Assembly (NCBI GenBank): GCA_903898185.1
Contig: CAIUEN010000432.1
Location: forward strand, 1 to 35,327
Direction: 5' to 3'
DNA: 35,327 nt
Origin: an uncultured Verrucomicrobiales bacterium
GTDB lineage: Bacteria > Verrucomicrobiota > Verrucomicrobiia > Limisphaerales > Palsa-1400
Shown: in pieces, positions 1 to 35,327 of the stretch
Numbering within the stretch: the first letter of the stretch is position 1
Layout: every line of letters starts with the position of its first letter
Made by a program: the position numbers and the translations under genes
Notes under the pieces: generated by a model
The model's database searches: none
Seen by the model: only the letters and a program-made list of their open reading frames with translations
Told to the model about the DNA's origin: nothing

Positions 1-24
1 CGGCAGCAATTCTCATTATGTAGG

Positions 25-63
25 GTAGGCCTCTGGCCTGCCAGCACCTCGTTATCGAGGTGC
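25..63. repeat. Two adjacent hairpins downstream of the AI-2E family gene
   Basis: Two palindromes lie side by side. Positions 25-43 form a stem with one mismatch around a TCT loop. Positions 44-63 form a perfect 8-bp stem (GCACCTCG/CGAGGTGC) with a TTAT loop. They lie about 70 bp beyond the stop of the minus-strand gene at 135, so they could end that transcript, but no clear T-run follows. They could equally be a copy of a dispersed palindromic repeat. Confidence 0.4.
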
Positions 64-134
64 AGTGATTATTGTGCTGACTGTTGCGGTGCCTCTGGCT
101 CCGCAGGGAGTCGAAAACTTCGTGCGCAGGCAGA

Positions 135-1205
135 TCAGCGTTTTTCCCCTTCCTTGCTCAAAATGAGAATTGCTGGGACAACGGAGGCATCAGAGTTATT
201 GCAAGACGCGTCAGACCGAGGGCGCTCAGATAAATTGATCTGGGATGCTTCCATCTTGAAAAAGTAGAGAAACACTGGAGCGAGTATGATTCCCGTGATC
301 CCAAGGATGCGCTCGCCAACGATCAGTCCGATGAGCGTCAGCCACATTGGGTTTTGGATCGCTTGGCCAATCACCGTGCTGTTAAGAAAATACTCGATCT
401 TGTGAAGAAGGATCAGGAATGCCAGAGCGCCAATACCCAATTGAGGGGAGACCGTGAAGCCAACGCCCACAATGATCGTGTTGCTGATCAAATTGCCGAT
501 GATCGGAATCAGCCCGCAAAGGAAGGTAATCACGATCAGCGTCGGAGCGTAAGGCATTGACATCGAAGTGAGAAAAATCGAGGTCATCCCTGTGTTGATG
601 GTGGCAATGATCAACTGGGCTTTCATTACGACTTTGAACGAAAGGTAAAACGACCGAAATCGGGCGGCGAAATTCCGCCAGAAAACCGCGTAGAGATCGG
701 TTCGTAAAGGATCGTCCTGTCCCGCGTCCGTTTTGGGATTGAGAAACAGGCTGACGGCTGCGACAACTCCGACCAGGATCATAACGAAGTGTTTGGCTGT
801 GGTACGTGTGAACTTCCCAATATAATGAAGCTGATCCCCGATTGTATCCAAAGCAAACGCCTTGAGGCTATCCCAGTCAGTAAACGGCAATTCGAAGTTT
901 TTCTCCTTGGCGAACTGAACGATGGAAGGAATTGCCGTCATTGCGGCGCGCGGCAGATTGTGAACCGCCTGATGTGCGATATACCCCAGTCCGACGCAAA
1001 AAACCGCCAGCCCGACAAAGAATACCAATAGCACCAGCCACCGACGCCGGAGGGCTTGGAGTTGGTCCAGGGCGAAGTACGAAAAAAGCGCCGATATAAA
1101 CAGTGTGCCCAGCCCGAAGTAACCCATCCCAATCAGAGCGAGGATGAATAATACATGCGAGGCGAGTCTGGAAAATCTCATGGCGTGAAAACCAATTTTG
1201 CTCAT
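135..1205 (-). CDS. AI-2E family transporter (DUF20/PerM-like membrane protein)
   Basis: This 356-residue polytopic membrane protein has the layout of the AI-2E/PerM family. There is a hydrophobic hairpin near residues 14-75, a soluble middle part, one membrane segment near 133-153, and a block of hydrophobic segments from about 205 to 318. That block contains the Gly-rich stretch LCGLIPIIGNLIS typical of the family. Family members are proposed to export AI-2 or to act as ion/proton antiporters; the substrate here cannot be read from sequence. The last 40 residues are hydrophilic and not conserved. The ATG overlaps the stop of the upstream CDF gene in an ATGA arrangement at 1202-1205, so the two are almost certainly co-transcribed and translationally coupled. 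Confidence 0.85.
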   Translation of the reverse strand: MSKIGFHAMRFSRLASHVLFILALIGMGYFGLGTLFISALFSYFALDQLQALRRRWLVLLVFFVGLAVFCVGLGYIAHQAVHNLPRAAMTAIPSIVQFAKEKNFELPFTDWDSLKAFALDTIGDQLHYIGKFTRTTAKHFVMILVGVVAAVSLFLNPKTDAGQDDPLRTDLYAVFWRNFAARFRSFYLSFKVVMKAQLIIATINTGMTSIFLTSMSMPYAPTLIVITFLCGLIPIIGNLISNTIIVGVGFTVSPQLGIGALAFLILLHKIEYFLNSTVIGQAIQNPMWLTLIGLIVGERILGITGIILAPVFLYFFKMEASQINLSERPRSDASCNNSDASVVPAILILSKEGEKR

Positions 1206-2107
1206 TTGGAAGGTGGGGGTTGTTCAATCGGTTCGGCATGAACCGTTATATCCGCATCGGCAATCTCCTTGCGAATGGCTTCTTCAACCAGGTCGGTCAA
1301 ATGATGGGCTGCGCTCAGAGAGAGTGATCCCTCCAACTCGACATGGGCGTCAATGAATGTTTTTGGTCCCGAGCATCGGACGCGCACCGCGTGGCAGCCT
1401 TTGACGTTCTCGACCGATTCGGCGATCTGTTTTACTTTTCCGGCCAAATCTTCCGGCGCACTGTCAATCAATTCGTTAATAGTGCGGAACCCAAGCCTGC
1501 CGGAAACCCAGATGACAATCAAGGCCACCGCCAGCGCGGCAATGCTGTCGGCCTTGGAGAGAAAGCCAAGACCTGGAATTGAATCCGCGAGCTTGATTCC
1601 CCCCAGGCCAATGAGCACTACAACAGAGCTCCAGATATCCGTGCTGAAATGCAGCGCATCGGCTTCGAGCGCCTGGCTCTTGTGTTTTATGGCCATGCGC
1701 AACAGCATGCGCGACCGCGAAATATCGACTGCGATGGAGATGACCATGACGCCAAAAGCCCAGATCGAGGCGTCCACATCGACCTTGCCTGTCGCCAGCC
1801 GGTGGACAGCTTCTCGGATAATCCAGGCGCAGGTGGCCAGGAGCAGGATGGCTTCAAACAAAGCCGAGAGATTTTCGATTTTGCCGTGACCGTATGGGTG
1901 TTCGGCGTCGGCCGGCTTGCTTGAGACGCTCACCGCGAAATAGGTTACTATGGCCGCCACTAAATCGAGCCCTGAATGAGCCGCTTCGGCGAGAATGCCA
2001 AGACTGCCGCTAAGAATCCCCACGACAATTTTTATCCCTGTCAAAAAAACCGCAGCAAGGACTGAATTGAGCGCGGCTCCTTTTTTCTCGTGTTCTGGCG
2101 TTTTCAT
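1202..2107 (-). CDS. Cation diffusion facilitator (CDF) family metal efflux protein, FieF/ZitB-like
   Basis: This 301-residue protein is of normal CDF length and exports divalent metal ions from the cytoplasm in exchange for protons. The two metal-site motifs are visible: AHSGLD (H44, D48) in the second membrane helix and HFSTD (H153, D157) in the fifth. The HPYGHGK loop follows near residue 70, and a cytoplasmic C-terminal domain ends with the HAEP element. The site reads H-D-H-D rather than the D-D-H-D of E. coli FieF. In characterised CDF proteins that pattern favours zinc over cadmium, so a Zn2+ exporter is likely; this is inference. The stop overlaps the ATG of the downstream AI-2E family gene. 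A 96-bp repeat element lies about 16 bp upstream of the start, in the likely promoter region. Confidence 0.9.
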   Translation of the reverse strand: MKTPEHEKKGAALNSVLAAVFLTGIKIVVGILSGSLGILAEAAHSGLDLVAAIVTYFAVSVSSKPADAEHPYGHGKIENLSALFEAILLLATCAWIIREAVHRLATGKVDVDASIWAFGVMVISIAVDISRSRMLLRMAIKHKSQALEADALHFSTDIWSSVVVLIGLGGIKLADSIPGLGFLSKADSIAALAVALIVIWVSGRLGFRTINELIDSAPEDLAGKVKQIAESVENVKGCHAVRVRCSGPKTFIDAHVELEGSLSLSAAHHLTDLVEEAIRKEIADADITVHAEPIEQPPPSK

Positions 2108-2123
2108 TCAAGTAAGTTCTTGT

Positions 2124-2219
2124 GTAATTATTCAGATAGCATGGGCATCCTTGCCTGAGCCCTTTTTTTCCGCAGAGCGTCAGCGAGACGCTAATTTCTC
2201 CTTCTGACTGAATAATTAC
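2124..2219 (-). repeat. 96-bp MITE-like element, copy 1 (reverse orientation)
   Basis: The copy is bounded by GTAATTATTCAG and CTGAATAATTAC, perfect 12-bp terminal inverted repeats, and contains the internal AGCGTC/GACGCT palindrome. It is the reverse complement of the copies at 2887, 18757 and 30580. Flanking 8-mers (2116-2123 and 2220-2227) match at only 5 of 8 positions, so a target duplication is at best decayed. It lies between the divergent CDF and flavin reductase genes and so may affect both promoters. Confidence 0.85.
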
Positions 2220-2254
2220 GTTTTCGCTTCTCAAGAGACTTGGCTGGAGCGCAA

Positions 2255-2294
2255 CATGCAAGCTGATTTTTCAACTCGCATGCGGGCTTGCATG
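2255..2294. promoter_or_regulatory. Inverted repeat in the leader of the flavin reductase-like gene
   Basis: CATGCAAGC at 2255-2263 is repeated inverted as GCTTGCATG at 2286-2294, a perfect 9-bp match across a 22-bp spacer. It lies just upstream of the chosen start codon of the flavin reductase-like gene. It could be an operator for a dimeric regulator or a leader hairpin. Sequence alone does not decide. Confidence 0.3.
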
Positions 2295-2326
2295 ATTTGA
2301 TGGGAGCCATACAATTGCGCAGTTTT

Positions 2327-2890
2327 ATGAAGAAGTCTCTTGGCGCAAAGACGCTGGTATTTCCGACCCCTGTCTTCGTGGTCGGCACGTATGGAAAAGA
2401 CGGAAAACCCAATGTGATGACAGCATCCTGGGGTGGGATTTGCTGCTCGCAACCGCCGTGTGTGGCGGTCTCGTTGCGCAAAGCGACCTACACGCACTCG
2501 AACATTGTTGAGCGCCGCGCCTTTACCATCAGCATTCCATCGGAGGAACATTTCAAGCATGCCGATTATTTTGGATTGGTCAGCGGACGCGCCGAGGACA
2601 AGTTTGCCACAACCGGTTTGACTGCGGCCCGTAGTGAATTGGTCGATGCCCCTTACGTCAGTGAGTTCGGAATGGTATTGGAATGTAAGCTGGCGCACAC
2701 ATTCGAGTTGGGTCTGCACACCCAATTCGTGGCCTACATCATGGATGTCAAGGTGGAATCCGGTTTGCTCAAGGCGGATGGCAATGTTGATATTTCGCAA
2801 CTGAAGCCGGTTATTTTTGCTCCCGATTCCCAAGCCTACCATGCAACCGGAAGTTTTCTGGGCAAGGCATTCTCGATTGGGAAGATGTAA
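2327..2890 (+). CDS. Flavin reductase family protein (FMN-binding split barrel, flavoredoxin-like)
   Basis: This 187-residue protein matches the flavin reductase/flavoredoxin family: MKKSLGAK start, [26 protein letters not shown] and [18 protein letters not shown]. Such proteins bind FMN in a split beta-barrel and reduce flavin with NAD(P)H or carry electrons. The partner here is unknown. The ATG at 2327 was chosen because family members begin with MKKS-like sequence; an in-frame ATG at 2300 and a TTG at 2288 would add 9 or 13 residues. No convincing ribosome binding site precedes any of them. The stop codon TAA (2888-2890) is supplied by the first bases of an inserted 96-bp element. Without the insertion the gene would end one residue differently (Ile instead of Met) at a TAA. 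Confidence 0.87.
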
Positions 2891-2982
2891 CTATTCAGGT
2901 CAGAGGGAGAAATTAGCGTCTTGCTGACGCTCGCCGGAGAGAGGGGCGCAGGCAAGGATGCCTACGCTACGTGAATAGTTAC
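2887..2982 (+). repeat. 96-bp MITE-like element, copy 2, with target duplication
   Basis: The termini are GTAACTATTCA and TGAATAGTTAC (11-bp inverted repeats), with an internal AGCGTC/GACGCT stem and a GGCA/TGCC stem. The flanks are GGGAAGAT (2879-2886) and AGGAAGAT (2983-2990), a 7-of-8 match, which is the footprint of an 8-bp target-site duplication. The element sits exactly between the converging stops of the flavin reductase and HDOD genes. Its internal stems could also serve as a bidirectional terminator. Confidence 0.9.
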
Positions 2983-2990
2983 AGGAAGAT

Positions 2991-4592
2991 TTAAGCGGGA
3001 CAATCACCCCAATCTGCTTTCCGATCCCCGCTCAATGAATTCAAATTGAACTTGGCCCGTTCAAATCCCATGGACACGTTGCCAACAATTGCCTCCAGCC
3101 ACATATCTTCCTGCACGGTATAGGACTGAATTCTTTCCCGTCCCAGCACAAATAAGCCCACCGAATTACCCATGGCCACAATGGGAACCAGACGGATGCT
3201 GATAAGCTTGAGGGATTTCAGTAATGGCAACGGCAACTCGGAATCAACCAGCACAGTCAGAGGTTCCTTGGCTTGCATGCACCGGTTTACAGGCGATGCC
3301 AGATCGGAGACGGCCACCCTGAAATTTGAGGGCCGCACCGTGATGGAAGAACCGAGCAGAAACCGGCCTTCCACAAACTGGCTTTGCTTGTTGATGAAGC
3401 CAACCAAGACCGAATCCGGTCGCACGCACCGGTAAATGGCTTCCATTGCGGTCAATAACATGTGATTAATATTTGGAGCTTTGCGGATGCCCAGCGAGAG
3501 GTCGGTCAAATACTGACCGATGATCAGTGTTGGATCCTGCTCTTGCTCTTGCATTTCCTGCGTTGCCGCGCCATAGGTCAGCGTTGCCGCCACTTGCGCT
3601 GAATCCACTTTTCCCCATTCGACAATCTTCATCATCATCTCAATGTCTTTGGCGTTGAGCTTGAAGAAGCGTTTGACGTTCGAATCCTCGTCGCATGACA
3701 TGGTGACAAAGCCACTCAATGTGAAGTCCTTGATGCCCAAGGCGGATTGCAGATGGGACTCAGCGGAGGACAATGCGGAGGGGCCTCCGGGGACATTGCC
3801 GAACATCATGTCGGCGATCTGGGTGCCGCCCGCGACGATGATGGAATTGCGGTCACGTCTGCCTCCATCGCCCAGGATGCGGGAAACATTTTCGGGCATG
3901 TTCCAATGCCGGGCGACCTCCGCCGCAAATGAATCGTAAGTAATTCCAAACTCTTCCAGGCATGCTTGATTGGTGGAGACTTTTTCGGAAATGATCCGCT
4001 TTTCCATTGCCGCGTAGCGCTCGGGAAATCCGTTGGCAAGCAACAGGCGCGGAAGGGCGCTTAAAACACCGCCCACGAGCAACTCTTCCGGATTTCCGTA
4101 GCCGACTTTGCGTCCAAGCGACATGGCGAAAAGCCCAGCGAAATAGGAGCAGGCAAAGAGCCTGTAGAGGTTGCGGCTCTGCGCGTTTTGGCTCATTTGC
4201 TTGATCAGCACCAACCCCATGGAGAGCGATTTGACTTTTTCAAAGCCCAGCAGGGCGATTGCGGCGGAAACGGTCTTGATCGGTTCTGCCGGGGCGTACA
4301 TGGCCGAATTGGATGTTGAGATCACTGCCGAGGTCAGGGCGCAGTCCCTCAGAATGACTGCGGTAAGATCAGCGATGCAGGTGGTGGGATCGTCTGTCAA
4401 ACTACAGATATTCCAAACATTGGCATCCAATGCCGGCAGTTTTCCACGGGCTTTCAGCTCGCCGACCAAGGCCATCGCTTTACTACTGACAGGCGTTTGC
4501 GTTTTTGACGCTGACTCAGTAATTGAGAATTGGTTTTCATCTGAACGCATGGACGAAAGCATAATTGCCGTTGCGACCTTGGACAAGGCCAT
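2991..4592 (-). CDS. HDOD domain protein with C-terminal GAF-like domain
   Basis: The protein has about 533 residues. An HDOD domain, a non-catalytic relative of HD phosphohydrolases used in signalling, spans roughly residues 50-260, with motifs such as DCALTSAVISTSNSA, ALLGFEKVKSLSMG and LVGGVLSALPRLLL. The C-terminal third (about 380-520) has GAF-like sequence, including LVPIVAMGNSVGLFVLGR. HDOD proteins usually act as regulators without an enzymatic HD pair. It is the third gene of the giant-repeat-protein operon and overlaps the transferase gene. A TTG at 4598 forms a 4-bp overlap with the transferase TGA, and an ATG two codons later (4592) is preceded by AGG-rich sequence. An ATG at 4550 is a third possible start. 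The position suggests control of, or signalling from, the glycosylation module; that role is inference. Confidence 0.8.
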   Translation of the reverse strand: MALSKVATAIMLSSMRSDENQFSITESASKTQTPVSSKAMALVGELKARGKLPALDANVWNICSLTDDPTTCIADLTAVILRDCALTSAVISTSNSAMYAPAEPIKTVSAAIALLGFEKVKSLSMGLVLIKQMSQNAQSRNLYRLFACSYFAGLFAMSLGRKVGYGNPEELLVGGVLSALPRLLLANGFPERYAAMEKRIISEKVSTNQACLEEFGITYDSFAAEVARHWNMPENVSRILGDGGRRDRNSIIVAGGTQIADMMFGNVPGGPSALSSAESHLQSALGIKDFTLSGFVTMSCDEDSNVKRFFKLNAKDIEMMMKIVEWGKVDSAQVAATLTYGAATQEMQEQEQDPTLIIGQYLTDLSLGIRKAPNINHMLLTAMEAIYRCVRPDSVLVGFINKQSQFVEGRFLLGSSITVRPSNFRVAVSDLASPVNRCMQAKEPLTVLVDSELPLPLLKSLKLISIRLVPIVAMGNSVGLFVLGRERIQSYTVQEDMWLEAIVGNVSMGFERAKFNLNSLSGDRKADWGDCPA

Positions 4593-4594
4593 TC

Positions 4595-6607
4595 TCAACC
4601 TGCCGCGCCATCCACGAAGAGGCGTCGGTCGGGGGCTATCGGACGGAATTTGTGGCGATGGGCCAGTTTTTCAAGCCACCAGCCATGATAGTCTTTGATC
4701 GTTTGAACTTCTATTTCGTCATGTTGCACTTGACTGCCGACCTCCAGATACACATCAAGATTGGCAAGATCCGGTTGATCCATATCCCCATCTTTGAACT
4801 CACCCCACATTTGCCCATATAATTGTTCGAGATGGCGCACCAGCAACGGCATGTCGAACAGCGAGCATGAATCCCGTCCATTGAGAAGCTTTTCACGATA
4901 GGGTTGAATCAAGGCGCGATCATTGCCCAAGGTCACGGCGCGATCTACGAATTCCTCGGCGGATGCGCAGATCAATTCAGAAATGCCGGCCGCCCGGACC
5001 AGACTGCCGCAAACACGGGATGCGAACGAGCGGCCACTCATCGTGAGCACCGGCACGCCCATCCAAAGGGCATCTGACGCCGTCGTGTGCGCTCCATAGG
5101 GGGCGGTGTCAAGAAATAAATCCGCCAGTGTGTAGCGGGCAAGATGCGCGGCGTGGGCCACTTTTTCCGCAAAAACCAGGCGCTCTGGCACAATACCGCG
5201 TTGGGCGGCATAATTTTTCAGTCGCGTATTCGTTGCCTCGGTGCTGCTCAGCAGCCACAGAACGCTTTCTGGAACCATGCTCAGGATCATCAGCCATCGG
5301 TCGAACGTAAAGCGGTTGATCTTGTGAGCGCCGTTGAAACAGCAATAGACCGTCTGGTTCTCTGGAAGTCCGACGTCTCTTCGAGAAGGCCGCTGGGAAG
5401 ATACGACACGCTTGCGATCCGTGGGCTGGTAGCAAGGCAGCCGCATTACCTTTTCCGAATAATAGATCTCGTGGTCTTCGGGAATAATCCACTCATCGGC
5501 GATGATGTATTGGTGATAAGGACTGCCCATTGTCCCTGGGTATCCCAGCCAGTTTGCGATGACTGGCGCGGGTCGTAGCGCGAACAGCTTGGTGCGTCCC
5601 TCGCGGGTGTAGCCATTGAGATCGACCAGAATTTGAATGCCATCGGCGGCGATCCGACGAGCGGCAGTCGCATCGTCCATCTCGGTGATCGAGACCCAAT
5701 GATCGGTGGTAGCCTTGAATCTTGCATGTATAGGGTCCTGAGCGTTCGGGCCGCAATAATAGGCGAACACTTCCACCGCGCTCCGGTCGTGCAATTCGAG
5801 CACCTCGGCCAGCAGATGGCCAAGGGCATGCTCGCGGAAGTCAGAGCACACATAGCCGATCCGCAGAAGCCCCGGGCTTTCGGTCGCTCGATCCCACGAG
5901 ATCATCGGCAATGAGGGGGTGCCAACGTCCATTTTGTTGTAGTTCCATGCTATTGCCAGGTGCAACAGAGGGTCGTCGGTATAGGCAGCGGCGGAGAGCG
6001 GAGAAATCCCCCGCATAAGAACGTCCTGGTTGACCCGCTCCCAAGGCGAAATCACCGGCCATTCGCATTGTCGCTGCCGAAGCGCAATGAAATGCTGGGC
6101 CACCTCCCTTTGATGGCAGTCGAGTTCCAGACTTTGACGCAGCATGTTTTCGGCGGATTCGTCATGGTTCGCGGCTTCCAGCGCGCGCGCGCTCTGATTA
6201 AGAGCCGTTGTCTTGAAAGTAATGGAAGCGCCATTGACTGAAGCCAATTTCGCCAATACCGCCGACCACTGCACAATAGCCGGGCCGACGGTTCCCTGCC
6301 GTTCGTAGATGCGCCCGAGATTAATGTACGCCGGCATGAAATCCGGGTTGATGGAGATCAAGCGTTCGAGACATTCGCGCGCGGAACTCAAGTTGTTGGC
6401 ATCCGAAAGGGTGACTGAATAATTGAAGAGAATCGCATAGAGCAGCGGATTATCCTGGTTGTGCCGAATCCAAGTCGCGTAAAGAGTCACCGCCGACTCA
6501 GCCTGGCCGCTTTGCTTCAACGTTTCAGCCGTGCGAATAAGGTCGGTCGCGCTAAAATTGCGCGCCATGGACTGAATGAGAGCGGACGAAAAAACATCGG
6601 TCACCAT
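4595..6607 (-). CDS. TPR-containing O-GlcNAc transferase homologue (SPINDLY/GT41 family)
   Basis: This 670-residue protein has N-terminal TPR-like helices (about 17-115) followed by a complete GT41 catalytic region. Diagnostic motifs are visible: GYVCSDF (251-257) with H260 in HALGH, corresponding to the conserved His of human OGT; LNGYT (330-334); LGYPGTMG (354-361); CFNGAHKI (423-430), whose Lys matches the UDP-contacting Lys of OGT; and AHTTASDALW (506-515) with the HTT and Asp that hold the nucleotide-sugar. ASRV is at 529-532. No catalytic motif appears lost. GT41 enzymes transfer GlcNAc (some transfer fucose) from a nucleotide sugar to Ser/Thr in the cytoplasm. The gene starts 30 bp after the stop of the giant Thr-rich repeat protein, which makes that protein the obvious candidate acceptor. 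A non-catalytic tail of about 65 residues has no recognised motif. The start ATG is preceded by purine-rich sequence. Confidence 0.92.
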   Translation of the reverse strand: MVTDVFSSALIQSMARNFSATDLIRTAETLKQSGQAESAVTLYATWIRHNQDNPLLYAILFNYSVTLSDANNLSSARECLERLISINPDFMPAYINLGRIYERQGTVGPAIVQWSAVLAKLASVNGASITFKTTALNQSARALEAANHDESAENMLRQSLELDCHQREVAQHFIALRQRQCEWPVISPWERVNQDVLMRGISPLSAAAYTDDPLLHLAIAWNYNKMDVGTPSLPMISWDRATESPGLLRIGYVCSDFREHALGHLLAEVLELHDRSAVEVFAYYCGPNAQDPIHARFKATTDHWVSITEMDDATAARRIAADGIQILVDLNGYTREGRTKLFALRPAPVIANWLGYPGTMGSPYHQYIIADEWIIPEDHEIYYSEKVMRLPCYQPTDRKRVVSSQRPSRRDVGLPENQTVYCCFNGAHKINRFTFDRWLMILSMVPESVLWLLSSTEATNTRLKNYAAQRGIVPERLVFAEKVAHAAHLARYTLADLFLDTAPYGAHTTASDALWMGVPVLTMSGRSFASRVCGSLVRAAGISELICASAEEFVDRAVTLGNDRALIQPYREKLLNGRDSCSLFDMPLLVRHLEQLYGQMWGEFKDGDMDQPDLANLDVYLEVGSQVQHDEIEVQTIKDYHGWWLEKLAHRHKFRPIAPDRRLFVDGAAG

Positions 6608-6637
6608 ATCTTCTTCTTTATCCTATCCATTGTCACC

Positions 6638-9600
6638 TCACACCATGGCATCATTCAACGCCGCAATCTGATCTGAAGTCATCGCAGCCAATTGAACCGC
6701 AGTGAGAGCGCCAATTTGAGTTCCATTTAATGCCGCAATATCCGTCGTTGTGAGATAAGAGAGGGTCGTTGCTGTCAATGCGGCCATCGTTGTCGTGGTT
6801 ATTTGGCTGAACTGAACCGCTGAAAGCGGCGCTATCATCGTGGGCGAGATAATGACGCCGATTTGTGTTGCGGTCAACAGGCCAATCTGAGTGGAGGTCA
6901 GCGCGCTCAATTGCGACGACGAAAGACTTAGAAATTCGGTGGATGTCAGACTGCCTATCTGGGTGCCACTCATGGAAGCAACCTGTGTTGTCGATAGAAC
7001 ATTGAACTGATCCAAGCTCAGAGATCTGATTTGCATACGTTCCAAACCACTGATCTGCGCGGCAGTCAGCCCCTCAATTTGCGTGGTCGATAGGTAATCA
7101 ATGGCGGTTGTTGTCAACGATCCTATTTGAGAGGGAATCAAACCGGCAAGCTGCGTGAGTGTCAACTGATTGATCTGCGCCTGGGTCAAGCCAGTGATCC
7201 CGGATGTGGACAGCCAACTGATCTGGTTCGGCGAAAGAGTCTGGAATTGAGTCGATGTCAGAGCCGCGATCTGAGTTGCGGTCAAGCCGCTGAGTTCTGC
7301 CGGGGTCAACAGCGTGATTTGCGTCGTCGTCAGGCTGCTGATCTGGGACGCCGAAAGCCCGGTGATGCCGGTTGCTGACAAACTCATAAACTGAGTGTTT
7401 GTCAAGGCTAGAAATTCCGTGGATGTCAAGCCGGAGATCGCCGTGGCGGATAATGCCGCCATTTCTGTCGGAGTCAGCGCCGCCATCTGGGTGGTGGTCA
7501 GAGCCGCGACCTGAGTCGATGTGAGACCGCTGATTCCCGCAGCGGAGAGCGCTGCCATTTGAGTCGTTGTCAAGGCTCCAATCTGGGTTGTGGACAAACC
7601 CGCAACCTGGGTCGAGACAAGTCCTCCCATTTCCGCAGTTGACAACAGTGCCATTTGCGTTGCGGTCAAACTGGCAAGCTGCGACGTCGTAAGAGCAGCC
7701 ATTCCGGTTGCAGACAAGCTGCTGAGTTGGGTCGTCGAGAGCAACGCGATGTCGTCGATCGACAGGGCGGAGACAGCCGTGGTGGACAAAGCCCCCATTT
7801 CCGTTGCTGTCAGCGATGCCAACTGAGTTGTGGACAAGGCTGCAATTTGTCGGGCAGTCAGTCCGGCGACTCCCATTGTGGAAAGCGATGCGACCTGAGT
7901 TGTGGAGAGAGCCCCAATTTGGGCGTCGGTCAGCGCGGTAACTTCAGTGGCTGTCAGACCGCGAATCTGCGCGCTGGTCAACGCCGCCACCCGAGTGGCG
8001 CTCAATGTGGCGATCTGGGTGCTGGTCAACGCGCCGACCTGTGTCGAAGTCAGAGCCGCCATTTGACTTGAGGTCAATGCGGCCAATTCATCGGCGGTCA
8101 GCCCGGTAATCCCGGTGGTGGACAATGCGGCGATCTGGGTTGTCGTAATCGCGGCAAGTTGTGTCGCTGTCAGCGCTGCAAGTTGAGTTGATGTCAGGCC
8201 GCCGACCTCGGTGATGGTCAGAACGGCAAGCTGTGTGGTGGAAATTACGGCGAGCTGCGCCGTGGTGAGCGCGGCGACTTCGCTGCTGGTCAGGCCATTG
8301 ATCTGAGTGGTTGTCAGCGAGCCAATTTGTGTGGTTGATAGCAGCCCCACCTGTGTTGTGGTCAAAGCTCCCACCTCCGCCGGAGTGAAGGCTGCCATCT
8401 GCTTTGCCGTGAGGCTCGCGATCTGATCTCCAGTCAGCCCCTTGATTGCCGAGGTAGAAAGGGCGATGACCTGGGTGGTGCCGAGGACGCCGATTTGTGT
8501 GGTGGTTAACGTCGCGACTTCGGTGGAGGTCAAACCGTAGATCTGGGCGGTGGTCAGCGCCGCCACTCGCGTGGTGGTTAATGCGCCGATTTGCGTCGTG
8601 GTCAACGAGCCAATTTGGGTCGAAGTCAGGGCCGCCATCTGAGTTGTGGTCAGCGCGGTCAACTCGGAGCCGGTCAAGCCGGAGATTCCTGTGGTGGACA
8701 ACGCGGCGATTTGATTTGCAGTCAGCGCGGCAAGTTGTGTCATGGTCAGCGCGGCAACCTGGGTCGAAGTCAGTCCGCTGATTTCGACGCTGGTCAGCGC
8801 GGCCAGTTGCGTGGCAGTCAGAGCGCCCAACTGAGTTGGAGCGAGGGCGGCGATTTCGGTGCTGGTCAAGCCCTTGACCTGCGTGGTCGTGAGCGCGACA
8901 AGCTGCGTGGTGAGCAGCGCTGAGAGCTGGGTTGTGGTTAAATACCCAAGCTGGGTTGCGGTCAGTTCTCCAATCTGAGTTTCGGTTAACGCTGTCAACT
9001 GTGTCAAGGTTAAGCCGCTGACCGCAGTGCTGGACATTGCCGCGATCTGAGTTGAGTTTAAATTGTCGATCTGGGTGGTGGTCAGCGCCGCAACCTGCGT
9101 GCCGGTGAGACCGCCAAGCTCTGTGGTAGTCAGCACCCCCAATTGCGTGGACGTAAACGTCCCGATCTGGGTGGTGGTCAGCGATCCGAACTGAGTCGAA
9201 GTCAGCGCCGCGAGTTGTCTGGTATTCAGGGCCGCCAACTCATCGCCAGTCAAGCCAGGGATTGCTGTGGCGCTCAAAGCGGCGATCTGGGTGGTGGTCA
9301 AAGCGGCAAGCTGGGTAGTAGTCAGAGCCGCGACTTCAGCGCTGGTCAAGACGCCCATCCCGGTGGTGGGCAACGCGGCGATTTGCGTGACGGTCAATGC
9401 GCTCATCTGCGTCACAGCAAGGCCGGCGAATTCAGTTGTTGTCAAACTGCTGATCTGCGTCGTCGTCATGCTGCCAATTTGGGTGACAGTCAAGGCGGCG
9501 ACCTGATCTCCACTCAAGCTGCGAACCTGTGTGGTGGTCATCGTGGCGATTTGCGTGGGTGTCAAGGCCGCCATCTGGGTCGTCGTAAATCCGTCAACCC

Positions 9601-12600
9601 CAATAATGGACATCACAGTGACCTGGCTTTCCGAGAGGGCGGCGAGCTGGGTGGGCGACAGCGCCGTAACCTGGGTGTCCACCATGCCGCTGATCTGGGT
9701 GGTGGATAGCGCCGTAATCTGGCCAGTGGATAGCGACGTGATTTGCGTTTCTGTCAGCGATCCAAGCTGAGTCGATGTTATGGCGGCAAACTGATCGGCG
9801 GTCAGCGCCCCCAGTTCGCCTGTCGTCAGGCCACGGATCGCCGAAGTTGTCAGCGCGGCCATTTGCGTGCCAGCAAAAGCTCCAATCTGGGTCGCGCTCA
9901 ACATCGCCGCCTGAGTGGCCGTCAAGGCGGACACTCCAGTCGTTGTGAGCGCGGAAAGTTGCGTGGTTGTCAACGCCATCATTTCGGTCGTCTCCAACCC
10001 GCTGACTGCATTGGTGGACATCGCTGCAATCTGGCTTGACGACAGAGCAGCCAGTTGATCCAACGATAGCACTGCAACCTGGGTGTCGGTAAGTCCGCCA
10101 ATCTCGGTTGTGGTTAGAGCCCCCATTCGCGTGGGGCTCAAACTCGCAATCTGATCTGTGGAAAACGCGCTGATCTGAGCCGCTGTCATGGCGGCAATCT
10201 GCCTTATTGTCAGCGCCGCCAGTTCAGTTGTTGTCAGGCCACTGATTCCCGTAGTGCTCAACGCGGCGATTTGTGTGGTGGCGAGCGAGCTCAACTGAGT
10301 TGTCGTCAAAGAAGCTGTCTGGGTGGATGTCAATCCGCCCATTCCAGATACAGTCAGTGCGGCAAGTTGTGTTGTTGCCAGCGCGACCAGTTGGGAAGTG
10401 GTGAGATCTCCAATTTCAGTCGTGGTCAAGCCCCTGATCTGCGTTGTGGCCAGACTGCCGATCTGGGTTGTGGTCAAAGCCACGATCTGACTGTAGCTCA
10501 GACTGCTGATCTCCGCAGTGGTCAGGGCGGCGACTTGTGTGGTGGTCAGCGCCGCCACTCCCGTTGTCGTCATGCCGCCAACGGCGGTATTCGATAACGC
10601 CGCGATTTGCATGGTCGATAGGGCGGCAAGCTGGGGCAACGATAATGCCGCCACTTGCGTGTCGGCCAGACCGCCAATCTCGGTGGTTGTGAGCGCCGTA
10701 AGCTGCGTGATGGCCAATGTCTGGATTTGTTTGGTCGAGAGGGATCCAATTTGAGACGAAGTCATGCTGGCAACCTGTGTGGCAGTCAGCGTTGCCAGTC
10801 CGGCGTCCGTCAACCCATCGATCGCCGAGGTGGATAAGGCAGCGATTTGCGTTGTCGATAATGTCGCCAACTGGGTTGTCGTCAGGGTTCCGACTTCGGT
10901 GCTGGTCAAACCTTTGACCTGAGTGGCGGTGAATACCGCGATTTGTGTGGTCGTCAGCGCGGCGATCTGATCGCTGGTCAGCGCCCCGATTCCGGCGCTG
11001 GTCAACCCTCGGATCTGTGTTGTGGACAGCGCCGTGAACTGCGACGATGTAAGCGCGCTGAGCGCGGTCGTCGCCAGAGCGCCCATCTGAGTGGACGTCA
11101 AACCGGCAAGCTGGGTGGTCGTCAGCGTCACGAGTTGGGTATCTGTGAAGCCGCTGACTGCTGTGGAGGTCAGCGCTGCAAGCTGAGTGGGTGCCAGCAC
11201 ATCAATCTGGGTATCGGCCAAGGTGCTGATCTGACCGCTGGTCAACCCCTTGATTTGGGTGGGGGTTAGAGCCGCAAGCTGGGTCGATGTCAAAGCATCA
11301 AGCGCGGTGGTGGTGATCGCTCCCAGTCCGGTCGCCGTCAGTGCTGCGAGCTGAGTTGCAGTCAAAGCCGCCATCTGTGTCATTGTCAAACCGGCGACCC
11401 CAGTGGCGGTCATCGCCGCAATTTGCGTCGAGGCGAGGGCTGCAAATTGGGTGGGGGCGAGCAATCCGATTTCAGCGCTGGTCAGCCCTTGGATCTGCGT
11501 GATGGTCAACGCCGCAATCTGATCCCCCGTCAGCGCCGCGAGCTGATCCCCGGTCAGGGCTCCAACTTGAGCGCTGGTCAGCCCCTTGATCTGCGTGGCG
11601 TTCAGCGCCGCAAGTTGAAGTGTTGACAACAGGAGCATTTGCGTTGATGTCAGCGCCGCGAGTTCGGTCGCCGCCAGTGCCGCGAGTTGAGTTGCCGCCA
11701 GCGCCGCGAGCTGATCTCCAGTCAGCCCCTTGACCTGTATCGTGGTCAGAGCCGCGACTTGCGTGGTGGTCAGCGCGGCGAACTGCGTGGTGGTCATGGC
11801 GCCAATCCCGCTGCTGGTCAGACCTCTAAGCTGCGTGGAGGTCAACGCTGCGAGTTGAGTGGCAGTCAGGGCATTGACCTCCGTCGTGGTGAGAGCCCCA
11901 AGCTCGGTTGTCGTGAAGCCGGCAAGCTGGGTGGTGGTCAACGCCGCGATCTGGGGCGATGTAAGGCCACCGACCGCCGAGGTGGTCAGCGCCGAAAGCT
12001 GAGTCGATGTCAGAGTGGCAATCTGAGTATCAGCCAAAGTTCCTATTTCGGTGGCAGTCAAGCCCTTGACCTGGGTGGTGGTCAACGCCGCAAGCTGCGT
12101 GGTCGTCAGCGCGATGATCTGATCTCCCGTCAGCGCCCCAATTCCAGAGATGGTCAACCCCGCGATCTGGGTGACGCTGAGCGCCGCAAGTTGAGATGTC
12201 GAAATCAGGGCCACTTGCGTGGTGGTCAATGCCCCCAGCTCGGTCGCTGTCAGTGCCGCAAGTTGCGTTGCAGTCAGCGCCGCGAACTGATCTCCGGTCA
12301 GCCCTTTGACCTGCATCGTAGTCAGCACTGCGACTTGCGTGGCGCTCAACGTCGCGATCTGGGTGGTGGTCATTGCCCCGATCCCGACACTGGTCAGCCC
12401 TCTAAGCTGGGTGGTGGTCAGCGCCGCGAGTTCGGTGGCAGTCAGGGCATTGACCACCGTTGTGGAAAGCGCCCCCATCTCGCTGATTGTCAAACCGCCA
12501 AGCTGAGTTGTGGTCAATCCCGTAAACTGCGTGGACGTAAGGCTGCCGACGGTGGAAAGGGAAAGCGCCGCAATTTGCGTTGATGTCAGAGCGGCGAGTT

Positions 12601-15600
12601 GTGTATTGGCGAGATATCCGATTTCAGTGGAGGTCAGACCCGCGACCTGTGTGGTGGCCAGCACCGCGATTTGCGTGGTGGTCAGGGCCGCAAGTTGATC
12701 CCCGGTCAAAGCTCCGATTCCAGAACTGGTCAACCCTCTGAGCTGCGTGGAGCTTAGCGCCGCCAGTTGAGTTGGCGCCAGCAGGCCCACCTGCGTGGTG
12801 GTCAATGCTCCCATCTCGGTCGCTGTGAGCGCTGCCAATTGAGTCACAGCCAGCGCCGCGAGCTGATCTCCAGTCAGGCCCTTGACTTGCGCGGAAGTCA
12901 GCGCCGCGATCTGGTCTTTCGTCAGGACGGCGAGCTGCGTAAGGTTCAATACGCCGACACCGGCGCTGCTCAGCCCCCGGATCTGCGTGGTGGTCATGGC
13001 CGCAAGTTGGGTCGTCGTCACGCCGCCGATCGCGGTCGTGGTAATCGCTCCCATCTCGGTCGTTGTCAGGCCGTTAAGCTGTGTCGTGCTCATGGCCGCA
13101 ACTTGCGGTGACGTGAGACCGCTGATCGCGGAGGGGATCAATGCCGCAAGCTGCGTTTGCGTCAGGATGGCCATCTGGGTATTGGCTAGAGATCCGATGT
13201 CAGTGCTGGTCAGCCCCTTGATTTGCGTAGTGCTCAATACCGCGAGTTGCGTGGAGGTCAGCGCCGCAAGCTGATCTGCGGTCAGAACCCCGATTGCCGT
13301 GCTGGTCAGCCCCTTGAACTGAGTGACGCTGAGCGAGACAATCTGGGTTGTTGACAAAAGCCCAATCTGAGTGGCGGTCAAGGCCCCCAGTTCGGTCGAT
13401 GTCAGCGCCGCAAGTTGCGTCACGGCCAATGCCGCGAGCTGATCCCCGGTCAGCCCCCTGACCTGGGTGGCGGTCAGCGCCGCAAACTGGGCCGTCGTCA
13501 GGGCGGCGACCTGCATCATGCTCAGCTCGCCGACACCGGCAAAGCTCAGACCTTGGATCTGCGTGGTGGTTAAAGCCGCAAGCTGGGTTGTGGTCAGGCC
13601 ATCGATTGCTGTTGTGGTGAGCGCCCCGATCTCGGTGGATGTCAAACCGCCGAGTTGGGTCGTGGTCAACATCGCAAGCTGGGTTGATGTCAGACCACTG
13701 AGCACGGAAGGAACCAGCGCCGCAAGTTGCGTCTGTGTCAAAGCGGCGAGCTGCGTATCGGCCAACGCTCCGATTTCGGTGCTGGTCAGCCCCTTGAGTT
13801 GCGTGGCGTTCAACACAGCGAGCTGCGTGGTAGTCAGCGCCACGAGCTGGTCCATGGACAGAACTGCGATTTCGGTAATGGTCAGTCCCTTGATCTGCGT
13901 GGTGCTTAGCGCCGCAAGTTGAGTTGTCGCCAGCAGTCCCACCTGCGTGGTGGTTAACGCTCCCAGCTCGGTCGATGTCATTGCTGCGAGTTGTGTCGCT
14001 GCCAGTGCCGCGAGTTGGTTCCCGGTCAAGCCCTTGACCTGAATGGCGGTTAGCGTCGCGAACTGGGTTGTCGTCAGAGATGCAAACTGCGTCACGCTCA
14101 ATTCGCCGATGCCGGAGCTGGTCAAACCCTTTATCTGCGTGGTGGTTAATGCCGCAATCTGAGTCAGCGTAAGGCCGTCAATTGCCGTCGTGGTAAGCGC
14201 TCCCATCTCGGTCGCCGTCAAGCCGCCAAGCTGAGTTGTGGTCAACGCCGCAAGCTGAGTTGGCGTAATGCCTCTGACTGCGGATGAGGTCAGCGCCGCA
14301 AGTTGTGCTTGCGTCAGGATGGCAAGCTGGGTATCGGACAGAGCTCCGATTTCGGTGCTGGTCAATCCTTTGATCTGCGTGGTGCTCAGCGCTAAAATTT
14401 GGGTGGTGGTCAGCGCTGTGAGATGATCCGCAGCCAAAGCTCCGATACCGGTGCTGGTCAGCCCTTGGATCTGCGTAACGCTCAGCGCCGCCAATTGAGT
14501 TGTCGCCAGCAGGCCCACCTGCGTGGGGGTCAACGCCCCCAGTTCGGTCGATGTCATCGCCGCAAGTTGAGTTGCTGCCAGCGCCTCGAACTGATCGCCG
14601 GTCAGGCCCTTGACCTGTACGGTGGTCAGCGCTGCGATCTGTGTCGTCGTCAGGACGGCGAGCTGCGCCACGCTCAGTTCACCGACACCAGAGCTGGTCA
14701 GACCTTGTATCTGTGTCGTGGTCAATGCCGCAAGCTGGGTCGTTGTCAGACCATCAATTGCCGTCGTGGTAAGGGCTCCCATCTCGGTCGCTGTCAAGCC
14801 GCCGAGCTGAGTTGTGGTCAACGCCGCAAGCTGATCCGATGTGAGGCTGCGGACTGCGGCGGTGGAAAGCGCGGCAAGTTGCGTCGATGTCAGGGCGGCA
14901 AGCTGGGTATCAGCCAGCGCTCCGATTTCCGTGCTGGTCAGCCCCTGTGCCTGCGTGGCGCTTAATGCGGCAATCTGCGTGGTGGTCAGCGCCGCGAGCT
15001 GATCCTCATTCAGCGCCCCAATTCCGGAGCTGGTCAGCCCTTGGATCTGCGTGGCGCTTAGCGCCGCAAGTTGAGTTGTGGACAGCAGGCTTACTTGCGT
15101 GGGAGACAAGGCCCCCATCTCGGTTGACGTCAGCGCCTCGAATTGCGTCGCAGCCAGTTCCGCAAGCTGATCTCCAGTCAGCCCCTTGACTTGGGCGGTG
15201 GTCAACGTCGCAATCTGCGTAGCGGTCAGCGCTGCAAGTTGGTCCCCGGTCAAATCTCCGATTGCGGTGCTGGTGAACCCCTTGATCTGAGTTGTGGTGA
15301 ACGCCGCAAGCCGGGTCGCCGTCAACAGGCCCACCTGAGTCGTGGTGAGAGCGCCAAGCTCGGTTGGCGTTAGAGCTGCGAGTTGCGTCTCAGTCAGAGC
15401 CGCGAACTGATCCGCAGTCAGACCTTTGATCCCAGCGTTAGTCAAGGCTGCAATTTGCGCGGACGTCAATGCCGCGATTTGCGTAATGGTCAGTTCGCCG
15501 ACATCGGTGCTGGTCAATCCCTGAATTTGCTTGGCGGTGAGGGCCGCAATCTCCTCCTGCCTGAGAACCTCCACCTGCGCTTTGCTTAAAACGGAAAACT

Positions 15601-15802
15601 GAGCCGCGCTGAAGACTTGAATTTGCGTTGCCTTTAGCGCATCCACTTGCTCAGTGGATAGCTCCGTGATCTCCGTGGTGGTCAGCGCCGCGATTTGAGT
15701 TTCCAACAGCGAAGCAAAATCTGTCGCCGGTATGTTTTCAATCGCGGTTTTCGACAGGCTCGCAATTTCTGTTGCTCTGTAGGACGATATTGATATGGGC
15801 AT
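6638..15802 (-). CDS. Giant Thr/Ser-rich octapeptide-repeat protein (about 3,055 aa)
   Basis: Nearly the whole protein is about 380 tandem octapeptides of consensus L-T/S-x-T-Q/E-I/L/V-x-A/G (e.g. LTTTQIAA, LTSTEIGA), with no stop or frameshift over 9.2 kb. About one third of residues are Thr or Ser, and Cys and aromatic residues are almost absent. T-x-x-Q/E resembles a helix-capping box, so short helices are possible; a solenoid is an alternative. Units form 24-unit (192-residue) superrepeats. The first 60 residues and the far C-terminus are more varied and carry most of the Lys, Arg and Glu. I see no signal peptide, membrane segment or cell-wall anchor. ATG 15802 was chosen because the repeats begin just after it; ATG 15841 would add 13 unrelated residues, and neither has a strong ribosome binding site. 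It heads an operon with an O-GlcNAc transferase homologue. Function is not known; a heavily O-glycosylated structural or surface protein is the best guess. Confidence 0.9.
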   Translation of the reverse strand: MPISISSYRATEIASLSKTAIENIPATDFASLLETQIAALTTTEITELSTEQVDALKATQIQVFSAAQFSVLSKAQVEVLRQEEIAALTAKQIQGLTSTDVGELTITQIAALTSAQIAALTNAGIKGLTADQFAALTETQLAALTPTELGALTTTQVGLLTATRLAAFTTTQIKGFTSTAIGDLTGDQLAALTATQIATLTTAQVKGLTGDQLAELAATQFEALTSTEMGALSPTQVSLLSTTQLAALSATQIQGLTSSGIGALNEDQLAALTTTQIAALSATQAQGLTSTEIGALADTQLAALTSTQLAALSTAAVRSLTSDQLAALTTTQLGGLTATEMGALTTTAIDGLTTTQLAALTTTQIQGLTSSGVGELSVAQLAVLTTTQIAALTTVQVKGLTGDQFEALAATQLAAMTSTELGALTPTQVGLLATTQLAALSVTQIQGLTSTGIGALAADHLTALTTTQILALSTTQIKGLTSTEIGALSDTQLAILTQAQLAALTSSAVRGITPTQLAALTTTQLGGLTATEMGALTTTAIDGLTLTQIAALTTTQIKGLTSSGIGELSVTQFASLTTTQFATLTAIQVKGLTGNQLAALAATQLAAMTSTELGALTTTQVGLLATTQLAALSTTQIKGLTITEIAVLSMDQLVALTTTQLAVLNATQLKGLTSTEIGALADTQLAALTQTQLAALVPSVLSGLTSTQLAMLTTTQLGGLTSTEIGALTTTAIDGLTTTQLAALTTTQIQGLSFAGVGELSMMQVAALTTAQFAALTATQVRGLTGDQLAALAVTQLAALTSTELGALTATQIGLLSTTQIVSLSVTQFKGLTSTAIGVLTADQLAALTSTQLAVLSTTQIKGLTSTDIGSLANTQMAILTQTQLAALIPSAISGLTSPQVAAMSTTQLNGLTTTEMGAITTTAIGGVTTTQLAAMTTTQIRGLSSAGVGVLNLTQLAVLTKDQIAALTSAQVKGLTGDQLAALAVTQLAALTATEMGALTTTQVGLLAPTQLAALSSTQLRGLTSSGIGALTGDQLAALTTTQIAVLATTQVAGLTSTEIGYLANTQLAALTSTQIAALSLSTVGSLTSTQFTGLTTTQLGGLTISEMGALSTTVVNALTATELAALTTTQLRGLTSVGIGAMTTTQIATLSATQVAVLTTMQVKGLTGDQFAALTATQLAALTATELGALTTTQVALISTSQLAALSVTQIAGLTISGIGALTGDQIIALTTTQLAALTTTQVKGLTATEIGTLADTQIATLTSTQLSALTTSAVGGLTSPQIAALTTTQLAGFTTTELGALTTTEVNALTATQLAALTSTQLRGLTSSGIGAMTTTQFAALTTTQVAALTTIQVKGLTGDQLAALAATQLAALAATELAALTSTQMLLLSTLQLAALNATQIKGLTSAQVGALTGDQLAALTGDQIAALTITQIQGLTSAEIGLLAPTQFAALASTQIAAMTATGVAGLTMTQMAALTATQLAALTATGLGAITTTALDALTSTQLAALTPTQIKGLTSGQISTLADTQIDVLAPTQLAALTSTAVSGFTDTQLVTLTTTQLAGLTSTQMGALATTALSALTSSQFTALSTTQIRGLTSAGIGALTSDQIAALTTTQIAVFTATQVKGLTSTEVGTLTTTQLATLSTTQIAALSTSAIDGLTDAGLATLTATQVASMTSSQIGSLSTKQIQTLAITQLTALTTTEIGGLADTQVAALSLPQLAALSTMQIAALSNTAVGGMTTTGVAALTTTQVAALTTAEISSLSYSQIVALTTTQIGSLATTQIRGLTTTEIGDLTTSQLVALATTQLAALTVSGMGGLTSTQTASLTTTQLSSLATTQIAALSTTGISGLTTTELAALTIRQIAAMTAAQISAFSTDQIASLSPTRMGALTTTEIGGLTDTQVAVLSLDQLAALSSSQIAAMSTNAVSGLETTEMMALTTTQLSALTTTGVSALTATQAAMLSATQIGAFAGTQMAALTTSAIRGLTTGELGALTADQFAAITSTQLGSLTETQITSLSTGQITALSTTQISGMVDTQVTALSPTQLAALSESQVTVMSIIGVDGFTTTQMAALTPTQIATMTTTQVRSLSGDQVAALTVTQIGSMTTTQISSLTTTEFAGLAVTQMSALTVTQIAALPTTGMGVLTSAEVAALTTTQLAALTTTQIAALSATAIPGLTGDELAALNTRQLAALTSTQFGSLTTTQIGTFTSTQLGVLTTTELGGLTGTQVAALTTTQIDNLNSTQIAAMSSTAVSGLTLTQLTALTETQIGELTATQLGYLTTTQLSALLTTQLVALTTTQVKGLTSTEIAALAPTQLGALTATQLAALTSVEISGLTSTQVAALTMTQLAALTANQIAALSTTGISGLTGSELTALTTTQMAALTSTQIGSLTTTQIGALTTTRVAALTTAQIYGLTSTEVATLTTTQIGVLGTTQVIALSTSAIKGLTGDQIASLTAKQMAAFTPAEVGALTTTQVGLLSTTQIGSLTTTQINGLTSSEVAALTTAQLAVISTTQLAVLTITEVGGLTSTQLAALTATQLAAITTTQIAALSTTGITGLTADELAALTSSQMAALTSTQVGALTSTQIATLSATRVAALTSAQIRGLTATEVTALTDAQIGALSTTQVASLSTMGVAGLTARQIAALSTTQLASLTATEMGALSTTAVSALSIDDIALLSTTQLSSLSATGMAALTTSQLASLTATQMALLSTAEMGGLVSTQVAGLSTTQIGALTTTQMAALSAAGISGLTSTQVAALTTTQMAALTPTEMAALSATAISGLTSTEFLALTNTQFMSLSATGITGLSASQISSLTTTQITLLTPAELSGLTATQIAALTSTQFQTLSPNQISWLSTSGITGLTQAQINQLTLTQLAGLIPSQIGSLTTTAIDYLSTTQIEGLTAAQISGLERMQIRSLSLDQFNVLSTTQVASMSGTQIGSLTSTEFLSLSSSQLSALTSTQIGLLTATQIGVIISPTMIAPLSAVQFSQITTTTMAALTATTLSYLTTTDIAALNGTQIGALTAVQLAAMTSDQIAALNDAMV
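6690..15740 (-). repeat. Nested tandem repeat: 24-bp unit, 576-bp superrepeat
   Basis: The coding array has a 24-bp period throughout (one octapeptide). On top of this is a 24-unit, 576-bp higher-order period. The same distinctive unit (LTTTAIDG type) recurs at 11307, 11883, 12459, 13035, 13611, 14187 and 14763, exactly 576 bp apart. In the other half, the GGL-type unit pairs 10095/10671 and 9111/9687 are also 576 bp apart, but the phase between those pairs is broken by insertions or deletions of whole 24-bp units. All length changes keep the reading frame. Confidence 0.9.
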
Positions 15803-15868
15803 TGCGGTAAAGGTCCATGCGCTTCTATTGCAGAGTAGCATTTAATGCTTGTGGCTGCAAAATAAATC

Positions 15869-15950
15869 GTAACTATTCAGGCCCTCTGACTATTTGACCG
15901 CACATCTGCGTTAAAGCCGAAAGACTTGAGCCTTCTTACGTCTGAATAGA
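15869..15950. repeat. Degenerate relative of the 96-bp element
   Basis: GTAACTATTCAGG at 15869-15881 is identical to the left end of the 96-bp element. It is followed by CCCTCTGAC, the inverse of the element's next segment. A TACG-CTGAATAG sequence near 15937-15949 resembles its right end. The interior does not match, so this is a decayed or rearranged copy. It lies between the giant repeat gene and the pseudouridine synthase gene, in the likely promoter region of the giant gene's operon. Confidence 0.4.
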
Positions 15951-16028
15951 CCCCCAGAATCTTTGCGACAATGGGCGAGAACTCCTGCGTTATCTTGTCC
16001 CTGGCTTTCCAAGCCTGGCAGAAATCTA

Positions 16029-16871
16029 TTAATCCGCTATGTTTCTGTCTGGAGATCCGGTTCCCGGCGCGTAACGGCGCAGGTATTTCACGGAAACCGC
16101 AAAATCCTTGGGCCATGGGGACGATAATTTTGTTTCCGCCCCGGTAACCGGATGGGAGATAGTCACCTGTTCGGCATGCAGCGCGACGCGACCAATAAGA
16201 GGGCGTTCGGTGTGGCCAAACTTGAGGTGGAAGTCGGACTTGAGTGTCGAGAGAAGCAGAGGAGGCCCGCCATAAAATTCATCGCCAACGAGTTTGAAGC
16301 CAACGTGCTTCAGGTGCGCTCGAAGTTGGTGAGGGCGGGAGGTCAGGGGACGACATTCCATGAGCATGTAGCCTTGGAACCGTTCACGCACGGTAAACTC
16401 GGTTCGCGCGCGTTTGCCTTCCTTGGGGTCGATGCGCACCAAGCCCATTTGCAGTGGGTTGGGCGCGAGTTTGGCCTCGGTTTTGAACTCAGATTGCTCT
16501 GGCGCGGCAACACCCCGAACCAAGGCGGCAAAAATCTGATTCGGTTTTTCGGAGGCAAATTGCGCGACCAAGTTGAGCAGTGTCGGTTTGTCTTTTGCAA
16601 GAATCAGAACGCCGCTGGCCTCGAAGTCAAGGCGGTGCGCATGCATCAGGTAACTCAGACTGCGTTGAGAAACCCAGGGAACACCGCGCTCGATGCAGCC
16701 GTGTAAGAGCTGGATCAAGCTCGGTCGTTTGAGATCCTGGCGATCGGGCGACGTGAGCAATCCTGCCGGTTTGTCCAAGGCGAGCAGATGTTCGTCCTCA
16801 AACAGGATTGGAACTTCCCAGTACTCATGCGTTGCGGGTGATGATAGCTTGATGATATTGCTTGCGCCCAT
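16029..16871 (-). CDS. RluA family pseudouridine synthase
   Basis: This 280-residue protein isomerises uridine to pseudouridine in rRNA or tRNA. The catalytic motif HRLDFEASG (79-87, Asp82 nucleophile) is intact, as are the early LLALDKPAGLLTSP segment (29-42) and the RPHQLRAHL motif in the second half. There is no N-terminal S4 domain, so it is closer to short RluA/TruC-like enzymes than to RluC/RluD. The exact target site cannot be read from sequence. The ATG at 16871 has no obvious ribosome binding site. A small inverted-repeat element lies immediately upstream, between it and the SurA-like gene. Confidence 0.9.
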   Translation of the reverse strand: MGASNIIKLSSPATHEYWEVPILFEDEHLLALDKPAGLLTSPDRQDLKRPSLIQLLHGCIERGVPWVSQRSLSYLMHAHRLDFEASGVLILAKDKPTLLNLVAQFASEKPNQIFAALVRGVAAPEQSEFKTEAKLAPNPLQMGLVRIDPKEGKRARTEFTVRERFQGYMLMECRPLTSRPHQLRAHLKHVGFKLVGDEFYGGPPLLLSTLKSDFHLKFGHTERPLIGRVALHAEQVTISHPVTGAETKLSSPWPKDFAVSVKYLRRYAPGTGSPDRNIAD

Positions 16872-16884
16872 AAATTGTGTGTAA

Positions 16885-16975
16885 CTAGTACCGTAAGTCG
16901 CAAGTTCGTGAGCGATGAATTACTGGACAAAAGAAGCGTCAATCCGACTCACGAACTTACGAATTACGGTACTAG
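16885..16975. repeat. 91-bp inverted-repeat element with 28-bp arms
   Basis: The arms 16885-16912 and 16948-16975 are inverted copies matching at 26 of 28 positions, each beginning CTAGTACCGTAA at its outer end. The loop is about 35 bp. CTAG at both ends could be part of the arms or a 4-bp target duplication of the YTAR type used by IS5-like elements. The TAG stop codon of the SurA-like gene (16972-16974) lies inside the right arm. It is unrelated in sequence to the 96-bp element. Confidence 0.85.
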
Positions 16976-18672
16976 CCCTGATCCTTGCTGGTCACAGGCC
17001 GACGCACTGCATTGGGATAATTCTTTTGGAACCACTCGTTGAATGCGGCAATCTGACGGTTGGCGCGCAGTTGTTCGATGAATGCCGGCAGATCGGTCTT
17101 CATTTTGGCCAGATCAACCGCTTGGCGTTCCTTCACATAAACAACAAACCCGCCGTCCAGTTGCTGCATGAACGGGGAGGCTTTTCCGACTGGCAATCCG
17201 CTGACGGCATGTTGCAGTTCTTGGAATTGATTCTTGTCGAGTTCCGGAAAAACTCGGGTTGCCATCGAAAATGGAGGCAGATTGATCGATTTGACGTCTG
17301 CCTCCTCGCAAAGCTCGCCAAAGGTCTTGCCCGAAGCCAGTCCGTTGGTGACGGTGGATCCGAATTTATCGCCTGCGACAGTGGCCAACTCGGACGCTTT
17401 AGTGTGCTTGTAGTCCTTGATCACCTCGGATTTGACCTCTTCAAAGGATTGGAGTCGGCTTGGAATGCGCCGCTTGAGGGCAATCACATACGCTGCGTCT
17501 TCTCCAGAAAGCGGCTTCTTATACATTAAAGATCTGTGGGTTTTGTCTTCAAGATCGTTCCGATTGGTCTCGGAGAGGCCGAATGCAGCTTGGGTAAATT
17601 CGGAGGTTACCTTGAGTTTTGGGCCGGTGGCGGCATCGAAAGGCTTGGATGTAAACACTTCCAAGCCTTTTTCATTGGCCAGTTCGGTGAAATTTTCAAT
17701 CGAAAACGGTGATGTGGCGAATTTCTCGTAGGTTTCGTTGATGAATGTGTTGGCCTTTTTCCTGGCGAGAGTCAGTGTGCCAGTGTCCAGGACTTGAGTT
17801 TTGATCAATGCCTTGGCCTCGGCTTCCGGCATCTGTTTGCCATCCTTGTCTTTGAAAGCCGCCGCGCCTTTTTCGGCGTAGATCGCGCTGACCGTTTGAT
17901 CAAAATTGGTAATCAGAGCAGAAACTTCAGTCAGGAAGTTGGTCTTATCGAACTTGATGTATGCGACTTCGACGCGTTCAGGAATGCGATATGCGGACTG
18001 ATTGTTGGTATAGTATTCGTGGAGCGCCTGTGGTGTGACATCGACCTGTCTGGCGAAATTGGTCGAAGTGAAAAACGCCACGGAGGCCAGAACAGGTTCG
18101 TTTTCGCGGCGGTAAAACGATTCGGCTTCCTTCGGTGTGATCAATTCACCGCTCATGCCAAAGAGGGAGATCAGTTGCTCGTGGCCTAGTTTATTGCGCA
18201 CAAAACGCTCGAAATCAAACTGCGAACAGTTGTTTTGATTGAGTTCTTTGACGACAAATTCGGCGTAGGTGTTCTGGGGAAGAGCTTGGTCAGGGCCGAG
18301 TCCGAAATACTGGCGGATGCGGCGCAACACGGCTGTATTGCTGACCTCAATCTTAAGCTCCTTGACTTTGGCGTTCAGGAAGAGCCTCTGATACGTCTTG
18401 GCGGTCAAATCGTAGCCCATCTGGCGGAGTTGCTCCTCTTGGGCGGGCCACTGGTTGTAGCGCAGGCGGAAATCCAGACGTTCCTCGGCCATGGCGTCAC
18501 GAAAAGCCTGGCGTCCGACCGGCTCACCGAAGACGGAGCCAAAATCGACACTCGACCCGTCACCATAGCCGCGGTTCCTGCTGGGAGAAAGAAAACCGAC
18601 GAACGTCACAATGGTGACCGCAATAATGATGTACCACAGCCATGCTTGATGTTTTCGAATTGTGCCTATCAT
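16972..18672 (-). CDS. SurA/PpiD-like membrane-anchored periplasmic chaperone (SurA N-terminal domain protein)
   Basis: The protein has about 566 residues. One N-terminal membrane segment (about 10-30 from the chosen start, AWLWYIIIAVTIVTFVGFL) is followed by a long extracytoplasmic part. The layout resembles PpiD: an N-terminal SurA-like helical region (VFGEPVGRQAFRDAM..., then a hydrophilic helical stretch), a middle region, and a C-terminal helical region. The parvulin-type isomerase part is not clearly recognisable, so it may be a chaperone with weak or no isomerase activity. The ATG at 18672 was preferred over an in-frame GTG at 18699 because it places the membrane anchor at the usual distance. 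Its stop codon falls within an inverted-repeat element. It probably helps fold or escort outer-membrane or secreted proteins; the client is unknown. Confidence 0.75.
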   Translation of the reverse strand: MIGTIRKHQAWLWYIIIAVTIVTFVGFLSPSRNRGYGDGSSVDFGSVFGEPVGRQAFRDAMAEERLDFRLRYNQWPAQEEQLRQMGYDLTAKTYQRLFLNAKVKELKIEVSNTAVLRRIRQYFGLGPDQALPQNTYAEFVVKELNQNNCSQFDFERFVRNKLGHEQLISLFGMSGELITPKEAESFYRRENEPVLASVAFFTSTNFARQVDVTPQALHEYYTNNQSAYRIPERVEVAYIKFDKTNFLTEVSALITNFDQTVSAIYAEKGAAAFKDKDGKQMPEAEAKALIKTQVLDTGTLTLARKKANTFINETYEKFATSPFSIENFTELANEKGLEVFTSKPFDAATGPKLKVTSEFTQAAFGLSETNRNDLEDKTHRSLMYKKPLSGEDAAYVIALKRRIPSRLQSFEEVKSEVIKDYKHTKASELATVAGDKFGSTVTNGLASGKTFGELCEEADVKSINLPPFSMATRVFPELDKNQFQELQHAVSGLPVGKASPFMQQLDGGFVVYVKERQAVDLAKMKTDLPAFIEQLRANRQIAAFNEWFQKNYPNAVRRPVTSKDQG

Positions 18673-18756
18673 ATTCAGTATCCGATTTAAAACCTGCACC
18701 CTAACCGGCGGGAACCCGGCTGGTCAAACGCAAAAACCGTATAATGTTCTAAATTT

Positions 18757-18852
18757 GTAACTATTCAGGTCAGAGGGAGAAATTAGCGTCTCGCTGACGC
18801 TCGCCGGAGAGAGGGGCGCAGGCAAGGATGCCTACGCTACATGAATAGTTAC
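18757..18852 (+). repeat. 96-bp MITE-like element, copy 3, with perfect 8-bp target duplication
   Basis: It has a GTAACTATTCA left end and TGAATAGTTAC right end, with an interior nearly identical to copy 2. The flanks are CTAAATTT on both sides (18749-18756 and 18853-18860), a perfect 8-bp direct repeat. This is the cleanest evidence that the element transposes with an 8-bp target duplication. It lies between the divergent SurA-like and lipoprotein genes. Confidence 0.93.
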
Positions 18853-18959
18853 CTAAATTTTAGAGCGCTCCCGCTGTTGAAAAGCTTGAAATTACGCGGC
18901 AAGCTATTCAATATCCGGCTTGCGGGCGCCGCGAGCGTCTGCTTAGACTATCTCCAACA

Positions 18960-19343
18960 ATGAAAAAGCTTCTTGTTCTACTTTTGGCGCCTGTTGTTCT
19001 GGCCGGCTGCAGTTCGGTTTCAAACCTGACTCCCACCAAGGCTTACCGGAACGCTGCGGGCTGGTACCCTGTTGAAGCCAAGTTTGCCACAAAAAGGACG
19101 GCTGTTCTGGATGAAACCATCAAGCCTGCGGTTGTGGTTGGCGAAAAGAGCTATCCGCTTTCGCGCGTGCCGCTGGTCAAGGATCGTTGGGAAGGCTTCG
19201 TGCCCGTGCCTCCGTCACAGAACTCGATCCACTATCATTTCCGTTTCGACTATTCGGTCAACCGCATTCCTCAAGCTGTGCCGGACAGCTTCACTTCGTC
19301 CGAATTCGGCTTGGATGTCGTTGAAAAGTCAGCTACGAAATAG
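18960..19343 (+). CDS. Small predicted lipoprotein
   Basis: This 127-residue protein begins MKKLLVLLLAPVVLAGC, a textbook type II signal peptide with lipobox LAGC and lipidated Cys17. The mature part of about 111 residues has no motif I recognise. It contains a run typical of a small beta-rich domain (WYPVEAKFATKRTAV, SIHYHFRFDYSVN). It is expected to be anchored to a membrane by its lipid. It stands alone, divergent from the SurA-like gene and convergent with tyrS. Function is unknown. Confidence 0.8.
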   Translation: MKKLLVLLLAPVVLAGCSSVSNLTPTKAYRNAAGWYPVEAKFATKRTAVLDETIKPAVVVGEKSYPLSRVPLVKDRWEGFVPVPPSQNSIHYHFRFDYSVNRIPQAVPDSFTSSEFGLDVVEKSATK

Positions 19344-19377
19344 GCGTTGGGCCATTTCTGATCCATTCTAAACGCAT

Positions 19378-19403
19378 GCGCAACGACGAAGACGTCGTTG
19401 CGC
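19378..19403. terminator. Strong bidirectional hairpin between the convergent lipoprotein and tyrS genes
   Basis: There is a perfect 11-bp stem (GCGCAACGACG/CGTCGTTGCGC) around a 4-nt loop. It lies 34 bp after the lipoprotein stop and 5 bp after the tyrS stop. The position between convergent genes argues for a shared terminator, although neither side has a long T-run. Confidence 0.65.
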
Positions 19404-19408
19404 CAAAA

Positions 19409-20686
19409 TCAAACTGCCGTCACGACCACGTAATTGCGTTTGCCTTTGCGCAGGAGGATGTGTTTGCCAAAAAGCAGATCGTTCGTGGTGACAAGCCTCT
19501 GGATATCGGATTCGCGGATATTGTTAATGTTCACGCCGCCGCCTTCAATATCTTTGCGCGCCTGGCCTTTGGAAGAACACAGACCTGACAGGGGGAGCAA
19601 TTCCACCAAGAGCAATCCAGAGCTCTCGAGTTTGGCTTTTTCCAACTGTTTGCTCGGCACCTCGCCAACGATGTCGTTGAATGTGGCTTCGGAAATACCT
19701 TCCAGCCTGCCGCCGAAAAGAATTTCGCTGGCGCGAATGGCCTCTGCCGTCGCCGCTTGGCCGTGAATCATGTCGGTGACAGCGCCAGCCAAGGCGCGAT
19801 GAGCGGCGCGCGCTTCCGGCTTTTCCGCATGCATGGCTGCCAGGGACTCAATCTCTTCGCGGGTGAAAAATGTGAAATATTTCAGGTAACGGATGACGTC
19901 GCGGTCGTCAACACGAATCCAGAATTGATAGAACCGGTAAACACTGGTCTTCTTGGGGTCGAGCCAGATGGCGCCAGCGGCGGTCTTGCCGAACTTCGAG
20001 CCATCTGAGTTGGTAATCAGAGGCAGGGTCAGACCGAAAACCGTTCGGGAGATTTTCTTTCGGGTCAATTCAATGCCCGCCGTGATGTTGCCCCATTGAT
20101 CGCTGCCGCCAATTTGCAACTCGCAATTGCGGTCGCGGCAAAGGACATAGAAATCAAACGCCTGAAGCAGCATGTAGCTGAACTCGGTGTAGCTGATGCC
20201 AGACTCCCGGTCTTCCATGCGGGCGCGAACGCTTTCCTTGGCAACCATCTGGTTGACCGAAAAATGCTTGCCGATATCGCGGAGAAAATCGAGAAAACTG
20301 ACCGGCGCGGTCCAGTCGGCGTTATCAATAAGATTCGCCGGGTTGGTCTTGGACTCAAAATCGAGAAGACGTTTCAACTGCTCCTTGACACTGGCGATGT
20401 TGGAGTCCAAGAGCTCCTTGGTCAACAATTGGCGCTCTTGGGACTTGCCGCTGGGATCGCCAATGGAACCGGTGGCGCCGCCGGCCAAGGCTAGAGGGTG
20501 ATGCCCGGCGAGTTGAAACCGACGCAACGCCAGCAGAGGAACGAGGTTGCCAACGTGCAGGCTGTCGGCTGTCGGATCGAATCCGCAGTAGAGCGTAATC
20601 GGAGCTTCCAAGCGATTGCGTAATTCCGCCGTGTCTGTGCAGTCGGAAAACAACCCCCGCCATTCCAGTTCGTCAAAAATATTCAT
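19409..20686 (-). CDS. tyrS: Tyrosyl-tRNA synthetase
   Basis: This 425-residue class I synthetase joins tyrosine to tRNA-Tyr. Motifs in order: CGFDPTADSLHVGNL (34-48) with the HIGH-type signature as HVGN; GGATGSIGDPSG (69-80); GGSDQWGN (193-200); the KMSKS-type loop as KFGKT (231-235); and a C-terminal S4 RNA-binding domain (about 355-420). Length and order are normal for bacterial TyrRS. The ATG at 20686 lies 9 bp after the purM stop, so it is probably read from the purM transcript. No T-box or other leader element is visible. Confidence 0.96.
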   Translation of the reverse strand: MNIFDELEWRGLFSDCTDTAELRNRLEAPITLYCGFDPTADSLHVGNLVPLLALRRFQLAGHHPLALAGGATGSIGDPSGKSQERQLLTKELLDSNIASVKEQLKRLLDFESKTNPANLIDNADWTAPVSFLDFLRDIGKHFSVNQMVAKESVRARMEDRESGISYTEFSYMLLQAFDFYVLCRDRNCELQIGGSDQWGNITAGIELTRKKISRTVFGLTLPLITNSDGSKFGKTAAGAIWLDPKKTSVYRFYQFWIRVDDRDVIRYLKYFTFFTREEIESLAAMHAEKPEARAAHRALAGAVTDMIHGQAATAEAIRASEILFGGRLEGISEATFNDIVGEVPSKQLEKAKLESSGLLLVELLPLSGLCSSKGQARKDIEGGGVNINNIRESDIQRLVTTNDLLFGKHILLRKGKRNYVVVTAV

Positions 20687-20695
20687 TCAGGAAAT

Positions 20696-21748
20696 CTAAA
20701 CAACTTTTGCAATGCCTTTGCCGCGAACCACCTCGCCGATCAACCAAGCGGTGTGGCCTTGGGAACGGATGAGATTGAGCATCGCGTCGGCTTTCGCGCC
20801 GTCGGCGATGATGGTCATGCCGATGCCCATGTTGAACACCTGGTAGAGCTCAGCTTCCGGCACGCCACCCTTTGCCTGGATCAGTTTGAAAATAGGCAGG
20901 ACATCCCACGTTCCCTTGTGGATGACGACGTTGCAGTCCTTGGGAAGGACGCGGGGGATATTGTCCACAAACCCGCCTCCTGTAATGTGAGCCAAGCCTT
21001 TGATGCCACGGCTGCGGTTGACGAGGTTGTATTTCTTGAGCAGCGCCTGGATCAACGGCCCGTAGCTGACATGCACCTTGAGCAGTTCTTCGCCGAGAGT
21101 TCCGCCCAGTTCCTCAAGTCGGCTGTTGGGTTTGAGACGCAGCTTTTTGAAGAAAATCTGGCGCGCCAGCGAGTAGCCGTTGGTGTGCAGGCCGCTTGAT
21201 GCCAGACCGATGACAGCGTCGCCCGGCTTAATGCTGAGTCCATCGAGGATTTTTGTTCGTTCGACCACGCCGACGATGGTGCCACTGACGTCATACTCGC
21301 CTTCTTTGTAGAAGCCGGGCATCTGGGCGGTCTCGCCTCCGATCAGGGCGCAGTTATTTTCCGCGCACGCGTTGGCAAAGCCGCGGATCAGTTGAGTGAA
21401 AACGTGGGGTTTAAGTTTGCCGGTGCCGATGTAATCGAGGAAAAAGAGCGGTTCAGCGCCCATGACGGCGATGTCATTGACGCAATGATTAACAAGATCC
21501 TGCCCCACAGTGTCGTGGCGATCCATGACAAACGCCAGTTTCAGTTTGGTGCCCACTCCATCGGCGCTGCCGACCAGCACGGGTTGCTTGTACTTTTTCG
21601 TGTCCAAGGCAAACAAGCCGCCAAAACCGCCGATTTTTCCGAGAACCTCGGGGCGGTGGGTGGACGCGAGCAACTGTGGCAATGTGGATTTGACCTTATT
21701 GCCTAAATCGATATCAACACCTGCTGCGGCGTAAGCTTTCTGTTTCAT
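20696..21748 (-). CDS. purM: Phosphoribosylformylglycinamidine cyclo-ligase (AIR synthetase)
   Basis: This protein of about 350 residues catalyses the ATP-dependent ring closure of FGAM to AIR in purine synthesis. Clear family signatures are AAGVDIDLGNK at the start, GGFGGLF, LVGSADGVGTKLKLA, NHCVNDIAVMGAEPLFFLDYIGTG, IGGETAQMPGFY, VIGLASSGLHTNGYSLAR and HITGGGFVDNIPRVLP. The ATG at 21748 is preferred over a longer frame reaching 21844: the protein then begins MKQKAYAAAG as in the family, and GGAG lies at a good distance upstream. tyrS follows after 9 bp. No purine riboswitch is recognisable in the 5' region. Confidence 0.96.
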   Translation of the reverse strand: MKQKAYAAAGVDIDLGNKVKSTLPQLLASTHRPEVLGKIGGFGGLFALDTKKYKQPVLVGSADGVGTKLKLAFVMDRHDTVGQDLVNHCVNDIAVMGAEPLFFLDYIGTGKLKPHVFTQLIRGFANACAENNCALIGGETAQMPGFYKEGEYDVSGTIVGVVERTKILDGLSIKPGDAVIGLASSGLHTNGYSLARQIFFKKLRLKPNSRLEELGGTLGEELLKVHVSYGPLIQALLKKYNLVNRSRGIKGLAHITGGGFVDNIPRVLPKDCNVVIHKGTWDVLPIFKLIQAKGGVPEAELYQVFNMGIGMTIIADGAKADAMLNLIRSQGHTAWLIGEVVRGKGIAKVV

Positions 21749-21930
21749 GCGCACTCCAAGTAAAACGTCCTCGCGCTCGGAGTTCAAGCCTTTGGTTGCA
21801 AATAAGGTAAGGCATCTTCGGCATGCAGACAGGGCCAGTAACAAAGGGCGGCGGCGGGGCGTTGAATTGAGCGGGATTTCGCTCTAATAAGTTACCACTG
21901 TATTTGTTCCCTGTTTTCTTCTTTTCAGCA

Positions 21931-21990
21931 ACACCTGGCTTTAGCCAGGTGTCAGGCGCAAACCAATGAAATCGAGCCGTTTTAACGGCT
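21931..21990. repeat. Pair of palindromes (REP-like) upstream of purM
   Basis: ACACCTGGC-TTTA-GCCAGGTGT (21931-21952) is a perfect 9-bp hairpin. AGCCGT-TTTA-ACGGCT (21975-21990) is a 6-bp hairpin with the same loop. Two short hairpins with the same TTTA loop 22 bp apart resemble REP/BIME-type extragenic palindromes. They precede purM by about 180 bp and could also affect its leader. Confidence 0.5.
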
Positions 21991-22048
21991 TTCCCTGCGT
22001 TTTGGTAAAACATCAAATTTGAAATTTAAAATCCAAGAACTGCAAATG

Positions 22049-22174
22049 AACCGCAGAATACGGAACACGCGGAAGAAGAATCCCTTGCGAAGAATTTATT
22101 CTTAATCTGATGGATGGCATCTTCAAAACCTCATTCTGCCTTTTCTTTCCGCGTATTCCACATGTTCTGCGGTT
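22049..22174. repeat. 126-bp element with imperfect 26-28 bp inverted ends
   Basis: The left end (22049-22074, beginning AACCGCAGAA and ending CGCGGAA) and right end (22147-22174) are inverted copies with a 2-nt gap and a few mismatches. The inner part is about 72 bp. The shape is that of a small non-autonomous element. No target duplication is obvious. It is unrelated to the 96-bp element. Confidence 0.7.
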
Positions 22175-22288
22175 AACCCAACTGCGGTTTCCAAGCAAAA
22201 ACAAATCGATTCACTGATTTGCCCTGATACCCACCTGTGACTTTCAAAATAAGCCTTTCACTTCTATTTCATACGACATGAATAATGC

Positions 22289-22462
22289 ATGACCTTTCCA
22301 GAGCAAAGACCCGATCAATTCAACACCCTCGGGCGGCGCTGTTGGGATTGGCTACGAGGTCTCGACAGCAAATCGCAGGCATGGCAGATCGACTGCATCG
22401 CGAATTCGGAGTTTGTTTTTCCCGTCTTCGGCTTCACTGAAGGCGTGTTTTATGCGCCGTAA
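22289..22462 (+). CDS. Possible small ORF (57 aa), uncertain
   Basis: An ATG-to-TAA frame of 57 codons encodes a protein-like sequence with several Trp and a hydrophobic end (FVFPVFGFTEGVFYAP). I do not recognise it. No ribosome binding site is evident, and it lies in a repeat-rich island. It could be a small gene, the remnant of a larger one, or chance. Confidence 0.25.
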   Translation: MTFPEQRPDQFNTLGRRCWDWLRGLDSKSQAWQIDCIANSEFVFPVFGFTEGVFYAP

Positions 22463-22555
22463 AGAATCAGGCCCTCACCCGCTTTGACTTTTCGGCAACG
22501 AACCGCAGCACCATCATTCCCATTTCAAGTCGTGTGCGCACAGCGCCCAATTTGC

Positions 22556-22727
22556 CTCAATGCTTCGGCAAGAAGCACCTGCGGACACTCTTTCCACCCG
22601 TTTTTCATCGGATCAATCGTTCCTGTCATCGCCAATGCCTTTCGGCAAGAAGCACCCCGGTTGTTCCAAAGCATCTGGATGCCCCTCCTGGTTCCTGTCA
22701 TCGCCAATGCCTTTCGGCAAGAAGCAC
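22556..22727 (+). repeat. 37-bp direct repeat, two full copies and one partial
   Basis: Identical 37-bp copies lie at 22619-22655 and 22691-22727, 72 bp apart. A shorter version at about 22556-22578 matches the last 21-23 bases with a 2-bp gap. The core TGCC-TTTC-GGCA forms a small hairpin. Only three units with unequal spacing are present and there is no cas gene, so it is not a CRISPR. It is probably a dispersed repeat family. Confidence 0.7.
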
Positions 22728-22978
22728 GGCCTTTTTATAACACGTTGATACCGTACAGGCAAATTGGTTCGCAGATCAGAAGTAGTCGGAGAACACGGCG
22801 CGATATGTCTTTGCAGATCAATCAATGAATCGTCTTATGTCATAACATTCTTATATTCATAGTGTTCAACGCACAGGTCACGAACTCCCCGGTTTTGATG
22901 CTTAAAGACTCGTGACTTGACCACAATTTCATATTTTTCAATTTGATTTGTTTTTCGCTCTAAACTCCATACATTCCG
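22728..22978 (+). promoter_or_regulatory. AT-rich upstream region of the tandem kinase operon
   Basis: This A/T-rich stretch precedes the first thymidylate-kinase-like gene and contains no ORF. It probably holds the promoter of the operon, but I could not identify a -35/-10 pair with correct spacing. Nothing else is recognisable here. Confidence 0.3.
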
Positions 22979-23677
22979 ATGCGGATGAAGACGTTTGAAG
23001 AGCTTGGGTTTCCGGGACGGTTGATTGCGGTCGAAGGCTTGGACGGTTCGGGTAAATCGACGCAGATTTACCTTCTCAAGCGATGGCTTGAGTTGGAAGG
23101 GCTGAAGGTGTTTTTTACGGAGTGGAATTCCTCAGCTCTTGTCAAAAACGCCACCAGCAAAGGCAAGAAACGCGAACTGCTCACTCCAACGACCTTCAGC
23201 CTGATCCACGCTACCGATTTCGCCGACCGCTACGAACGGCAGTTGGTGCCGTTGTTGCGAGCCGGCTACCTGGTTTTGTGCGACCGCTATATTTTCACGG
23301 CCTTCGCGCGAGACACGGTGCGGGGCTGCCCCCCTGAATGGGTTCGCGGCATCTACGATTTCGCCGCATTGCCGGACCTCACCTTTTTCTTTCGCGCCAA
23401 CCTCGAAATCTCGCTCACGCGCATTTTGGACGGACGTCCGCAACTCAAGTATTTTGAGGCGGGAATGGACCTGCGACTGTCATCCGACCCTTACGAGAGT
23501 TTTCGGATTTTTCAGGGCCGTATTTTGGAGCAGTACCTGGCAATGAGCACAGAGTTCAAGTTCTTGGTAATCGATGGCAATCAACCGATTGAAGCTCAGC
23601 AGACGGTCGTTCGTGATTTGGTGGCTTCGAAAATCGATCTGGCGCGTTTCATGCGCAAACCCTTGGAAAAGAAATGA
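22979..23677 (+). CDS. Thymidylate kinase-like protein 1
   Basis: This 232-residue P-loop kinase of the thymidylate kinase fold has Walker A GLDGSGKST (20-28) and the DRY motif (102-104) after a hydrophobic strand (GYLVLCDRYI). dTMP kinase makes dTDP from dTMP for DNA synthesis. Compared with canonical Tmk, the region before DRY (TTFSLIHATDFADRYERQLVPLLRAG) is recognisable but divergent. The substrate could therefore be dTMP or another nucleotide or metabolite. The gene is followed by a paralogue whose ATG overlaps its TGA (ATGA). An ATG two codons downstream is an equally possible start. Confidence 0.8.
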   Translation: MRMKTFEELGFPGRLIAVEGLDGSGKSTQIYLLKRWLELEGLKVFFTEWNSSALVKNATSKGKKRELLTPTTFSLIHATDFADRYERQLVPLLRAGYLVLCDRYIFTAFARDTVRGCPPEWVRGIYDFAALPDLTFFFRANLEISLTRILDGRPQLKYFEAGMDLRLSSDPYESFRIFQGRILEQYLAMSTEFKFLVIDGNQPIEAQQTVVRDLVASKIDLARFMRKPLEKK

Positions 23678-24420
23678 AGAAGAACGGTTCGAGTGGAGTG
23701 AATCGGCAGCGCATTGTGGTGCCCAAGTCCAAGCCCAGGCAGTTTTACGGGCACGGGATTCCGGGCGTTGATGCGTCCAAACTTGCCGGCAAACTTATTG
23801 CTGTTGAAGGCGCCGACGGCTCTGGCCGTTCCACGCAAATCGTTCGGCTGGTTGAGTGGCTGGAAGGATCAGGCCACGCCACCGTGCAAGTGGGGCTTAA
23901 ACGGTCCACTCTGGTCAGCGAGGAGTTGGAAAAGGCGCAAGCGGGAAACATCCTGAGCCACACGACGTTGAGTCTCTTCTATGCGACGGACTTCGCGGAT
24001 CAATTGGAAAACATCATTTTGCCTGGCTTGCGCGCGGGGCTGATGGTACTGGCGGATCGCTATATCTATACTTTGATGGTTCGCGACATGGCGCGGGGAA
24101 TGGATGAAGCATGGCTGAGAAACCTCTATGGCATCGCGCCGATTCCCGACGCGGTTTTCTACCTGAACGTCTCGCCCGAGGAATTGGTGCAGCGGAATTT
24201 CGCAAAAAAACAGGCGCTCGATTTTTGGGAAAGCGGCATGGATTTGGGTCTTTCGAGAGATATGTTCGACAGCTTTCTCAAATACCAATCGCTGGTTGCC
24301 GCCAAGTTCAAATCGCTGCAGAAGACCTACGATTTCACCATAGTGGACGGCAATCGATCTCCCGATCAGATTACGCTGGAATTGCGCAAGAAGATCAACG
24401 ACGTCCTGGCCGGGAAATAA
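23674..24420 (+). CDS. Thymidylate kinase-like protein 2, Walker A Lys replaced by Arg
   Basis: This 248-residue paralogue of the preceding protein has the same order of motifs: HTTLSLFYATDFADQ, GLMVLADRYIYT with DRY at 127-129, then WESGMDLGLS. The P-loop reads GADGSGRST (46-54), so the usual catalytic lysine is Arg52. The two copies share the ATDFAD, LRAG, DRYI, RDxxRG and GMDL blocks, which points to tandem duplication. A basic extension of about 38 residues precedes the P-loop strand. Lys-to-Arg in Walker A often weakens or abolishes phosphoryl transfer, so this may be a regulatory partner forming a heterodimer with protein 1. That is inference. Its 4-bp overlap with gene 1 implies coupled translation. 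Confidence 0.75.
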   Translation: MKKNGSSGVNRQRIVVPKSKPRQFYGHGIPGVDASKLAGKLIAVEGADGSGRSTQIVRLVEWLEGSGHATVQVGLKRSTLVSEELEKAQAGNILSHTTLSLFYATDFADQLENIILPGLRAGLMVLADRYIYTLMVRDMARGMDEAWLRNLYGIAPIPDAVFYLNVSPEELVQRNFAKKQALDFWESGMDLGLSRDMFDSFLKYQSLVAAKFKSLQKTYDFTIVDGNRSPDQITLELRKKINDVLAGK

Positions 24421-24506
24421 GCGCAAAAAGATTGCCAGAAAAGATTGCCAGATTGGCTTTTTCAATGTTAGGTGTTTCTGCAAAAAGAAGTCAAAACTAA
24501 TACCCT

Positions 24507-25490
24507 ATGCCAGAACCGACAAAAGCCGAATACATCGTAGGAGTTGATCTCGGCGGAACCAAGATCATGGCTGGAGTTTTCGACGCCCGTTTCCAATGTG
24601 TGTCGCGCAACAAGATCAGCACCAAACCCGAACGCGGCGCCGAGGCCATTGTCAAACGCATTGTTCGCTGTGTGCAGGATGCGGTGGACGAATACGATTT
24701 GAGTCTCAAGCAGATTCGCGGCGTCGGCGTGGGAGCTCCTGGAGCTGTCGATCCAGACACAGGCCGGGTTCTTTTCGCGCCCAACCTCAACTGGACCAAT
24801 TTCCCGCTCAAGAAAGCCTTGGAAAAGGAACTTACTATTCCAGTATTTGTTGAGAACGACTGCAACGCGTCAATGCTCGCAGTCTATGAGAAAGAGCTGC
24901 CGTCCAAGCCCCGCCATGCCATTGGGATCTTCGTCGGAACCGGAATCGGAGGGGGAATCATCCTGGACGGCAAACTCTATTCTGGATTCAACCGAACGGC
25001 TGGCGAGATCGGACACATGGTCATTGAGGTGGGCGGCCCCAAATGCAACTGTGGCAATCGAGGCTGTTTTGAGGCGCTGGCCAGCCGCACCGCCATCTTT
25101 CGCAAGATCACTTCAGCCGTCAAGGATGGGCAGAAGACTCTTCTGACCGAAATGCTGGGAGGCGATTTGAGAGAACTGCGCAGTGGAGATCTTCGCAAGG
25201 CCATTCGCAAAGGCGACAAGTTTGTCGAGAAAGTCGTTGAGGAAGCCGCTGAATACATCGGCATCGGCGTAGCCAATTTGATCAATGTCTTCAATCCCGA
25301 GGTGGTCGCCTTGGGCGGCGGTGTCATCGATGCGTTGGAGGACGAAATGATGGCGATTATCGTGGCGACAGCCGAGGACTATGCCTTGAACGGCACGATG
25401 AACGGCATCCAGATAGTGGCCAGCAAGGCAGCCGACGACGCTTGCATTACCGGGGCGGCAGTGCTGGCCCACAAAATGACCAAGTCGTGA
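24507..25490 (+). CDS. ROK family sugar kinase (probable glucokinase)
   Basis: This 327-residue protein phosphorylates a hexose using ATP. Motifs: the phosphate-binding VGVDLGGTK (11-19); GVGAPGAVDP; ENDCNA (116-121, Asp118 as catalytic base); FVGTGIGGGII (142-152); EIGH (167-170); the ROK zinc motif CNCGNRGC (180-187); and VVALGGGVID near the C-terminus. There is no DNA-binding domain, so it is an enzyme rather than a ROK repressor. Glucose is the commonest substrate, but N-acetylmannosamine and other sugars occur in the family. It follows the two kinase-like genes by 86 bp and precedes the Ppx/GppA gene by 7 bp. Confidence 0.9.
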   Translation: MPEPTKAEYIVGVDLGGTKIMAGVFDARFQCVSRNKISTKPERGAEAIVKRIVRCVQDAVDEYDLSLKQIRGVGVGAPGAVDPDTGRVLFAPNLNWTNFPLKKALEKELTIPVFVENDCNASMLAVYEKELPSKPRHAIGIFVGTGIGGGIILDGKLYSGFNRTAGEIGHMVIEVGGPKCNCGNRGCFEALASRTAIFRKITSAVKDGQKTLLTEMLGGDLRELRSGDLRKAIRKGDKFVEKVVEEAAEYIGIGVANLINVFNPEVVALGGGVIDALEDEMMAIIVATAEDYALNGTMNGIQIVASKAADDACITGAAVLAHKMTKS

Positions 25491-25497
25491 TTGCCAG

Positions 25498-26448
25498 ATG
25501 AAGGACCTGGGATCCGCACATGAACTCCGTGCCGCCATTGATGTCGGCACCAATTCGGTCAAATTGCTTCTGGCTAAAGTCAACAACGGTGAAGTCATTC
25601 CCGTCTCCGAGGAAAGCAAACAAACCCGGCTTGGCAGCGGTTTTTATCTGACACGCCGTTTGCAGTCGGAACCGATCCAAGCCACTGCCGACGCCGTTGC
25701 GGTTTTCGCCGCCAAAGCCCGGCGCTTCGGCGCTTCGCCGATCCGGTTGATTGGAACCAGCGCTATGCGCGACGCCATTAACGCCGCAGAACTTATTGAG
25801 GCAATCCGTCAACGCTCGAACTTGGTCATGGAAGTTATTTCCGGCGAGCAGGAGGCCGAATGGGCATTTTGTGGCGTGATCTCGGACAAGCGTTTGGCCA
25901 CGCTGGCGCTCCTGATTCTGGATGTCGGTGGAGGCAGCAGCGAGTTCATTGTCGGCGAAAATTCCATTCTTACGTTCCGCAACAGCTACCAGCTAGGCAC
26001 CGTCCGAACGCTTGAGTCGCTGAAACTGGGAGACCCGCCCGGATTGGAAGCGATGCAACGTTGTCGTGCCGGAGTGAGCGACTTTATCCGAGAGCAAATT
26101 GCCCCGTCCGTCACTGCCACCCTGCATGCTTGCGTCCAGAAGCCGCAACTGATCGGAACCGGCGGAACCGCAACCATACTCGCTCGGATGGCTGGCAAAA
26201 TGGAGGATTTTAACCGCGATCACATTGAATCGCTTCGCGTGACTTTGGACGAGGTTCGCGCAAATGCCACGTTTTTATGGCAGAACACCATGGCGCGCCG
26301 CCAGCAGATCATCGGGCTGCCGCCAAAACGCGCGGACGTCATCTTGGCGGGCGTTGTCATATACCATGCCATCATGGAAGAGTTCGGATTTTCAGAGCTG
26401 AGAATCAGCGCCCGCAGTCTGCGCTATTCGGCATTGCTGGATAGGTAA
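25498..26448 (+). CDS. Ppx/GppA family phosphatase (exopolyphosphatase or pppGpp phosphohydrolase)
   Basis: This 316-residue protein contains only the sugar-kinase/actin-fold Ppx core, without the C-terminal HD part of long forms. Motifs: AIDVGTNSVKLL (13-24, phosphate 1); RLIGTSAMRDA (83-93); ISGEQEAEW (114-122), with Glu in the position of the catalytic residue; LDVGGGSSEF (141-150, phosphate 2); and LIGTGGTA. It removes terminal phosphate from polyphosphate or from pppGpp; sequence does not separate the two. The ATG lies 7 bp after the ROK gene, suggesting co-transcription. A T-rich hairpin follows about 70 bp after the stop. Confidence 0.88.
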   Translation: MKDLGSAHELRAAIDVGTNSVKLLLAKVNNGEVIPVSEESKQTRLGSGFYLTRRLQSEPIQATADAVAVFAAKARRFGASPIRLIGTSAMRDAINAAELIEAIRQRSNLVMEVISGEQEAEWAFCGVISDKRLATLALLILDVGGGSSEFIVGENSILTFRNSYQLGTVRTLESLKLGDPPGLEAMQRCRAGVSDFIREQIAPSVTATLHACVQKPQLIGTGGTATILARMAGKMEDFNRDHIESLRVTLDEVRANATFLWQNTMARRQQIIGLPPKRADVILAGVVIYHAIMEEFGFSELRISARSLRYSALLDR

Positions 26449-26516
26449 GATTTCCCTCGCCTTATTCTTCCCATCTTTTCCACTCTTCTCCCAATTCCGC
26501 ACTGCCCAAAATAACT

Positions 26517-26546
26517 GCAAAAAATGCATTATTTTTGCTTTTTTTT
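26517..26546 (+). terminator. Intrinsic terminator after the Ppx/GppA gene
   Basis: GCAAAAA at 26517-26523 pairs with TTTTTGC at 26532-26538 around a short loop, followed at once by eight T residues. The stem is AT-rich, so it may be weak. The position, 68 bp after the stop and before the 6S RNA candidate, fits. Confidence 0.5.
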
Positions 26547-26547
26547 C

Positions 26548-26576
26548 TTGAGAAAAACTTGTTTCACGAATAACCT
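26548..26576 (+). promoter_or_regulatory. Candidate sigma-70-type promoter upstream of the 6S RNA
   Basis: TTGAGA (26548-26553) and TAACCT (26571-26576) are separated by 17 bp. Initiation near 26583 would give a leader of about 65 nt before the predicted mature RNA end. Matches are moderate (4 of 6 at the -10), so this is tentative. Confidence 0.3.
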
Positions 26577-26647
26577 AATCACAGTAATAGATCGTTCTGG
26601 AATTGGGGCTGAACGAGTGCTCTTTAGAAATAAGAATTTTGGCTTTA

Positions 26648-26824
26648 ACCCTGCCATGTTCGTGATTAGAAGCAAAGTCCTTGAACCGTAAATTAGTACG
26701 ATAAGGAGCCCGTAATCGGTAGTGGCCGATGTGCCTTTACTGGTGGTCGAAAATTATCGATAGGGGTTCCACTGTGTTCCACAGAGTTCAAAGGAACTGT
26801 TTATACACGGCATTACGGTGGGGT
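26648..26824 (+). ncRNA. ssrS: 6S RNA (regulator of RNA polymerase)
   Basis: This stretch of about 177 nt has 6S features. The 5' end ACCCTGCC pairs with the 3' end GGTGGGGT (8 bp, two wobbles) to form the closing stem. The 5' side carries TGTTCGTGA and then AGTCCTTGAACC, sequences I associate with the 5' half of many bacterial 6S RNAs. The 3' side has the small AGTTC-AAAG-GAACT hairpin. A T-run follows the closing stem. The gene lies just before rarA and the 5-formyl-THF cyclo-ligase gene, and linkage to the cyclo-ligase gene is classical for ssrS. 6S RNA mimics an open promoter and holds the sigma-70 holoenzyme in stationary phase. Ends are approximate. Confidence 0.75.
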
Positions 26825-26874
26825 TTTTTCTTGCAAACAAAGCTGTAGCTATTTTCTTTGCGCTGGTTTAGGTT

Positions 26875-28281
26875 GTGGATGTGACAGGCAAAGACCCAGT
26901 TTCAGGGCCTGACCTGTTTCCTGCCGCGTTGGAACTTCCCACTGCCGAATCAGTCCGGCAGGATACAGATCGGGTGCGTCCGTTGGCGGCGCGAATGCGT
27001 CCCCGCAATCTCGACGAATTCGCCGGGCAACAGCATATTCTTGCTCCCGGCCAGCTTTTGCGTCGCGCCATTGAGGCGGATCGGATTCAATCCCTCATTT
27101 TCTACGGTCCTCCCGGAACTGGTAAAACTTCTCTCGCTCAAATCATCGCCCGCCAGACATCGAGCAAATTCGAGCGATTGAGCGGGGTTGAATCAAATGT
27201 ATCCGACATGCGTCGCGTGCTGGCCAGCGCATCCAACCGGCTCGAAAACAAAGGTCAATCGACCATCCTGTTCATCGATGAGATTCACCGGTTCAACAAA
27301 TCACAGCAGGATGTTCTCCTGCCGGATGTCGAAAGCGGGGTCGTAAGGCTGATCGGCGCAACGACCCATAATCCATTTTTCTTTGTCAATTCACCGCTGG
27401 TTTCGCGATCTCAAATCTTTGAGCTGCAACCATTGAACGAAGCGGATCTTCTAAACTTGCTGCGTCGGGCTTTGGACGATTCGGAGCGCGGATTGGGATA
27501 CCTCCGAATCCAGGCGGACGACAATGCGTTAAGGCATCTGGCGACGGTCGCCGATGGCGACGCTCGCAAGGCGCTCAATTCACTGGAAATCGCCGCAATG
27601 ACCACCGAACCCAATGGCGAGGGCATGATCGTGATCAACATGTCCGTGGCCGAACAGTGCATCCAGAAGAAGGCCATTGTGTACGACGGCGACGGGGATG
27701 CGCATTACGATACGATTTCGGCGTTCATCAAGTCGATGCGCGGAAGCCAGCCTGATGCCGCCCTCTATTGGCTGGCCAAAATGATTCATGCGGGCGAGGA
27801 CCCCCGATTCATCACCCGTCGGATCGTCATTTGCGCGGCGGAGGATGTCGGTTTGGCCGACCCAATGGCGCTGATCTTGGCGAATGCGGCGCACCAAGCA
27901 GCGGAGTTCATCGGCTGGCCGGAGGCGCGGATTCCGATTGCCGAAGCCACAATTTACATCGCCACCGCCAATAAGAGCAATAGCGCCTACACCGCCATTG
28001 ATGCCGCGTTGGAAGATGTGCGAACCGGGCGGACGCTTCCTGTGCCGCAGCATTTGCGTGACACTCATTACGCCGGAGCGCAACGGCTCGGGCACGGCGA
28101 GGGCTACCAGTACGCTCACGATTTCCCAAATCATTTTGCGCTTCAAAACCATTTGGGCGCCGCGCGTCAATATTATACTCCGAGCGACCAGGGCACGGAG
28201 AAGAAGATTGGCGAACGGCTTCAGAAATGGCGGGCGCAGATCCAGTCGCTGCCCGATCCCACATCCAAGCCAACAAAATGA
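26875..28281 (+). CDS. rarA: Replication-associated recombination protein A (AAA+ ATPase)
   Basis: This 468-residue AAA+ protein of the RarA/MgsA/WRNIP1 family acts at stalled replication forks. MRPRNLDEFAGQQHI (41-55) precedes Walker A GPPGTGKT (78-85). Walker B is LFIDEIHRFNKSQQD (132-146), followed by LIGATTHNPFF. The C-terminal MgsA-type region includes DPRFITRRIVICAAEDVGLADP and the end segment with YQYAHDFPNHF. The start is GTG at 26875, with AGG just upstream; an ATG in this region is out of frame. The stop overlaps the next gene by ATGA. Its leader contains the 6S RNA. Confidence 0.93.
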   Translation: MDVTGKDPVSGPDLFPAALELPTAESVRQDTDRVRPLAARMRPRNLDEFAGQQHILAPGQLLRRAIEADRIQSLIFYGPPGTGKTSLAQIIARQTSSKFERLSGVESNVSDMRRVLASASNRLENKGQSTILFIDEIHRFNKSQQDVLLPDVESGVVRLIGATTHNPFFFVNSPLVSRSQIFELQPLNEADLLNLLRRALDDSERGLGYLRIQADDNALRHLATVADGDARKALNSLEIAAMTTEPNGEGMIVINMSVAEQCIQKKAIVYDGDGDAHYDTISAFIKSMRGSQPDAALYWLAKMIHAGEDPRFITRRIVICAAEDVGLADPMALILANAAHQAAEFIGWPEARIPIAEATIYIATANKSNSAYTAIDAALEDVRTGRTLPVPQHLRDTHYAGAQRLGHGEGYQYAHDFPNHFALQNHLGAARQYYTPSDQGTEKKIGERLQKWRAQIQSLPDPTSKPTK

Positions 28282-28877
28282 TTACCGACGCCGTCCTTCA
28301 GAAACGCAAGTTGCGCCAGGAACTCCGCGCCGCAGTCAAAGGCATTTCCGTCGAACAGCGCCGTGAGTGGTCTGGCGCGGCCTGTGCTCTTCTGCGCGAA
28401 CAGCGGGTGTGGCAGGCGGCGAGGTCTGTGCTCTTATACGCGCCTCTTGATGATGAGCTCGACTTGCGACCTTTGGCGCGCGAAGCTCTTGCGGCGGGTA
28501 AAACCGTGGCCCTGCCCCGCTATCTGCCGGAGAGCCGTTCTTATGCCGCATTTGGGGTTCTCGATTTGATTCAGGACTGTGCGCCGGGAAGCTTTGGAAT
28601 CATTGAACCGGCGGCGGGTTGCGCGAACATCCCGATGAACCATCTCGACTTGGTTATCGTCCCTGGGATAGGGTTCGATTCGCAAGGGTATCGGCTGGGG
28701 CGCGGACGGGGTTACTATGACCGTTTGCTGGCGGATGTGACAGGAGTCAAATGCGGAGTTGCGTTTGAGCAGCAAATGACGGGGCAACTTCCCACGGAAT
28801 CACATGATGTGCGAATGGACTGCATACTGACCCCATCGCGCTGGTTGGAAATCACTCGATCAAACCACATAATTTGA
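28278..28877 (+). CDS. 5-formyltetrahydrofolate cyclo-ligase
   Basis: This 199-residue protein converts 5-formyl-THF to 5,10-methenyl-THF with ATP. The N-terminal basic helix (QKRKLRQELR), VLLYAPLDDELDLRPL and the signature GIGFDSQGYRLGRGRGYYDRLL are present. The ATG at 28278 overlaps the rarA stop (ATGA) and gives the standard length; an upstream in-frame start at 28227 would sit inside rarA and add 17 unrelated residues. The stop is one base before the rny ATG. Together with the 6S RNA upstream of rarA this resembles the ssrS-ygfA linkage of other bacteria. Confidence 0.93.
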   Translation: MITDAVLQKRKLRQELRAAVKGISVEQRREWSGAACALLREQRVWQAARSVLLYAPLDDELDLRPLAREALAAGKTVALPRYLPESRSYAAFGVLDLIQDCAPGSFGIIEPAAGCANIPMNHLDLVIVPGIGFDSQGYRLGRGRGYYDRLLADVTGVKCGVAFEQQMTGQLPTESHDVRMDCILTPSRWLEITRSNHII

Positions 28878-28878
28878 G

Positions 28879-30444
28879 ATGAATTGGTCAACAGATTTTA
28901 TTGTCGCAGGAGCAGCAATCTTCCTGATCGGGGTCTTATTGGGAGTTCACTTGTTGCGATGGAAAGACCGCTTTGTGCGTAACGAACTGCTCCAAAAAGA
29001 GCAGTTGCTGCTGGAGAATGCCAAGCGTGAGGCTCAGACCATCATCCGTGAGGCGCGCCTTGACGCCAATGAACAGGCCCTGCAAATCCGCACGGAAGTT
29101 GAACAGCAAATTGCCGCGCAGCATAAGGAACTGGCCGCCCTGCAACAGATTTTCTGTGAACGTGAAGCATCGGTAAACCGCCTGGCCGAGGAATTAGCCA
29201 GGAAGGACCAGTTCTTGAGTGAAAGCGCCAGCAGGTGTGAGAACCAGTTGGCTGAATTGGCCCGGCAGCGAACCGAGGCTGCCGAATTGCTCAAGCAACG
29301 GCGCGCCGAGCTCTCCGCTGTTTCGAAACTCAACGAAAGCGAAGTTCGCACCGCTTTTTTGAAGGAGGTCGAAAGAGAATGCATCCGCGATGCCGCACAA
29401 CTGTCCCAACATATCATGAACGAGGCGCGAGCGAAAACGGAGGAAAAAGCCCGCCTGATCATTACATCTGCCATCCAACGTTACGCGGGGAACCAGATTT
29501 TCGAAATCTCCACATCCACGGTTAGCATCACCAATGAGGAGATCAAAGGACGCATTATCGGGCGTGAAGGACGCAACATTCGCGCATTTGAAGCCGCCAC
29601 GGGAGTGACTGTGCTGATCGATGACACTCCAGGGGCAGTAGTACTCTCGGGCTTCGATCCCGTTCGCCGAGAGATCGCGCGCACGGCAATGGAGCGATTG
29701 ATTCTCGATGGACGCATCCATCCGGCGCGAATCGAAGAGATCGTTTCCAAGGTTTCACAGGAAATCGAAGATCTCGCGCAACACGCCGGTGAAGAAGCCG
29801 TGATAAAGGTGGGCCTGGCACCGCTGCCATTTGAAATCTCAAAACTGTTGGGCCGCTTGAGGTTCCGTCACAGTTACTCGCAGAACATTCTCCAACATTC
29901 GATGGAAGTCGCCCACCTGGCGGGGCTTATGGCTGGGGAATTGGGGGTTGATGTGACCTTGGCCAAACGCACGGGGCTTCTGCACGACATAGGCAAGGCG
30001 GTTAATCACGAAATCGAAGGCCCACATGCCATTGTGGGCGCTGAATTCTTGAAACATCACGGCGAACCCGAAGCCGTCTGGAAAGGCGTGGCCTCGCATC
30101 ATGGCGAATCTTCAACCTCCGGATGGCTCGGCCCGCTGGTCAGCGCCGCTGACGCGCTTAGCGCCTCGCGCCCCGGGGCGCGCTCCGAAACAATTCTCAC
30201 CTACATCAAACGAGTCGATGACCTTGAGAAGCTTGGCGCGTCATTCCCTGGGGTCGAGAAATGCTATGCTCTTCAGGCTGGCCGCGAGCTGCGGGTCATG
30301 GTGCAACCTTCGACTATCACTGATGACGAGGCATACGGACTGGCTCGCAACATGGCGCGCAAGATCGAAAACGAACTTCAATACCCGGGCCAAATCCGCG
30401 TCACTATCGTGCGCGAAACCCGGTGCATCGAGTTCGCCAAATAG
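28879..30444 (+). CDS. rny: Ribonuclease Y
   Basis: This 521-residue membrane-anchored endoribonuclease starts bulk mRNA decay. One N-terminal membrane helix (about 8-27) is followed by a long coiled coil (about 32-200). Then come a KH RNA-binding domain with GRIIGREGRN (224-233) and an HD domain with LLHDIGKA (367-374) as metal site. The C-terminal region ends with VTIVRETRCIEFAK. Domain order and length match the family exactly. It is tightly linked to the cyclo-ligase gene (one-base gap), so rarA, the cyclo-ligase gene and rny probably form one transcript. No terminator hairpin is seen before the repeat element at 30580. Confidence 0.96.
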   Translation: MNWSTDFIVAGAAIFLIGVLLGVHLLRWKDRFVRNELLQKEQLLLENAKREAQTIIREARLDANEQALQIRTEVEQQIAAQHKELAALQQIFCEREASVNRLAEELARKDQFLSESASRCENQLAELARQRTEAAELLKQRRAELSAVSKLNESEVRTAFLKEVERECIRDAAQLSQHIMNEARAKTEEKARLIITSAIQRYAGNQIFEISTSTVSITNEEIKGRIIGREGRNIRAFEAATGVTVLIDDTPGAVVLSGFDPVRREIARTAMERLILDGRIHPARIEEIVSKVSQEIEDLAQHAGEEAVIKVGLAPLPFEISKLLGRLRFRHSYSQNILQHSMEVAHLAGLMAGELGVDVTLAKRTGLLHDIGKAVNHEIEGPHAIVGAEFLKHHGEPEAVWKGVASHHGESSTSGWLGPLVSAADALSASRPGARSETILTYIKRVDDLEKLGASFPGVEKCYALQAGRELRVMVQPSTITDDEAYGLARNMARKIENELQYPGQIRVTIVRETRCIEFAK

Positions 30445-30579
30445 GGCTGATTTTTTCGGACATAAAGGGTGGCAAGTTTGCCGCACAGTGCTCCTTTTCT
30501 GTCAGGCAATCAATAAATACTCCCACTTTTTGGAACCGAAGTTGAACACTCCTTGACCCGTTCAAAGTATAAAACAGCC

Positions 30580-30675
30580 GTAATTGTTCAGGTCGCCGGA
30601 ATAAATTAGCGTCTCGCTGACGCTCGCCGGTGAGAAGGGCACAGGCAAGGATGCCTATGCTACATGAACAGTTAC
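30580..30675 (+). repeat. 96-bp MITE-like element, copy 4, with target duplication
   Basis: The ends are GTAATTGTTCA and TGAACAGTTAC. The flanks AAACAGCC (30572-30579) and AATCAGCC (30676-30683) match at 7 of 8 positions, an 8-bp target duplication. It belongs to the same subtype as copy 5 (both carry GCCGGAATAAATTAGCG). TATAAA at 30568-30573 lies directly at its left edge. The ATG inside its right end (30664) opens the frame of the glycosyltransferase downstream. Confidence 0.92.
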
Positions 30676-30741
30676 AATCAATCAGCCTTGCTACGGTTTA
30701 ATACCTCTGCGAAGGTTTACCGGACTTGCTTAAAACCGGTG

Positions 30742-31500
30742 ATGACCAGCCAGACGCCATATCTGAGTATCGTAGTGCCATGCTTCAACGAAGAAGGCAA
30801 TCTCCATCCATTACAACAAACAATTTGTGACGAGTTGCATAAAATTGAGCTATCTTATGAGCTAATTATAATCGACGATTGCAGCACCGACGGTTCGTGG
30901 GCTGTTCTCAGGCGATTGGCAGAGGGCGACCCTCGAATTCGCGGCCTGCGCTTGGAACGTAACAGCGGGCAGTCCGCCGCGATTTGGGCCGGTCTCAAGG
31001 CAGCTCGTGGACGCTATATCGTGACGATGGATGCGGACTTGCAAAACAGTCCCGAAGATTTGCGCAAGCTATTGGAACAACTCGAACATTGGGATTGCGT
31101 CTGCGGTTCGCGCGTTCAAACCCGCAAGAAGGGCGACTCGTTCGTGCGTCGTGCCTCCTCACGCATAGCCAATTGGGTTCGCAACACGGCCACCAACGAA
31201 CATGTCACCGATTCCGGATGTTGCTACAGGGCGTTCAAGCGGGAGTGCATCGATAATCTCAAGTTCTTCAAAGGAATGCACCGGTTCTTGCCAACTCTGA
31301 TAAAGATTGAGGGCTATTCGGTCACTGAAGTTTCGGTCGGCCACAAGCCACGCCTCTCCGGCCGTAGTCATTATGGCGTGTGGGATCGACTCTTTGCGGC
31401 GTCTTACGACTTGATGGCCATCTGTTGGATGCAGCGACGAATGTTTCGCTATCAGATCGAAGACCGGGTTAACCTGAGCGATCCTGCCAAAAAGAGCTGA
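30742..31500 (+). CDS. Family 2 glycosyltransferase (dolichol-phosphate mannosyltransferase/GtrB-like)
   Basis: This protein of about 252 residues has a complete GT2 GT-A domain: LSIVVPCFNEEGN at the start, IIIDDCSTDGS, the LERNSGQSAAIWAGLKAARG segment, and the metal-binding MDADLQNSPEDL. Later CYRAFKR and HRFLPTLIK match polyprenyl-phosphate glycosyltransferases. Such enzymes load a sugar onto a lipid carrier at the membrane. The usual pair of C-terminal membrane helices is absent; only a weakly hydrophobic stretch (LFAASYDLMAICW) is present. An ATG inside the upstream repeat element (30664) is in frame and would add 26 non-conserved residues, so the ATG at 30742 was chosen. The gene is bracketed by two copies of the 96-bp element in the same orientation. 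Polyprenyl diphosphate synthase, which supplies such carriers, lies 1.5 kb away. Confidence 0.88.
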   Translation: MTSQTPYLSIVVPCFNEEGNLHPLQQTICDELHKIELSYELIIIDDCSTDGSWAVLRRLAEGDPRIRGLRLERNSGQSAAIWAGLKAARGRYIVTMDADLQNSPEDLRKLLEQLEHWDCVCGSRVQTRKKGDSFVRRASSRIANWVRNTATNEHVTDSGCCYRAFKRECIDNLKFFKGMHRFLPTLIKIEGYSVTEVSVGHKPRLSGRSHYGVWDRLFAASYDLMAICWMQRRMFRYQIEDRVNLSDPAKKS

Positions 31501-31586
31501 TAACTGTTCGCCGGAATAAATTAGCGTCTCGCTGACGCTCGCCGGAGATAGGGGCACAGGCAGGGATGCCTATGCTACGTGAACAG
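31500..31586 (+). repeat. 96-bp MITE-like element, copy 5 (shortened)
   Basis: It has the same interior as copy 4, but four bases are missing after the left TAACTGTTC and the right end stops at GTGAACAG without the final TTAC. It starts at the last base of the glycosyltransferase stop codon. A GTG in its right end (31579) is in frame with the DUF167 gene. No target duplication can be read. Confidence 0.8.
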
Positions 31587-31599
31587 AAATGAATTGAGC

Positions 31600-31896
31600 A
31601 TGAGTTTCTTGAAAGCCCAAGCCGATGGCGTTTACCTGGCGGTTAAGCTGCAGCCGCGCGCGTCCAAGACGGAGATTGGCGAACCGATGGGCGACGAACT
31701 GAAGATCAAAGTAACCGCGCCACCGGTCGATGCCGCCGCCAACCAGGCGCTCGTCGATTTGCTGGCCGAAACGTTTGACTGCTCACGCGGCGCGGTGAAG
31801 ATCGTGCGAGGCCAGACGTCGCGACATAAAACGGTGTGGATCGCCGGGGTCAGCGAAAAAACGGCACTGTCTAAACTTCAATGTCCAAAGCTGTAG
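31600..31896 (+). CDS. DUF167/YggU family protein
   Basis: This 98-residue protein has typical DUF167 sequence: VKLQPRASKTEI, LKIKVTAPPVDAAANQALVDLLAETF and VKIVRGQTSRHKTVWIAG. Molecular function is not settled for the family. The ATG at 31600 was chosen because conserved sequence starts shortly after it; an upstream in-frame GTG (31579) lies inside the repeat element. Its 3' end overlaps the last 19 bp of the convergent anti-sigma-like gene. Confidence 0.88.
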   Translation: MSFLKAQADGVYLAVKLQPRASKTEIGEPMGDELKIKVTAPPVDAAANQALVDLLAETFDCSRGAVKIVRGQTSRHKTVWIAGVSEKTALSKLQCPKL

Positions 31897-32348
31897 GAGA
31901 CAGCGGCGGGCCTGCCTTCAAAGCTTTGAAACAGGGAAGGCTTGGGTGCAGAGTCGTTGGTGGCAGAGGTGAAATTGTCATACCCGCGGACATGGAGATC
32001 TGGAAATTGAGTCGAATCCTCATGGCTGGGATTCAGGTTTGAAAACGCGCCTATGTCCCATGGCTCCAAAGGGTTGCGCTGCTGAGCCATTTGCTCTGTG
32101 CGCAGATGCAACGAATAACCCAAGCCGGCGGCAAACGTGCCACAGAAGGCCAGTCCCAAGGCGTACGCCATGGCGGGCCGGAAAACAAACACCCGCGCCA
32201 ACTTTTCCATGAATGTAGGTTCCTCGCGCTCAATCCGGCTCAGTATCCGGCCTGGCAATTGATTGAAGTAGCCCGGGGGTGGCTGCTCGTACCTTTTTAA
32301 AGCCAAAAGCTTGCGAAGCGCTTCAAAGTTGTCCGATTCGGCATTCAT
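31878..32348 (-). CDS. Putative anti-sigma factor (single-pass membrane protein)
   Basis: This 156-residue protein has a cytoplasmic N-terminal part of about 55 residues, one membrane helix (about 58-80, RPAMAYALGLAFCGTFAAGLGYSL in two parts) and a polar C-terminal domain. It begins 6 bp after the stop of the ECF sigma gene. Position and topology are those of an anti-sigma factor that holds its sigma at the membrane. I see no zinc-binding HxxxCxxC motif, so assignment rests on context. Its 3' end overlaps the convergent DUF167 gene by 19 bp. Confidence 0.65.
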   Translation of the reverse strand: MNAESDNFEALRKLLALKRYEQPPPGYFNQLPGRILSRIEREEPTFMEKLARVFVFRPAMAYALGLAFCGTFAAGLGYSLHLRTEQMAQQRNPLEPWDIGAFSNLNPSHEDSTQFPDLHVRGYDNFTSATNDSAPKPSLFQSFEGRPAAVSYSFGH

Positions 32349-32354
32349 TGCTAA

Positions 32355-32969
32355 TTATTCGAGATAGTCTGACAAATAAGCCTGTAATTGCTGACGGGCA
32401 TAAAACAGGCGCGACCGCACAGTGCCTACATTGCAATTCATCATCTTGCCAATCTCCTCGTGGGAGACGCCTTGAATATCATACAATGTCACTACCATTC
32501 TGTGTTGTTCTGACAGTCTCTGCATTGCTTCGTTCAATTTATTTTGAAGCTCGGCGAGATTGAGGTCTCGCTCGGGAGTTTTTTCCGACATGAGAGAGAG
32601 CAAATCCGGATCGTGCTCCGCGTTCAAGTCCATATCATCGAGGCTCATATGCATGCGGTTCTTCCTTTGTTTGAAGAAGTTTATGGTCTTGTTCACCGCG
32701 ATGCGATAGATCCAAGTGTAGAAACTGGAATCGCCCTTGAACAATTTTAGAGCCCGATAAGCCTTGATGAAGGTTTCCTGCGTAAGATCATTGGCATCTT
32801 CGTGGTTGGAGGTCATGTGATAGACCGTCGCGTAAATGCGCTCCTGGTAACGCCGGATCAACTCGTCATAAGCGCGAATATCCTCACGCTGAGCGCGTTG
32901 CACTAATTCAAAGTCTTCTGGTCCTGGCTTTGGATCATTTGGGTCTGTCTCAATGGCCGGTGGAGGCAT
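32355..32969 (-). CDS. ECF-type RNA polymerase sigma factor (RpoE-like)
   Basis: This protein of about 204 residues has sigma region 2 (AYDELIRRYQERIYATVYHM, DANDLTQETFIKAYRAL, FYTWIYRIAVNKTINFFKQRK) and region 4 with its helix-turn-helix (GVSHEEIGKMMNCNVGTVRSRLFYARQ in two parts). The linker is long and acidic (SLDDMDLNAEHDPDLL). It directs RNA polymerase to a stress or envelope regulon whose promoters are not evident here. The ATG at 32969 follows GGAAAG; a TTG at 33011 would add 14 residues. The anti-sigma-like gene follows after 6 bp. Confidence 0.92.
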   Translation of the reverse strand: MPPPAIETDPNDPKPGPEDFELVQRAQREDIRAYDELIRRYQERIYATVYHMTSNHEDANDLTQETFIKAYRALKLFKGDSSFYTWIYRIAVNKTINFFKQRKNRMHMSLDDMDLNAEHDPDLLSLMSEKTPERDLNLAELQNKLNEAMQRLSEQHRMVVTLYDIQGVSHEEIGKMMNCNVGTVRSRLFYARQQLQAYLSDYLE

Positions 32970-33030
32970 TGCATGTCTTTCCAGTTGCGCTGTGTTCAAT
33001 AGTAACTCCAATCACAATTATCTGATCACT

Positions 33031-34161
33031 TCAAATAACCCCCAAAGCCTCGGTTTGTTGCGCCAGAAATTCAGTCAACCCGCTTAAAGCAGCCCTGCCT
33101 TCGCCCTGCGGAAGAACGGTCAGCGCCTGCCGGGCGGCAGCGAGGTATTCCTGGATGACGGCTCGCGAGTGGTGCAGCGCATCGTGATAATTGATCAGCC
33201 CAAGCATTTGAGGCAAAAGCTGTTGATTCCATTCTTGAACCCATTTGGACAATTGCGCGCGCTCGGATGAAGTAGCCCGGTCGCGAACAATCAGAATCGG
33301 CAGAGTCAGTTTGCCTTTGGCCAGATCGGCGCCCAGCGTTTTGCCGGCATTGGACTCTGTGCCGAGCAGATCCAGACAATCGTCGTAAAGTTGGTAGGCG
33401 ATGCCCAAGGCCATGCCATAATCCCGCAATGCCTGTCGTTGGGCCGGGGTGGCCTGCGCCAAGCACCCCCCCAAGTCGCACGACAACGCAAAGAGTTCTG
33501 CGGTTTTCATCGCCAAAATCTTGTAGTAATGTGCCAACGGCATTTCAAAATCGCCACGGGCCTTGCTCTGAAGGATTTCCCCGGCGCACACGGTATTGGT
33601 CGCCCCCGCGACAGCCCGGCAAATCTCCGGGGTCGGAAAACTGGCGGCTAACTCCACAGCGCGCGCAAACAGGCAATCTCCCAGAAGCACCGAAAGTTCA
33701 TTTCCCCATTTAGCCGCCACCGTCGGTTGGCCCCGTCGAAGTTTGGCCTCATCAATCACATCGTCGTGAACGAGGGTCGCCAAGTGAACCATCTCGATAA
33801 TGACGGCTGCAGTGAAGTGGGCGTCACTCAGGGGGCCTGCGGATTGTCCGCTCAAGGAAACCAGCAGGGGCCTCAATTGTTTGCCTTGAGCGCCGAGCGC
33901 ATACTGGGCGTAGGATGCAATGTCAGGCTCAAACTTTTGGGCTTGGTCCAACAGACGCGCCGCCACGCCTTGAAGAAACGGTTCCACCCCCTCCAGGATT
34001 TCCTTCCAGGCGGGCACTCGTTCATGCTCTGGCGGAATCTCGGCAATCACCATTCTTCTTTGAGCGGCCAACATCCCTTCCAATGTAGGTTTCCGTTCAA
34101 GGCAAGTCAAACTTCGATATTTCATCCAGTAAGCATACGGCAAGCACGAGGAGACCCTCAT
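33031..34161 (-). CDS. Polyprenyl diphosphate synthase (trans-isoprenyl, IspB-like)
   Basis: The protein has up to 376 residues. It condenses isopentenyl diphosphate onto allylic diphosphates to make a long-chain prenyl diphosphate for quinones or lipid carriers. Motifs: GKQLRP (93-98), the first Asp-rich motif LVHDDVIDEA (130-139), LRRGQPT, and the second Asp-rich motif YDDCLD (259-264), followed by the Lys-containing GADLAKGKLTLPIL. The residues just before the first Asp-rich motif are small or aliphatic (HLATLV), which points to a long-chain product. The N-terminus is uncertain: the first ATG (34161) gives an odd leader, and ATGs at 34125, 34074 and 34053 are possible. The last gives 340 residues, closest to usual length. 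Confidence 0.9.
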   Translation of the reverse strand: MRVSSCLPYAYWMKYRSLTCLERKPTLEGMLAAQRRMVIAEIPPEHERVPAWKEILEGVEPFLQGVAARLLDQAQKFEPDIASYAQYALGAQGKQLRPLLVSLSGQSAGPLSDAHFTAAVIIEMVHLATLVHDDVIDEAKLRRGQPTVAAKWGNELSVLLGDCLFARAVELAASFPTPEICRAVAGATNTVCAGEILQSKARGDFEMPLAHYYKILAMKTAELFALSCDLGGCLAQATPAQRQALRDYGMALGIAYQLYDDCLDLLGTESNAGKTLGADLAKGKLTLPILIVRDRATSSERAQLSKWVQEWNQQLLPQMLGLINYHDALHHSRAVIQEYLAAARQALTVLPQGEGRAALSGLTEFLAQQTEALGVI

Positions 34162-34226
34162 GGTAAATCTCGGAGAGCTGAATACTTATGTAATTTAAGA
34201 AGTCTAAACTCCCTTACACAGTTTAA

Positions 34227-35204
34227 CTAATTGGTCATCACCACCCGATAAAAACCGTTACTCAGATTTGGTATCACTGGCAACGATACTTGGCTCGGCG
34301 AGAATGAAGGAGGAATATTCGAGATTGTCTCCCAGTTGGTTCCCAATTGGCTGGCAAACTGCACGAGGTAGCGGTATCCAGCCAAAGATGGAAAAGCAAC
34401 ATTGAAAGGACTGCCCGATGTCGAAAGAGGGGCCAAGCGAGGGGCATCTGCGCCTGCAGGAGGTGGCACTACCAGCAGGTGGGCTGAATTGCTGGCTTGT
34501 CCAGCGATGTTGCTCAAAACCAACGAGTAGATGCCGCAGTGAGAAACATCCAGATTTGTTAAGACCAGCGGAACCGTGGTTGCATTGGTTATGACATTGG
34601 CATTCACATGCCAACGAACTGATGCCGGGCTGCCAGCTATGCCAGGATTGAAAATGACACTTTCTCCCGTAGGAACAATGGTGTCCTTAAGCGCATTCGT
34701 GATTAGCGGCGGGCTGATGACCGTCAGAGTCGCCGAATTATTGGTTGCTCCAGATGCATTGGTGACAATGATTGTGTAAGTGCCTGCGTTCGTCAGTTGG
34801 ACATTGGTTATTGTCAGGGAATTGGTGACCGCGCCTTGAATTTTGTTCCCGGCAAACTGCCACTGGTAAACCAAGGGCGGGGCGCCACTTGCAACAACGG
34901 TGAAAGTCACGTTTGAACCCACCACATTGGTTATGTTTTGCGGAGGCGTGGTGATGGTTGGCCAGGAAGAAGCCTTAATATTAAAGGTAAACAATTGGGA
35001 CATATTCCGTCCGGTGTTACCGGTCTTCTCCCATGCCGTTATGCTGAAAGTGTTGGTGCCGGTCTGGGTCGGAGTGCCGCTGATCGATCCTCCTGTGGTT
35101 AGCGTGACCCCGGGGACGAGCGGGAAGGAGCTTGATCCCAAAGGTGCCGTGGTTGTGCTCCACGAAAGGGCGATTTGTCCACTGACACCTAGTACATTGA
35201 ACAT
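34227..35204 (-). pseudogene. Ig-like domain secreted protein, 5'-truncated
   Basis: The remaining 325 residues contain the end of a putative Ig domain (TTGGSISGTPTQTGTNTFSI, He_PIG type) and two Ig-like domains (about 85-165 and 166-245, with YQWQFAG and NAGTYTIIVTNASG). The C-terminal module is of the kind common in Verrucomicrobia (YRYLVQFASQLGTNWETI ending FYRVVMTN). There is no signal peptide. The frame is closed by a stop directly before the only ATG, so the front of the gene is missing. An IS630-like element begins within about 30 bp of this point, pointing to insertional disruption. The intact protein would have been a surface or secreted adhesin-like protein. Confidence 0.75.
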
Positions 35205-35327
35205 TTAAAGACGTGGTATATATTAGGGGGTAGCTATGCGTCGTATTGCTATCCAATTATCAGAAGAAGAGCGTAAGACTTTAAATTGTTTTCGCCAGAA
35301 AGGGTTACATCATGCTCGCGAAAACAA
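35190..35327 (+). mobile_element. Left end of a probable IS630-like insertion sequence
   Basis: The junction between the truncated Ig-domain gene and this element lies somewhere between about 35190 and 35225. There the sequence turns AT-rich (TGGTATATATTAGG) and leads into the transposase start. The terminal inverted repeat cannot be confirmed because the other end is outside the window. Members of this family target TA dinucleotides, several of which are present here. Confidence 0.5.
35236..35327 (+). CDS. IS630-like transposase, N-terminal fragment (runs off window)
   Basis: The first 30 codons read MRRIAIQLSEEERKTLNCF and continue with RQKGLHHAREN. This resembles the N-terminal helix-turn-helix start of IS630-family transposases, in which a short leader precedes L-x-x-E-E-R and a later R-x-R-I-L segment. 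GGGGG lies 5 bp upstream of the ATG as ribosome binding site. Base composition is clearly more AT-rich than the neighbouring genes, in keeping with a mobile element. Only 92 bp are present, so the family call is tentative. Confidence 0.6.
   Translation, partial: MRRIAIQLSEEERKTLNCFRQKGLHHAREN

Follow-up and report, generated by a model that had tools for sequence, protein, structure and literature searches.

We identified, in a 35,327-nucleotide stretch of DNA from an uncultured Verrucomicrobiales bacterium (the window), a two-gene cassette that probably encodes a dedicated cytosolic OGT-type glycosyltransferase of family GT41 together with the protein it modifies, a giant, secreted alpha-solenoid built of ALTTAQ octad repeats. 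The co-occurrence of the two genes is established. OGT-like GT41 genes are common among bacteria, and to our knowledge the acceptors of the enzymes they encode are largely unknown. For one of these enzymes, TtOGT, no activity was seen on any peptide tested and no natural acceptor was found (PMC4683255). The two genes adjoin in four or more bacterial groups, and again on many plasmids, which makes the giant protein the best candidate yet for the target of such an enzyme.

The cassette and its two proteins

The two genes lie on the minus strand of the window in the order ALTTAQ array, GT41 gene, and are followed by an HDOD-domain gene:

6638..15802, minus strand: giant ALTTAQ octad-repeat gene, 3054 aa with its ATG at 15802; the proposed acceptor
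15841..6638, minus strand: full open reading frame of the giant repeat gene, 3067 aa from the first start
11438..12157, minus strand: modelled array segment, residues 1229-1468; predicted solenoid with a short alpha helix per octad
6608..6637, minus strand: 30-bp spacer from the stop codon of the ALTTAQ gene to the start codon of the GT41 gene
6607..4595, minus strand: OGT-type GT41 with N-terminal TPRs, 670 aa (PF13844, E=7e-86)
4598..2991, minus strand: HDOD-domain gene (PF08668, E=3e-35)

The remaining genes of the window are ordinary housekeeping genes. A tandem pair of neighbouring thymidylate-kinase-family genes occupies 22979-24420 (plus strand), and at 34227-35204 (minus strand) an immunoglobulin I-set domain protein is encoded beside a polyprenyl synthetase and an ECF sigma factor. 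PADLOC models for anti-phage defence gave no match in the window, and a phage origin of the cassette was rejected, its GT41 having no relatives in the viral contigs searched.

The initial annotation had described a giant Thr/Ser-rich protein with 8-residue spacing, followed 30 bp later on the same strand by a GT41 enzyme with its key motifs intact, and both descriptions held. With the start set at the ATG at 15802, from where homologs begin, the giant protein has 3054 residues (30.6% Thr plus Ser), a molecular weight of ~305 kDa and a pI of ~4.1. Residue identity at lag 8 was 0.40, against 0.128 expected, and 0.38–0.45 at lags 16, 24, and 32; 374 in-phase octads with the consensus L-[TS]-x-T-Q-[ILV]-[AG]-[AG] account for 98% of the chain. 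On a larger scale the array repeats every 192 aa (24 octads), which shows the mode by which it grew. The Pfam model ALTTAQ_rpt (PF20080) matched 85 stretches with 1236 bits in all, above the gathering threshold, making the protein a clear member of that family. No signal peptide was evident by eye, and no sigma-28-like promoter was found 5' of the array in the 18 loci examined.

An AlphaFold model of a 240-residue stretch of the array was a solenoid (mean pLDDT 95.3, pTM 0.87), in which each octad forms one helix of five or six residues spanning positions 3–7 and the Ser/Thr of position 2 directly precedes the helix, at its N-cap. A search of solved structures with this model returned none with a TM-score >0.40, mesothelins being best by E-value. 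Since the position-2 Thr occupies the helix N-cap in the model, the Thr hydroxyls of an octad are predicted not to be all equivalent; positions 3 and 4 would be exposed, to judge from the placement of the helix and the variability within the family. The annotation's two or three acceptor hydroxyls per octapeptide should be refined accordingly, with position 2 at the modelled N-cap and only position 4 marking the arrays that accompany this enzyme. Stand-alone ALTTAQ arrays, described below, are similarly rich in Thr and Ser, so composition by itself proves nothing, and we rejected it as evidence of glycosylation.

The GT41 enzyme falls in the OGT branch of its family. It carries the Glyco_transf_41 domain with aligned catalytic residues, TPR families were found at its N-terminus as in the TPR plus GT-B architecture of OGT, and its structural model matched both OGT and XcOGT (TM-score of 0.8 on the target for XcOGT). 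Its similarity to human OGT (E ~1e-91) exceeded that to SPINDLY (E ~1e-52), placing it outside the SPINDLY O-fucosyltransferases, and was far above that to an HMW1C-type enzyme (E ~6e-4); against the NGTferase model it scored 21.8 bits with a cut-off of 1000, so it is not an HMW1C-type N-glycosyltransferase. OGT residues D554, H558, K842, H901, H920, T921, T922, and D925 align with D256, H260, K429, H488, H507, T508, T509, and D512 of the window's enzyme. These residues are invariant across 16 relatives of type A, the group that we define as the window's clade plus its nearest alphaproteobacterial kin. At the site equivalent to OGT Lys898, the window's enzyme has His and its relatives mostly have Asn.

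Pairing of GT41 and ALTTAQ genes across genomes

The initial annotation had proposed checking for co-occurrence of the GT41 and repeat genes, and this check was strongly positive for these two genes. When 84,980 genomes were scanned with a four-sequence GT41 alignment, 14 relatives with 60–71% identity were recovered from Verrucomicrobiota, Myxococcota, Desulfovibrionaceae, and Alphaproteobacteria. A giant ALTTAQ gene lies directly upstream on the same strand in 13/13 testable cases; the 14th was left out of the count, as its contig ends 242 bp upstream. The spacing ranges from 0 to 156 bp (30 bp in the window), and the upstream proteins measure 2,493–3,327 aa where uncut by a contig end or sequence gap. 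A GT41-first search of plasmids gave the same picture: in each of the best 12 records (43–50% identity) an ALTTAQ array lies no farther than ~6 kb from the GT41 gene, and in ten the distance is <1 kb, with plasmid H5 counted as paired by analogy with its sister plasmid H4 and from coordinates only.

PF20080 itself is rare, occurring in 12/385 genomes of the window's class, 6/386 Alphaproteobacteria, 13/218 Desulfovibrionia, and 7/241 Myxococcota, counts that include one single weak match in Desulfovibrionia and four single hits in Myxococcota. Starting from the repeat, all 12 Desulfovibrionia genomes with real arrays have them paired with GT41 (one pair is split across contigs), as do all three Myxococcota array genomes. 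In the window's class, 4 of 12 array genomes are paired and 8 have stand-alone arrays, several of these cut by contig ends; among the six alphaproteobacterial array genomes, the array is adjacent to GT41 in two, separated from it by ~4 kb in two, and unpaired in the other two. Because stand-alone ALTTAQ proteins exist, the pairing is one-way. One stand-alone ALTTAQ ORF from the window's class (L063 / G389:C77) reaches 6,821 aa and has a 408-bp higher-order repeat.

The linkage of transferase and putative acceptor is conserved across lineages. In the GT41 tree, all members of a clade of 36 sequences (SH-aLRT 100) are encoded next to ALTTAQ arrays, across phyla and in several gene orders, with one contig untestable. 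The ALTTAQ-linked GT41 lineages are divergent (33–71% identity), and paired loci include array followed by GT41, GT41 followed by array, and divergent arrangements. A second ALTTAQ-linked group, from Pseudomonas, Cereibacter, and Rhodovastum, we call type B. The one exception to the pairing was alphaproteobacterial genome G413, where a second type-A-like GT41 (L239:7674-10955) has no ALTTAQ array nearby and sits directly downstream of a UDP-glucuronate decarboxylase-like gene. Genome G601 has a type-A GT41 flanked by two same-strand ALTTAQ genes (L176:1-13408), with a third array ~0.3 Mb away (L175). A search of the 57 nearest relatives of the window's host found the ALTTAQ repeat absent, from which we infer that the cassette is sporadically distributed and, on an evolutionary timescale, probably mobile.

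That the two genes are neighbours by chance, or as unrelated hitch-hikers, is a reading to which we give almost no credence. The cassette GT41 is the sole GT41 gene in 15 paired genomes, the window's included, and random placement would give the adjacency in 14 single-GT41 genomes with a probability of ~10^-65, a figure that ignores common descent and is inflated because of it. The recurrence of the adjacency across phyla and gene orders refutes chance unless all pairs derive from one recent transfer, which is opposed by the 60–71% identities and by the variation in gene order seen in Alphaproteobacteria and Pseudomonas. The third gene fares differently. The initial annotation had proposed a dedicated glycosylation system in the form of a three-gene regulated operon, with an HDOD-GAF protein as its dedicated regulator, and of this the pairing of GT41 with the repeat protein is borne out by co-occurrence. 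The HDOD gene shares the strand, touches the GT41 gene in the window, and is probably co-transcribed with the pair; no HDOD homolog adjoins the pair in any of the other loci examined, which makes a dedicated regulatory role very unlikely. As the HDOD gene is not conserved with the pair, we rejected it as a third component. Its HDOD assignment stands and its GAF assignment does not, no Pfam GAF domain being found; the reported overlap with the GT41 gene amounts to four bases with a TTG start and disappears with an ATG two codons later.

Threonine position, sugar donor, and export

We compared the octad positions of threonine in 72 arrays or array fragments. The Thr-4 fraction is 0.38–0.93 where a type-A GT41 is present in the locus (for one G601 array, in the same genome) and 0.02–0.27 elsewhere, with 9% in stand-alone arrays. 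The Thr-3 fraction is 0.59 or higher with type B and does not exceed 0.39 with type A alone: arrays of the type-B group (Pseudomonas, Cereibacter, Rhodovastum) have Thr-3 at 0.69–0.89 and low Thr-4, and in the three loci with A and B in tandem (Niveispirillum, Pseudoroseomonas, and G661) both are high. Within Acetobacteraceae, Pseudoroseomonas (A and B) and Rhodovastum (B only) differ as a position code would predict. A broader rule, Thr-4 in every GT41-paired array, was rejected: pairs of the Rhizobium, Pseudomonas, and Cereibacter types are low in Thr-4, and the rule holds only for type A. We keep a position code linking GT41 type to Thr-3 or Thr-4 as a strong hypothesis only, because the Mann-Whitney values take no account of phylogeny and the arrays may simply have been inherited together with their enzymes; the code may reflect co-inheritance rather than enzyme specificity.

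The initial annotation had taken the transferred sugar to be GlcNAc or fucose, which is an assumption. Each of the five non-cassette type-A loci has, near its GT41 gene, a gene of the UDP-glucuronic acid decarboxylase family (by RefSeq name) or a homolog with 72–74% identity, which suggests, from these alphaproteobacterial relatives, UDP-xylose as the donor of type A. This was the one hint at a donor that we found for this enzyme type, and it is a lead, since the decarboxylase-like gene had no NCBIfam match above cut-off. Rhizobiales have a UDP-galactopyranose mutase gene nearby instead.

Type I secretion and flagellar export each move a protein out of the cell directly from the cytosol, in a single step, and would therefore suit a cytosolic transferase. 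Eight array loci have type I secretion genes as neighbours, and in five loci the pair lies among flagellar genes (FliF/FliG at L100; FlhA/FliQ/FlgC/FliI at L188; flagellins/FlgE at L189 and L200; FlgE at L199). No export genes of either kind lie beside the cassette within the window. At two of the eight loci with type I genes, both from the window's class (L071:1407-3664 and L072:707-2909), a type I ABC gene starts 79–125 bp past a stand-alone array. On plasmid pA of the model organism Cereibacter sphaeroides 2.4.1 (L181:6694-13404), an ALTTAQ protein annotated as 'ICE nucleation protein' is divergent from an OGT-like gene and beside a type I secretion system. FlhA was present in 19/19 paired genomes tested, including the window's, versus 74/237 in the window's class; its presence is necessary but not sufficient for a flagellar-export substrate. 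HlyD matched at curated level in 11/19 paired genomes, and type I secretion is unsupported as a universal exporter, eight of the 19, the window's among them, having no HlyD above cut-off. Because the host genome has FlhA and no HlyD above cut-off, we infer that flagellar export may serve the giant protein there; so large a chain leaving through the flagellar channel is an unusual proposal.

Proposed mechanism and comparison with known systems

In the mechanism we propose, the TPR domain of the GT41 enzyme would bind the repeat protein, and its catalytic domain would add a monosaccharide to Thr-4 of each octad, for which the window's array offers ~250 candidate sites. The glycosylated chain would then exit in one step, independently of a signal peptide, by flagellar type III export in hosts like the window's and by type I secretion elsewhere, and would form a heavily glycosylated surface or flagellum-associated fibre. 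More tentatively, this can be extended to a sugar code on the solenoid, in which GT41 types A and B would glycosylate Thr-4 and Thr-3, respectively, hundredfold, with type A perhaps using UDP-xylose, so that glycans would be arrayed periodically along a fibre that is secreted or associated with the flagellum. We regard this fuller version as possible rather than likely.

Two other readings keep the pair together. In one, the main substrate of the enzyme is flagellin or some other exported protein, and the ALTTAQ protein is not its acceptor but a co-inherited, flagellum-linked structural or scaffold protein. The five loci with flagellar neighbours, the presence of FlhA in every paired genome tested, and the precedent of FlmG, a TPR-containing cytosolic flagellin glycosyltransferase (PMC7591256), are consistent with this. 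However, the constant neighbour of the enzyme is the ALTTAQ gene rather than flagellin, most pairs, including the window's, are distant from flagellar genes, and some adjoin type I secretion genes instead, and we therefore consider it unlikely. In the other reading, Thr/Ser richness is purely structural, in that it caps helices and keeps the surface soluble; the GT41 enzyme modifies few sites or serves the giant protein as a chaperone or quality-control factor. The position-2 Ser/Thr at the modelled N-cap and the similar Thr/Ser content of stand-alone arrays argue for this reading. The fold does not demand Thr-4, as its 9% in stand-alone arrays indicates, yet Thr-4 dominates in the arrays found with type-A GT41, and the OGT-aligned catalytic residues are conserved in the enzyme; we find this reading improbable. 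A dedicated GT41 with the giant ALTTAQ protein as its acceptor remains the interpretation we favour.

With a genetic partner conserved across four or more bacterial groups, the acceptor question can be tested directly in hosts that are culturable and non-pathogenic: Solidesulfovibrio, Rhizobium, and Cereibacter sphaeroides. If the proposal is right, it would add a route by which an OGT-type enzyme gives rise to giant exported proteins with heavy O-glycosylation, and a modelled fold of one helix per eight residues with no close solved relative in the structure search, and types A and B would form a natural experiment on hydroxyl choice by OGT-type enzymes.

Our literature searches, which did not extend to subscription journals and preprints, found no description of the GT41-ALTTAQ pair, and neither a paper under the name of the ALTTAQ repeat nor an account of its structure was found; the proposed acceptor belongs to the Pfam family of that name (PF20080). 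The window's enzyme has its family, fold, and conserved active-site residues in common with XcOGT, TtOGT, plant SPINDLY, and human OGT, although SPINDLY takes GDP-fucose as its donor and matches less well than human OGT. Three systems resemble the proposed arrangement. In Haemophilus influenzae, the GT41 N-glucosyltransferase HMW1C serves the large adhesin HMW1 (PMC10507012, PMC3012730), and here too a cytosolic GT41 would be genetically linked to a large exported acceptor. HMW1C, however, modifies Asn, has an AAD domain in place of the TPRs of the window's GT41, and serves an adhesin that leaves by two-partner secretion, and the fold of the partner differs. The serine-rich repeat proteins of Gram-positive bacteria are O-glycosylated in the cytosol by GtfA/GtfB before export through SecA2/Y2 (PMC6973325). 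They would share with the cassette a dedicated linked transferase, a giant Ser/Thr repeat acceptor, and cytosolic O-glycosylation followed by dedicated export; they differ in having a two-protein transferase complex, serine-rich repeats, a signal peptide, and an accessory Sec system, where the cassette has one OGT-type GT41 and a solenoid of helical octads. The Caulobacter crescentus enzyme FlmG is a TPR-guided cytosolic O-glycosyltransferase that modifies flagellin before its one-step export (PMC7591256). The proposed enzyme would likewise be a TPR-bearing cytosolic O-glycosyltransferase acting on an exported protein, whereas FlmG places pseudaminic acid on flagellin and has no giant repeat acceptor. 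By analogy, we propose that the cassette works like HMW1C/HMW1, SRRP/GtfAB, and FlmG/flagellin and belongs to none of them, because the branch of the enzyme, the fold of the acceptor, and the linkage differ.
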